Below, one piece after another: positions 1-49,945 of a stretch of DNA of 49,945 nt (within the stretch, counting starts at the first letter, position 1; each line of letters opens with the position of its first letter). The translations under genes were made by a program, and so were the position numbers. Below the pieces are notes generated by a model. The model ran no database searches and was not told where the DNA came from. It saw nothing but the letters and a program-made list of their open reading frames with translations. Origin of the DNA: Phycisphaerales bacterium Planc_01 (lineage in GTDB: Bacteria > Planctomycetota > Phycisphaerae > Sedimentisphaerales > Anaerobacaceae); the NCBI GenBank assembly GCA_001603075.1, contig LVBB01000057.1, forward strand, positions 1 to 49,945, written 5' to 3'.

Positions 1-772
1 ATCCCACATCCCGCGGCACATCGCCCTGCCCATCCGCAGGGACGGGGTCGCTCGCAAATTCAGCGCGCAAGCCGGCTTTCATGGCCTGTCGAACCTCCGC
101 TTCGGCCAGGGCCACGTCGTAAATCTTCACGTCATCCATCAGTCCGGTGTAGAACCGGGAATCGAGCGTGTTCGCTCCGATAGCCAGGAGCGGCTGGGCA
201 TCCAGCGGTCCCCTGTTCGAGTGACTAACGCTCTTGTCGAGCGCGCCGTCGATATAGACACTGATGGTTCCGGCGGTGGTGTCGCGAACGGCGGCAATAT
301 GCACCCACTCGCCCGTGACGATGTCTCCGTCCGAGTTGACCGAGCCGTCCGGATTGCCATTGAAGAACGACAGCTTGGTGCCGAGCACCGCAACGACGAA
401 GTCATTGGCCGTCCCGGCGACGTCGGACCAGAACAGGCCGCTGCCCTGGTAGGCCTGCGTGCCGGCCAGGCCGGTGGTTTCCGTCTTGATCCAGGCCGCC
501 AATGTGAAGCTGTCCTGAACCGGCCGATTCAACTCGACATAGCTGTTGCTCCCGTTGAACGAGTAGCATCTTCCGTCGTATCCGCCGGCAACCAGCTCCA
601 GGCCCCCGTTGGGGGCGCCGTCAAGACCGTTGCCCGAGGCATCGAGGACCGTACCGTCCAGTTGGTTGAAGGGATAGTAGACCAACGGCATCGGGCCGGC
701 GGCCATGGCCTGACCGGCCCAGGCGGCAAGCAACACCACCGAACAGATCCACCACACAGGTTTGCGCGACAT
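1..772 (-). CDS. Secreted LamG-domain protein (3' end cut by the window edge)
   Basis: About 257 codons are visible; the gene runs off the left edge without a stop. The start at 772 (MSRKPVWWICSVV) follows a strong Shine-Dalgarno AAAGGAGGT. A signal peptide ending near AGQAMA|A is clear, so the product is exported. Residues about 28-235 look like a LamG/concanavalin-type jelly roll: 'LVYYPFNQLDGTVLDASGNG', 'YSFNGSNSYVEL', 'GEWVHIAAVRDT', and 'GLMDDVKIYDVALAEAEV'. Such domains usually bind or decorate polysaccharide. The last visible residues, 'PADGQGDVPRDVG', open the Fn3-like module that also occurs in the 932-aa protein at 3794-6592, so the missing part probably carries similar modules. It lies downstream of, and on the same strand as, the sigma/FecR pair, and could be one of their targets (inference). 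Confidence 0.85.
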   Translation of the reverse strand, partial: MSRKPVWWICSVVLLAAWAGQAMAAGPMPLVYYPFNQLDGTVLDASGNGLDGAPNGGLELVAGGYDGRCYSFNGSNSYVELNRPVQDSFTLAAWIKTETTGLAGTQAYQGSGLFWSDVAGTANDFVVAVLGTKLSFFNGNPDGSVNSDGDIVTGEWVHIAAVRDTTAGTISVYIDGALDKSVSHSNRGPLDAQPLLAIGANTLDSRFYTGLMDDVKIYDVALAEAEVRQAMKAGLRAEFASDPVPADGQGDVPRDVG

Positions 773-1048
773 ACATACCTCCTTTACCCAAGATTGAGAC
801 AATCCCCCGTTTCAGCCAGGTCGGCGGGGTCATCAATCCATGCGTCAGAAAACGCCTCGATGGAGCCAACGCCGGGATCACAGACCCGTCCGACCGGTTG
901 CGTACTCAGAACCGCCGTGACAATACCCTCCGACCCACCTCCTTCCCACAAACAAGCCAGGCACAAGACCACCCGGCCTGCACCCCGTCTCCTTGTTGAC
1001 ACCGTGTGTTACTCGCGCGGCCGCTCATCAGGCGCAGCCCGCCAGTCC

Positions 1049-2884
1049 CTACTTCCGTGTCACATTCTCCTGACTGGAAACCCCGTCAGTCGATGGGGTC
1101 AGTTCAAGATTCGGCTCGGCAAAGACGCACCAGTCGCTGTCGGTCCCCCGCAAACCGACAACGTCGGCATCCCCGCCGTCTGTCGTAATCAGTGTGAGAA
1201 ACCGGTCCGTCTCAGCCAGCGGCACGTCGATCTGGCCTGCGATTCCCTTGACCTTCACACCGGTTTGGGCGAAGCGAACCCGGCCGTCGACCAGGACCCA
1301 GAAGTCGGCGTTACAGCGGCGGTTTGTGGCGGATTCCGACACACCATAGGCAGATCGAAACCGCTCGATTCGAAGTCCGGCGTTGCGCGAGGCGATCTCG
1401 GCCAGATCGAACGTGATGCCGAGATTGGCGTGCATGAGGATACAGGGCTGCTCGGGCGATCCATGGACCCGTCCGCCCAGCACCTGCCTGCCGCACTCCG
1501 CATCGCCGATGTTGGTGATCTCCAGGTAGTAGATGTTGTTCGTGGCAGGACATTCATCGAACGTATGGCCGGCGGAGCTGACAATCTGCGGCTCTGTCCC
1601 ATTGGGGACAAACACGCCGTCTATGTAGCGATTCCAGGCTACCGAAGCATACCGGTGCGTCCCGCGGCGGTCTGTTTCTACCGGGCGAACATGCCCCCCG
1701 GTGGCAGGACAGATGGCTGACGTGGCCTGACCGGTGCCGAAGCCGTTGCCACCACCAATGACGTCGGCCAGGTCCAAACGTCTGCCGGGAATACCGAAGC
1801 TCGGATGCACCGGTATCTCCCGCACGATCTGGCTGGGACTATACGCCCTGGGCACCACGTTGCCGGCACCATCGACAGCACCGGCCTGGCCGGTGTTCAG
1901 GATCGTCGACGTCCCCGAACGAACAGGGTCCGAGCCGCTGCGAATGCCCACCTTGCCCTTGTGGACGATCGCCTCGGTCTCACCGCTGCGGCTGACGATA
2001 ACGCCGAACTCCGTACCGTAATCGACGACCGTTCCGGTCGGCGTGCGCACGATGAAACCGGTCGAGTCCTCGCCGATCGCCACGGACACGGCACCCGAAT
2101 GGAGGAACATCTGGTCATCGCTCTCGAGCCGCAGTACGGCCGGCGCCTGAACGAGCACCTCGGCGCCGCCCTCGAACACCATCTCGACCAGTCCCTGCAT
2201 CAGGAACATCGAAGAGGCCCTCAGGACCGTATCCGGGGCCGTTGAAAGATCGGCGCGGTCCCACCGCGCGTTGCTGGACCGTGTGATCGCGGCCACCACA
2301 GGCGGGATCGCCGGAGTCGATGCGGGCGAAGACGGGGCCCGGTCCGGCCACCGGGAGACCCACACCAGCGCAGCTGAAGCCAATAGAACCACGACAGCAA
2401 ACACGCCCAGCGCCAATTGCCGTCTTCTGGCAAGGTACTGCCGATAGGCCAGTTCCTCACGCCGGAGGCGTTCCTGCTCTTTGAATCGTTCCAACGCGTC
2501 GTCGGCGGCCTTTCGGATCGCCTCTCGATGAGCCTCGGCGCGCCGCCGCGCCTCTTCGGCCGCTCGCATCTCGGCCATTGCCCGGTCCCGCTCGACGAGG
2601 TCGCCAAGACTCAACGGGCCGCCTCCTATTTGGTCCACCACCGACGGCAACAGTTCCGCCAGTCCTTCGATTGCCACGGCGGTCCCTTCCGAGACGTCCC
2701 GCATCCCATGATAGCGGCGCAGCTCCGCGCAGAGCAGCATGTACTCCACGTACGACTGCCGCGCGGCGGGTTCGGCGGCCAGCACACGATCGAGCTCGGC
2801 AAACTGCTCATCCGTAAGGGTCCCTTCGCGCAGTCCACCAAGCAATTCGAGGAATTCAGGGCGTTCCGTCAAGTCGTCGGTCAT
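1049..2884 (-). CDS. FecR-type transmembrane (anti-sigma-like) protein with C-terminal NPCBM-like domain
   Basis: 611 aa. The N-terminal cytoplasmic part (1-60, 'LLGGLREGTLTDEQFAELDR') resembles the short domain seen at the start of planctomycete FecR proteins. It is followed by a highly charged helix (about 110-165) and one membrane span (about 166-186, 'LALGVFAVVVLLASAALVWV'). The FecR domain follows at about 240-345 ('SGAVSVAI', 'FIVRTPTGTVVDYGTEFGV', 'VHKGKVGI'). The C-terminal 230 residues resemble an NPCBM-type carbohydrate-binding fold ('ADFWVLVDGRVRFAQTGVKV', 'DSDWCVFAEPNLEL'). The start codon overlaps the sigma-factor stop (ATGA), so the two are translationally coupled. By analogy with FecI/FecR pairs it probably senses an extracytoplasmic cue, perhaps a glycan, and controls the sigma factor. 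The sensing role is inference. Confidence 0.85.
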   Translation of the reverse strand: MTDDLTERPEFLELLGGLREGTLTDEQFAELDRVLAAEPAARQSYVEYMLLCAELRRYHGMRDVSEGTAVAIEGLAELLPSVVDQIGGGPLSLGDLVERDRAMAEMRAAEEARRRAEAHREAIRKAADDALERFKEQERLRREELAYRQYLARRRQLALGVFAVVVLLASAALVWVSRWPDRAPSSPASTPAIPPVVAAITRSSNARWDRADLSTAPDTVLRASSMFLMQGLVEMVFEGGAEVLVQAPAVLRLESDDQMFLHSGAVSVAIGEDSTGFIVRTPTGTVVDYGTEFGVIVSRSGETEAIVHKGKVGIRSGSDPVRSGTSTILNTGQAGAVDGAGNVVPRAYSPSQIVREIPVHPSFGIPGRRLDLADVIGGGNGFGTGQATSAICPATGGHVRPVETDRRGTHRYASVAWNRYIDGVFVPNGTEPQIVSSAGHTFDECPATNNIYYLEITNIGDAECGRQVLGGRVHGSPEQPCILMHANLGITFDLAEIASRNAGLRIERFRSAYGVSESATNRRCNADFWVLVDGRVRFAQTGVKVKGIAGQIDVPLAETDRFLTLITTDGGDADVVGLRGTDSDWCVFAEPNLELTPSTDGVSSQENVTRK

Positions 2885-3435
2885 GCCGAGCCCTCCATCG
2901 CCAGTGTGCGCCGGATGCAGTAGAGCAACTGAACGTGAATGCGGTTCAGTGCCTTATACACAGCGTCGACACTGCGGCCAAGATGCTGAGCCACCGACTT
3001 GGGGGTCGCATCGTATTCATACCGCAGGCCGATCAGCTCGCGATCGCGGTCGGGCAGCTTCCGCAGGCAACTGCCGAGCGCATCACGAAGCGCGTCCAAT
3101 TCGGCAGCCGTACTACGGACCCGCTCGTCGATCGCCTCCAGGACCTCATCGCTGAACTGGACCCTCTGGTGGCGTTTCTTCCGGCGGTGGTTCATCACCC
3201 GATACCGAGCGATACACAATGCCCAAGCGGCGAAATCCGTGCCCGACTCGAACGTTTCGAACTTCGACCACATGGTCATCGTGGTCTCCTGGAGCAGGTC
3301 TTCGGCCTCCGACCAGTGCGGCACCAAGGCGAGGATGAACCCGAAGATCCTCCGCTCGTTGGCCTGATACAGCCTCAGGAATTCACGTCCCCGTGACATG
3401 TCCGGCAGCCCGTCGATTGGCTGGTGTTCGCTCAT
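2881..3435 (-). CDS. ECF-type RNA polymerase sigma factor (planctomycete/verrucomicrobial subfamily)
   Basis: 184 aa. Region 2 is at about 20-90: 'REFLRLYQANERRIFGFILA', then 'DLLQETTMTMWSKFETF' and 'FAAWALCIARYRVMNHRRK'. Region 4 is at about 115-178: 'LPDRDRELIGLRYEYDATPK' followed by the helix-turn-helix 'SVAQHLGRSVDAVYKALNRI'. Length and layout match small sigma factors of the Rhodopirellula/Verrucomicrobium type. It is expected to direct RNA polymerase to a small regulon. The stop overlaps the start of the FecR-type gene (ATGA), which marks that protein as its likely partner. The Shine-Dalgarno is weak (GGGAT). The secreted LamG proteins on either side are candidate targets, but I could not identify a shared promoter motif by eye. 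Confidence 0.92.
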   Translation of the reverse strand: MSEHQPIDGLPDMSRGREFLRLYQANERRIFGFILALVPHWSEAEDLLQETTMTMWSKFETFESGTDFAAWALCIARYRVMNHRRKKRHQRVQFSDEVLEAIDERVRSTAAELDALRDALGSCLRKLPDRDRELIGLRYEYDATPKSVAQHLGRSVDAVYKALNRIHVQLLYCIRRTLAMEGSA

Positions 3436-3793
3436 GGCGATCCCACAGAACCACTATCGCTGTCCGCCGCCCCCTTCCAGATCGTCGGCGGAACGAATCC
3501 GCAGGGCCCTCTGGCGTTGCGTCCGGACCCTGTCCGAAAAGAGCCCATCTGTAAGGAGATAGCCTCCACACCCCTGTTTTGGAAGAGAAGTGGGGGCAGA
3601 CTGCAGAAAAACACCAAGAAAGGCGAATGGAGTCTGGACAGGTCCCCAAAGACAATCGACGGCCTTTCCGTCTCCGGCAGGACGGTCCCCAAAACAGCGT
3701 GGCTCCGGGGACACGTCCCCCGGAGCCACGTTCACGGCCCTGTCACAGAGGCCGCACCGACCTCGGTGCCACCTCATGATGGAGCAGATCGAC
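3436..3793. other. Intergenic region of 358 bp with hairpin and short direct repeats
   Basis: No credible gene on either strand. It holds the 3' trailer of the 932-aa gene and the leader of the sigma-factor operon. The decamer GGTCCCCAAA occurs twice, at 3641-3650 and 3684-3693. A strong hairpin at 3699-3729 is listed separately. I could not find a confident -35/-10 pair for the sigma gene. Confidence 0.6.
3699..3729 (-). terminator. Hairpin, probable terminator of the 932-aa LamG/discoidin gene
   Basis: A perfect 12-bp inverted repeat, GTGGCTCCGGGG and CCCCGGAGCCAC, with a 7-nt loop. It lies about 65 nt past the stop at 3794 on the minus strand. The minus-strand sequence continues ACGCTGTTTTGGGG, so a short T run lies a few bases beyond the stem. 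The weak T run makes this a probable rather than a certain intrinsic terminator. Confidence 0.45.
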
Positions 3794-6592
3794 TTAGAAG
3801 GGCTTGTGCATCGGTGCCGTCTGGCCAAACGCACCGAGAACCTCTTCGGCCGACAACGCCCGCTTGTAAAGGCGCAGCTCGTCGATCATGCCATCGAAAT
3901 AGTTGCCCGGCCAGCCATAGAGACCGATCTGGAACGGGTTGGTGTCTGCTGTGTTGATGGTCTTCTCCCAGTCCACGATGAGCACGCCGTCGGCATAGAT
4001 CTTGGTGTGCGTACCGTCATGGACATGGGCAAAGTGGACCCACCGGTTGGCGGTGTTGTATGTGAAATCAGTATCGCCGCCCCAGTACTGGATGCGCCAA
4101 CGGTTCTGGATGCTGTCCAGCGTTCGCAGGCAGAAATCCTGGGCCTCGGTGCGGGCACCCACGTCATAGATGCCGCCATTGGCGAAGCTACGCGTGTAAA
4201 CCCAGACCGTGACGGTCCTTGGAGAGTTTCCGCTGATTCCAAGGGCCGAGGCGTTCTTGCCCGTCGAGACATAATCCGTCGTACCGTTCAGGTTGATTGC
4301 GCTGCCCTGCACCCCGGCCACGTAGGTCGGCCCGCCGTTGAGCGTGCCGTGGTGGCCATTGCCGGAGCCGTCGTTGGCATTGCCGTCGAAGCTGTAGTAC
4401 GCCACCAGGCCCGCGCTGTCCGGCTGGACCGGCACGATGTATTCCGGAGCACTCGGATACAGGCGAATATCGTCGATGTACACCACACCCTTTGCTCCGG
4501 CGCCCTCGATGCCGATCGTCAGCTTGGTCACGTTGCTCACGTTGCCGACCGCGGACAGATCGATATTCCAGGTCTGCCACGCCGGCTTCTTGATGTCGGC
4601 GGCACCGCCGTCGTATACGATCTTCGTGTTGTTGATCTTGATGTAGAGCTGTCCGGTGTTGGCGGCATCGCCATAGAAGGCCAACGACAGGCTCCTGACG
4701 CCGTTCGTCGTCCAGTTCCCTTGCAGCGTGTACTCGGCTTCGGCGACGGAAACACCCGCATTGTCATAGAACAGCGGCATGGACTGCTTGCCGCTCTTGA
4801 CGATCGTCTGCTCGGCGAACGGACTGTTCAGGTGCCCGACGGTCGAGCCGGTGTTGTTGACCCAGCCATCGAGCCAAGTGTCGAAGATGGCCTCGCCGGC
4901 CTCGATGTCGTCGGTATAGCTCTCGAAATCCTCAACGACGATGAACTCCTGGGTGGTGAAACTCCAGACGCCGCCTTCCCACATCGGGATCGCATCAGCG
5001 TCATTGACCTCATCGACTCTCCAGTAATAGGTCGTCGCCAAATTCAAGGCCCCCGGTGCATGGCTTGTTGCGCCGGTCGTGGCCACGATATCCAAGGCCT
5101 CCGGCTCGGTGCCGAAGTAGACCTCGTGCGAAACAGCCTCGCGGCCCGAACGCCAGGTCAGGGGCGAATCCACCGCCACGGCGGTCGCTCCATCGGCCGG
5201 CTTCGGCTCCCGGGCTTGGGCGGGAATGTACAGGAAGCGAACTTCGCTGAGACCGTACTGCCCCATGGTGCCCCAGGCGCTGTTGACGGTCAGGCGGACG
5301 TATCTGGCGGCCACGCCGTCGAAGCCGACCGCTGTATTGGCCACGTAGGTGCTCCTGGCGGCCGCTTTGGCGAACTCCACGTCGCCCAGAACCGTCCACT
5401 CCACGCCGTCGGTGGAATACTCGACCGTTACGTCCTTGAGCCCGAAACCGAGAATGATCTCGAACTCGACGTTGTAGTTCCAGACAAGCATTTCGTGAAG
5501 CTTGTAGACGCGGTCAAACTCATACTGGATCTGGATCGGTTCGTCGCCCGGTTTGGCCAGCCACATGTCGCCGCTGACCGTCGAATGCTGGTCGGCGGCG
5601 TTGAGGCCGGAACCATTGACCGTATTCTCAATGCCGGCGGCCAAGTCGGAGATCGCATTGGTGGTCGCCACAATGTTCGCAATGGGATAGGCGAACGGCT
5701 CGGCCGTAAAGGTCCAGATATCGCCTTTGAAGATGGTGAAATCAGGAGCAGAATTGACCTCATCGATACGCCAGTAGTAGGTCTGGCCGAATTCGAGCAG
5801 CCCGGCCGGATCATAACTCGACGCGGCCTGGGCCTGGCTGACCAGGACGCCCTTCGGGTTGCTTCGCGTGGCGGTGTTGACGTCGTCAAAGATGGTGCCG
5901 AAGTAAACGTCGTGCGTGGCGGCGAACTCGCCAGCACCCCAGCCAAGGACCACATCGCGCGGTACATCGATCGCGCTATCGGCGGGAGACGGCGCACCGG
6001 CGGAACCGGGCAGACTGCCGTCGGACAGCAGTTCCACCTCACCGATCTGCATACTGTTGGCCGAAGCCCGATTGCGGACCTCTGTGAAGAACACCTCGTA
6101 GTGTTTGTACGCCCGCTTGTTCGCAATCGGAATGGGGGCCGAAATCCAGCTATTCCGCTCCCACGCCGTCGCTTGGGCAAAGTCATCGATCGTTCCCTCA
6201 GCAATCAGTGTGTAGGGACCGTCGATGCTGACATCGGAGCCAGAGAACCGGAAGGACACAGGGTCGCGCTCGACCGCATCGTTGGCACTGGCGAAATTCA
6301 GGGCCTTGACCACCACCCTCGGGCCCGACGGGGTCACGCGGAAGCCAGCGCCGCCGGTTTCCGCATTCACATTGCCGTTAAGATCCACAAAGGAGGTCTT
6401 GAAGCACAGGTACTTGGCACCAGAGATGACATCATCGATCGCGCGAGGCGGGGTCTCTGCGGCCGGCCAGTTGTTGTCGTCGGGAACGCCCACGAGCGGG
6501 TCTCCCGGATTGGTGATGTCGAACATCTGTGCCTGCGCCGCCCCACCGAGCAGCAGGACCGCAGCCACAATCCACAGTGATAGTCTTGTCAT
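3794..6592 (-). CDS. Large secreted protein: Fn3-like / F5/8C-discoidin / LamG modules
   Basis: 932 aa from the start at 6592 (MTRLSLWIVAAVLLLGGAAQ), chosen because a clean signal peptide begins there behind GAGGAG; a longer in-frame extension has no signal sequence. Order of parts: an N-terminal beta-rich region (about 23-190, 'YKHYEVFFTEVRNR', a discoidin-like remnant); an Fn3-like module starting 'PADSAIDVPRDVVLGW'; an F5/8C-discoidin domain (about 305-465, 'VTVEYSTDGVEWTVLGD', 'ARYVRLTVNSAWG'); a second Fn3-like module 'PADGATAVAVDSPLTW'; a 'VVEDFESYTDD' jelly-roll unit ending 'GVVYIDDIRLYP'; and a C-terminal LamG domain (about 730-930, 'LVAYYSFDGNANDGSGNGHH'). No catalytic domain is visible, so a glycan-binding or adhesive role is likely. 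It ends without a sorting signal I recognise. Confidence 0.9.
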   Translation of the reverse strand: MTRLSLWIVAAVLLLGGAAQAQMFDITNPGDPLVGVPDDNNWPAAETPPRAIDDVISGAKYLCFKTSFVDLNGNVNAETGGAGFRVTPSGPRVVVKALNFASANDAVERDPVSFRFSGSDVSIDGPYTLIAEGTIDDFAQATAWERNSWISAPIPIANKRAYKHYEVFFTEVRNRASANSMQIGEVELLSDGSLPGSAGAPSPADSAIDVPRDVVLGWGAGEFAATHDVYFGTIFDDVNTATRSNPKGVLVSQAQAASSYDPAGLLEFGQTYYWRIDEVNSAPDFTIFKGDIWTFTAEPFAYPIANIVATTNAISDLAAGIENTVNGSGLNAADQHSTVSGDMWLAKPGDEPIQIQYEFDRVYKLHEMLVWNYNVEFEIILGFGLKDVTVEYSTDGVEWTVLGDVEFAKAAARSTYVANTAVGFDGVAARYVRLTVNSAWGTMGQYGLSEVRFLYIPAQAREPKPADGATAVAVDSPLTWRSGREAVSHEVYFGTEPEALDIVATTGATSHAPGALNLATTYYWRVDEVNDADAIPMWEGGVWSFTTQEFIVVEDFESYTDDIEAGEAIFDTWLDGWVNNTGSTVGHLNSPFAEQTIVKSGKQSMPLFYDNAGVSVAEAEYTLQGNWTTNGVRSLSLAFYGDAANTGQLYIKINNTKIVYDGGAADIKKPAWQTWNIDLSAVGNVSNVTKLTIGIEGAGAKGVVYIDDIRLYPSAPEYIVPVQPDSAGLVAYYSFDGNANDGSGNGHHGTLNGGPTYVAGVQGSAINLNGTTDYVSTGKNASALGISGNSPRTVTVWVYTRSFANGGIYDVGARTEAQDFCLRTLDSIQNRWRIQYWGGDTDFTYNTANRWVHFAHVHDGTHTKIYADGVLIVDWEKTINTADTNPFQIGLYGWPGNYFDGMIDELRLYKRALSAEEVLGAFGQTAPMHKPF

Positions 6593-7147
6593 GATGAAAG
6601 TCTCCTCACACGGCGATAACAACATTTTGTTTCGACAGTGCCCGTCAGGACGCACGGGTCCCCAGGCCAAACGACGTACCACGGCAGTGGCCTGCTATCA
6701 GGCCGGAAGCACCTCCTTCCGAATCTCCAATGCCACGCTTGCACAGCGCAGGAACAAACGAGGACAGACGTCGCGCGAAGCGCGCAAGAGTTGATCCCCC
6801 CCCCTGCCAGTCGTAGGCCCAGGAAGGCACTCCTTCCGTGATCCTGCGATTCCGACCAGCACCACAACCGCGCCTCACGGTCCGATCTGTACAGAATCCA
6901 CGACCTCAAGGGCAGCATCGGCCAATGGCAGACCTTGCAGCCCAGTGTTATTTATACCAGATCCAGCGGTCGATATGCAAGCAGATTCTCGGACACTTGC
7001 TCGCCGGTCAGCCGTGAGAATGCCGACCCGAACCCCCGACGCAAGGCTCGAACCTCTGCATCTCCGGACAGACCCCGTCCTCGACCGGCCGGCGCCAACG
7101 GCACGGTGCAGGGTCATTCCTGCCCCGACAATGCGGCTGAACCTATG
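6593..7147. other. 555-bp intergenic region without a recognisable gene
   Basis: Open frames here are arginine/serine-rich and look non-coding. Visible details are a run of nine C residues at 6796-6804, a small GGCCTG...CAGGCC hairpin near 6688-6702, and the leader of the 932-aa gene next to 6593. I see no tRNA, riboswitch or confident promoter. Confidence 0.5.
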
Positions 7148-7828
7148 TCAATCGAGCGGAAGGATGTAGATGTTACGGAACTCGATGGGGCTGCCCTCGC
7201 TCTGGAGGCCGATATAGCCGGCCGTCGGCGAGGCGTTTGTGCCCTCGTTCTGGAGAACGCCGTTGACATAGCAGCGAATGGAGCCGCCTTTGCAGTGGAT
7301 GTCGTAGCTGTTCCACTGGCCGGCGGGCTTTTCGCTGGTGGCCGCCTTCTTGGGGATCACCACGAATCGCTTGGACGTGTCCTTGCGGTCGGTCCCGTCG
7401 ACAGTCAGGCCGGTCCCGTTCATCAGCACGAAATCGCCGGCGCTGCCCGCCTTGAGCTGGACCTCGATGCACTCGGGCCAAACCTTGTCGGGCCCATTGA
7501 TATGGAGCAGCACGCCGCTGTTGGTCGGCGTCTCGGGCCAGCGCCATTCCACGTGCAGGTGGTAGTCGCTGTACCGCTGCTCCGTGCGCAGATAGCCGAA
7601 CGGCTCGCCCTTGCAGTGGATTGCATCGCCCCGGACCCACCAGACGTCGTCGACATCAACTTGCGGATCGGCCAGAACACGCTGCCAGCCAGTGAAGTCC
7701 TGGCCGTTCCACAGCACCACCTTCTTGCCCGTGGAGCCCGACTTCAGGGCCCCCTTGCAGCCCACCAACCCAACGACCGTCATCCCCACGACCATCCACA
7801 GTACCATCCTGTCCACAGTCCGTCGCAT
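7148..7828 (-). CDS. DUF1080 (3-keto-disaccharide hydrolase-type) lipoprotein
   Basis: 226 aa. The N-terminus 'MVVGMTVVGLVGC' is a lipoprotein signal with the lipobox cysteine at about residue 24. The rest is one concanavalin-like DUF1080 domain: 'VVLWNGQDFTGWQ', 'GYLRTEQRYSDYHLHVEWRW', 'NSGVLLHINGPDKVWPECIE', 'QWNSYDIHCKGGSIRCYVNG', 'GYIGLQSEGSPIEFRNI'. The family is greatly expanded in planctomycetes. Members are annotated as 3-keto-disaccharide hydrolases, and many are only sugar-binding. The start follows a GAGGG ribosome-binding site. A weak TTGATT...TATAGG pair on the minus strand at 7939-7969 (19-nt spacer) may be its promoter. The gene stands alone, so its substrate is unknown. Confidence 0.9.
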   Translation of the reverse strand: MRRTVDRMVLWMVVGMTVVGLVGCKGALKSGSTGKKVVLWNGQDFTGWQRVLADPQVDVDDVWWVRGDAIHCKGEPFGYLRTEQRYSDYHLHVEWRWPETPTNSGVLLHINGPDKVWPECIEVQLKAGSAGDFVLMNGTGLTVDGTDRKDTSKRFVVIPKKAATSEKPAGQWNSYDIHCKGGSIRCYVNGVLQNEGTNASPTAGYIGLQSEGSPIEFRNIYILPLD

Positions 7829-7997
7829 CGCTCTGCCCTCACCAATTCGTAGTCAATCCGTTTCCACGACAACGCCTTTCATGGCGACCATCCCTCCCGA
7901 TGGACATCGGGACGTTCGAGGCTGCCAATCGTCGCTCTCCTATATGGCGGCTGTAGTGGCAAAAATCAAGATGAAACTCCCTCGACATGAAAGGGCC

Positions 7998-8267
7998 TCA
8001 GGACTTCCTCCGCGGCGAGACTCGACTCTTACGAGCGCCAAACAGGCGACGCTCGGTCCGTAGGATCCCCCGGATGAGTCTCTCCAGGAGCGTACCCGGA
8101 TGGGCGTGGGCCCAGATCAGCAGCCGGTCGCTCAGAAGCAGTCGCAGACCCAGGAATTCCAGCCCAACCAGGATCAGCCACGAGCCGGGAGTGGCCGGCG
8201 TAACCAATGCGAGAAATCCCAGAACGATCAGGATGGCCCCAACCACTTGCTTGCCGATCCGTCTCAT
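7998..8267 (-). CDS. Small PGPGW-type membrane protein
   Basis: 89 aa with one long hydrophobic stretch, 'VVGAILIVLGFLALVTPATP' then 'GSWLILVGLEFLGLRLLLS', split by the turn PATPGSW. This matches the PGPGW family of small putative transmembrane proteins, whose signature is a Pro-Gly-rich turn between two helices. The C-terminal third is basic ('GILRTERRLFGARKSRVSPR') and probably cytoplasmic. It lies 34 bp downstream of the oligoendopeptidase gene on the same strand, so the two are probably co-transcribed. Function unknown. Confidence 0.7.
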   Translation of the reverse strand: MRRIGKQVVGAILIVLGFLALVTPATPGSWLILVGLEFLGLRLLLSDRLLIWAHAHPGTLLERLIRGILRTERRLFGARKSRVSPRRKS

Positions 8268-8301
8268 GGGAACCGTCCCAATCGAATTCCGGGCAGGCGA
8301 T

Positions 8302-10185
8302 TCACTTGCCCTGGCGGGCGAGGATGGCCTCGATCTCGTCCATCGTCCGGTTCATGGTGAGCATGGTCTTCTCGAAGGGGCCGGAGGTCGTCATATCGAC
8401 GCCGGCCTGTTTGAGGATCTCGACCGGGTAGTCCGAGCCACCGGCCGAGATGAAATCGAGATAGCGCTGCACCACCCCCTCGGCGCCGCTGAAGACCTCT
8501 TCGGCCAAGGCGGTTGCGGCGGTAAACGACGTCGAATACTGATACACGTAGAAGTTGTAGTAGAAGTGCGGAATGTACGCCCACTCGACGGCGTAGAGAT
8601 CGTCGATATGACAGACGCCTTTCTCGTGGCCGTAATAGTCTTTCAGGATGCGGCCATACAGATCGGTCAGCGTGTCCCCTGTCACCGGCTCACGACGTTC
8701 AACCCGCTCGTGCATGCGCAACTCGAACTCGGCGAACTGCGTCTGCCGAAACACCGTCCCTTTGATGCCGTCGAGGGACTCCATCAGCAGCGACAGACGC
8801 ACATCGTCGTCCTGGATATCGTCGAGCATCTTGTGGATCAGCAGCGCCTCGTTGAACGTCGAGGCCACTTCGGCCACGAAGATCGAGTAGTCCGCCAGCG
8901 GGAACGGCTGGTTCTTGTTGCTGTAGTAGCTGTGCATCGTGTGGCCCAGCTCGTGGGCCAGCGTGCTGACGTCGTCGAACTGGCCGTTGTAGTTCAGCAG
9001 GATGTAGGGGTGCACGTCGTAGGCGTTGCCGCTGGAATAGGCGCCGGAACGCTTGCCCGGCGTGGGATAGACGTCGATCCAGCGCTCGTTGAAGGCCTTC
9101 TCAACCACCTTGGCGTAGTCGGGCCCCAGCGGTCTGACGGCGTCGAGGACCAGGACCTTGGCCTCATCGAAGCTGTACTTCAGGTCCACGTCTTTGACCA
9201 CGGGCGCATACAGATCGGAATACTTCAATGTCTCGACGCCCAGCATCCGCTTCTTGAGGTGCAGATAACGGTGGAAGGTGTCCAGATTGGCTCGGACGTT
9301 GTCGATGAGACTGTGATAGACCTTGGTCGGGATATTGTTGCGATCCAGCGCCTGGTGCAGACAGCTCTCGTAGTTCCGCGTCCGCATCGCGAACGCGTGG
9401 GCCTGCAAATGGGAGTACAACTGCACACCAAAGGTCTGCCGGAACTGGTTGATGGCCGTCCAGAAGGCGTCGAAGACAGCCTCGCGATCGGCCCGAACGG
9501 TCGAACTGCGATGGCGGGCATACCCGGCCTTGTTGAGGGTCGCCTTCGTACCGTCGCTCAGGACGATCTCGGGATAGGGCATCTCGGCATTGCTGAAAAT
9601 CGAGTAGATCGAGCGTGGGCCACCGGCCATCAACGCGGTCTCGGCAAGGATCTTCTCTTCCGCCTCGGACAGCTTATGCGCCTTGCGGCGCAGGATGTCC
9701 ATGAGGTACATCCGGTAGACCTGGAGCCCCGGCTTGGCGGCGATGAATCCCTCAATGACTGCGGCGTCGAACATGACGATCTCCGGCTCGATGTACGACG
9801 CCCGGCTGCCGTATTCGGTCATGATCTGCTCGACCGTCTGCCGCATCGCCAGGTACTTCGAGACCCGCGTGTCCTGGTCCGATTTCATCGAGGCGTAGCT
9901 GTACAAGCGGCCGAACGCCTTGGAGATATCACTGTCCAGTTCGAGGCAGGCCAGCAGCATCGCGGCATCGTTCAGTTTGCCCCGGTACTGCTCGATCTGG
10001 CCCAGACGGCCCGCCAGGGCCTCTTTCGCCTGCTCCCATGCCTCGTCCGAGGGATACAGGTCTTCCAGCCGCCACTGGTACGCCGGCGCAATGTCGGAAC
10101 GCTCCTGTATCTGCCCGGAGGCCGCCTCCGAAAGACAGAATACGAGAACCGGTGACAACATCGCGACGGTATTGAGCTTGCTCAT
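8302..10185 (-). CDS. pepF: Oligoendopeptidase F (M3B metallopeptidase), exported
   Basis: 627 aa, the usual length for PepF. The zinc site 'LAHELGHTMHSYYS' (HExxH at about 410) is intact, and the downstream Glu lies in 'FVAEVASTFNEALL'. The upstream M3B helical lid region (about 30-320) begins 'YQWRLEDLYPSDEAWEQAKE'. Most PepF proteins are cytoplasmic; this one starts with a probable signal peptide ('MLSPVLVFCLSEAASGQ'), suggesting periplasmic cleavage of oligopeptides. The start at 10185 follows AAGGAGATGTC. A near-consensus promoter lies directly upstream at 10232-10260. The PGPGW gene follows closely. Confidence 0.95.
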   Translation of the reverse strand: MSKLNTVAMLSPVLVFCLSEAASGQIQERSDIAPAYQWRLEDLYPSDEAWEQAKEALAGRLGQIEQYRGKLNDAAMLLACLELDSDISKAFGRLYSYASMKSDQDTRVSKYLAMRQTVEQIMTEYGSRASYIEPEIVMFDAAVIEGFIAAKPGLQVYRMYLMDILRRKAHKLSEAEEKILAETALMAGGPRSIYSIFSNAEMPYPEIVLSDGTKATLNKAGYARHRSSTVRADREAVFDAFWTAINQFRQTFGVQLYSHLQAHAFAMRTRNYESCLHQALDRNNIPTKVYHSLIDNVRANLDTFHRYLHLKKRMLGVETLKYSDLYAPVVKDVDLKYSFDEAKVLVLDAVRPLGPDYAKVVEKAFNERWIDVYPTPGKRSGAYSSGNAYDVHPYILLNYNGQFDDVSTLAHELGHTMHSYYSNKNQPFPLADYSIFVAEVASTFNEALLIHKMLDDIQDDDVRLSLLMESLDGIKGTVFRQTQFAEFELRMHERVERREPVTGDTLTDLYGRILKDYYGHEKGVCHIDDLYAVEWAYIPHFYYNFYVYQYSTSFTAATALAEEVFSGAEGVVQRYLDFISAGGSDYPVEILKQAGVDMTTSGPFEKTMLTMNRTMDEIEAILARQGK

Positions 10186-10231
10186 GACATCTCCTTCGGT
10201 TGCGGTTTCCCTTACGTGCGGGACGACCTAT

Positions 10232-10260
10232 CCTATAGTCACCGAACCGGATCCTGTCAA
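10232..10260 (-). promoter_or_regulatory. Sigma-70-type promoter of pepF
   Basis: On the minus strand: TTGACA (10255-10260), a 17-nt spacer, then TATAGG (10232-10237). This gives a 5' leader of about 40 nt to the pepF start at 10185. Confidence 0.65.
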
Positions 10261-10308
10261 CCGTGATGCACGGCAAGGCCCTGCCATGTGTGTGTAGAAG
10301 GGGTGTGG

Positions 10309-10331
10309 GGGTCCACCGCAAGGATGGACCC
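10309..10331 (-). terminator. Hairpin downstream of the Sel1/transglutaminase-like gene
   Basis: Inverted repeat GGGTCCA / TGGACCC with a 9-nt loop, about 60 nt past the stop at 10393 on the minus strand. There is no T run, so a terminator role is only possible. Confidence 0.3.
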
Positions 10332-10392
10332 TTGAGATCTCGGACGCAGGCAGCAACGCCTGTCGGAGAGATATCCCCTCGCCCTCTTCGGC

Positions 10393-13227
10393 TTACTGCT
10401 GGCGTCGGGCCCGCCAGATGCATCGGCCGCCGGTGGCCACGTTGACGTCGCCGACCAGTTCTGATCCCTCCATACGGACCGTCATGCTGTCGGTCGGCGC
10501 CTGCTGTGGCATGCCGTTGACGACAATGGTCTTGCTCTGGCCCTGCATAATGAGCCGGTCGCCCTGCATCTGCCCGACGAAGATCTCGGTGATCTTGTAG
10601 AGCATCTGTCGGCCGTACATGTCGGTCACCGTCGCCTCGCCATACCACTGGACTGTGAATTGACCGCCTTGGCTCGTCGCCACCTGCACCTGCATCGGAT
10701 AGGTCAGCGCAGGGTAGTCGCTTGTAGCCGTACCCACCCAGAATCCCACAGGCGACCACGCGGGCTGCGGTTGAGGTTGAGGTTGGGGCTGAGGTTGGGG
10801 CGACGGCGGAACGGGACCAGGTGATGGGTTCGGACCCACGTGGGGGCCCGGAGCGCTCTTGCCCGCGACAATGCCCCAGCGTTGCAGGATATCGGCGGGA
10901 AGGGCCTCCAACTCCGGCGATGAGACGCCCCGCGTCCAGCAGTCTTCGATGTCGATCTCCAGAACACGTCCCTCTGCCGCGGCTTTCTTGTACGTCGCTC
11001 CGGCGCTTTCCACGACTTCGTCGAATGACGCCGAGCCGTGCGTTTTGCCGCCGCCGACGCCGGTGGTCTCGACGGGAAGCAGATTGCCCGACGGAAGCCG
11101 AATGAGCGCGAACGCATGGCCCGGAATGAGGACCATGTAGGGCTTGAGCCCCACCGAATGCGCCATCGAACAGTAGAGTGCCGCCAACTCGATGCACGTG
11201 CCCGATTTGTCGCGAATCACGTCGCGCGGGAACTTGATGCTCTGCACGATCGTGTTGTCGAAACTCAACGTCGGGTCCGACAGTCCGACGGGCCCCTGAT
11301 AGGTGAAATCGTTGCCCTGCCAGAGTTCGTAGCAGGCCTTGAGCACGGCGTAGGCGGCCTCGTCGCTGTACGGGGCGCCCTTGCCGCCGGCGGCCTTGTT
11401 GGCCATCGCCGCGAACTGCTTGATCACCGGGTCGTCACGCGTCACCCAGGCGGCGATCATCTCCGAGTTGCTGAACAGGTCGTACCAACTGCCCATGCTC
11501 TCTTCTCTGGTGAAGTTGGAGAAGATGAACTCGTGACGGCCCAGGATCGACACCCGTTTGCCGTCGCTGTCGTCCTGCGCCTTCCCATCGCTGTCGATGT
11601 AACGCCATTCGACAAGCACATTGGCGGGCGTCGTGCTCGTCAGCGAGGCGATGCTCTTGTCGAGCACCGGTTTGTACACGCCGACCACCGTCTGCCCCGG
11701 CAGCACTTCCGGGAACTTCTGCCAGATGCTCCACTCCGAGTAGCCTTCCACGCGGTAACGCAGTCTCAGATCCCTGATCCGCCCGGTGCCGACGTTCGTC
11801 ACGCGGGCCTTGGCCACCCACTGGGCGGGAAAATCGGTCTCCATGCCGTAGACTTTGTACAGGCAACTCATGATCCTGTCGCGCGCGGCGAAATGCAGCT
11901 CGATCTGTCCGTTGCCACCTGTATCCTTATAGGGCAGGGAATAACTCAGCAGCTTCTTGTTTCGATCGAATGCCACATTCGTGGCGCCGGCCGGAAACGT
12001 ATACGCCGCCTGACCCTCGAATTTGACCTCCTCATTCGGCGAGCCCTTATAGAGGAAGGTCGCGACGGTCTGCCCCTTGTCGTTCGTGGTTGTCTCGCGG
12101 AATTCCTGGTCTTCGGCCTTCCACTCCCACCGTCCGTTGCCCCGGTTGTGCACGACGCCGAGCATGTGGACATCGAGAACGACGGAGGAACTGGCGTCGT
12201 CGTAGGACGCGGTCGCATCCGCTGCCAGCTCCGTATCGGCGCGATTCGAGGAAAGCTCACGCAAGAAGTACATGGGGTCCTGGACGACACTCTTGATCGT
12301 GGCATAGACCTGGGGGTCGAACGTGAAAATCCCCCGGCCCACAAGATCGCCCGTCGGTGTGATGCGACCTTTCAGGTCCACCCGGGCGATCACCTCCTCC
12401 TCTTCGTCGTCCGTCCGATTGGGCGCCTGCCTCTGGTCGTTCGGACCATCCTCATCGGAGGCCATGAAGGCCGGCACCGGGACTACCGGCATCTTCTCCG
12501 GCGCAAAGCCCTCGGTGCGGACCAGTTCACTGAGCGTCTCGGCCACCGTCTCGGCGTCGCTGACTTGCTGATCCGTCAACTGCGGCCGAAAGCCTCGCAA
12601 TTCCTGTCGGGCTTTTTCATGCCCCTGATTGGCGGCCAGCAAGAGCCACGCGCAGCCCTCGATGAGGTCTTTGGGCCGCCCCTGGCCGGTCGCCACCAGA
12701 ACACCGAACGCCCACTGGCCGTCCGAGTCACCGGTCGTCGCCACGAGGAAGAACAGATCGGCCGCCTTGACCTGGTCGGCCTCCACGCCCTCGCCTTTGT
12801 GGTACTTCTGGCCCAGATTGAACATCGAGTCGGACCAGCCGCCCAGCGACGATCGCGTGTACCAGCGCACCGACTCCCGGACGTCCTGTTGAACGCCGTT
12901 GCCGCGATCGTACATCGATCCCAGGAAGAACTGTGCCTCGACATGTCCCTGCTGGGCCAGGCTCATCAGTATGGGCCGGGCGCCCTGATAGTCGCGATTA
13001 CGCAGCAGCCCGCGGGCCTGCTCCATCTGGGCATTCTGGGGCAGCTCGCGGATCGGCTTGACCCTGCGGGGTTGCAGCCCCTGTCGCTGCACGGCAGGCG
13101 CAGGCTGCGGCTGCGGCACGGGCATCACCGGCGGATTGGGGTTGCTCGGCTGGACCGGCTGGCCGACAGCCGCCGACAGACACACGCACACTACGAGGAT
13201 GACGCTGCCACACGCGACCTTCTTCAT
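10393..13227 (-). CDS. Exported Sel1-repeat / transglutaminase-like protein
   Basis: 944 aa. Signal peptide 'MKKVACGSVILVVCVCLSAA', then a Pro/Gln linker. Sel1-type repeats follow at about 70-215 ('HVEAQFFLGSMYDRGNGVQQ', 'DSMFNLGQKYHKGEGVEADQ', 'DGQWAFGVLVATGQGRPKDL'), then a long middle region (about 260-600) that I do not recognise. A transglutaminase-like segment follows: Cys at about 674 in 'DKSGTCIELAALYCSMAHSV', His at about 703 in 'LIPGHAFALIRLP', and an acidic residue in 'LLPVETTG'. A PQPQPQ linker leads to a C-terminal domain of about 90 residues ('PVGFWVGTATSDYPALTYPM'). The cysteine and histidine suggest cysteine-peptidase or transglutaminase chemistry in the periplasm. It lies 54 bp after the 439-aa exported protein on the same strand, probably one operon. 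The start follows GGAGG. Confidence 0.85.
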   Translation of the reverse strand: MKKVACGSVILVVCVCLSAAVGQPVQPSNPNPPVMPVPQPQPAPAVQRQGLQPRRVKPIRELPQNAQMEQARGLLRNRDYQGARPILMSLAQQGHVEAQFFLGSMYDRGNGVQQDVRESVRWYTRSSLGGWSDSMFNLGQKYHKGEGVEADQVKAADLFFLVATTGDSDGQWAFGVLVATGQGRPKDLIEGCAWLLLAANQGHEKARQELRGFRPQLTDQQVSDAETVAETLSELVRTEGFAPEKMPVVPVPAFMASDEDGPNDQRQAPNRTDDEEEEVIARVDLKGRITPTGDLVGRGIFTFDPQVYATIKSVVQDPMYFLRELSSNRADTELAADATASYDDASSSVVLDVHMLGVVHNRGNGRWEWKAEDQEFRETTTNDKGQTVATFLYKGSPNEEVKFEGQAAYTFPAGATNVAFDRNKKLLSYSLPYKDTGGNGQIELHFAARDRIMSCLYKVYGMETDFPAQWVAKARVTNVGTGRIRDLRLRYRVEGYSEWSIWQKFPEVLPGQTVVGVYKPVLDKSIASLTSTTPANVLVEWRYIDSDGKAQDDSDGKRVSILGRHEFIFSNFTREESMGSWYDLFSNSEMIAAWVTRDDPVIKQFAAMANKAAGGKGAPYSDEAAYAVLKACYELWQGNDFTYQGPVGLSDPTLSFDNTIVQSIKFPRDVIRDKSGTCIELAALYCSMAHSVGLKPYMVLIPGHAFALIRLPSGNLLPVETTGVGGGKTHGSASFDEVVESAGATYKKAAAEGRVLEIDIEDCWTRGVSSPELEALPADILQRWGIVAGKSAPGPHVGPNPSPGPVPPSPQPQPQPQPQPQPAWSPVGFWVGTATSDYPALTYPMQVQVATSQGGQFTVQWYGEATVTDMYGRQMLYKITEIFVGQMQGDRLIMQGQSKTIVVNGMPQQAPTDSMTVRMEGSELVGDVNVATGGRCIWRARRQQ

Positions 13228-13281
13228 ATCCGGGGACCTCCGAAATCGTTCGGGTCGGCCGCATCGAGGGACGCGCCCGAC

Positions 13282-14601
13282 TCATTCCATAGACACGAAT
13301 GACAACTCCATCTGGTTACTCATGTTCAGATGGTTAAAACGATCGTTTACCTGCGTCCGCACGAGCAGACCGTCCTGGCGACGGTAGGTGTACTGAATCT
13401 GCTGGCGCGGGTTGTTGTGAACCACGGTCACGTACTGCGGATCTACCGAACTGACCTGCGTGGTGACGTGGGTGAAGCCGTCGGTGTCGAGCACCTGGCC
13501 GGCCTGAAGACTGCCCATCGCCACCGGCGGAATCCAACTGCCGCAAAACATGTGGTTGCCGCTGACGCGTGTCGTCAGTTCCGAGGTGATTCCCGGGGCC
13601 TGGCCGCCGGTGGAGATGTCGAACTTCGCCCAGTCGGGGCCTCGGGCGGTGACCGTGGCCGCCGCATGGACGGCAAACGGCGTAGCCGGAGTACCGGGGA
13701 CATTGACTTGGAACGAGCCGCTGTAACGGAACGTGCGGGCCTGGCCCAGCCAGGACGGCGGCGTCTGGGCGGCCCAAGGCACCGACAGGGTCCGTGACCC
13801 CTTGAACGTCGTGCTCCTGGTCATGGCCCCGCCAGGATGGACCTGGGCTCCTTGCGCAACCGTCATGCCGGCCTTGGCAATCTCGCTCGAATAGAGCAGG
13901 ACACCGCTGGCCAGGTCATAAATCCAGACCTTGCGACTGCCGCTCTCGGCCACCAAGGCGATCAGCACCGCGTCGTAGGTGGTCTGCTCGATCTGCCTCT
14001 GCGTCGCGCTGACCCACATCCCCAACTGCCCGCGCCCGGGCGGAAGGCGATTGCCGTACTTCTGCAGAAGGGCCTTCAGGGCCTCCGGATGCAGCCAGAG
14101 ATCGCCCCCGTTGCCCGCCTGGCCCACATAGCCGGTCTCGAGTCGCTGGAGCGGCTCGGACGCGTTCATCCCCTCGTACATGTAGAAGAGTGTCTGCACA
14201 GCGACCTGCTTCGGATCCATCGCCACGACGTTGAACTGGAGCAGGCCATGCGAACCGGTACCCTCGAGTTCGTGCTGCGTGTAGCGGTTGCCGTGCTGGT
14301 CTTCCCATCCGCCCTTAGGGTCGGGCGTGTAGGCATGGGGCCCGTAGGGTAGGAACCCCGATATCATATAGTAGGTCAATCGCAGACCCGGCACGATCCA
14401 GTTGGGCGCCGGGGTAGCAACCGTCAGACCCGGGACATCGCCGAGCATTTGGCCGGCCTCCGTCCCGAAAACCGTGGCAGTCTCGGCCTTCCCGGAAACG
14501 TCTGTCGGTATCGACTTTTGATGGTCCTGCAATCCCGCCCACCCGGTCGTACACAGCCATCCAATCAACACGACCCCAAAAGGCGCCTCTCTGCTCACCA
14601 T
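13282..14601 (-). CDS. Unrecognised exported protein, 439 aa
   Basis: I do not recognise the family. The N-terminus 'FGVVLIGWLCTTGWAG' behaves as a signal peptide, and the start at 14601 follows AGGAG with six-base spacing. The mature part is rich in beta-strand-type sequence with Gly, Thr and Gln. Notable segments are 'PGLRLTYYMISGFLPYGPHA', 'QFNVVAMDPKQVAVQTLFYM', 'VWIYDLASGVLLYSSEIAKA' and, near the C-terminus, 'QYVTVVHNNPRQQIQYTYRR'. No metal or nucleophile motif stands out. It is the first gene of a probable two-gene unit with the Sel1/transglutaminase-like protein, so a joint envelope role is likely. Confidence 0.8.
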   Translation of the reverse strand: MVSREAPFGVVLIGWLCTTGWAGLQDHQKSIPTDVSGKAETATVFGTEAGQMLGDVPGLTVATPAPNWIVPGLRLTYYMISGFLPYGPHAYTPDPKGGWEDQHGNRYTQHELEGTGSHGLLQFNVVAMDPKQVAVQTLFYMYEGMNASEPLQRLETGYVGQAGNGGDLWLHPEALKALLQKYGNRLPPGRGQLGMWVSATQRQIEQTTYDAVLIALVAESGSRKVWIYDLASGVLLYSSEIAKAGMTVAQGAQVHPGGAMTRSTTFKGSRTLSVPWAAQTPPSWLGQARTFRYSGSFQVNVPGTPATPFAVHAAATVTARGPDWAKFDISTGGQAPGITSELTTRVSGNHMFCGSWIPPVAMGSLQAGQVLDTDGFTHVTTQVSSVDPQYVTVVHNNPRQQIQYTYRRQDGLLVRTQVNDRFNHLNMSNQMELSFVSME

Positions 14602-14763
14602 GGAGAACTCCTGCCCTGTCGAGGATCATGAATCCGCACGCCGCATCATACCGCACTGAATCTGTCTCTTGCTCCCCGTATCGAAAACAAAGCCCACTCA
14701 ACGACCTGCCGCATGGATGTATCGCACCCACTCATAATAGATATGGTTGGTGGCGAACGCCAG

Positions 14764-14793
14764 AAAAAAAACGACCGAACCCTGGTCGGTCGT
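14764..14793 (-). terminator. Intrinsic terminator of the histidine-kinase gene
   Basis: On the minus strand, ACGACCGA / TCGGTCGT form a perfect 8-bp stem with a 7-nt loop, followed immediately by a run of T (eight A on the plus strand, 14764-14771). It sits about 40 nt beyond the kinase stop at 14835. Classic rho-independent layout. Confidence 0.9.
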
Positions 14794-14834
14794 GTCCCCA
14801 ACGGGATGGGCATGGGCCAGGCCCTCTCCCGCCA

Positions 14835-15980
14835 TCAGGATGCAATGACCCTGGGGCAGCGGACTCGGAACGTGGTGCCGAGGTCATCCGAACTGGTGAA
14901 CGAGATGCGGCCCTTGAGGTAGCGTTCCGTCAGCAGCCGGACGCTGTAGGTGCCCAGACCCCGCCCGATACCCTTGGTCGAGAACGATCGCTGGAAGATC
15001 TGCAACTGAACCTCGCGCGGCATAGAGCCGACGTTGTGAACCCAGAACTCCGCCGTCTCGCCGTCGGCGGTGCAGCCGACCGTAACGGTCTGCCCCTCGC
15101 GACAGGCCTCGAGCGCGTTCTTGATCAGATTGCACACCACACGCAACAGAAGGACGCGGTCGCTCACAACCGTTGCGTCCTGCGCCCGCTCGTCGAGGCG
15201 AAGCAGACGGCCCTGGGCCACCGGATGGCTGCGGTAAAGATCGACGGCCTCCCTCAGCAGACCCAGCGTACCGATTTCGGCCGGTGCAAGGACCAGTTCG
15301 CCGCTCTCGGCTCGAAGCAATGTACGTTGGGCACCGATCTCTTCGTTCAGTTCCCGGCACAGGCGACGAATGTCGTCGAGGTGCCGGCCCCGCTCCTGGG
15401 GCCCGGCCTTGTCGAGAAAGCCGATGCACCAGGACAGGCCGCACGCGACGTTGTGGATATCGTGCAGAAAGATGCGCTCCAGGGCCTGCCGGCGCTTTTC
15501 GTGGCTGATGTCCAGGGCCGCGAAGACGGAGAACCACTCGCCCTCAACCTCCACCGGGCTCGCCCACACCCGCAGGTCGAGGGCCTCGCTGCTCTCGCCA
15601 CGAAGGATGCGACACTCCCGGACCTCCGCCTGCCCCTGCTGGCTGGCCAGGATGGCCCCGACGGCCCCGCAGGTGCTGCAGAACTCCGTGGCCCCACAGC
15701 CGCCCGGATCTTCTGAGGCATGGATACAGCCCAGGGCCTCGCCTGGACGAAGTCCGTAGATTTGATCTCTCCGCTTGCCCGGATAGGCCAAGTCCATGAA
15801 GCGATCGTTGGCGAAGACGATCTGCCGCTGGGCGTTGAGAACGACCAGCGCGCAGGGCACGACCTCAGGCAGGATGCGCAGCAGCATCCGCTCGCTGAAC
15901 AGGCGAGACTGCCGCCGAACGTCCTGGTCAGCGGCACGCTCGGCCAAGGCGGCTCTCGTAAGGCCTGGCTCCAATTCCAT
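14835..15980 (-). CDS. Orphan PAS sensor histidine kinase with a Cys/His cluster
   Basis: 381 aa with no membrane span, so cytoplasmic. A PAS domain covers about 30-160 ('CALVVLNAQRQIVFANDRFM'). Within it is an unusual cluster: C85, H87, C95, C101 and C104 ('GCIHASEDPGGCGATEFCST'), which suggests a metal, Fe-S or redox site. The dimerisation box is atypical: 'IFLHDIHNVACGLSWCIGFL', with H173 the probable phospho-acceptor. The HATPase part has an N box 'NLIKNALEACREGQ' and a G box 'GIGRGLGTYSVRLLTERYL'. No response regulator lies nearby. It is transcribed divergently from the PNPOx-DUF3788-MarR-DUF2461 operon and ends in a strong terminator. Sensing of redox state or a thiol-reactive compound is inference. 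Confidence 0.9.
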   Translation of the reverse strand: MELEPGLTRAALAERAADQDVRRQSRLFSERMLLRILPEVVPCALVVLNAQRQIVFANDRFMDLAYPGKRRDQIYGLRPGEALGCIHASEDPGGCGATEFCSTCGAVGAILASQQGQAEVRECRILRGESSEALDLRVWASPVEVEGEWFSVFAALDISHEKRRQALERIFLHDIHNVACGLSWCIGFLDKAGPQERGRHLDDIRRLCRELNEEIGAQRTLLRAESGELVLAPAEIGTLGLLREAVDLYRSHPVAQGRLLRLDERAQDATVVSDRVLLLRVVCNLIKNALEACREGQTVTVGCTADGETAEFWVHNVGSMPREVQLQIFQRSFSTKGIGRGLGTYSVRLLTERYLKGRISFTSSDDLGTTFRVRCPRVIAS

Positions 15981-16125
15981 CGGTCACTCTCTTCAACCAA
16001 GACTTCTATAATCCCAGAAACGTCGGCGGCGGGCAAGGCCAATTCACCGCGCGGGGCCTTAAGGTGTGCATACCCCCCTGCTTTCGGCCACAATCTTTTC
16101 TTCTGGAAGCCTCGGATACTCTCTC

Positions 16126-16159
16126 TTGACATATAGTTCTATATAGTACTATTCTATAG
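16126..16159 (+). promoter_or_regulatory. Palindrome-rich promoter/operator between the kinase and the MarR operon
   Basis: TTGACA at 16126-16131 is followed by TATTCT at 16150-16155 (18-nt spacer) or TACTAT at 16147-16152 (15-nt spacer). The spacer holds two perfect palindromes, CTATATAG (16139-16146) and ATAGTACTAT (16143-16152), inside an AT-rich patch that stands out from its GC-rich surroundings. On the other strand, TTGGTT with a 16-nt spacer to TATATA could drive the kinase gene. The overlap suits a MarR-type dimeric repressor, and one is encoded in the operon. Other than this and the two leaders, I see nothing in 15981-16294. Confidence 0.5.
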
Positions 16160-16294
16160 CGAACCAATTGGCTTCGATGAAGGCGTCCGGCGGCGATCCG
16201 GGCGACAACAACAGTCCGCAGGGCGATGCCGTGGAAACGAACGGTGCCGGCGGGCAATGATCTGTACCTACGCATAGAAGAAGGGAGAAGCACA

Positions 16295-16774
16295 ATGGAT
16301 CAGTCGAGTTTGCAGGACTCCAGGGCCATTCAGGAGGTGTGTCTGAATCTGATGGCGACAGCGCCGGTGTGTTACGTCACGACGCTCGACGCCGAGGGCT
16401 GCCCCTGCACGGATGCCTTGGGCAACCTGCGTTGCGCGCAGGAGTACCCCTCGCTGGCGCCGCTGTATGAGCAGGCCGACAACAAGTTCCTTCTCTACAT
16501 GAGCACGGACATGCAGTCGGCCAAGGTGGCCCGCATACGAACCGATCCCCGCGTGTGCGTTTACTTCTGCGATCCGAAACAGATCGTCGGATTCATGCTG
16601 GGCGGCCGGATCGAGATCGTCCTCGACCGCACAATCAAGAATCGGATATGGCAGGACGGCTGGACGATGTATTATCCTGAGGGCCCGGAGGGGCCGGAAT
16701 ACGGCATTCTCCGGCTTGCCCCGACGATCGTCAAAGGCTGGTGCCGAAATCAGCCATTTGAGTTGAGGCCGTAG
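16295..16774 (+). CDS. Pyridoxamine 5'-phosphate oxidase-like FMN-binding protein
   Basis: 159 aa from the start at 16295 (MDQSSLQDSRAIQ), chosen because AAGGGAG precedes it; the longer frame adds residues with no family match. It has the split-barrel fold of PNPOx/general-stress-protein-26 relatives: 'NLMATAPVCYVTTLDAEGCP', 'NKFLLYMSTDMQSAKVARIR', 'DPRVCVYFCDPKQIVGFMLG', 'YGILRLAPTIVKGW'. Members bind FMN or related cofactors and are often stress-linked; vitamin B6 synthesis is unlikely. It is the first gene behind the palindromic promoter. Confidence 0.85.
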   Translation: MDQSSLQDSRAIQEVCLNLMATAPVCYVTTLDAEGCPCTDALGNLRCAQEYPSLAPLYEQADNKFLLYMSTDMQSAKVARIRTDPRVCVYFCDPKQIVGFMLGGRIEIVLDRTIKNRIWQDGWTMYYPEGPEGPEYGILRLAPTIVKGWCRNQPFELRP

Positions 16775-16791
16775 TGATGCAGAGGAGAACT

Positions 16792-17214
16792 ATGGAAAGG
16801 CCATGCTTGAATAATCCAGATGAGTTCCCAGGTGACGAAGTCCTGAGCCGCTGTCTGGGAAAGGTCAAGGCCACGTGGGATTCGTTTGTGGCTCTCCTCG
16901 GCGAGAAGGACCCGGCCATCTTCGCCGAGTGGCGTTATTACCGGGACGGCAAGAGTTGGCTCTACAAGGTCACGAAGAAGAAAAAGACGATCTGTTGGGT
17001 CTCCGTCTGGTCCGGGGTGTTCAAGGTGACGTTTTACTTCTCCGACAAGGCGGAGGAGCGAATTGCATCCAGTAAGCTGAAGAAGGAGTACATCGACCAG
17101 TTCACTCTGGGCAAGAGGTATGGCAAGATCCGAGGCGTGACGGTCACGGTCAAGAAGGCCACCGATCTGAAATCGATCCGTACGCTGATCGACATCAAAG
17201 AGCAACTGAAGTGA
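16792..17214 (+). CDS. DUF3788 family protein
   Basis: 140 aa from ATG 16792, which has the ribosome-binding site AGAGGAGAA five bases upstream; a GTG at 16774 overlapping the previous stop is less likely. The central segment, 'WRYYRDGKSWLYKVTKKKKT' then 'ICWVSVWSGVFKVTFYF', is typical of DUF3788, a cytoplasmic family of unknown function. The rest, 'LGKRYGKIRGVTVTVKKATD', is basic. The gene is tightly packed between the PNPOx-like and MarR genes (its stop overlaps the MarR start), so they are one transcription unit. Confidence 0.8.
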   Translation: MERPCLNNPDEFPGDEVLSRCLGKVKATWDSFVALLGEKDPAIFAEWRYYRDGKSWLYKVTKKKKTICWVSVWSGVFKVTFYFSDKAEERIASSKLKKEYIDQFTLGKRYGKIRGVTVTVKKATDLKSIRTLIDIKEQLK

Positions 17215-17693
17215 GCGTGCGTGGCAGCATGAGACAGCAGCGGCAGGCGGGCTTCCTGATGGCGAAGATTCGCCAGGTAGGCGAGCGCCTCTTCCTGCGC
17301 CGCCTCAAGGAGGCCGGCGTCGAGATCAATCCGGCCCAGGGGCGGATCATGTTCGCCCTCTGGCAGCAGGATGGCGTCTCGATCCAGGAACTGGTCAGAA
17401 AGACGCAGTTGGGCAAGTCCACGCTCACCAGCATGCTCGATCGACTCGAAACGATGGGCTACGTGCGCCGGCAACGATCCGACCAGGACCGCCGGCAGAT
17501 CCTGATCTACCGGACCGAAAAGGACCGGGCCACCGAGATGCAGTACGTGCAGCTCTCCGAGCAGATGGTCGAAATCTGGTACCGAGGCTTCACCGACGCC
17601 GAAGCGGATCGATTCGAGGCATACTTGCAGCGAATCCTGGACAACCTGACGGAGTATGAGAAAGCAGAAGAGGCGGGAGGTCACCGTGAGTGA
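17211..17693 (+). CDS. MarR-family transcriptional regulator
   Basis: 160 aa from a GTG that overlaps the previous stop (GTGA); an ATG at 17229 is an alternative. The winged helix is at about 45-110: 'AQGRIMFALWQQDGVSIQEL', recognition helix 'TQLGKSTLTSMLDRLETMGY', wing 'RRQRSDQDRRQILIYRTEKD'. Terminal helices would form the dimer interface. MarR proteins usually repress their own operon and respond to phenolic or oxidising ligands. Here the palindromes at 16139-16152, ahead of the first gene, are the probable target (inference). Confidence 0.9.
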   Translation: MSVRGSMRQQRQAGFLMAKIRQVGERLFLRRLKEAGVEINPAQGRIMFALWQQDGVSIQELVRKTQLGKSTLTSMLDRLETMGYVRRQRSDQDRRQILIYRTEKDRATEMQYVQLSEQMVEIWYRGFTDAEADRFEAYLQRILDNLTEYEKAEEAGGHRE

Positions 17694-18405
17694 CGCACAC
17701 GGACAGCAGAGACAATTCCAGGGATTCAGCCCCAAGGCATTCCGATTTCTCAAGGAGATTCGGACGCACAATGAGAAGGCATGGTTTCACGCGCACCGCG
17801 CAGACTACGAACGACATCTGCTTGAGCCGTTGCGTGACCTCGTGACGGACCTAGCCGATTGCATGCTCGATATCGACCTTTCCTTCGAAGTGGCGCCGGC
17901 CGTGGGCAAGACCATCTCCAGGATCTATCGCGACACGCGATTCAGCAAGGACAAATCGCCCCTGCGGGACTGCATGTGGATCACCTTCAAACGCAACAGC
18001 AACGACTGGGCCCGCTGGAGCGTGGGGTACTTCCTCGAGATCAATGCGACGTGGTACCGCTATGGAATGGGTTTCTACGACGCGGCCCCCGACGTCATGG
18101 CGCAGTTCCGCGCTCAGCTTGACGACAACCCCGAGCGGTTCCTCAAAGCAATCAACTGGTTCGACAAGCAGGACATCTTCACGCTCGAAGGCGAGACCTA
18201 CAAGCGACCCAAAGGCGCCGACAAGCCGGATCCGATCCGCACGTGGTACAACTACAAGAGCTTCTATCTGTGCTGCAATCGCAGGAACGACAAGGCCATC
18301 CGCAGCCCGCAACTGGTGGACGACTTGAAAACCGGCTTCGGCCTGACCGCCCCGCTCTACCACTACCTGCTCGAGACCCTGGCCCGCCTCCAGCCGCCGA
18401 GATAA
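17686..18405 (+). CDS. DUF2461 family protein
   Basis: 239 aa from GTG 17686, which follows GGGAGGT and overlaps the MarR stop; an ATG at 17656 has no usable ribosome-binding site. Family features run along the length: 'FSPKAFRFLKEIRTHNEKAW', 'VGKTISRIYRDTRFSKDKSP', 'GYFLEINATWYRYGMGFYDA', 'RTWYNYKSFYLCCNRRNDKA'. DUF2461 proteins are cytoplasmic and of unknown function. It is the last gene of the PNPOx-DUF3788-MarR operon. A small ACCCCG/CGGGGT hairpin at 18415-18429 follows, without a T run. Confidence 0.88.
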   Translation: MSDAHGQQRQFQGFSPKAFRFLKEIRTHNEKAWFHAHRADYERHLLEPLRDLVTDLADCMLDIDLSFEVAPAVGKTISRIYRDTRFSKDKSPLRDCMWITFKRNSNDWARWSVGYFLEINATWYRYGMGFYDAAPDVMAQFRAQLDDNPERFLKAINWFDKQDIFTLEGETYKRPKGADKPDPIRTWYNYKSFYLCCNRRNDKAIRSPQLVDDLKTGFGLTAPLYHYLLETLARLQPPR

Positions 18406-18591
18406 CCGTCCAGAACCCCGCAACGGGGTGGAAAACAGGCTGAACGTAAGTCCTTTGCCGCAAGTGGCCTACGGTACGTCCGAAAAAATTCCTCCGGATT
18501 TGTGAAAATCGCGTTACCGACGGCCTGACATGGGGCACTTATAGGGTGAACGCAACACACAACACAGGAGCAAATGGAGTAAGGAGGTGGC

Positions 18592-18804
18592 ATGATGACG
18601 GACGGCAGAGAGCGGCGAATCGACGTACCGCGGGGCCTGGATCACGGCAGCATCGCTGCCGGCCGAGCTCGTTTGTCGTCCGTACACCTCGCTTCGAAAC
18701 GACCCAGAAAGGCTCTCACAGCCTCTAACTCTAACCCAGGTGAACCCAGGTCAGGTCGCAGGTCACAGTCCACATCTTACCCGCTATCGCATCGCATACG
18801 GTAG
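18592..18804 (+). CDS. Possible small basic protein (uncertain)
   Basis: 70 codons (MMTDGRERRIDVPRGLDHGS). I do not recognise it, and the C-terminal half is Ser/Arg-rich like non-coding sequence. It is listed because AAGGAGGTGGC, one of the best ribosome-binding sites in the window, precedes its ATG, and a perfect 13-bp hairpin lies 28 nt after its stop. Just upstream is a minimal two-codon frame (ATGGAGTAA at 18574-18582) with its own GGAG, ending at that ribosome-binding site. A small RNA or a decayed gene is equally possible. The rest of 18406-19005 holds only short hairpins and the next promoter. Confidence 0.25.
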   Translation: MMTDGRERRIDVPRGLDHGSIAAGRARLSSVHLASKRPRKALTASNSNPGEPRSGRRSQSTSYPLSHRIR

Positions 18805-18831
18805 CAGCTCTCTATCACCTGCCTCCACCAG

Positions 18832-18863
18832 TCAAGCCCCGTCCAAGACGGGACGGGGCTTGA
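18832..18863. terminator. Perfect 13-bp hairpin
   Basis: TCAAGCCCCGTCC and GGACGGGGCTTGA pair perfectly around a 6-nt loop. There is no T run on either side, so it may end transcription from the left weakly, or stabilise a transcript end. Confidence 0.4.
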
Positions 18864-18936
18864 TCCTGGTGGTCCCGGCCGACCACATGGGAATCCTCCG
18901 TATCGCCCTTTCCGCTGCCGCCGCCTTCTTTTCTGA

Positions 18937-18964
18937 TTGATTGCATGTCGATGCACCCTACAAT
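18937..18964 (+). promoter_or_regulatory. Sigma-70-type promoter of the DUF2959 lipoprotein gene
   Basis: TTGATT (18937-18942), a 16-nt spacer, then TACAAT (18959-18964). It lies about 40 nt ahead of the start at 19006 and supports that start over the longer frame, which would begin inside the promoter. Confidence 0.55.
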
Positions 18965-19005
18965 ATCGGTTGCTCACTGGCTTGGTGTTCTTGAAAGGGA
19001 TAGAC

Positions 19006-19659
19006 ATGAGATCGTTGTTCTGGGGCACCCTCGGCATCCTGTTGGTCGCGCTTGGCGGCTGCGGCGGGGTCTACTACAACACCATGGAAAAGCTCGGCTA
19101 TCCCAAGCGGGAGATGCTCGTCGATCGCGTCCAGAAGGCCCGGGACGCACAGGAAGAGGCCAAGCAGCAGTTCCAGTCGGCCCTGGAGGAATTCACGGCC
19201 GTGACCAACTTCCAGGGAGGCGACCTGGAGAAGCTGTACAACAAGCTCAAGGACCAGTTGCAGCGCAGCGAATCGAAAGCGCAAGCGGTCGGAAAACGGA
19301 TCGACGACGTCGAGCGCGTGGGCGAGGCCCTGTTCAAGGAATGGCAGTCCGAACTCGATCAGTACTCCAGCCCCGAGCTGCGGCAGGCCAGCGAGGACAA
19401 ACTCGGCCAGACGCGACTTCGTTACGCCCGCGTGGTGGCCGCCATGCGCAGCGCCGAGATGAAAATCGATCCGGTCCTGACGGCCTTTCGCGATCAGGTC
19501 CTGTTTCTCAAGCACAACCTCAACGCCCAGGCGCTGGCGGCGCTTCAGAACGAGTTGGCCTCCATTCAGGTCGACGTCGCCGGACTGATCCGAGAGATGG
19601 AGGCCTCCATCGCCGAAGCGAATGCATTCATCGACGCGATGAACCGCGACCAGAAATAG
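19006..19659 (+). CDS. DUF2959 lipoprotein
   Basis: 217 aa from ATG 19006 (MRSLFWGTLGILLVALGGCG), after AAAGGGATAGAC. The lipobox cysteine is C19 in 'ALGGC'. The mature protein is almost entirely helical and charged: 'GYPKREMLVDRVQKARDAQE', 'KLYNKLKDQLQRSESKAQAV', 'MRSAEMKIDPVLTAFRDQVL', 'LIREMEASIAEANAFIDAMN'. This is the DUF2959 layout, a coiled-coil lipoprotein of unknown role, probably held at the outer membrane facing the periplasm. The stop is 21 bp from the convergent PHP gene, so the pair have overlapping 3' ends. Confidence 0.85.
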   Translation: MRSLFWGTLGILLVALGGCGGVYYNTMEKLGYPKREMLVDRVQKARDAQEEAKQQFQSALEEFTAVTNFQGGDLEKLYNKLKDQLQRSESKAQAVGKRIDDVERVGEALFKEWQSELDQYSSPELRQASEDKLGQTRLRYARVVAAMRSAEMKIDPVLTAFRDQVLFLKHNLNAQALAALQNELASIQVDVAGLIREMEASIAEANAFIDAMNRDQK

Positions 19660-19680
19660 CCCGTCACGTCGGGGCCCGAA

Positions 19681-20805
19681 TCAGCCCTCGGTGTCCACGC
19701 CGATCTGGATCGTGATCTGGGGCGGAACCTCCAGACTGACCGGCAGGCCTTTCGCCGGGGCAACGAGGAAATTGCTGACCGCATACTCGAATTTGTGCGG
19801 TTCCGAACTGGCCGGCACCTTCGCCCGGATCAGCGTGCTGGCATGGGGCGGCACGCTCACGGATTTCGGTCCCAGTTTTCCCGCCCGTTCCAGTTCGAGG
19901 GCAACGTCGCAGTGGTTCGTCAGTCGGAAACGCACGGTGTCGTCCTGGCCATATTCGATGTCGCCGATCGTGGTGGCGGCGTTGAACATGGCATCCAGGT
20001 ACTCCTTGCGGCCGATGAGCTGTCTCTCGTACCAGACCAGAGTCCGCCCGGCCACCAGGGCCTCTTTCACAGCGGCGAGCGTCTTGCCCCGGGCGAACAC
20101 CAGCGTCATCGAGCGATGCTGGTCCGGACTGCTCTGTTCGAGCATTGAAGGGGCATGGATGTCCGAGGTGCCCATGAACGTCAGGTTCTTTTCGAGCGCC
20201 CATTCGTGGGCCTCGGGATAGTAGCTGCGGCCGTTGACAACCTCGATCCCGTGCATGTACTTCTTCTCGTAGAGGGTGGTGTGGATGTCGAACCAGCCCT
20301 TCTTGTCCGGCTTCCAGCCAGGATGGTTCCACCAGATGAACGCCTGCTGTTCGGCCGCGGCCGCCATGCAATCGAGAAGATCCGGTGTGTCGAGCGGGTT
20401 GACGTCGTCGAGGAAAATCGCGTTGAAGTGTCCGGGCGGAGTGTCCCGGGTGATCTCCGTGCCCCGGATGAGCAGAATCCCGCGTTCCTTCGCGCGGGAC
20501 AAGGCGATCTCATAGGGCCGATTGTGGTTCGTGGGGACATCCACTTTGTGCGGCTGGTATTCGATGTGATCCGTAATCGAGAGGACGTCCAGCCCTTCCC
20601 GCCACGCTTCATCCACGCGGACGGTGGGCCAGACCAGACCGTCGGAGAACACAGTGTGGATGTGCAAGTCACATTTAAGGGTCTTGTATCCCAAAATATC
20701 CGGGAAATGAATCTCCCGTCGGGTCTGCGCGCACAGTGTACCGGCCGTCAGCAGAACAACCAGAATGCTCGTCGCCATAAGCCTGGATCGCTGAATCCGT
20801 CTCAT
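19681..20805 (-). CDS. Exported PHP-domain metallohydrolase
   Basis: 374 aa from the start at 20805 (MRRIQRSRLMATSILVVLLT), behind AAAGGGG; the signal peptide ends near TAGTLCAQ. The PHP metal motifs are all visible: 'CDLHIHTVFSDG' (HxH), 'LSITDHIEY', 'RGTEITRDT', 'WWNHPGW' and 'GTSDIHAPS'. PHP proteins are metal-dependent phosphoesterases; exported members with a C-terminal beta-domain (here about 285-374, 'TVRFRLTNHCDVALELERAG') are common in planctomycetes and of unknown substrate. It is transcribed divergently from the FHA gene. Confidence 0.88.
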   Translation of the reverse strand: MRRIQRSRLMATSILVVLLTAGTLCAQTRREIHFPDILGYKTLKCDLHIHTVFSDGLVWPTVRVDEAWREGLDVLSITDHIEYQPHKVDVPTNHNRPYEIALSRAKERGILLIRGTEITRDTPPGHFNAIFLDDVNPLDTPDLLDCMAAAAEQQAFIWWNHPGWKPDKKGWFDIHTTLYEKKYMHGIEVVNGRSYYPEAHEWALEKNLTFMGTSDIHAPSMLEQSSPDQHRSMTLVFARGKTLAAVKEALVAGRTLVWYERQLIGRKEYLDAMFNAATTIGDIEYGQDDTVRFRLTNHCDVALELERAGKLGPKSVSVPPHASTLIRAKVPASSEPHKFEYAVSNFLVAPAKGLPVSLEVPPQITIQIGVDTEG

Positions 20806-20943
20806 CGAACAACCCCTTTCCTTCCAAACGAACAGCATTTGAGAATCGGCCAACTGCCGCCGACGCTCCTTGACGCAGGATAACAGCTCTTCGGCCCGGC
20901 CGCAACGGCCAATCGGAATCGACGCATTTTATCATCTCTCGGA

Positions 20944-20972
20944 TTGACCGACCGTTAGAATCGCATTATTGT
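20944..20972 (+). promoter_or_regulatory. Probable promoter of the FHA-domain gene
   Basis: TTGACC (20944-20949), a 17-nt spacer, then TATTGT (20967-20972), about 100 nt before the start at 21074 in the PHP/FHA divergent region. Confidence 0.4.
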
Positions 20973-21073
20973 CGCAGGGGCGGCCTGGGCTCCCGGCCAA
21001 AGTGCCGGCCTGCGGCCCAGCGCCGACGGGAAGTGCTCGTGGCGCATGGCCTTCTTTTTGGAGAAGTCGTAGC

Positions 21074-21580
21074 ATGGACGAAACCGATCCGCTGTTTGTC
21101 ACCATCGACAAGCTCATTCGGATCTCACGGCTCAAAGAGCTTGAGTTCATCATGGGCAGTGATCGAAGCGATCGGATTTACGAGATCCGCACGGCCCTGC
21201 GCCGTTTGGAGCCGGGCCACTACCTGCTGGGCACCGGACCTTCGACCGTCGGGATCATCTCTCTGGACGAACACGATATCGTACTCGGTCGTCCCGCTAC
21301 CGTCCTGGAACCCCCGTCCACGGCGGCGCCCGATTACTGGGCCATCGATACGCTGTACTTCGTGCCGCGGGAAGTCTCGCGGAGCCATGCCCGAGTGTCG
21401 CTGCGAGTCACCGACGCCGGCCCCCGCCGCCTCGTCTGCGACCTGGGCAGCACGTGCGGCACGTTCGTCAACGACGCGCCGGTGGATCCCAGCGGACCGG
21501 GAATCATCCTCGAACACGGTGACATCATCAGCCTCGGGCCCTCGCGGATCAGCACGTACATCTACTACGAAGTGCCTTGA
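21074..21580 (+). CDS. FHA-domain protein
   Basis: 168 aa from ATG 21074 (MDETDPLFVTIDKLIRISRL), after GGAGAA. The FHA domain (about 60-165) is complete: 'GIISLDEHDIVLGRPA', 'EVSRSHARVSLRVT', 'VCDLGSTCGTFVNDAPVD', 'LEHGDIISLGP'. It should bind phosphothreonine peptides, the usual output of Ser/Thr kinases, but no kinase lies nearby. The N-terminal helix (about 8-50) may be a partner-binding segment. The gene ends 13 bp from the convergent nitrilase-family gene. Confidence 0.9.
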   Translation: MDETDPLFVTIDKLIRISRLKELEFIMGSDRSDRIYEIRTALRRLEPGHYLLGTGPSTVGIISLDEHDIVLGRPATVLEPPSTAAPDYWAIDTLYFVPREVSRSHARVSLRVTDAGPRRLVCDLGSTCGTFVNDAPVDPSGPGIILEHGDIISLGPSRISTYIYYEVP

Positions 21581-21593
21581 TCCACCCGCCGCC

Positions 21594-22670
21594 CTACAAC
21601 CGTTGCGTGACACCCTCGCGTCGCCGTCGCTGCGCGGCATCTGCTTCGGCAATATGCTGCTCGTGCGTTTGCAGATCGAACTCCTTGAGCACGTCCGCGA
21701 CGCGCACGTCGGGATCCAGGCTCTCGATGATCGTCCATTCCTCCTCGTGAAACGTGCGGATCGAGACCCTCCGACCGTACTTCGCCTGGATCTCCGGGAA
21801 CCGCCGGCAGAATGGCCACGAATGCAGAAACGCCTTTTCCAGATTCACCGGCGCGCAGACCCAATCGGCGTACTGCCCCGTGCCGGCGATCGCCCGGCCG
21901 TCGATGTCACAAATCTTCGTCGTGCCCTTCCACGTACTCGATACGACGCAGTACTTGTTCTCCCACGCCTTCGTGTTGACCATCGCACCGCCGCCGAACG
22001 CCGACGGCCAGAACACCAGTTCGGCACCCGCTTCGCGCAGCTTTCGCCAGCCGTCGGACCACTCGATATCGAAGCAGATCTGCGCTCCGAGCACACCGAT
22101 GTCTGTCTTGAAGACGGGCGGATCCGCTGTGCCCGGCGAAACCCCGTTGTCAAGTTCGCCGACGGTCGGGTGCATCTTGTGATACTGCCCGATGCATTGG
22201 CCGTGGCGATCGATGAAGACCGCCGCATTGTAGTACCGGCCGTCCACCACCGTCTGGATCGGACAGACAACGTAACAGTTGTGCTTCTCGGCGAACTGGG
22301 CGAACGGACGCGAAAACGGCCCGATGGGTTCCTCTGAAGACTCTGCCAGGGAAGGCTCCGAGCCGGTCAAATTGGCGAACGGGAACGCCTCGGGCAGGCA
22401 GATGACGTCGGGCTCAAACGGCGTCACCTCCGCCATCCGGGTCAGCACCTTCCTGGTCATCTCCTTTGGGTCGGCGGCCCGCAGACCGCTGAGCGAGATG
22501 CTCGCAATCCACACTTCCCGGGGCAGGCGTTGCCCTTTCGGCACGCGGCCCACCGGCCCTGGTGTGGCCTGGAGCCGACCGGCCGCCATGCCCAGGCCCA
22601 GACCGACCGATGCTGTCTCGAGGAAATGCCGCCGCGTCCATCCAGCCCTGTGTTCGTCCATCGCTGCCAT
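21594..22670 (-). CDS. Tat-exported carbon-nitrogen hydrolase (nitrilase superfamily)
   Basis: 358 aa from the start at 22670 (MAAMDEHRAGWTRRHFLETA), behind GGGAGAAAGG. R13-R14 in TRRHFLE, followed by a Gly/Ala-rich helix, form a twin-arginine signal. The catalytic Glu-Lys-Cys triad is present: 'VICLPEAFPF', 'IGQYHKMHPTVGE' and 'LGAQICFDIEWSDGW'. The fold is that of CN hydrolases that cleave amides, nitriles or carbamoyl groups. Export by Tat suggests a periplasmic substrate, which I cannot name. The C-terminal part is charged ('EADAAQRRRREGVTQRL'). Confidence 0.9.
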   Translation of the reverse strand: MAAMDEHRAGWTRRHFLETASVGLGLGMAAGRLQATPGPVGRVPKGQRLPREVWIASISLSGLRAADPKEMTRKVLTRMAEVTPFEPDVICLPEAFPFANLTGSEPSLAESSEEPIGPFSRPFAQFAEKHNCYVVCPIQTVVDGRYYNAAVFIDRHGQCIGQYHKMHPTVGELDNGVSPGTADPPVFKTDIGVLGAQICFDIEWSDGWRKLREAGAELVFWPSAFGGGAMVNTKAWENKYCVVSSTWKGTTKICDIDGRAIAGTGQYADWVCAPVNLEKAFLHSWPFCRRFPEIQAKYGRRVSIRTFHEEEWTIIESLDPDVRVADVLKEFDLQTHEQHIAEADAAQRRRREGVTQRL

Positions 22671-22774
22671 CCTTTCTCCCGCTGTGTCCGGTCCCAAGGC
22701 AGGTCGGAATCGAGCAGGTCCATGTCACTGCCCTGCCGGACCCGACATCTCAACAACGATTCGTGCGATCCGGC

Positions 22775-22802
22775 TTGACCTTGCCGCCTCGTGCGGTATA
22801 AT
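22775..22802 (+). promoter_or_regulatory. Near-consensus sigma-70 promoter of the subtilisin-like gene
   Basis: TTGACC (22775-22780), a 16-nt spacer, then the perfect TATAAT (22797-22802). It leaves a leader of about 230 nt to the start at 23039. The leader contains a CCTGGG/CCCAGG hairpin but nothing I can match to a known riboswitch. Confidence 0.65.
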
Positions 22803-23038
22803 AGACGATGTTCGTTCCTGGGTCCAGGAGTGAGGTGATCCCAGGGCCCGGCGAAAGAGACTGGAGGAGCCGTGCGTAGGAGGGACGAGGATCTGTTCTG
22901 GATTTCATTCGACGTGCGGGAGCGTCGGCGTGGCACGTGCCGTTCATTCCCATCTCGACCATATCGGACCGGACCGATCTATCACCCTTTAAGTCAAACC
23001 GAGGAAACCGTGCCGGAACAACGAAAGGGAGAGTACGC

Positions 23039-26000
23039 ATGAAGACGCACTACTGGAACAGGATCCTGGCGGCGACGGCCGTCTCGGTCGCGGTGTTGCT
23101 GTGGGCCCCTGCGGCACTGCTGTCCGACGAGCCGGATCAGACAACCAACATACAGGACCCGCACCCGGCCGCAAGTCTGAGATACGTCCCGGGTGAGGTT
23201 CTCGTCAGATTCAAATCCGACTCGGCCGCGGCCGACGATACACAGACCCGGACGGAGGAGGCCGCGCTGTGGCGTCTCCGGACGAATCACCGACTTGAGG
23301 TCCTCAAGTCAGTGTCCCGCCCTATGGACGCCAAGGGCCGGGTGCGTGGGCGTACCCCCAGGGCATTCCATGTGCTCAAGGCCGACGGCGATGTCCAGGC
23401 GATCTGTGCACAGCTTCGAGACGATCCGGATGTGGAATTCGCCCAGCCGAACTACATCTACCGGCCCTGCCGAGTGCCGAACGACCCGGATTTCGCCGAT
23501 CAGTACGCCCATCAGTTGATCCAGATGGCCGAGGCCTGGGACATCTCGACCGGCAGTCGCGACGTCGTGGTCGGCGTGTTGGGTACGGGAGTGGACATCA
23601 CTCACCCCGATCTGAACGACAACATCTGGGAAAACCGCAACGAAATCCCCGGCAACGGCATCGACGACGACGGCAACGGCTACGTCGACGACGTGCATGG
23701 ATGGAATTTCGAAAGCCAGAACAACGAGGTGGCCCCAAAGACAGCCCCCAACGGGATTGAAGGCCACGAGACGATGGTGGCCGGCGTCATCGCGGCGGTC
23801 GGCGACAACGGCAGAGGCGTTTGCGGCGTCAACTGGCAGTGCAGCATCATGCCGCTGCGCGTGAGCATCTATATCACGACGGCCGAGGTGGCTGAGGCTC
23901 TGGACTATGCGGCCGCCAACGGCGCCCACATCGTGAACATGAGTTTCGGCGCGGGCATCGAGGAACCCGACTGGGCGGGCGATCCGATCATGCACGAGGC
24001 CATCGACAACGCCTTCGCCCGAGGGGTTCTGCTCGTCGCCAGCGCGGGCAATTCCGCCACAGACGACGTATACTACCCGGCCGCGTACTACAACGTCATG
24101 TCCGTCGCTTCGACCGACGGCGAAGACGCCAAGACGGACCACAGCACGTTCGGCGCCTGGGTGGACATCGCAGCGCCGGGAACGGACATCGTGACGACCG
24201 ATCTCAATGGGGAGTACATCGCCACCGCCGGAACGTCGTTCTCGGCGCCCTACGTGGCGGCCGTCGCCGCTCTCGTGCTGGCCCATCGACCGGAACTGAC
24301 CCATGTGGAACTCCGGGCGATCCTGGAGAATACGTCAGACCCCGTCTACTACGGATCGGTCAATTCCGACGCCGGCTACATCGGGACCGGACGTGTCAAT
24401 GCCTACAGGGCTCTGCAGGCGGCGGACCGAGCGCATCCGCTGGGCGAGATCGCCACGCCCAGACAGGCCGAGTCGCTGGCGACGGACATTGAGACCGTCG
24501 ACGTGCTCCTGTTCGTTCACGGTGACAGCTACCGACTCGAATACAGCACCTACGCCAGCGGCGACTGGACGGTGGCGGCCGAAGGCGTCGGACCGACCGA
24601 GCCGAACGAATTCGTCCGGCTCTCCCTGCCCAGTCCGGGCCCCGGCACGTATGAGCTGAAGCTCACCGTGACCCGCGAAGGAATCGCGCACACCGACCGA
24701 AAGGTCGTCGGCATCGAAGCGGCGCCCAGCCAGGCCCCGTGGCCGACCCCCACAACCGTTCCCTATCCGCCGAACGATCAATTTTACGGTGGACCGATCT
24801 GCATCGACGTGGACGGAGATGGACGCAACGAGATTATCCAATCCTCTATCGCCTGGGATACACGCTGGGGCGACCCACGTCTGGCGATCTGGCGAGAGGA
24901 CGGAACGGCCCTGCCGGGCTGGCCGAAGCTGCTGTCCTTCGCCTACGACCCGCCCTTCTGCGCGGTCGGTGACATCGACGGCGATGGCGATTACGAGATC
25001 GTCGGCACGTGCAACTACGACGGGATCGTCTGCGCCTGGCACGCCGAGAGCGGTGAATACGTGGACGGCTGGCCCAAAGCGCTGGGAGGGTGGTACGGCA
25101 GTATCGTCGGCTATCCCGTCCTGGCCGACCTGGACGGCGACGGGGACAGCGAGATCATCATCGGCCTCGACTACCAGTCGGCGGACACCTTCGCTCTGCA
25201 CGCCCTCCAGGGCGACGGCACACCACTCTGGCAGCGGCGCTATATCTGCGAAGGGGCCATCAGCGCAGCGGACTTCGACGGAGACGGTGACATCGAAATC
25301 GCCTTCTGCGGATATGGTCCGGGCGTCAGCAATATCTACACCTATCTCTTCGATCATCAGGGCCAGTTGATCGCACGGTGGCGAGGTGGCAGCGGCAAGG
25401 GCACCGCCGTCGCCGATCTGGACGGTGACGGGCTGTGCGAGCTGATCTTCTGCACGGAGGACGGCGTGCAGGCGGTCGGCATCGACGGCAGCACCCTCTG
25501 GAAGACGCGGATCGGCGACGGGTTCGACACCGCCGGCGGTCTGAGCGTCGCAGACATCGACGACGACGGACGCAGCGAGGTGTTCGTCAACAGCTACGTC
25601 CGAGCGGACGGCTACTTCTTCACCCGGGTTCACGCCCTGGATTCCCAGGGCCGGCCGCTGACGGAAGCCGGGTTCCCCAAGACCGTCATCGGCGATCCGG
25701 GCCACAGCGTGCCGCTGATCGCCGACATCGACGGCGACGGACAGAAGGAGGTCCTCGTCGGCACCGCCGGCGCGGCGCTGATCGCCTGGGAGTCGGACGG
25801 CTCGATCGTAACCGGATTCCCCATGCTGACCTTGCCGACGGAGATCGACTGCACGGCAACGATCGCCGATCTCGACCAGGACGGCGACGTCGAAATCCTG
25901 GTCGGCGGCTACGACTACCGCTTCCATGTCGTGGACATGCCGGGGCGAGCCGATCCCGACACCACCGACTGGAGCGCGGCCCGGCACGACCCGCAGAACT

Positions 26001-26794
26001 CCGGCTGGACCGCCAGGATCCCCACGCTGGATCTGAGCGAGGCGCCGCAGGAGATCCGGCCGGGACAGCGGCTCTCTCTCGAACTGCGCGCATCGAATCC
26101 GGAGAATCGCCCCCTTCGTTTCATCGTCGGCTCGTTGCCTGAGGGAGCTTCGTTCGACGAGGGTACGCGAATCGTCTCCTGGAAGCCCACGGCCGCCCAG
26201 GCGTTCCGGACGTATCGCTTCTCGTTTCTGGTCACCGACGGCATCCACCAGACCAGCCGCAGCGTGGCCATCGCCGTGGTCCCCAATGCGATTTATGCGG
26301 CCGACATGGACACCGATCCGAACTGGCAGCTCGACGAGGGATGGGCTTGGGGCACCCCTACGGGCGGCGGCTCGTGGCGCGGCGACCCGGGTTCGGGCTA
26401 TACCGGACAGACCGTGATCGGATATGCCCTCGACGGCGACTACGAGAACGACCTGGCCGAGACGCGCTACGCCACGACAGGCCCGATCGACTGCCAGGGA
26501 TTTGCCAACATCCGCCTGGGTTTCTGGCGATGGCTGGGCGTCGAGTCACCCTACGATCGCGCCTGCATCCAGGTCTCCAACGACGGCGTCAACTGGACCG
26601 ACCTCTGGACCGGCGGCAATTCACAGGTCAGCGACGATTCGTGGCGGTTTGTCGAATACCTCGTGCCCGCATCCATCGGCGATGGGCGATCGACGCTCTG
26701 CTTCCGATGGGGCATCGGCCCGACGGATGATTCGGTCACCTACGCCGGGTGGAATATCGACGACGTCCAGATCACCGGAGACAGCATCGAGTAG
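23039..26794 (+). CDS. Exported subtilisin-like (S8) protein with FG-GAP repeats; catalytic Asp replaced
   Basis: 1251 aa from ATG 23039 (MKTHYWNRILAATAVSVAVL), after AAAGGGAGAG; signal peptide, then a prodomain (about 45-145, 'YVPGEVLVRFKSDSAAADDT'). The S8 domain is at about 150-450. H243 ('EGHETMVAGV'), N338 ('SAGNSA') and S400 ('GTSFSAPYVA') are present, but the Asp of the usual D[ST]G motif reads Gly: 'GVLGTGVDITHPDL', G182, codon GGT. Seven FG-GAP/VCBS-like repeats follow (about 590-960, 'DIDGDGDYEIVG', 'DLDGDGDSEIIIG', 'DIDGDGQKEVLVG'), probably a Ca-binding beta-propeller. Then come an Ig-like unit (about 985-1085) and a C-terminal jelly-roll (about 1090-1250, 'NDGVNWTDLWTGG'). A strong promoter precedes it and a terminator follows. 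Either an inactive pseudoprotease or a sequence error at one base. Confidence 0.92.
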   Translation: MKTHYWNRILAATAVSVAVLLWAPAALLSDEPDQTTNIQDPHPAASLRYVPGEVLVRFKSDSAAADDTQTRTEEAALWRLRTNHRLEVLKSVSRPMDAKGRVRGRTPRAFHVLKADGDVQAICAQLRDDPDVEFAQPNYIYRPCRVPNDPDFADQYAHQLIQMAEAWDISTGSRDVVVGVLGTGVDITHPDLNDNIWENRNEIPGNGIDDDGNGYVDDVHGWNFESQNNEVAPKTAPNGIEGHETMVAGVIAAVGDNGRGVCGVNWQCSIMPLRVSIYITTAEVAEALDYAAANGAHIVNMSFGAGIEEPDWAGDPIMHEAIDNAFARGVLLVASAGNSATDDVYYPAAYYNVMSVASTDGEDAKTDHSTFGAWVDIAAPGTDIVTTDLNGEYIATAGTSFSAPYVAAVAALVLAHRPELTHVELRAILENTSDPVYYGSVNSDAGYIGTGRVNAYRALQAADRAHPLGEIATPRQAESLATDIETVDVLLFVHGDSYRLEYSTYASGDWTVAAEGVGPTEPNEFVRLSLPSPGPGTYELKLTVTREGIAHTDRKVVGIEAAPSQAPWPTPTTVPYPPNDQFYGGPICIDVDGDGRNEIIQSSIAWDTRWGDPRLAIWREDGTALPGWPKLLSFAYDPPFCAVGDIDGDGDYEIVGTCNYDGIVCAWHAESGEYVDGWPKALGGWYGSIVGYPVLADLDGDGDSEIIIGLDYQSADTFALHALQGDGTPLWQRRYICEGAISAADFDGDGDIEIAFCGYGPGVSNIYTYLFDHQGQLIARWRGGSGKGTAVADLDGDGLCELIFCTEDGVQAVGIDGSTLWKTRIGDGFDTAGGLSVADIDDDGRSEVFVNSYVRADGYFFTRVHALDSQGRPLTEAGFPKTVIGDPGHSVPLIADIDGDGQKEVLVGTAGAALIAWESDGSIVTGFPMLTLPTEIDCTATIADLDQDGDVEILVGGYDYRFHVVDMPGRADPDTTDWSAARHDPQNSGWTARIPTLDLSEAPQEIRPGQRLSLELRASNPENRPLRFIVGSLPEGASFDEGTRIVSWKPTAAQAFRTYRFSFLVTDGIHQTSRSVAIAVVPNAIYAADMDTDPNWQLDEGWAWGTPTGGGSWRGDPGSGYTGQTVIGYALDGDYENDLAETRYATTGPIDCQGFANIRLGFWRWLGVESPYDRACIQVSNDGVNWTDLWTGGNSQVSDDSWRFVEYLVPASIGDGRSTLCFRWGIGPTDDSVTYAGWNIDDVQITGDSIE

Positions 26795-26820
26795 ACCCAG
26801 ACTGATCGACAGAAGACAGC

Positions 26821-26858
26821 AGCCCTGCCCGCTCACTGTCAGACGGGCAGGGCTTTTT
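26821..26858 (+). terminator. Intrinsic terminator after the subtilisin-like gene
   Basis: AGCCCTGCCCG and CGGGCAGGGCT form a perfect 11-bp stem around a 12-nt loop, ending in TTTTT. It starts 27 nt after the stop. Confidence 0.95.
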
Positions 26859-27037
26859 CATGCGCGGCAGGGCGTGGGTGCTCGCACAGCCAGCCGTCAG
26901 CCAAGTCGAACGGCACAGAGCGAGAAAAGGCGTTACAGTATCGCCGAGGTCCGGCACTACCATGGCAGAGGCCGCTGATGCAGGCCGGATAGTGTATGGA
27001 GGAATCTCCGTTCCCTCCGGAGTTATCTCGCGACCGG

Positions 27038-27064
27038 GGCCGTGGGGTGCGACAACCCACGGCC
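27038..27064. terminator. Hairpin between the convergent S8 and glycosidase-like genes
   Basis: GGCCGTGGG / CCCACGGCC with a 9-nt loop, followed on the plus strand by TCGTCTTTC. It lies about 73 nt beyond the stop of the minus-strand gene at 27137 and may end that transcript. The rest of 26859-27136 holds no gene. Confidence 0.35.
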
Positions 27065-27136
27065 TCGTCTTTCAGTGCCCGGACCCGTTTCAGGTTGGGT
27101 GATCTTCCGGCACACACCGGGGTCGGGACGCACCTA

Positions 27137-29446
27137 TCATGGCAACGTCCGAAGGATGGATTCGCAGTTGACGACCTTCTCCACGAGGTCCAGCGGCAGA
27201 TAGTAATAGTGATTGGATGCCTCGAACCCGATGCGCGGGTCCTGGCGCGTCAGCGCAAACAGGCGGCGGGCATTTCCGATCTCGGCATTGGCCTTTGCCC
27301 GCATCGTAGCAACCGCGGTGTCACGCTCGGCCTGGTTCAGCGATCCGGAGCGCAGCGCGTTCCTGGCCAGGATGAAGCGGATCTGGTTGGCCACACTGTC
27401 GAAATGCAACCCTGCCGCCTCGGCGACGACCAGATCGCTGCGGGCGTTCGCACGCTCCTGTGGCTCGCCGATCTTCTCGAGCGTCTCGATCCAGATCGCC
27501 AGCCCCTGCTGCCAGCCGGAAGCGATCCTTTCGAACTGCCCGGCCAGCACCTCGGCCGGATAGATGCCCCGCCAGCCGTCCACGTCGTCGTATGGGAAGC
27601 CGACCATCGTCGACGGATATCCGGTCGGTTCGAGATAGAGTAGATTGGACGGACCGCACTGGCTGGGGCCGCGATAGACGTAGCTTCCGTCGAAGGGGAA
27701 CTCCGAAAAGGCGTCGCTGAACTTCGACCAGCCCGCGATCATCTCCGAGGCGACCCCGCGACCGTATCGCCTCTCGGCCACCTGCATCAGCGCCTGCTCC
27801 GTAGTCGGGGCGGGCTGCTGTTGAAACTGCCTGACCAGTTCGAGGTTCGGCGACGGATAGCCGCCCAACGTCCAGCTCAGCATGAGGCCATCGACGCCCG
27901 TCTGGCTCAGGTTGCTGCAATGCTGGGCGACGAGACTCATCACGGGAAGATACGGAACCGCCGACAGCTCCCATGTGCAATTGACCTGCACCTTGGCAAG
28001 CGTCTTGAGCCCGCGCCTGCGGGCGAGCGCCCAGTGCCTCTGGGCCCGGGGTCCCGGGCCGACGGCCGAGATCGAATACTCCCCGACCGTGCCGGCGACG
28101 CCGCCTCGCACGATGGGCTTGCCCCACTCGCTGACGCACATCAGATACACGTCATCGGGCAGAAGCTCGATGATCCGCGAGGCCCAGTCCGGGCTGCCCC
28201 ATCCGGCGCCGGTGCCGTCGGGCCAGCCCCAATCCCAGACGATCACCCTGGCCTTCGGGTCGCCCGCGCGAACGCCGGCGGCGATGGCGGCGTTGACCTC
28301 GGCGATGACCTCCGGGCCCGACCGTTTCGAGCAACGCGGACACCCATCGGCCGTGCGGGTATGACTGTAGCAGTTGGTCAGGTTCTCCGAGGCGGTGATG
28401 GTGAAGACGCCGCCCAGACCGCCGACGCGCGAGAACACGTGCCGCAGCGAATCCGTGATCCACTGCCGCACCTGCGGAGCGGAGGTGCAGAGCACGGCAT
28501 AGTCCCCTTGCCGAATGCCACGCAGTTCCTCTCTGCGGTCCAGCAGCGAAGCCGGGACGGCGCGAGGCTCGTTCATGTAGAGGTAAATGGCGACGCCGTG
28601 ACGGGCGGCCCGCTCGACCATCTTCGCCAGGTTGGCCAGGCGCACCTCGTGATCGGCGGTGGGCCGGCCCAGCGCATCGCTCGGGGCCAGTTGCGAGAGC
28701 ACGACATGCAGCCAGACGCCGTTGACGCCCGACTGCGAGAGCCGACGCAGCAGCACGTCGGGATACGGGTCCAACTCCGGATGGAGCAGCGGATCTCCGA
28801 AGAGGCCTGCATACGAATACAGAAAGCGAATCGGCTCTTCGCCGTTGTGATTCGGCTGCCCGACCACTTCCACATCCGTCGTCTCGGTGAAGAAGTCGAA
28901 CCGCGGCTTTGACGGCGCAGCGAGCGCCTCGCCGAAATGGGACGAGACAATCTCGCGAATCTCGGCGCATCGTTTTTGGGTCGCCTCGTTTGGCTCGACG
29001 TAGCGGATCGGCGTACACATCGGTTTGAGCGAGCCGAGCTTGATCCAGAGAAAATCGTCCTCGCGCAGCGTGAAGGCCAGCTTCTGCGCATCCCAGCCGA
29101 GCAGCGTCAGCAGTTGCTCGTACGGAAGCAGGTGCCAGTTCCGCCGGATGATCGTGATGTAGCCCCGCTGCTGGTACTCGGCCGGCGGCCGCCTGTGAGC
29201 AGGCAGACCCATCGACAGGCCGACGTCACGAACGTTCGCAGGCGTGGTCTCGAGCACCTCGGCCATGCGTTCGAGTGAGATCAGTTCCCAGTTGCGCCAG
29301 ACGAAGGCGTGCAACCGGTCGGGAAAATGCTCCAGCGGGACCGCCGCCCGCGCCGTGCCCGTCGGCAGTGCTTCGGCTCGACACACACCTGTGCCCGCCA
29401 GAGAAACGACCACCCCCGCCACAAGCATCCATCGTTCTGCCTTCAT
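27137..29446 (-). CDS. Exported glycoside-hydrolase-like protein (TIM-barrel type, family not identified)
   Basis: 769 aa. Signal peptide 'MLVAGVVVSLAGTGVCRAEA'. Residues about 40-145 hold two similar helical modules, 'FVWRNWELISLERMAEVLET' and 'IIRRNWHLLPYEQLLTLLGW', each followed by a short helix-turn segment. Residues about 190-560 look like a (beta/alpha)8 glycosidase: 'VLLRRLSQSGVNGVWLHVVL', 'RHGVAIYLYMNEPRAVPASL', 'VIVWDWGWPDGTGAGWGSPD', 'GVDGLMLSWTLGGYPSP'. A helical C-terminal part follows (about 570-769). I cannot assign a CAZy family or confirm the catalytic acids. It follows the heparinase-like gene by 150 bp on the same strand, so a shared role in polysaccharide breakdown is likely. 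Confidence 0.8.
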   Translation of the reverse strand: MKAERWMLVAGVVVSLAGTGVCRAEALPTGTARAAVPLEHFPDRLHAFVWRNWELISLERMAEVLETTPANVRDVGLSMGLPAHRRPPAEYQQRGYITIIRRNWHLLPYEQLLTLLGWDAQKLAFTLREDDFLWIKLGSLKPMCTPIRYVEPNEATQKRCAEIREIVSSHFGEALAAPSKPRFDFFTETTDVEVVGQPNHNGEEPIRFLYSYAGLFGDPLLHPELDPYPDVLLRRLSQSGVNGVWLHVVLSQLAPSDALGRPTADHEVRLANLAKMVERAARHGVAIYLYMNEPRAVPASLLDRREELRGIRQGDYAVLCTSAPQVRQWITDSLRHVFSRVGGLGGVFTITASENLTNCYSHTRTADGCPRCSKRSGPEVIAEVNAAIAAGVRAGDPKARVIVWDWGWPDGTGAGWGSPDWASRIIELLPDDVYLMCVSEWGKPIVRGGVAGTVGEYSISAVGPGPRAQRHWALARRRGLKTLAKVQVNCTWELSAVPYLPVMSLVAQHCSNLSQTGVDGLMLSWTLGGYPSPNLELVRQFQQQPAPTTEQALMQVAERRYGRGVASEMIAGWSKFSDAFSEFPFDGSYVYRGPSQCGPSNLLYLEPTGYPSTMVGFPYDDVDGWRGIYPAEVLAGQFERIASGWQQGLAIWIETLEKIGEPQERANARSDLVVAEAAGLHFDSVANQIRFILARNALRSGSLNQAERDTAVATMRAKANAEIGNARRLFALTRQDPRIGFEASNHYYYLPLDLVEKVVNCESILRTLP

Positions 29447-29596
29447 CTCCTGTGCCCTCTCATCGAGTTCTGATCTCAGACGGCAGCGCTCGACCGGCCG
29501 GCCGCCCCGGCGATTTTACCGCGAGCACGCCGTTGCCTCCACCCCATTCCCCAAGACCCCTCCGTCGGCGTCCGGTCGTTGGCGGAGCAATGTGGC

Positions 29597-32437
29597 TTAC
29601 CGGGATCGCAGGATTTCTTCGCCGTCACGGAGGACGCGCAGGCGGGTGCGGTTGTCGCGGGGGACGTCGAACTGCAATTCATCGATCTGGTCGGACCATT
29701 CGAGGCGGGCTGTGCCGGTGTCGGCATCGACACTGACCGAGGGCAGGTCCTCGCCCATTCGGAACGGGACCAGCACGATGCGGAACCGGCACTCGACGGT
29801 CTCGGCGGCAACGAGGGTACGGCCCCGCACGTTCTCCAGCCGACAGGCGGACGGCCCGACCTCCTGCACCAGCAGCATGGGTGTGCCATCCGGAATCCTG
29901 TCCCCCTGTGCGGCGGTCAATACGAGTGTCTTGGGATCGAGTCCCGGCAAGGTCGCCGTCCGGAACCCGCCCGGCATCTGCCATTCGTAGAGATGTGTGC
30001 TGTCGTCCTTGCGGATGTCGTCGATGACGATTGCATAGGGATGGCCGCCGCGAACCAGACCCGCCGAACGATAGGCGTAAGCGACCGGGTTGAACCGCGT
30101 GCGCACTGTGGGAAACCATCGGTTGCGCAACGGCGGCGCCCAGTGATTGATGCGGTAGCGCTGCGTGCCCTTGAGGACTCGCACGACGAGCGGATCGATC
30201 TCCAACTCCCAGGAGCGTCCCGCGATCGGCTCGGCGTTCCAGTCGACCACCCGGCTCGCCCAGAGCCAATCGTAGGCGTTGCGGAGATCGACTGAGGCGA
30301 TGGCCCCGGTCTGGGCGATGGCGGCGCCGAGATACGCCACTCGCGGCGGCGACAGGCCGGCGCCGTCGTCCTGCCCCACACCGTCGATCAGAACGATGGC
30401 ATGGTCTGCCGATGCCGGGTCGTCGTCGGAGAGCCCGTCGCGTCCCCAGGTCACGCCGTGGGCCTGAAGATAGAATGAGCCGGCGTCGTGGTGCGCAGGC
30501 CCACCGCCAAGATAGAGGTCGGGCCGGGCCTGCATGTTGATCCACAACGCCTCGACGCTGTTGTCGCTGCGCGAGGAGAACAGCCCCTGGGACGGATTGC
30601 TGAAATCCAGCGGCAGACCAAGCGCCTCTCGCGATGTCGCGCGCCAGGGCGCGTCGTACAGCAGGCTCTTCGCCAGCCCCGGATCGGTCAGGCCCGGCAA
30701 GGACATAGGTTCGGCATCGAGCGAGGCAATCTTTCGGCGATACTGCTGCGGATCGAATTCGGCAACGGCGTGGGCCGGACCCAGCAGATAGTCGGCGCAT
30801 CGGTCGTTCGGGTACAGGACCTTCCACGCCGCAACAACCTGCCGGCTCAACGGCTCGCTGCCCCGCGTCCCCCGAGAGGCCGTCACGACGCCGTCGGGCG
30901 AAGTGCACTGCACCTGCGATTCGAGCAACTGTCGCCAGTGTGGATGGCCGAAGGTGTTGACGCCCCGCCGCGCCAGCGCCACCATCGAAAGCAGTTGGAA
31001 TGGCAGGCCCTCCCCGCTGCTTCCGTTGGATTCGTGCAGCGTGCCGTATTCGTCGATGCCCCACTGCAGGAAAGCCTTGACCGTCTCAATGCCGCAATCG
31101 TGCACTTGTTCGTCGAAACCCTCTTCGCCTTCGATGGCCAGATTGGCCAGGAAGATCGTCAGGTCGCGCGTAACCCAGTGGTTGTCGCGGACGCGCAGCG
31201 GGCCGTTCTGGCCGTATCCGCGCCGGCCCGCCACCACCTTGCCGATGAGGCGCCGAACGAGCGTACGTTGCTCATCCGTCATCCACTTGGCGGCAAAATC
31301 GTAATTCAGCCCCAGGTCCGTCGGTCCGATCCACCCCGGCGTGTCGCGCCAGTAGACGTTGTATACGTCGGGCCGATCCATGTGGGCGTCGACGCGGGGC
31401 TCGATGAGGCGGCAGTAATTGGCGATCGCCGAGGCAACCTTCGTCCCGAGATCGTCGTCCCCGCTCAACAGGGCATACAACGCGATCGCATTGAGATTCC
31501 GTGTGAGACGGTTGGTTTGTCCGTCCGTCGCACCCTGTTCCGAAGACACGGCGGCGACAAGCTGATCGGCATCAAGATCCCCGGCAACGAGCTGTGCGAA
31601 GAGCCGTCCTTCCCCGGTACCGGCATCCAGCCAGGTCTTGCCCAACAGGTATTCTGTCTCGATCAGGGACATTGCGCCGGTCACGGACGACTTGATGCGC
31701 GCCAGGATCAGAGGGACATCCTGAGGGCTGAACAGGATACGCGGGTGCACCCCCGGCGCCGGCACATCACTGGCCAACTCGTGCATGCCGAGGGTCGGGG
31801 TGTCGTATCGCTTCTCCGAGATCAGCCGCCACTGTGTTTCCGGGTCGTCATAGAGCGCCAGTTGGCTTGGCGTGAACGCGACGTGTTCGGCCCAGCGGCC
31901 CCATGCCCTCAGGCTGGGGATGTTTCGGTAGGCGATCTGCGGATCGGCGAACTTCTCCGGCGTGTCGAACAGCGTGATAATCGAGTCAATCAACTGCGAA
32001 TCGCCGAGCGTCATCGGCGTATCACTGACGATCACCAGACCTCGCTCTTCCGTGAACACCTTCTTGCCAAGCCGGGCAGCCAGGTCGGCAATGGCGACCA
32101 TCCGGCCCTTCTCTGCGATCCGGAACCCGAACCAGGGCAGGTGCTTGATGCCGAAGGCCGACAAGGCAAACCGCTTCGGGACCATCACCTTTCCTTTGAC
32201 CACTTCGGCTTCCGTCCGCCAGTTGTCCGGATCGAGGCGAATCTGCTGTCCCTCGACGAACCCATGCCGCCCGCCGGCGAAGACCACGACCAGAGTGTCG
32301 TTGAGCCTGGCCCTGGCCGCCTCGGTGGCCTGGCGGCTGTATGCCCCCAAGTCCGCACCGGCGGCGCCCCGGCCGACGCCGGTCCTGACGGCCATGACCG
32401 TAGTCGTCACCAGAATTGCCGTGATGAGTCTTTTCAT
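29597..32437 (-). CDS. Exported heparinase II/III-like polysaccharide lyase
   Basis: 946 aa from the start at 32437 (MKRLITAILVTTTVMAVRTG), chosen for its signal peptide; the longer frame begins with unrelated sequence. Residues about 35-135 resemble a copper-amine-oxidase N-terminal-like domain ('FVEGQQIRLDPDNWRTEAEV', 'VMVPKRFALSAFGIKHL'), a small binding unit found on many secreted enzymes. Residues about 240-590 form an alpha-helical toroid typical of alginate/heparin lyases ('HPRILFSPQDVPLILARIKS', 'GLNYDFAAKWMTDEQRTLVR', 'YGTLHESNGSSGEGLPFQLL'). The C-terminal beta part carries the heparinase-type segment 'PAHHDAGSFYLQAHGVTWGR'. Likely substrate: an acidic glycan of algae or animals (inference). 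Confidence 0.85.
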   Translation of the reverse strand: MKRLITAILVTTTVMAVRTGVGRGAAGADLGAYSRQATEAARARLNDTLVVVFAGGRHGFVEGQQIRLDPDNWRTEAEVVKGKVMVPKRFALSAFGIKHLPWFGFRIAEKGRMVAIADLAARLGKKVFTEERGLVIVSDTPMTLGDSQLIDSIITLFDTPEKFADPQIAYRNIPSLRAWGRWAEHVAFTPSQLALYDDPETQWRLISEKRYDTPTLGMHELASDVPAPGVHPRILFSPQDVPLILARIKSSVTGAMSLIETEYLLGKTWLDAGTGEGRLFAQLVAGDLDADQLVAAVSSEQGATDGQTNRLTRNLNAIALYALLSGDDDLGTKVASAIANYCRLIEPRVDAHMDRPDVYNVYWRDTPGWIGPTDLGLNYDFAAKWMTDEQRTLVRRLIGKVVAGRRGYGQNGPLRVRDNHWVTRDLTIFLANLAIEGEEGFDEQVHDCGIETVKAFLQWGIDEYGTLHESNGSSGEGLPFQLLSMVALARRGVNTFGHPHWRQLLESQVQCTSPDGVVTASRGTRGSEPLSRQVVAAWKVLYPNDRCADYLLGPAHAVAEFDPQQYRRKIASLDAEPMSLPGLTDPGLAKSLLYDAPWRATSREALGLPLDFSNPSQGLFSSRSDNSVEALWINMQARPDLYLGGGPAHHDAGSFYLQAHGVTWGRDGLSDDDPASADHAIVLIDGVGQDDGAGLSPPRVAYLGAAIAQTGAIASVDLRNAYDWLWASRVVDWNAEPIAGRSWELEIDPLVVRVLKGTQRYRINHWAPPLRNRWFPTVRTRFNPVAYAYRSAGLVRGGHPYAIVIDDIRKDDSTHLYEWQMPGGFRTATLPGLDPKTLVLTAAQGDRIPDGTPMLLVQEVGPSACRLENVRGRTLVAAETVECRFRIVLVPFRMGEDLPSVSVDADTGTARLEWSDQIDELQFDVPRDNRTRLRVLRDGEEILRSR

Positions 32438-33006
32438 CTTCCAATGATGCTCCGTACCGAACCGCCGCACCGGCCCGCAGCCGATGCCTGTAAACCAGCA
32501 TACCCGAAATCCCGCCTTCTTGCCAGAAAACGTCATCACCGAACGCATCCGGCGGCCCGGCAAGAGACGATTCCGCATGGGAACACCCACCTCGGTCCCA
32601 TATTCTACGAGTTTCTACACGGCCACAAACGCCGTCTGAAAAAGTCTGCTCGCCAACCGATTTCTGTTCGGTTTTTGTTTGGGTTTTCCAGACGGCATGG
32701 TCGATAGAACATGACGAAGAACAAACCGAAACGGAACCACGGGCTTGTGTGGGGATTCAAGGATGGACGCGTACAGGAACAACAGGATCGACCCGGTGTG
32801 CAAGTTCGGGACGGGCGGCGAGTATATCTCGACGTGGCCGCCTTCGCGCATGCCGTTTTGCGATCCTTCGGCCGGGGCACTGACGAAGGTGCTGTCGTGC
32901 CTGGTCGAGATCATGGGTGTGGTATCGGGGGTCCGGTGCGTCCGGCCCGCCGACGGGATGGTGCAGACGGCTCTTGCCCCGCGAGCCGCTCTGGAGGAAA
33001 GCAAAG
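32438..33006. other. 569-bp divergent intergenic region (heparinase-like / lexA)
   Basis: No gene I can defend. A frame from 32763 has some protein-like composition but overlaps lexA by 250 bases and shows no family signal. A local AT-rich patch at about 32610-32720 contains the nested inverted repeat listed separately. I looked for a LexA box ahead of lexA (including GAAC...GTTC forms) and found none that is convincing. Confidence 0.5.
32631..32696. repeat. Nested inverted repeat in an AT-rich patch
   Basis: Outer arms GCCGTCTG (32631-32638) and CAGACGGC (32689-32696) enclose a 6-bp hairpin AACCGA/TCGGTT (32655-32660, 32668-32673) followed by TTTGTTTGGGTTTT. The inner hairpin plus T-rich tail looks like a weak plus-strand terminator, but no plus-strand gene lies upstream of it. 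Confidence 0.45.
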
Positions 33007-33669
33007 ATGCACGCACGATACGTAGAACCCATCGACGGGTTGACACCCCGCCAAGTCGAGGTGCTCAGACTCATCGGCTCTTTCTGCGACAGTCAACGCT
33101 ATTCCCCGACGATCGCCGAACTGGCGTCGCGGATGGCCATCAGCCGAAGCACAGTGTTCGAACACCTCGCCGAACTGCAAAGAAAAGGACTTCTCTCGAC
33201 CTCGCCGGGCAGGGCACGCTCTTTGAGACTGACCTCAAGCGGGCACGCACTGCTTGACCAGCTCGATGCGGGCGAGCCGGGCGAGAATCCCGAGTGGCCT
33301 GGGGGTGTGCCCCTGCTGGGCCAGATCGCCGCCGGCCTGCCGCGCGAGGCGATCGAGAACACCGAATCGATCTCGCTCGAATCCTGCTTCGGACTCGGGG
33401 CCGACCTGTTCGCTTTGGAGGTCTCCGGCGACAGCATGATCGAGGAGAACATCGAGCCGGGCGACTACGTCATCTGCCGGCGGACGAACGTGGCCGACAA
33501 CGGGGACCTCGTCGTCGCCCTGGTCGACGACGGCGAAGCAACCCTGAAACGCTTCTACAAGGAAGATCACTGCATTCGTCTTCAGCCGGCCAATGCAAAC
33601 TACGCGCCGATCCACACGAACAACTGCCACATCGAAGGCATCGTCGTCGGCCTGGTGCGCCGCCTCTGA
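33007..33669 (+). CDS. lexA: LexA repressor (SOS response)
   Basis: 220 aa from ATG 33007 (MHARYVEPIDGLTPRQVEVL), after CTGGAGGAAAG. The winged helix is at about 10-75, recognition segment 'TIAELASRMAISRSTVFEHL'. The self-cleavage machinery is intact: scissile bond A109-G110 in 'LLGQIAAGLPRE', nucleophile S143 in 'VSGDSMIEENIEPGDYVI', and K181 in 'GEATLKRFYKE'. LexA represses DNA-repair genes until RecA filaments trigger cleavage. It is convergent with the NYN gene, 21 bp apart. No operator could be defined by eye. Confidence 0.95.
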   Translation: MHARYVEPIDGLTPRQVEVLRLIGSFCDSQRYSPTIAELASRMAISRSTVFEHLAELQRKGLLSTSPGRARSLRLTSSGHALLDQLDAGEPGENPEWPGGVPLLGQIAAGLPREAIENTESISLESCFGLGADLFALEVSGDSMIEENIEPGDYVICRRTNVADNGDLVVALVDDGEATLKRFYKEDHCIRLQPANANYAPIHTNNCHIEGIVVGLVRRL

Positions 33670-33690
33670 TCGCCACCGCGTCGGAAAAAG

Positions 33691-34170
33691 CTACTCGTCC
33701 AGTCCGAACAGATCGAGCCACTGCTCGGTCTCGCCATCGGTCAGGCCGTCCCGCTTCTCCTCCGGCTCCTTGACGGCCGGCTTGTCGCGGCGAAGTTCGT
33801 TGAGAACCTGACTCCAGAACTGATCCGATTTGACCGTGGCCGCCTTCCTGGCGGCGACGGCCTGTCGCAACCGACGGTCGTTGCTGACCACCGTCAGTCG
33901 CCGGGGCGACGTGCTGGCCGCCACCTTCTCCTCGATCACCGTGTCGGCGTCGCTGTGAAATCCGGAGAACACCACGCTCAGCCGGCCGACGGAATCGAAT
34001 TCGCTCTTGTCCGGCGGTCCGGCTCCATCGAAGACCACCTCGCCTTCCTCGGATGTCATCGCGAAATAGCGATCCAGTGTCCGACAAAGCTGAATCTCAT
34101 TCGTCACTTCGGGCTCATCACGGACCTCGTGAATCGCCCACAACAGATTCGTTCCATCGATAATCACCAT
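33691..34170 (-). CDS. YacP-like NYN-domain protein (putative ribonuclease)
   Basis: 159 aa. The NYN/PIN-like fold is marked by acidic residues: 'MVIIDGTNLLWAIHEVR', 'VVFDGAGPPDKSEFDS', 'FSGFHSDADTVIEEKV', 'RLTVVSNDRRLRQAVAA'. YacP (Rae1) relatives are endoribonucleases in Bacillus, where Rae1 works at the ribosome. The C-terminal 40 residues are charged and probably flexible. It is the last gene in a run with the CPBP-like protein and pyrC, with gaps of 38 and 60 bp. Confidence 0.85.
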   Translation of the reverse strand: MVIIDGTNLLWAIHEVRDEPEVTNEIQLCRTLDRYFAMTSEEGEVVFDGAGPPDKSEFDSVGRLSVVFSGFHSDADTVIEEKVAASTSPRRLTVVSNDRRLRQAVAARKAATVKSDQFWSQVLNELRRDKPAVKEPEEKRDGLTDGETEQWLDLFGLDE

Positions 34171-34208
34171 CTCAACACTCGCTCATCGGAGATATCGCGC
34201 CCTCGAAT

Positions 34209-34829
34209 TCACACGGCCGCGATAAGGATACCGGGCAACAGGTTCTGAAACATGTGGACACCGCAGGCCATACCCATCGCATGCCACCACGACCGCCGGC
34301 GCCAGGCCAGGTAGGCACAGGAGAACACGAAGAACGGCCACAGGACCACCAGGCCCCACGCCGGAGCCGCCAGGGAATGCAGGATCGCCCAAATCACCGA
34401 GGAACCCAGCGCCTGCCACAGCAGCTTCCGCGTCAGAAAGGCAAGCAACCACAGGCCGAACCCCAAGACCAGCGTCTCGATCACGGGCGAAGCAAGTACG
34501 ACCATCACGAACAGAACGACCGACCCGGCCGCCCGATCGAAGTGCGGCATCGTCTGCTCATTGCCAAGTCCAACGGCGGCGATGAGGAAGGAAACCAACA
34601 GGCTGGGAACCAGGCTGATCAGGCCGGCGCGAAGGATGTACTTCCAGGCGGAGGTTCGGGTATCGAACAGCAGCGACAGCACGCGATGGCCCGCATACAA
34701 CGCGGGCTCGGCCGTGTCGCCCCCATCCGGTCCCGATGCCGACAATGCACCGGGGGCGGCGTTGCCATCGACAGGATAGAGACTGTCCGACTCGCGCAGG
34801 GGTTCAGGGTATTGCTCGCGTTCGACCAT
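34209..34829 (-). CDS. CPBP-type membrane protein with altered active-site motif
   Basis: 206 aa. A polar N-terminal tail of about 60 residues is followed by probable membrane helices at about 66-88, 102-122, 124-145, 148-165 and 167-185. The layout and motifs 2 and 3 fit CPBP intramembrane proteases: 'SSVIWAILHSLAAPAWG' (His) and 'ACGVHMFQNLLPG' (HxxxN). Motif 1, normally EExxxR, reads 'SPVIETLVLGFGLW', so the second Glu and the Arg are missing. It may be inactive or use different chemistry. It probably shares a transcript with pyrC, which is 60 bp upstream. Confidence 0.65.
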   Translation of the reverse strand: MVEREQYPEPLRESDSLYPVDGNAAPGALSASGPDGGDTAEPALYAGHRVLSLLFDTRTSAWKYILRAGLISLVPSLLVSFLIAAVGLGNEQTMPHFDRAAGSVVLFVMVVLASPVIETLVLGFGLWLLAFLTRKLLWQALGSSVIWAILHSLAAPAWGLVVLWPFFVFSCAYLAWRRRSWWHAMGMACGVHMFQNLLPGILIAAV

Positions 34830-34889
34830 GACTGCTTTCTATTCCATCACCATCTCGGCGATCCTTGCGGCGCGACTCACCACACCGGC

Positions 34890-36200
34890 TCAGACGGCAA
34901 CGCCAGCCGTTTCGGTCTCGAAGCGAAGCTCGCCTCCGACGATGGTCTTCTCGGCTTTGCCCTTGAGCTTCCAGCCGTGATAGGGACAGTTGCGGCTCTT
35001 GGAGACGAACTGGTTCACATCGACGACCCATTCGGCGTCGGGATCGATGATCGTCACGTCGCCCTGCCGGCCCCGGCCGAGCGTGCCCTTGTCGATTCCA
35101 ATGATCGCGGCGGGATTGACCGTCATCAGCCGGATCAACCCCGGCCAGTCCAGGACCTTCGGCTCGATCAACGCCTTGACATACAACCCCAACGCACACT
35201 CCAGGCTGGCGATCCCGAACGGCGCCGCCAGAAATTCCAGCTCCTTCTCACTTTGCAGGTGCGGAGCGTGATCGGTCGCCAGGGCATCGACCAGCCCCTC
35301 GGCGATCGCCTGCTTCAGCGCCTCGACGTCCTTTCGGCTACGCAGCGGCGGGTTGACCTTGTAGTTCGTGTCGTAGTCGGCGCACAATTCCTCGGTCAGC
35401 AGCAGATGGTGCGGCGTCACCTCGCACGTCACCGGCAGGGCATCCTTCTTCGCCTGGCGGATCAGCTCGACCGACCCGGCCGTCGAGATGTGCTGGGCGT
35501 GGTAGCGGACACCGGTCTTGCGGATCAGTTGGATGTCGCGCCACAGCATGCCCTCCTCGGCCAAGGCGTCCATGCCGGGCAGCCCCAGGATCGTCGAGTA
35601 GTAGCCCGCGTTCATCACGCCCTGGCCCACGATCCGGTCGTCCTGGCAGTGCTGGGCCACCACGCGGTCGAACATCTTGGCGTATTTCAAGGCCCGCAGC
35701 ATCACTGCCACGTCCTGCACGCCGTGCCCGTCGTCGGTGAACCCCAACGCACCGGCCTCGGCCATCATCCCCATCTCGGCCAGCTCAACGCCCTCGCGCT
35801 TCTTGGTAATCGCGCCCATCACGTAGACGTGGGTTTTCCGCGCCTGACGGCCCTTGCGATGGACGTATTCGATGTCGGTCTCGTTCTCGATGGTGGGATT
35901 GGTGTTGGGCATGCAGACCACGGAGGTGAACCCGGCGGCTACCGCGGCCGCCGAGCCGCTGGCGATCGTCTCCTCTTCCTCGTCGCCCGGCTCGCGGAAA
36001 TGCACGTGGATATCGATCAGCCCCGGCGCGACGAGCTTGCCCGTCGCGTCGATGATCCGACCGACCGATTTGGCGACCGCGCCGTTGACCCGGCCGACCT
36101 CCGCGATCTTGCCGTCGAGGATGAGCACGTCGCAAACAGCGTCGAGATTGTTGGCCGGGTCGATCACCCGCCCGTTCCTGATCAGCACCTGGTCAGCCAT
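34890..36200 (-). CDS. pyrC: Dihydroorotase
   Basis: 436 aa, normal for class I dihydroorotase, which closes carbamoyl aspartate to dihydroorotate in pyrimidine synthesis. Zinc ligands H65/H67 lie in 'GLIDIHVHFREPGDEEEETI'. Other family motifs: 'VVCMPNTNPTIEN', 'VAQHCQDDRIV', 'HAQHISTAGSVELIRQAK', 'PHHLLLTEE', 'NYKVNPPLRS', 'DALATDHAPH'. The start follows AGGTG. No other pyr gene is in the window. It opens a minus-strand run with the CPBP-like and NYN genes and is divergent from the TPR-alpha-CTD gene. Confidence 0.95.
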   Translation of the reverse strand: MADQVLIRNGRVIDPANNLDAVCDVLILDGKIAEVGRVNGAVAKSVGRIIDATGKLVAPGLIDIHVHFREPGDEEEETIASGSAAAVAAGFTSVVCMPNTNPTIENETDIEYVHRKGRQARKTHVYVMGAITKKREGVELAEMGMMAEAGALGFTDDGHGVQDVAVMLRALKYAKMFDRVVAQHCQDDRIVGQGVMNAGYYSTILGLPGMDALAEEGMLWRDIQLIRKTGVRYHAQHISTAGSVELIRQAKKDALPVTCEVTPHHLLLTEELCADYDTNYKVNPPLRSRKDVEALKQAIAEGLVDALATDHAPHLQSEKELEFLAAPFGIASLECALGLYVKALIEPKVLDWPGLIRLMTVNPAAIIGIDKGTLGRGRQGDVTIIDPDAEWVVDVNQFVSKSRNCPYHGWKLKGKAEKTIVGGELRFETETAGVAV

Positions 36201-36375
36201 AGCGCACCTGCAGTCCTACCGTCCCAGAAAAGACAGAATCCTCACCCTCGCAACCATCCGTTCGCTCCCACACACGGGGCGACCGGCTGAACGACCGGCA
36301 GCGTCATCTGCAGATCGGCTCTCTGTATCCATACAAGCGCCCCCAGTAGTATCAGAAACGATCCGCCAAAGAAAG

Positions 36376-36427
36376 AGGTTTTTGCCGGGTCGCGCGCCGT
36401 CCCGTCGGGGGCCCGAGTCAAAAACCT
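36376..36427. repeat. Inverted repeat between pyrC and the TPR-alpha-CTD gene
   Basis: AGGTTTTTG (36376-36384) and CAAAAACCT (36419-36427) are perfect 9-bp arms 34 nt apart around a GC-rich core. The right arm ends one base before the -35 box of the promoter at 36429-36456, so it could be a regulator site. Apart from this repeat and that promoter, the rest of 36201-36524 shows no gene. Confidence 0.5.
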
Positions 36428-36428
36428 G

Positions 36429-36456
36429 TTGCAACGCGGACAGCCCACCGTATAAT
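36429..36456 (+). promoter_or_regulatory. Sigma-70-type promoter of the TPR-alpha-CTD gene
   Basis: TTGCAA (36429-36434), a 16-nt spacer, then the perfect TATAAT (36451-36456). The leader to the start at 36525 is about 62 nt. Confidence 0.65.
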
Positions 36457-36524
36457 ACCGCTTTGTCAGATTCAGGGGTCCACGTACGACCGATGTGAAC
36501 AGGTCCTTTTGGGAGACGATATCC

Positions 36525-37835
36525 ATGGAGCAGATTTCCGAACGGGAGATTGACCTTTTTGCGGCGCAACTGCCGTCGATGAAAGAGCTGCACGCCCTGT
36601 CGCGCCTCGTCAACTCCAGCGAGTCCAGCCGCATCAAGTTCGCCGAGAGAGTCAAGGCAGAATCCGGAAAGACGTCAGCGGAAGCCAACCTGGCGGTCGG
36701 AATCGGCCTGTTCCTGCTCGGCAAACACGCCGAGGCTGTGGAAAAGCTCCAGAAGGCCAAAGACGGCATCGAGAAGTTCACCTTTCTGGCGTACGCCCTG
36801 CGGAAACGCCACCGATACGCCGAGGCGATCGACTGCCTGCAGAGGACCCTCGATTTCGGGGCCGAACCGTTGAACGTCAACCTCGAGAAGGCGGCCACCT
36901 ATCGGGAAGGACGCGATCTGGACGCAGCCGCCAGGGAACTGGGCGCCTGCAAGAATTTCGAGAACGTCAGCGCTGAATACCACTACCAACTCGGTCGCCT
37001 TCAGGAAGCCCGGGGCGATTACGACAAGGCCGTGCAGAACTACAGGACGGTCCTGGAGCTGGCCCCGGAACACCATCGCGCGCTGTTCCACCTGGCCTAT
37101 CGCCACGATCTGTCCGGATACGAGTCGGCGGCGATCGACTATTACAAGCAGGCGATCGCGTGCGCCCCGGCCTATATCAGCGCCCTGCTGAACTTGGCGG
37201 TCCTTTACGAAGACAGCGGCCAGTTCGATAAGGCCAGCGCGTGCATCGACAAGGTGCTCGAGTGCCACCCCAACCACCCGCGTGCCCGGCTCTTCAAGAA
37301 GGACGTCGACAGCTCCAAGACGATGTACTATGACGAGGAGCGGGAGAAGAAGAGGAGCCGCAAGAATCAGATCCTCGAGACGCCCATTTCCGATTTCGAA
37401 CTGTCGGTTCGCAGCAGGAACTGCCTGAGGAAGATGAACATCCGCACCCTGGGCGACCTGCTCAATATCACCGAGGCCGAACTGCTGAGCTACAAGAACT
37501 TCGGCGAAACCTCGCTCCGTGAGATCAAGGCGATCCTGGACACCAAGGGGCTTCGCCTGGGTATGGCGCTGGAAGACAAGAGCCTGGCGTCGGGTGACCT
37601 TTCCGGGCCAAGCTCGCCGGAAGAACAGGGCCTGTTGAACAAGCTCGTGGACGACCTCCAACTGTCCGTGCGGGCCCGCAAATGCCTTCAGAAGCTCAAT
37701 CTCCACACCGTCGGCGAGCTGACGCGCACGACGGAGGCCGAGCTTCTCGGCTGCAAGAACTTCGGCGTCACCAGCCTGAACGAGATCAAGAAGGCCCTCT
37801 CGGGTCTTGGCCTTTCGCTGAGAAACCTTGATTAG
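36525..37835 (+). CDS. TPR protein with two RNA-polymerase alpha-CTD-like domains
   Basis: 436 aa from ATG 36525 (MEQISEREIDLFAAQLPSMK), after GGGAG. Residues about 50-265 are TPR-type repeats ('EANLAVGIGLFLLGKHAEAV', 'YHYQLGRLQEARGDYDKAVQ', 'ALLNLAVLYEDSGQFDKASA'). Then come a basic linker and two copies of the alpha-subunit C-terminal helix-hairpin-helix unit: about 288-346 ('FELSVRSRNCLRKMNIRTLG', 'LLSYKNFGETSLREIKAIL') and about 374-436 ('LQLSVRARKCLQKLNLHTVG', 'LLGCKNFGVTSLNEIKKAL'). In E. coli alpha this unit binds UP elements and activators. Copy 1 keeps the R..N DNA-contact pattern; copy 2 has Lys instead of Asn. It is not RpoA, since the N-terminal assembly domain is absent. Role in transcription control is inference. 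Confidence 0.9.
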   Translation: MEQISEREIDLFAAQLPSMKELHALSRLVNSSESSRIKFAERVKAESGKTSAEANLAVGIGLFLLGKHAEAVEKLQKAKDGIEKFTFLAYALRKRHRYAEAIDCLQRTLDFGAEPLNVNLEKAATYREGRDLDAAARELGACKNFENVSAEYHYQLGRLQEARGDYDKAVQNYRTVLELAPEHHRALFHLAYRHDLSGYESAAIDYYKQAIACAPAYISALLNLAVLYEDSGQFDKASACIDKVLECHPNHPRARLFKKDVDSSKTMYYDEEREKKRSRKNQILETPISDFELSVRSRNCLRKMNIRTLGDLLNITEAELLSYKNFGETSLREIKAILDTKGLRLGMALEDKSLASGDLSGPSSPEEQGLLNKLVDDLQLSVRARKCLQKLNLHTVGELTRTTEAELLGCKNFGVTSLNEIKKALSGLGLSLRNLD

Positions 37836-37853
37836 TCCACCGTCTCGTGCCGG

Positions 37854-39152
37854 ATGTCCTTGCTGTCGTGCAACAAGCCGTTTCCGACCCTGGCCAGCGG
37901 GCGGGCCTCCAGGCCGCCGGCGTGTGGCGGGCGTCTTGCGGCCAGGGCGGCGCAGGGCCTGATCGCGGCGATGGTTCTCCTGTCGGGCTGCAGTCGGCGG
38001 GAAATCGTCCGTCCCACGCCTCAGATGGATGCGGATTCGCGGTTCTGGGTGCGTGTCCTGCTGCTGCCCAACGCCACCGAGTGCACCGTGGCGGCGATGT
38101 CGCCGATGCACGTCGGCGCCCACGGCGGGGTCGGGCCGGTCGACGGTCCTCTCCGCGTGACCGTCTCCGACGGACGCCTGCACCTCGGAGCAACGTCCCA
38201 TTCCGCCGAAGAGGTGACGATCGGCACCGAAGAGCCCCATGTGTTCTCCCTGAATGGGCAGAGCTACCGCGGCAGGCTCCGACTGGTCCGCAACAGCGAC
38301 GGCCGGACGTTCAACGCCGTCAACATCGTCCCGCTGGAACCCTACCTGGCCGGCGTCGTCGGCGCCGAGATGCCCGCCTATTGGGAGCCCCAGGCGCTGC
38401 GGGCCCAGGCCATCGCCGCCAGGACCTATTGCCTCTACACCAAGAACCGGTTCGGCGTCCAGCGCGCCTGGGACGTCAGCAGCACACAGGCCAGCCAGGT
38501 GTATCGCGGGCTCAGCGCCGAAACGGCGCAGATATGGAATGCCGTCACCGCCACCTACGGCAAAGTGCTGGTCTCCCGACCAGGCCAGAGCCCCGAGACG
38601 GGTCTGTTCCCGACCTATTACAGCTCTATTTGCGGCGGGCACACCGAGAACTGCGAGCGCGTCTTCGGCGAGGCCTTCGCACCGCTCAAGGCGGTGCCCT
38701 GCCCCTACTGCAAAGACGTCGCGAAGATGGGCATGTTCTTCTGGCCGATGGCCCAGTTCGACCGGGCCACCGTGACGGCCCGTCTGATCGAGAGGTATCC
38801 GGCCTTGGAGAAACTCGGAGAGATCACCGGCATCGTCGCCATCGAGAAGAGCGACCACGGCCAGTTCGCGCGACTGACCAAGGTCCGTCTGACCGGCTCG
38901 ACGGGCAAGACCGAAACCCTGCGGGGCGAAGACCTTCGCCTGACCCTTGACCCGAGCGGACGCAAGATCCAGAGCACGATCTGCCACATCGTTCCCTGGG
39001 GCGACGGCTGGGCCTTCCTTTCCGGGCGCGGATGGGGCCACGGCGTCGGCATGTGCCAGTGCGGGGCCGAGGGCATGGCCCGGCTTGGCAAGACGGCCGA
39101 GGAGATTCTCCAACATTACTACCCTGGCTCCGCGATCGCGAGCCTTTACTGA
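37854..39152 (+). CDS. SpoIID/LytB-domain lipoprotein
   Basis: 432 aa. The signal 'LAARAAQGLIAAMVLLSGC' has a lipobox cysteine at about residue 46, behind a long basic N-terminus; the ribosome-binding site is poor, and ATG 37971 is an alternative start. The SpoIID domain is complete: 'VPLEPYLAGVVGAEMPAYWE', 'ALRAQAIAARTYCLYTKNR', 'SSICGGHTENCERVFGE' and, at the end, 'GRGWGHGVGMCQCGAEGMAR' and 'EEILQHYYPGSA'. SpoIID is a lytic transglycosylase of sporulation; relatives in non-sporulating Gram-negatives act on or bind peptidoglycan. It follows the TPR-alpha-CTD gene by 18 bp and may be co-transcribed. Confidence 0.9.
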   Translation: MSLLSCNKPFPTLASGRASRPPACGGRLAARAAQGLIAAMVLLSGCSRREIVRPTPQMDADSRFWVRVLLLPNATECTVAAMSPMHVGAHGGVGPVDGPLRVTVSDGRLHLGATSHSAEEVTIGTEEPHVFSLNGQSYRGRLRLVRNSDGRTFNAVNIVPLEPYLAGVVGAEMPAYWEPQALRAQAIAARTYCLYTKNRFGVQRAWDVSSTQASQVYRGLSAETAQIWNAVTATYGKVLVSRPGQSPETGLFPTYYSSICGGHTENCERVFGEAFAPLKAVPCPYCKDVAKMGMFFWPMAQFDRATVTARLIERYPALEKLGEITGIVAIEKSDHGQFARLTKVRLTGSTGKTETLRGEDLRLTLDPSGRKIQSTICHIVPWGDGWAFLSGRGWGHGVGMCQCGAEGMARLGKTAEEILQHYYPGSAIASLY

Positions 39153-39217
39153 AGAACCGAGACGTATGGGTCCTGCGGGCCCCGTAGGACCTGCAGAGGG
39201 AGAAGGACCGATTCCAG

Positions 39218-40330
39218 ATGTCGCACTTTGAGATCACCGCCACCGACCCCCATTGCGGCGCCCGTCGCGGCGTGCTGACCACGGCCCACGGACCCGTCCA
39301 GACGCCCGCCTTCATGCCCGTCGGCACCGCCGGCACCGTCAAGGGACTCACGCCCGACCAGATCGAGGCCACCGGCGCCGCCATCGTCCTGGGCAACACG
39401 TACCATCTGATGCTCCGCCCCGGTGTCGAGGTCGTCGAGAGGATCGGCGGATTGCACCGTTTCATGGCGTGGGACCACCCGATCCTGACCGACAGCGGCG
39501 GCTACCAGGTCTTTTCGCTTAGCGCGCTGACCCGGATCGACGACGAGGGCGTCGAATTCGCCAGCCACGTCGACGGCGCGAAGGTCCATCTGAACGCCGA
39601 GATCGCCACGGACATCCAGAACCGGCTCGGCGCTGATATCATCATGTGCTTCGACGAATGCACCCCGTTTCCCGCCGAGCCCGACCGATTGGAAAAGGCC
39701 GTGACGCGCACCGTCGCCTGGGCCGACCGATGCCGGCGCGCCCACCGCCGCGATGGACAGTTGCTCTTCGGCATCGTCCAGGGCGGAATCGACCTGGCGA
39801 TGCGCCGCCGATGTGCCGGCCAGATCGTTCGTATCGGTTTTGACGGATATGCCATCGGCGGCCTCAGCGTCGGAGAAGGCCACGAGCACATGGTCCGCAC
39901 CGTCGAGCACACCGCCGCCCTGCTGCCGGCCGACCGGCCCCGGTACCTGATGGGGGTTGGGATGCCCGCCGATATCATCGCCGCCGTGCGCGCCGGAGTG
40001 GACATGTTCGACTGCGTCCTGCCGACCCGAAACGGGCGCAACGCCTTCGCCTTCACCCGCCAGGGGCCCTTGCGACTGCGCAACAGCGTCCACATCGATT
40101 CGATCGAGCCGATCGAGGACGGCTGCGACTGTTACGCCTGCCGCCACTTCACGCGGGGCGCGATCCGGCACTTCTTCAACTGCTCCGAGATGCTCGGGCC
40201 CATCCTCCTGTCCATGCACAATCTGAGGTTTTACCAGCGACTGCTCGGCGAGATCCGCCTCCAGATCGAACGGGGCACCTTCGACCGCTGGGCCGCCGCC
40301 GAGCTGGCCGGGGACGACACCGTCCGATAA
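39218..40330 (+). CDS. tgt: tRNA-guanine transglycosylase
   Basis: 370 aa, the normal bacterial length. It swaps guanine 34 for preQ1 in GUN-anticodon tRNAs, on the queuosine pathway. D92 in 'LTDSGGYQVFSL' is the general acid/base, D265 in 'VDMFDCVLPTRNGRNAF' the nucleophile. The zinc site is C303, C305, C308 ('CDCYACRHF') and H334 ('LLSMHNLRFY'). The start follows GGGAGAAGG. Next to yajC and secDF, the tgt-yajC-secDF order is a widely conserved neighbourhood, here separated by 111 bp with its own possible promoter. Confidence 0.96.
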   Translation: MSHFEITATDPHCGARRGVLTTAHGPVQTPAFMPVGTAGTVKGLTPDQIEATGAAIVLGNTYHLMLRPGVEVVERIGGLHRFMAWDHPILTDSGGYQVFSLSALTRIDDEGVEFASHVDGAKVHLNAEIATDIQNRLGADIIMCFDECTPFPAEPDRLEKAVTRTVAWADRCRRAHRRDGQLLFGIVQGGIDLAMRRRCAGQIVRIGFDGYAIGGLSVGEGHEHMVRTVEHTAALLPADRPRYLMGVGMPADIIAAVRAGVDMFDCVLPTRNGRNAFAFTRQGPLRLRNSVHIDSIEPIEDGCDCYACRHFTRGAIRHFFNCSEMLGPILLSMHNLRFYQRLLGEIRLQIERGTFDRWAAAELAGDDTVR

Positions 40331-40375
40331 GCACCGTCGCTCCAAGGGTTTTCGACAAGACAAGACCATTTGAAT

Positions 40376-40402
40376 TTGACAATTCTGTCCCCAATCTATA
40401 CG
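40376..40402 (+). promoter_or_regulatory. Possible promoter of yajC-secDF
   Basis: TTGACA (40376-40381) followed by TATACG (40397-40402) with a short 15-nt spacer; TACGCT with 17 nt is the alternative. It lies about 40 nt ahead of yajC. Confidence 0.4.
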
Positions 40403-40441
40403 CTATCGCGAATATACCCAAGGCCTTGAAAGGAAAGCACC

Positions 40442-40864
40442 ATGGCAAACGTGTGGATCATAGCGCAGGCAGACGGCGATCAGGCCCCCGTACGGATCGG
40501 TTCGCAGCCGGTCGGCGGCGAGGAAGGCAGCGCCGTCGTTCAGGACCCCGGCGGCGAGACGCCCGCCCCCGCCCCGGAACGGCAGGTTTCGCCGCTAATG
40601 CAGTTTCTGCCGCTGATCCTCATTTTTGTGGTCATGTACCTGTTTCTGATGCGTGGGCCGCGCAAACAGCAGCAGAAGCAGAAGCAGATGGTCCAATCGT
40701 TGAACAAGAACGACCGGGTCCGAACCATCGGGGGGATTTTCGGGACCGTCGTGGAGGTGCGAGGCGATGAGGTCGTGTTGAAGATCGACGAATCGAACAA
40801 TACCAAGATACGGGTCAGCACGTCCGCGATCGGCAAGAACCTGTCACAGGAAGGGAAAGATTAA
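40442..40864 (+). CDS. yajC: Sec translocon accessory subunit YajC
   Basis: 140 aa. A polar, acidic N-terminal extension of about 50 residues precedes the single membrane helix (about 52-70, 'LMQFLPLILIFVVMYLFLMR'). Then the YajC signature: 'GPRKQQQKQKQMVQSLNKND', 'VRTIGGIFGTVVEVRGDEVV'. E. coli YajC is 110 aa with only a short N-terminus, so the extension is unusual. It works with SecDF at the inner membrane. The gene is 62 bp upstream of secDF and clearly in its operon. Confidence 0.93.
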   Translation: MANVWIIAQADGDQAPVRIGSQPVGGEEGSAVVQDPGGETPAPAPERQVSPLMQFLPLILIFVVMYLFLMRGPRKQQQKQKQMVQSLNKNDRVRTIGGIFGTVVEVRGDEVVLKIDESNNTKIRVSTSAIGKNLSQEGKD

Positions 40865-40926
40865 GCTGCCCGTGCGGATGGCCGAAGAGAGACTGACTCA
40901 GCAGAGAACCTAAACAGGAAGACGCT

Positions 40927-43900
40927 ATGAACAAGAACTTGGTGCCGAAGAGCATTCTGACTGTCGTCCTTGTGGCTGCGGCCTTGTGGACGTTGTATCC
41001 CCCCAACAAGACGCTCAAGCAGGGCATCGATCTGGCCGGTGGGACCAGTCTCATCTATGCCATCGACACCGAGGGGCTCAGTGCGGCCGAAGAGCAGGAC
41101 CTCGCCCAGCGAATGATCCAGGTTCTTCGTCGGCGCATCGACCCGGCGAACATCCAGAACCTCGTCTGGCGTCCCCAGGGCAACACGCGGTTCGAAATCC
41201 AGATGCCGCTGGCCAGCAAGGCCGCGCAGCAGATGCGACAGGAATACGAAGCGGCGTTGAGCGATCTGTTGGCCAGGAACGTCAACCCGGCCAGCATCCT
41301 TCGTTCCTTGCAGGAAAGCAGGGTCGAGCGCGACCAGACGTTCGCCCGCCTGGCCCAGGGCGACGCCGGTCGCCTGGAGATCCTCAAGGAACTGGCCTCG
41401 ACCTACGATGCACGCAAAGAGGCACAGGACAAACGAGATGCGCTCTACCAGAAGATCGAGGCTCTCAAGACGACGCTGACCGAGGCGGGGATCGCGATGG
41501 ACCGGGTCGAGGCCAATCGCGGCGATTGGGTCCGGCTGGGCGTCGATGAATTGGCCGCCACGCTGAAGGATTTCGCCGCGTCCGAGGAGCAGGTCGCCCC
41601 GCTGACGGCATACGTCACCGCGTACAAGGACCTGGTGACCGTGCTGAACCAGCTCACGGCCGAGTCGGGCCTCAACGACAAGTATGAAGCCGCACGACGC
41701 CGGCTGGATCGCCTGAACCTGACGATGGATCAGATCACCTACGTCCTGGAACTGCCCGAGAAGTCCCCCCTGCGACTCGAACGGATCCAGAGGCTCCAGG
41801 CCGAGTTTCCGGACCGCGCCGCCGACATCGAAAGCCTCGTCGCCACGTACGACGGCTATCGCCCCTTCCAGGGCCAGCTCGACGACCCCAGAGATCTTCA
41901 GCGCATGCTCAAGGGGGCGGGCATTCTCGAATGGCGTGTCCTGCCGACCCAGGGACGGACCGAACTGAGCGAAGCGGAGATCGAACGCTATCGGCAGGCG
42001 CTGACAGAGAAAGGTCCGCGCTACGCCTCCGACAATCAGTACGTCTGGTGTCCGATCGAGGACCCGGCCGATTTCGGCGCCCCCGACGCCATCTTCGCCC
42101 AGTTCGGCGACAAGAGTTATGTCCTCGCCAGCAACCGGCCGAACGAAGCCATCCTCCATATCACCGGCGGACGCGACTGGAAACTCGAGAAGGCCTATCC
42201 CTCGTCGGATGAGATGGGCCGAAGGGCCATCGGTTTTCGCCTCGACGACCGGGGCGGCGCGTTGTTCTATAACGTTACCGCCGAGAATCCCGGGCGTCCC
42301 CTGGCGATTCTGCTCGACGGCGTCGCCATCTCGGCGCCTCTGATCAGCAAGGACCGTCCGATCGGAAGCGAAGGCATCATCATGGGCAGCTTCACCCCGA
42401 CCGACATTACGAACATGGTCAACAAGCTCAACGCCGGCTCGCTGCCCGCCCGGCTGATCGAGCAGCCGATTTCCGAAAAGACCATCGGCCCGTCCATCGG
42501 CGCCGACAACCGCGATCGGAGCATCCAGGCCGGCATCATCGGCCTGATGGTCGTCGTCGCGGTCATGGCCGTCTACTATCTCTTCGCCGGCGCCGTCGCC
42601 GACGTGGCTTTGCTGTTGAACATCTTCTTCGTGCTGGCCATCATGGCCGGCCTGCGGGCGACGTTTACCCTGCCCGGCATCGCCGGCATCATTCTGACCA
42701 TCGGCATGAGCGTCGATGCGAACGTGCTGATCTTCGAGCGCATTCGGGAGGAGCAGGCCAAAGGCACCGGGCTGGCGTCCGCCATCCGAAACGGATACGA
42801 GCGGGCCTTCAGCTCCATCTTCGATGCGAACCTGACCACGTTCATCACGGCCGCGATCCTGTACTACGTCGCCTCCGAGGAGATCAAGGGCTTTGCCATC
42901 GTGCTGATGCTCGGTATCGCATCGAGCATGTTCACCGCCCTGTTCGTCACCCGGCTGATCTTCGACTTCTTGGTCGGCAAGCGGATCATCAAGGACCGCC
43001 TGGGCATGCTGCGTCTGATCGGCGAGCCCAACGTCAACTGGATGGGGATGCAGAAGGCGTTCTTCGTGGTCTCCGGCATCCTCATCGTCGGAGGCCTGCT
43101 GGTGTTCCTCACCCGCGACAACGCCAAAAACAACAAGTACGACATCGAGTTCACCGGCGGCACGAGCGTCCAGATCAACCTCAAAGAGGGCGTCTCGCTC
43201 TCGCGTCAGGACGTGCAGGACCGCATCGTCGCGATCGGGACCCAGATCGGCAACCCCGCCCTGCGAGCGGCCAACGTCTACAGCATCGGCGAATCGGGCC
43301 GGCAGTACGAGATCACCACGACGGCCACCAACAAGACCCGAGCGGTGGTCACGTTCGCCGACGGTCACGGGCAGACGCCCGAAACGGTCACTGCCGCCAT
43401 CCGCCGAACGCAATCGGAACAGCACCGGCAGTTGACCGGGCTGGCGGTGACCGCCGACAGCCGCAACGCCAACGCCTTCGTCGTCACGTGCAGCCGGGTC
43501 AACCCGTCCATCATGCAGAGCCTGCTCGAACAGGCGTTTCCGCAGGCCGCTATCCAGGAACCGGAGATCGACGAAGTGGTCAGCGACGCCATCCACGAGG
43601 CGTTTGAAGGCCAGTTGGAGATGCAGGAGAACCTCGAACCGCAGATCCTCTCGGAGCAGCGGATCACAGCGGAAATGGTCGATGCCTATCCCGAACTGAC
43701 CAACTACATTGGCGGGATTCGGATCGAGTGCCGTATCCAGCGCCCCGCCTCGCTGACGGAGATCGATCGGCGGCTCAAGGATCTGCGTTTCAAGCCGGAC
43801 ACGCAGCAACTGACATGGTATGGCTACGCCCTCTTCGGGCCCGGCGTCAAGGCGGTCGATTCGGACGAACCGCTCAACGCCTTCGTTTACGTCAGCGTCG

Positions 43901-44589
43901 AGCCCGAGGCCGGCCTGCGCGAGCTCAGTCCGGACGAGTGGACCCGTTTCACGGACAACGAGAAGGCCCGGGTCCTTGCGGCGACCCAGTTGGAGACGTC
44001 GCTGCCGCGTGTCACACAGATCGATCCGTCAGTCGGATCGGAATCGAAGACACGGGCCCTGATCGCGATCGTGCTGTCGCTGTCGGCCATCGTCGCCTAC
44101 GTGTGGGTCCGGTTCGGCAACGTTCGGTACGGCCTGGCGGCCATCGCCGCGCTGGTCCACGACGTCGTCATCACGCTGGGCGCCGTGACGGCCTGCACCT
44201 ATATCGCCGACACGCCCATCGGCCGGGCGCTGCTCATCGGCGATTTCAAGATCGACCTGGCGATGATTGCGGCCTTTCTGACCCTGATCGGTTACTCGCT
44301 TAACGATACGATCGTCGTCTTCGACCGCATCCGCGAGAACCGGCACAAGGCCCAGCTCACGCCGCAGACCGTCACCAACAGCATCAATCAGACCATCTCA
44401 AGAACCCTGATGACGTCGTTCACCACGTTCATCGTGATCCTGATCATGTACATCTTCGGCGGCCAGGGGCTGCGCGGTTTCACGTTCGCCATCGGCTTCG
44501 GCGTCATCGTCGGAACGTATTCGTCGATCGCCATTGCCGCCCCGCTGCTGCTGATCGGCACCAACAAGCAACAGGGCAAACAGAAGTAG
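40927..44589 (+). CDS. secDF: Fused protein-export subunit SecD-SecF
   Basis: 1220 aa. The SecD half opens with a membrane helix and 'LKQGIDLAGGTSLIYAIDTE'. Its first periplasmic domain is interrupted by a helical insertion of about 200 residues (about 100-305, 'QDKRDALYQKIEALKTTLTE', 'DKYEAARRRLDRLNLTMDQI'). The SecD membrane core is at about 518-690 ('ILTIGMSVDANVLIFERIRE'). SecF begins at about 710 with 'YDIEFTGGTSVQINLKEG' and has a long periplasmic segment before its core at about 1035-1215 ('LIGYSLNDTIVVFDRIRENR'). The complex uses proton flow to pull exported proteins across the inner membrane. Fused SecDF occurs in several phyla; the insertion is the notable part. The start follows AGGAAGA. 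Confidence 0.95.
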   Translation: MNKNLVPKSILTVVLVAAALWTLYPPNKTLKQGIDLAGGTSLIYAIDTEGLSAAEEQDLAQRMIQVLRRRIDPANIQNLVWRPQGNTRFEIQMPLASKAAQQMRQEYEAALSDLLARNVNPASILRSLQESRVERDQTFARLAQGDAGRLEILKELASTYDARKEAQDKRDALYQKIEALKTTLTEAGIAMDRVEANRGDWVRLGVDELAATLKDFAASEEQVAPLTAYVTAYKDLVTVLNQLTAESGLNDKYEAARRRLDRLNLTMDQITYVLELPEKSPLRLERIQRLQAEFPDRAADIESLVATYDGYRPFQGQLDDPRDLQRMLKGAGILEWRVLPTQGRTELSEAEIERYRQALTEKGPRYASDNQYVWCPIEDPADFGAPDAIFAQFGDKSYVLASNRPNEAILHITGGRDWKLEKAYPSSDEMGRRAIGFRLDDRGGALFYNVTAENPGRPLAILLDGVAISAPLISKDRPIGSEGIIMGSFTPTDITNMVNKLNAGSLPARLIEQPISEKTIGPSIGADNRDRSIQAGIIGLMVVVAVMAVYYLFAGAVADVALLLNIFFVLAIMAGLRATFTLPGIAGIILTIGMSVDANVLIFERIREEQAKGTGLASAIRNGYERAFSSIFDANLTTFITAAILYYVASEEIKGFAIVLMLGIASSMFTALFVTRLIFDFLVGKRIIKDRLGMLRLIGEPNVNWMGMQKAFFVVSGILIVGGLLVFLTRDNAKNNKYDIEFTGGTSVQINLKEGVSLSRQDVQDRIVAIGTQIGNPALRAANVYSIGESGRQYEITTTATNKTRAVVTFADGHGQTPETVTAAIRRTQSEQHRQLTGLAVTADSRNANAFVVTCSRVNPSIMQSLLEQAFPQAAIQEPEIDEVVSDAIHEAFEGQLEMQENLEPQILSEQRITAEMVDAYPELTNYIGGIRIECRIQRPASLTEIDRRLKDLRFKPDTQQLTWYGYALFGPGVKAVDSDEPLNAFVYVSVEPEAGLRELSPDEWTRFTDNEKARVLAATQLETSLPRVTQIDPSVGSESKTRALIAIVLSLSAIVAYVWVRFGNVRYGLAAIAALVHDVVITLGAVTACTYIADTPIGRALLIGDFKIDLAMIAAFLTLIGYSLNDTIVVFDRIRENRHKAQLTPQTVTNSINQTISRTLMTSFTTFIVILIMYIFGGQGLRGFTFAIGFGVIVGTYSSIAIAAPLLLIGTNKQQGKQK

Positions 44590-44601
44590 ACATCGGCGGT
44601 T

Positions 44602-44629
44602 CTCGGTGGGGCCCCCAAGCCCCACCGAG
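44602..44629 (+). terminator. Hairpin after secDF
   Basis: CTCGGTGGGG / CCCCACCGAG form a perfect 10-bp stem with an 8-nt loop, 13 nt past the stop. No T run follows, so termination may be partial and the LysM gene may still be co-transcribed. Confidence 0.45.
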
Positions 44630-44677
44630 GTCCCGTTCGGCGCTTGCGCAAGCCTGGATGCATGGTTGGCGGATAGA

Positions 44678-45172
44678 GTGGACAGAGACTTCAAAATCGG
44701 ACTGATCTGCGGCGCGGTCCTGGCGGGCGTGGCCCTGCTGTGGGTGGCGACGCGTCCGACCCTGACGACGCAGGCACGGATGTACGGCCCCTCGCCCGCT
44801 TCGTCGCAGGAAGATCGCCGGCCGGCCGAACCGGACCACCCCACCACGCAGACCGTCGCCCCGCAACCCTCCGAGGTGCCCCCCGCCGAGCGCATCCTCC
44901 GCCAGACCGAGCCGCTTCGCTCGGAACGCCCGGCGGACCTCGCCCCGCAACCGGCGCCCACCACGGTCCCGGACTCGACCATCCACGAACAGGACCGCAA
45001 GATCACTACCACCCGGTTCCACATCGTGCAGAAGGATGAAACCCTCTCGGCCATCTCGCAGCAGTACTATGGCACCGCCAACCAGTGGCGGAAGATCCTC
45101 GAGGCCAACGAGCAGAACATCAAGGACGCCAACAGGATCCGCCCCGGAACGAAGCTGATCATTCCCGAGTAG
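44678..45172 (+). CDS. Membrane-anchored LysM-domain protein
   Basis: 164 aa from GTG 44678 (VDRDFKIGLICGAVLAGVAL), chosen because longer frames start inside the secDF hairpin; the ribosome-binding site is weak (GGCGGA). A membrane helix at about 6-24 is followed by a Pro/Thr-rich linker and one C-terminal LysM domain (about 112-164, 'FHIVQKDETLSAISQQYYGT' and 'RIRPGTKLIIPE'). LysM binds peptidoglycan N-acetylglucosamine, so the protein probably ties the inner membrane to the wall. It is 20 bp from the convergent pgl gene. Confidence 0.85.
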   Translation: MDRDFKIGLICGAVLAGVALLWVATRPTLTTQARMYGPSPASSQEDRRPAEPDHPTTQTVAPQPSEVPPAERILRQTEPLRSERPADLAPQPAPTTVPDSTIHEQDRKITTTRFHIVQKDETLSAISQQYYGTANQWRKILEANEQNIKDANRIRPGTKLIIPE

Positions 45173-45191
45173 AGGCGAGTGTTTTTTGTCC

Positions 45192-45950
45192 CTATGGGAT
45201 CGCCGCCGCCGCGTCACGGTCCACAAGCCAGACCACCTTGTCCAGCACGGGCCAGAGAATGTGGATCGGATAGCGAACCTCATCGGGCTCACCGGTCAGC
45301 ACCTTTCGCAGCGTCTCGGCCTTCTCCGCCCCCGAAACCAGGACCGCCAGGTGTCTGGCGGCCCGCAGGACCGGATGGGTCAGCGTGATGCGATTGAGCC
45401 GGCCATCCATGACATAGACGACGCACGCGAGGTCATCCGTATCGAACGGGGCGAAGCAGTTGGGCAGCAGCGATGCGGTGTGACCGTCGGCCCCCATCCC
45501 CAGCACGATCAGATCGAATTCGGGGATGCCGCCCTCTTCAAGAGCGAACGCATTGCGAAGGATCGTCTCATAGCTCCGGGCGGCCGTGCAGATGTCCTCG
45601 TACTCCGTCGGGATCTTGTGGACGTTGTCCGGCGGGATCGGGACCTCCTTCAGGAACGCCTCCGATGCAAGACGGTAGTTGCTCTGAGGCGAATCCACAG
45701 GCACATACCGTTCGTCCACCCAGAATACGTGGATGTGTTGCCACAGCAGCGACTGCGCTGCGGGACTGGCCGCCAGTTTCTCGAATGCCAGTCTCGGGGT
45801 CTGCCCGCCCGAAAGGGCCACGTAGAAGGCCCCCCTGGAACGCAAAGCCTCTCGGGCCGTCGAAAGAAACAAATCGGCCGCCCGCGACGCCAAGGCCTCG
45901 GCGTCTTCGGCGATCTCGATGTTGGGTCGGTACTTCGCGGCAGCTTCCAT
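45192..45950 (-). CDS. pgl: 6-phosphogluconolactonase
   Basis: 252 aa from the start at 45950 (MEAAAKYRPNIEIAEDAEAL), with GGAG ten bases ahead; the longer frame adds 55 Arg-rich residues with no match. DevB/Pgl-type signatures: 'GAFYVALSGGQTPRLAFEKL', 'IHVFWVDERYVPVDSPQSNY', 'DLIVLGMGADGHTASLLP', 'VVYVMDGRLNRITLTHPVLR'. It hydrolyses 6-phosphogluconolactone in the oxidative pentose-phosphate pathway. No zwf or gnd is in the window. It lies 183 bp downstream of the efflux adaptor gene on the same strand and may be separately transcribed. Confidence 0.95.
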   Translation of the reverse strand: MEAAAKYRPNIEIAEDAEALASRAADLFLSTAREALRSRGAFYVALSGGQTPRLAFEKLAASPAAQSLLWQHIHVFWVDERYVPVDSPQSNYRLASEAFLKEVPIPPDNVHKIPTEYEDICTAARSYETILRNAFALEEGGIPEFDLIVLGMGADGHTASLLPNCFAPFDTDDLACVVYVMDGRLNRITLTHPVLRAARHLAVLVSGAEKAETLRKVLTGEPDEVRYPIHILWPVLDKVVWLVDRDAAAAIP

Positions 45951-46133
45951 GACTGGACCGCTCCAAGAACGTACAACACGTCGAACTCGACCGTTGCTCG
46001 CTGTCGTCAGAGCGAGGCGCGGAAACAAGCCCACCCGCCGGTCCCACGGCACGGAAGGTCGCGTCGAAGTCCGATCACCATCGGTCGCACGTCCACGCCC
46101 GCCGCTGTCCATCACGGTCGGATCGCAGATTGA

Positions 46134-47489
46134 TTATCCGATGGTCGGCCATCCATGGCCAGAGAAATCCACCGGGCCTGCAGAAGACGGCAAGACCATC
46201 GCGTCCTTGCCGTTCGGGGGCGCGCCGCGAAGCGATCCGTCCTGGGGGGCGGAGGGTTCGCCGGCCTCCTGCGAGGTGCGGACGGCCATCCCTTCGGTGA
46301 GGCCGTCGAGTGGACCGGCAACGACCAGGGCCCCATCGGGAAGGCCCGACGTGACATACGCATACGCCGCATCGGTCCGCACGATCTCCACAGGCCGGAC
46401 CGCCATCCGGCCGTCTTCAACAATCCAGACGCGGTTGCCACGACGGACCGCCGCCAACGGCACCGCCATCGCCCGGTTCAGCGTCTTTCCGGGGATGCGG
46501 ACCTCCACGAAGGCCCCCGGCAGCAACGGCGGCCTGCCCGCCGAGGCCTCCAACGGCCTGGGGATCTCCACCACGACAGGAACCAGCCGCGAAACGAGGT
46601 CCACCTGCCCTGTCGTCCGCGCCACATATCCGGTCCGGGCGGGCGCGCCGCCGGCGAAGTCGGCCCGCACCTCGGCCAAGATTCGATCGCCATCCGACCG
46701 GCCGGCAAGAGCGTCCGAGGCCGCAAACAGCTCCAGCCAGGCCACATCGTCGCCGTTCAGCAGGACCTCGACCTCGAAGGCGTCGATCCCCCAGGCGGTC
46801 GCCAGACGCTGACCGATCGCCACATACTGCCCCAGGTCCACCGTATCGCCGGCGATCATCGCATCGAACGGCAGCGAGATGCTCGTCCGTTCGAATTGCA
46901 GTTCCGCCGCCGCCAGTTGCGCGTTGGCCGACTCCAGAACCGCCCTGGCCCGGCGAATCCGAGGCTCCCGCAACGCCAGCGGCAGGCCGGGCTCGGTCTC
47001 TCGTGAGAGTTGGGCCCATTGGCGACGCTCCGCCTCGGCCTCTGCAATCTCCACATCCAGCGAGGCCTGCGCTTCGGCCACTGCCGCACGGGCCCGCCGC
47101 ACCCCCAGTTCGTAGTCCCGAGGATCGATCTGAACGATCCTCTCGTTGGCCCGGATGACGCCGCCGGCCTTCAGTTCCGAATGCGCGAACACCACCCGCC
47201 CGGCCACTTCCGACACAACGTCCACCTCGATCCTCGGCCGGACCGCACCGCTCGACTGAACGACCATCGGGATTTCGCCCGCGACGAGCCTGCGAACCTC
47301 GACCCGCGGGGGCGAAACCTCCGGCTCGATCCGCTCGACCGGCCGGCGGAGCAGAACCAGGGCCACCACGCCCACCAGGCCCAAAGCTACCACACACGCG
47401 AACAACAGCCCGTGCCGGCCGTTTCGCTGCGACCCCGTCCCGCCGGCCCACGGCTCATACCCCCTGGTTGGCTTCGTCTCGTCCGTCAT
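46134..47489 (-). CDS. Periplasmic adaptor (membrane-fusion) subunit of an RND-type efflux system
   Basis: 451 aa. One N-terminal membrane helix at about 28-48 ('LLFACVVALGLVGVVALVLL'). The beta-barrel/lipoyl/hairpin order follows: 'GEIPMVVQSSGAVRPRIEVD', a lipoyl half 'ERIVQIDPRDYELGVRRARA', a helical hairpin (about 125-200), the second lipoyl half 'LPFDAMIAGDTVDLGQYVAI', then a barrel and a membrane-proximal domain. The C-terminal 45 residues ('TSQEAGEPSAPQDGSLRGAP') are disordered. The start overlaps the TolC-like stop (ATGA), so the two proteins are made together. No RND or ABC pump gene is present in the window. Confidence 0.92.
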   Translation of the reverse strand: MTDETKPTRGYEPWAGGTGSQRNGRHGLLFACVVALGLVGVVALVLLRRPVERIEPEVSPPRVEVRRLVAGEIPMVVQSSGAVRPRIEVDVVSEVAGRVVFAHSELKAGGVIRANERIVQIDPRDYELGVRRARAAVAEAQASLDVEIAEAEAERRQWAQLSRETEPGLPLALREPRIRRARAVLESANAQLAAAELQFERTSISLPFDAMIAGDTVDLGQYVAIGQRLATAWGIDAFEVEVLLNGDDVAWLELFAASDALAGRSDGDRILAEVRADFAGGAPARTGYVARTTGQVDLVSRLVPVVVEIPRPLEASAGRPPLLPGAFVEVRIPGKTLNRAMAVPLAAVRRGNRVWIVEDGRMAVRPVEIVRTDAAYAYVTSGLPDGALVVAGPLDGLTEGMAVRTSQEAGEPSAPQDGSLRGAPPNGKDAMVLPSSAGPVDFSGHGWPTIG

Positions 47490-48997
47490 TTCTTCACCAC
47501 CTGCGACTGCTCCGCCGGGGCGCCCGCCCAGTCGCCGCCCAACGCCAGATGAAGGTTGACGCGAGTGGTCCAGAGCTGCCCGTTGAGGATCGCCACCTGC
47601 TCTTCCGCCGCGTGCCGCCGCCGTTCCGACTCCAGCACGGTCAGCAGGCCCTCGGCCCCCTGCTCGTAGCGCCGCCTCGACAGCTCCTCGGCGGCCTGGG
47701 ACTCCTGCAACTGGACCTGGGCGTGCTCGAGCTGACGCTGCAACAGTTGCTCGCCGATCAACGCGTCCTCGACCTGCCGCATGGCGCCGAGCACCACGCC
47801 GCCGTAGACCGCCGCCGCCTCCTCATACCGCGCCTTGGCCGCCCGGACCTGCGCGCGAAGCTGGCCCCCCCGGAAGATCGGCTGGGCGAGATTGAACGCG
47901 GCCGAATAGGTCTCGGAGAAGTCCTTCCAGATGTCCTCCCACCGGTCGGCGCTGCGCCCGTAGCTGGCGCTGAGGATCAGGTCGGGATAGAGCTGCGCGA
48001 TGCTGACTCCGACCCGCTCGTTGGCCGCACGCAGGGCGAACTCGGCCGCCCGCACGTCGGGACGGCGGTCCAGCAGCGCGCCGGGAACGCCCACCGGGGC
48101 CGAGGCCAATTCAGGCAGATCGGCCAGCGTCTGCGGCAGGTCGGGCGAAGCGCCCGGCCGGCGGCCCACCAGAACGTCCAGCGCATGACGTGACATCGCC
48201 AGCGCCGAGGCGATGGCCGGCTCCTGCGCCTTGGCGCCCTCCAGACTGGCGCGGGCCAGACGCACATCTACCGGCCCGATCAGTCCCTGGCGATGCCGGC
48301 GTTCGGTGATCTCCAGCGTACGCTCAAGGCTCTTCACGTCCGCCTTCGCCAGAGCCAGACGTCTCTGGGCCACGGCGACATCGATTCGCGCCTGGATCAC
48401 CAGGGCAATCGTCGAGTTGGTCAGCGCCTGTCGATTGGCCTCCGAGGCCAGCAGCTCCTCCCACGCCGCCCGCCTGGCCCGACGCAGCTTGCCCCAGAAG
48501 TCCACCAGATACGAGACCGAGATGTCCTGCGACCACGTCGTCGTCAGCGGGCTGAACCCGCCGCTGAATGCCGATAGCAGCGGATTGTTCGGGTCGTCGA
48601 GGCCCTCGCCGCCGCCACCGCCGAAGTTGAAGTAGCGTTTGCTGCGGTCCCGCGTGATGCCGTACGAGACCTCGGGCCACAGCCGGCCCTTCGCCTCGGA
48701 GAGGCCCTCGCGGGCCTGGAGCACGCGGGCGGCCGAGGCCTTCAGGTCGTAGTTGCCCTCCAGGGCCTGCCGGACCAGATCGGCCGTCACCGGGTCGCCG
48801 AACCGCTCCCACCAGCGGTCCAGTTCCGCTACCTCGCCGGCGGCGTGGGCCCCCTGCGGAGCGTGGACGAAGCTCGTCGCCGTCTCGGCGGGCGTCTCGG
48901 GCCGCGAATACTTCGGCCCCATCATGCAGCCGCCGGCCAACGCGACCGATGCGGCGTACAACAGAACGTGGACAACCAAACGCACACAGGCCTTCAT
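47486..48997 (-). CDS. Outer-membrane efflux lipoprotein (OprM/NodT type)
   Basis: 503 aa. Signal 'VLLYAASVALAGGC' with the acylated cysteine at residue 24. Two long repeated helical halves form the TolC-type channel: 'PETPAETATSFVHAP', 'LVRQALEGNYDLKASAARVL', 'AWEELLASEANRQALTNSTI', 'RPDVRAAEFALRAANERVGV', 'YGGVVLGAMRQVEDALIGEQ'. It would form the trimeric outer-membrane exit duct for the adaptor encoded next. It overlaps the TetR gene upstream (ATGA) and the adaptor gene downstream. Confidence 0.93.
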   Translation of the reverse strand: MKACVRLVVHVLLYAASVALAGGCMMGPKYSRPETPAETATSFVHAPQGAHAAGEVAELDRWWERFGDPVTADLVRQALEGNYDLKASAARVLQAREGLSEAKGRLWPEVSYGITRDRSKRYFNFGGGGGEGLDDPNNPLLSAFSGGFSPLTTTWSQDISVSYLVDFWGKLRRARRAAWEELLASEANRQALTNSTIALVIQARIDVAVAQRRLALAKADVKSLERTLEITERRHRQGLIGPVDVRLARASLEGAKAQEPAIASALAMSRHALDVLVGRRPGASPDLPQTLADLPELASAPVGVPGALLDRRPDVRAAEFALRAANERVGVSIAQLYPDLILSASYGRSADRWEDIWKDFSETYSAAFNLAQPIFRGGQLRAQVRAAKARYEEAAAVYGGVVLGAMRQVEDALIGEQLLQRQLEHAQVQLQESQAAEELSRRRYEQGAEGLLTVLESERRRHAAEEQVAILNGQLWTTRVNLHLALGGDWAGAPAEQSQVVKK

Positions 48998-49650
48998 TTG
49001 TTCTCTCCATTGGCATAACCGCGAATCCCCGCGGCTGAAAATCGCACGATGTGACGGACCATCTGCTCCGGCTCCATTCGAGGCACGCCACAGTCGTCAC
49101 ACCGACCGAGCATCTGCCGGACCGCGATCGCGTGCACGAGTTGCCCCACGACCGACAGGATCACCTGCGGAACGGCCGACGGCTCCAGCCACGGGCACAA
49201 CGTACCGACGGCCTCGCCCAGCACCGCCATCACCGGCGAGACCATCTCGCGGACGAACATGTCGGTCGGCAGATGCGGATCGACCATCTCGCGGACCATC
49301 AGCTCCACGAACCGGCTGCACCCCTGCCTCTGATGCAGTCGCTCCTCGGCGACCAGCGGTTCAGTGAATGTCCGGGCGTAGGACTCCAGGAGCATCTCGA
49401 GGGACCGGGGCCCATCGCCTGACATGGCCCGATGAATCGCGTCGATGCGGGCCTCTCGCATCTCGGCGAGCCACCGCCGCCAGACGGCGACGTACAGCTT
49501 CTCCTTACCGCCGAAATAATAGTTGATCGCCGCGACGTTGCACCCGGCGGCGGCGGCGATCTCCCGGACGCTCGTGTCCTTGAAGCCATGCCGACAGAAC
49601 AACTCCTCGGCCGCTTCCATCAGTCGATCCTGGACGCTTCGCTCGGTCAT
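48994..49650 (-). CDS. TetR-family regulator with CecR-type (DUF1956) C-terminal domain
   Basis: 218 aa from the start at 49650 (MTERSVQDRLMEAAEELFCR), after GCGAGGACCG; a longer frame from 49713 would run through the promoter. The TetR helix-turn-helix is at about 10-55: 'HGFKDTSVREIAAAAGCNVA', 'AINYYFGGKEKLYVAVWRRW'. The C-terminal part ('RFVELMVREMVDPHLPTDMF', 'VVGQLVHAIAVRQMLGR') fits the DUF1956/CecR type, often tied to efflux genes. A further C-terminal piece carries 'RCDDCGVPRMEP'. It is the first gene of the efflux operon and probably represses it through the operator at 49717-49736. Confidence 0.92.
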   Translation of the reverse strand: MTERSVQDRLMEAAEELFCRHGFKDTSVREIAAAAGCNVAAINYYFGGKEKLYVAVWRRWLAEMREARIDAIHRAMSGDGPRSLEMLLESYARTFTEPLVAEERLHQRQGCSRFVELMVREMVDPHLPTDMFVREMVSPVMAVLGEAVGTLCPWLEPSAVPQVILSVVGQLVHAIAVRQMLGRCDDCGVPRMEPEQMVRHIVRFSAAGIRGYANGENK

Positions 49651-49716
49651 CGGTCCTCGCCGGTATTGGATGCGGGCACATGGCCCGCCTGTGCAAACGA
49701 ACGCTTGACACATCAG

Positions 49717-49736
49717 TTTAAAACACTTGTTTCAAA
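49717..49736. promoter_or_regulatory. Probable operator of the TetR/CecR-type regulator
   Basis: On the minus strand TTTGAAACAAGTGTTTTAAA: two 9-bp half-sites (TTTGAAACA / TGTTTTAAA) that match at 8 of 9 positions around a 2-bp centre. It lies about 70 nt ahead of the regulator's start, in an AT-rich island, as expected for autorepression. Confidence 0.55.
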
Positions 49737-49868
49737 AAGCAATGCCCTACCGCCGCCAATTCGCTCGCGGGCCGCGACGCCCCTCGGCCCACGGCCGGGC
49801 CTGCGAATATTCCGTTGAGTTGACCGGCGCAACCGGCGTACAATGGACATCCGCCCCGCCGTCCGTAG

Positions 49869-49897
49869 GGGCGATCCGCCTCCGGCGGACATCGCCC
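49869..49897. repeat. Two-part GC-rich hairpin near the right edge
   Basis: GGGCGAT/ATCGCCC outer arms enclose an inner CCGCC/GGCGG stem with a 3-nt loop. It resembles a REP-like intergenic element or terminator, with no T run. The rest of 49737-49945 has no visible gene. Confidence 0.4.
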
Positions 49898-49945
49898 TCG
49901 CCCGACGGTACGCGGATACGGGGCGGCAGGGGTGCGGGGTGCGGG

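Follow-up and report, generated by a model that had tools for sequence, protein, structure and literature searches.

In E. coli, the C-terminal domain of the RNA polymerase α subunit (α-CTD) contacts the minor groove of DNA through R265, N268, C269, G296, K298, S299 and E302, while its 261 determinant faces R603 of sigma, and the region just upstream of the -35 element is where the polymerase's own α-CTD can bind. α-CTDs are also known outside RpoA, namely in the BREX kinase PglW and in small stand-alone proteins. TPR transcription regulators are likewise known, and AfsR and the RRNPP group combine a TPR superhelix with a DNA-binding domain of the helix-turn-helix type.

The gene described here lies in a 49,945-nucleotide stretch of a Planctomycetota genome, hereafter the window, and encodes a protein in which two tandem α-CTDs (CTD1 and CTD2) follow a TPR array. 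Thus, the best-studied DNA- and activator-contacting module of bacterial RNA polymerase is carried twice, outside the polymerase, by a gene that is near-universal in its phylum. The features of the locus are as follows.

36429..36456, + strand: sigma70-type promoter TTGCAA-N16-TATAAT, assigned by sequence
36512..36516, + strand: Shine-Dalgarno-like GGAGA, 8 nt 5' of the ATG, seen in 12 of 12 sequences including the window (by eye)
36525..37835, + strand: coding sequence of the TPR protein with two α-CTDs, 436 aa, ATG at 36525 and stop codon TAG at 37833-37835
36525..36971, + strand: N-terminal half of a helical TPR-like superhelix, residues 1-149, weakly conserved
36972..37325, + strand: conserved TPR core, residues 150-267, from Pfam TPR_1/TPR_2, conservation and fold match
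37350..37574, + strand: CTD1, residues 276-350, from Pfam and sequence match to solved α-CTDs
37617..37832, + strand: CTD2, residues 365-436, from Pfam and fold match; placed at 37617-37802 by the genome search
37854..39152, + strand: gene of a SpoIID-domain protein, probable operon partner, 18 nt after the stop codon
39218..44589, + strand: tgt, yajC and secDF, the rest of the probable operon, context only

An alternative, longer frame would begin with the GTG at 36495, but the ATG at 36525 is favoured because in the window, as in each of the 11 closest loci examined, GGAGA stands before this very ATG. Further upstream, TTGCA-N17-TATAAT is present in 12 of 12 sequences (the window and 11 other loci), and a run of at least four A, which in the window occupies 36420-36424 directly upstream of the -35 element, is found just 5' of the -35 in all 12 (by eye). 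The initial annotation took this promoter as strong and the gene as well expressed. The promoter itself is borne out by its sequence and conservation, but the same -35/-10 pair occurs at 14 sites in the genome (reversed-pattern control, 0), which marks it as ordinary, and it tells little about expression level. We also considered a special regulon defined by an A-tract, TTGCA and TATAAT, and rejected it given these 14 sites; in eight of them, the one in the window among these, four or more consecutive A or T are seen within 30 bases upstream (by eye).

The α-CTD assignment of the C-terminal part rests on profile, sequence and fold comparisons. Pfam RNA_pol_A_CTD (PF03118) matches two stretches (E 3.2e-43), with 145.7 bits against a gathering score of 23.8, the better stretch being residues 276-339. 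By sequence, CTD1 aligns with the solved E. coli α-CTDs 1coo_A (query residues 274-353, E 3e-15) and 1lb2_B (282-353, E 1.2e-14). Modelled alone, the C-terminal part has a pLDDT of 76 overall and mostly 80-86 inside the domains, and it superimposes on the Caulobacter α-CTD bound to A/T-rich DNA (9zum_A) with an rmsd of 0.7 over 64 columns at 52% identity, a match for which the fold search does not state whether CTD1 or CTD2 is the aligned domain. The CTD2 model aligns with other solved α-CTDs at Z 12-13, so that the α-CTD fold is recognised for CTD2 by fold search and for CTD1 by sequence match to solved α-CTDs. These results bear out the reading, made initially from the letters alone, of tandem α-CTDs on a TPR array outside rpoA: the open reading frame is in place and Pfam finds two RNA_pol_A_CTD stretches together with TPRs. 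Structure prediction had been proposed as a check in that annotation, which folds other than that of α-CTD would have contradicted, and the C-terminal model does match α-CTDs. Moreover, the architecture is not a chance combination, since TPR and α-CTD models both match every one of the 85 homologs scanned.

Pfam TPR models match residues 150-256 (TPR_1, E 5.9e-20), and in the full-length AlphaFold model, built with 85 homologs (mean pLDDT 91, pTM 0.65), fifteen helices run as far as residue 266, after which a helix at 271-284 leads to two small helical domains. Residues 6-267, approximately, resemble solved TPR superhelices. The best match is 1w3b, the TPR domain of O-GlcNAc transferase, to which model residues 3-267 align at Z 21.5 with an rmsd of 5.3 over 241, and both the profile and the helical superhelix place the protein among TPR proteins. 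The fold matches of this part include the co-chaperone and assembly-factor scaffolds RPAP3 and Tom71 among many other TPR proteins. PHROGs yields no more than two weak matches, both within the TPR part and with families that have no known function. The linker between TPR core and CTD1 usually reads M-x-Y-D-E. The N-terminal half of the TPR part is missing from several shorter homologs (310-346 aa, with start codons chosen by script), and CTD2 is lost in four genomes (G088, G195, G239 and G275, of genera g92 and g202 and family f49), where the protein ends after CTD1. Because some homologs lack CTD2 and others the N-terminal TPR half, the smallest unit seen is TPR core, linker and CTD1. In the near-complete g92/g202 lineage without CTD2 (L163-L166), CTD1 and the TPR core are kept and ruvA still lies downstream.

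The distribution of the gene is broader than the initial annotation, which allowed that similar architectures may exist in other planctomycetes, had supposed. A search with a threshold of E <= 1e-20 that scored the five best candidates per genome finds it in 277 of the 294 Planctomycetota genomes sampled; of the 155 assemblies with completeness of 90% or more and contamination of 5% or less, 153 have it. There is a single match at the threshold in all but one of the 277, the exception (G091) being a genome in which the ends of the gene lie on two contigs. Fifteen of the 17 genomes without a match are less than 90% complete. In one of the other two (G143), the opening 437 bases of a contig hold α-CTD matches, as though the gene had been truncated there, and in the second (G031, 90% complete) the gene is missing without such a contig-edge explanation. 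Small genomes (<=2.0 Mb) carry it in 7 of the 8 listed, and nearer relatives in 60 of 61, the remaining genome (G375, 68% complete) matching with an RpoA-like domain only. Since nearly every genome examined carries the protein, it is probably a basic part of gene handling in the phylum. Among 118 genomes at least 95% complete, 97 have exactly three α-CTDs, 4 have two and 17 have four to six, in a census that counts domains and does not assign the owner protein of each genome by genome; in the window's genome, one α-CTD belongs to RpoA and two to the TPR/α-CTD protein. Among 72,556 plasmid records searched with the protein, 79 gave matches, none with a place covering 80% of the protein; five of the 15 rows listed carry an annotated feature, in every case rpoA. 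A scan of genome contigs with one-sequence patterns, whose reach is close relatives, gave planctomycete titles for all of the best 80 of 158 relatives.

CTD1 is more conserved than the α-CTD of RpoA itself. In the same ten genomes (45 pairs; G167, whose RpoA domain the script missed, was left out), its mean pairwise identity is 72.1% (52-92), compared with 62.2% (47-80) for the α-CTD of RpoA and 58.9% for the whole of RpoA; CTD2 reaches 58.9% (33-78) and the TPR core 41.4%. The mean identity of CTD1 to the RpoA of the same genome is 48% (52% to E. coli). Residue by residue, in E. coli α numbering, we counted 95 homologs thinned at 80% identity, drawn from 134 homologs less two loci (L002 and L003) that are the same gene as a third (L004) and mostly from the window's order and family; 85 of the 95 entered the full alignment and 77 the C-terminal alignment. 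CTD1 retains R265 in 95, N268 in 94, C269 in 93, N294 in 95, G296 in 95, S299 in 94 and E302 in 95, and thereby the minor-groove contacts except that of K298, which is Thr in 93 of 95, as it also is in 25 of 25 RpoA of the phylum. The acidic sigma-facing pair is kept as well (D259 in 92, E261 in 93), as are acidic position 286 (95/95) and position 288 (E in 88, D in 6), and the protein of the window's genome that best matches RpoD has Arg at the place of sigma70 R603 (HPVR; by eye). At two places CTD1 departs from the polymerase domain: position 267 carries a basic residue, Arg or Lys, in all 95, where 22 of 25 RpoA of the phylum have Ser, and position 297 carries an acidic one, Glu or Asp, in all 95, where 25 of 25 RpoA have Lys, the RpoA set being 28 loci, 25 of them distinct, taken from the best-scoring α-CTD census matches and leaning to family f49. 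CTD2 keeps R265 and E302 in 95 of 95 and G296 and S299 in 92, and departs at position 268, which is Lys or Arg in 86 of 95, and at position 269 (C in 55, A in 37). The mean net charge is +2.8 for CTD2, the more basic domain, and +0.6 for both CTD1 and the RpoA α-CTD. The initial annotation had picked out the DNA-contact Arg and Asn of the first unit, which are Arg265 and Asn268 of CTD1, and an Asn-to-Lys change in the second; Lys is indeed found at position 268 of CTD2, and its occurrence as Lys/Arg across 86 of the homologs makes this a feature of the phylum and not a quirk of one sequence.

In a tree of 90 domains and 63 columns (30 of 95 CTD1, 30 of 95 CTD2, 21 of 28 planctomycete RpoA and nine outgroup RpoA), three groups are obtained, with support of 98/86 for CTD1, 98/89 for CTD2 and 99/97 for RpoA. 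With so few columns, rooting and deep branching are uncertain; CTD2 has several long branches, and the tree program flags long branches that meet. From these separate groups, CTD1 and CTD2 look old and differentiated, and the duplication and split appear to predate the sampled phylum. Recent copying of an RpoA α-CTD within the phylum is unsupported, as the 21 planctomycete RpoA domains group with the nine outgroup RpoA and not with CTD1 or CTD2. On so short a tree, the origin of the pair from RpoA may lie on the stem of the phylum or further back.

Taken together, these features lead us to suggest, tentatively and at a level somewhat short of probable, that the protein is a soluble, phylum-wide core protein that offers two extra α-CTDs in trans and serves as a scaffold in global transcription-associated regulation or promoter organisation. 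In A/T-rich DNA, CTD1 would grip the minor groove in the manner of the polymerase α-CTD, and CTD2 would do likewise with altered specificity. The site would probably lie at or near promoters, where the conserved acidic pair of CTD1 could face sigma region 4, and the groove of the TPR superhelix would dock a partner protein at the bound DNA, the net effect being on global transcription or on the organisation of promoters. α-CTDs acting in trans near sigma are the simplest reading, given that the strictest conservation takes in the face of CTD1 that meets the minor groove and its pair of residues towards sigma. Binding to UP-like DNA, as the initial annotation proposed, or action next to polymerase, is plausible from the residues, since both units are α-CTDs whose DNA and sigma surfaces are kept, most strictly in CTD1; competition with α and the bridging of activators to polymerase, raised in the same annotation, would be hypothetical further roles. 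Several observations speak against the promoter scaffold: the Glu/Asp at 297 of CTD1 sits beside the DNA loop, where it could make DNA contact weaker or differently directed, the K298 contact is replaced by Thr (though also in the RpoA of the phylum), CTD1 is not notably basic, its charge being that of the RpoA α-CTD, the neighbours ruvA, spoIID, tgt, yajC and secDF are not transcription genes, CTD2 has been lost in a near-complete lineage, and the A-tract promoter is not particular to this gene. A more far-reaching version, which we consider doubtful, would make the protein a phylum-specific general factor, that is, a near-universal and probably essential companion of RNA polymerase that places two α-CTDs in trans beside sigma at many promoters and whose CTD1 is constrained beyond the polymerase's own α-CTD.

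The gene neighbourhood bears on what the protein might do instead. Among 80 nearer loci, spoIID is the first of three downstream markers in 73 of the 73 with at least 1.5 kb of downstream sequence. Across 50 phylum-wide loci, which include the window and nine weak or odd matches, the first of four downstream markers is ruvA in 28, spoIID in 4 and tgt in 2, with none in 16, an upper bound as some stretches are short; in 19 loci, ruvA follows the last sense codon by no more than 100 nt. The identities of representative neighbours were assigned by Pfam, which finds helix-hairpin-helix domains in RuvA. A distant lineage (L123) carries the order gene, ruvA, ruvB, queH, spoIID, tgt, yajC, which suggests that an old cluster has been shortened to the order found in the window. 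Because ruvA neighbours the gene, and RuvA too has helix-hairpin-helix domains, a nucleoid or recombination protein is conceivable, in which the tandem α-CTDs would be general minor-groove or helix-hairpin-helix grips on DNA and the TPRs would bring in RuvAB or other proteins of repair or DNA organisation, promoters playing no part. We regard this as rather unlikely: ruvA is on a different contig from the gene in the window's genome, the nearer loci have spoIID next, and adjacency need not mean shared function, as the same cluster holds tgt, yajC and secDF. Moreover, the D259/E261 pair, which plain DNA binding would not need, is kept. The operon-like link to spoIID, tgt, yajC and secDF could instead mean that the protein serves these neighbours (queuosine tRNA modification, the SpoIID-domain protein or Sec export), its α-CTDs having been recruited to bind RNA or protein; this is very improbable, as the linkage shifts across the phylum, from ruvA to no marker found, while the protein stays. 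No defence gene was recognised among nine Pfam-scanned neighbours, two of which have no family. Elsewhere in the window, an open reading frame of 997 aa (29597-32590, - strand) has no Pfam family at E <= 1e-5, and a LexA-type repressor lies beside a YacP-like NYN-domain protein on opposite strands (33010-33666, +, and 33691-34170, -).

The same residues that would allow contact with sigma also permit a reading without DNA binding, in which the α-CTDs are bait for α-binding proteins such as sigma region 4, NusA or activators, and the protein is, for example, a decoy, an assembly factor for RNA polymerase or an anti-activator. The kept sigma-facing pair and acidic positions 286 and 288, the Glu297 of CTD1 where RpoA has Lys, the modest charge of this domain and the presence of RPAP3 and Tom71 among the fold matches, alongside many other TPR proteins, are consistent with such docking. 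However, R265, N268, G296, S299 and E302 are among the strictest-kept residues and would be needless in a bait that does not bind DNA, and we therefore find it unlikely. Were the protein to act at promoters as a transcription-associated scaffold, textbook models in which α is the main source of α-CTDs would fail for planctomycetes, and work on planctomycete gene regulation would need to include it. A published genome-wide transposon (TraDIS) screen (PMC10632474) gives essentiality data for the cultured Planctopirus limnophila, which makes the role directly testable in a cultured member. A literature search for a name or function returned no paper describing the protein and no assigned function, and the words 'TPR' and 'tetratricopeptide' are missing from the main texts of PMC3444138 and PMC12283558.

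Compared with the known carriers of the module, the protein is closest in its domains to RpoA, whose α-CTD (PF03118) has the same fold, nearly the same DNA-contact residues and about half of its residues identical. In contrast to RpoA, it has no α N-terminal domain, bears two tandem copies on a TPR scaffold and falls into separate groups in the domain tree, and its domains differ by the Arg/Lys at 267 and Glu/Asp at 297 of CTD1 and the Lys/Arg at 268 of most CTD2. The window's genome has a separate rpoA, the N-terminal part of the protein studied is TPR, and the NCBIfam rpoA models reach at best 149.7 against a cut-off of 302, with their best stretches in the C-terminal domains, so that it is not an RpoA; none of the 25 NCBIfam matches listed for the protein reaches its family's cut-off.

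PglW (NF033442, PDLC02512), the only PADLOC family matched at E <= 0.001, resembles it in having an α-CTD outside RpoA, but is a protein of ~1400 aa with NERD and kinase domains, neither of which is present here. NF033442 gives 36.4 bits against a cut-off of 990, with its best stretch in the α-CTD, and a kinase domain is absent from the 24 families at E <= 0.001 for the window protein. A PglW-like defence role was accordingly rejected on size, domains and neighbours. A true BREX PglW kinase with one α-CTD is found in a related genome (L271:1985-6238, - strand; NF033442, 1655 bits against the cut-off of 990).

Stand-alone α-CTD proteins (NF005841, PRK07758, 'hypothetical protein') likewise have an α-CTD outside RpoA, but consist of one domain without TPRs, and the NF005841 model scores 46.5 bits against the protein, far under the cut-off of 115. 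Two such proteins, of 88 and 135 aa (L274:457-720 and L272:547-951, both - strand), occur in planctomycete genomes with at least four α-CTDs. In two further planctomycetes, proteins of 795 aa (L269:2374-4758, + strand) and 789 aa (L270:100-2466, - strand) combine three or two α-CTDs with sigma70 region 4, the former also with a weak HARE-HTH match, and are another use of the α-CTD outside RpoA. The TPR regulators of the AfsR/RRNPP type are similar in joining a TPR superhelix to a DNA-binding part, but theirs is a helix-turn-helix, a family of which there is none among the 24 found at E <= 0.001 for the window protein, which thus falls outside this type. The α-CTD module is itself known; what appears to be new is its tandem arrangement on a TPR carrier that is near-universal in a phylum.
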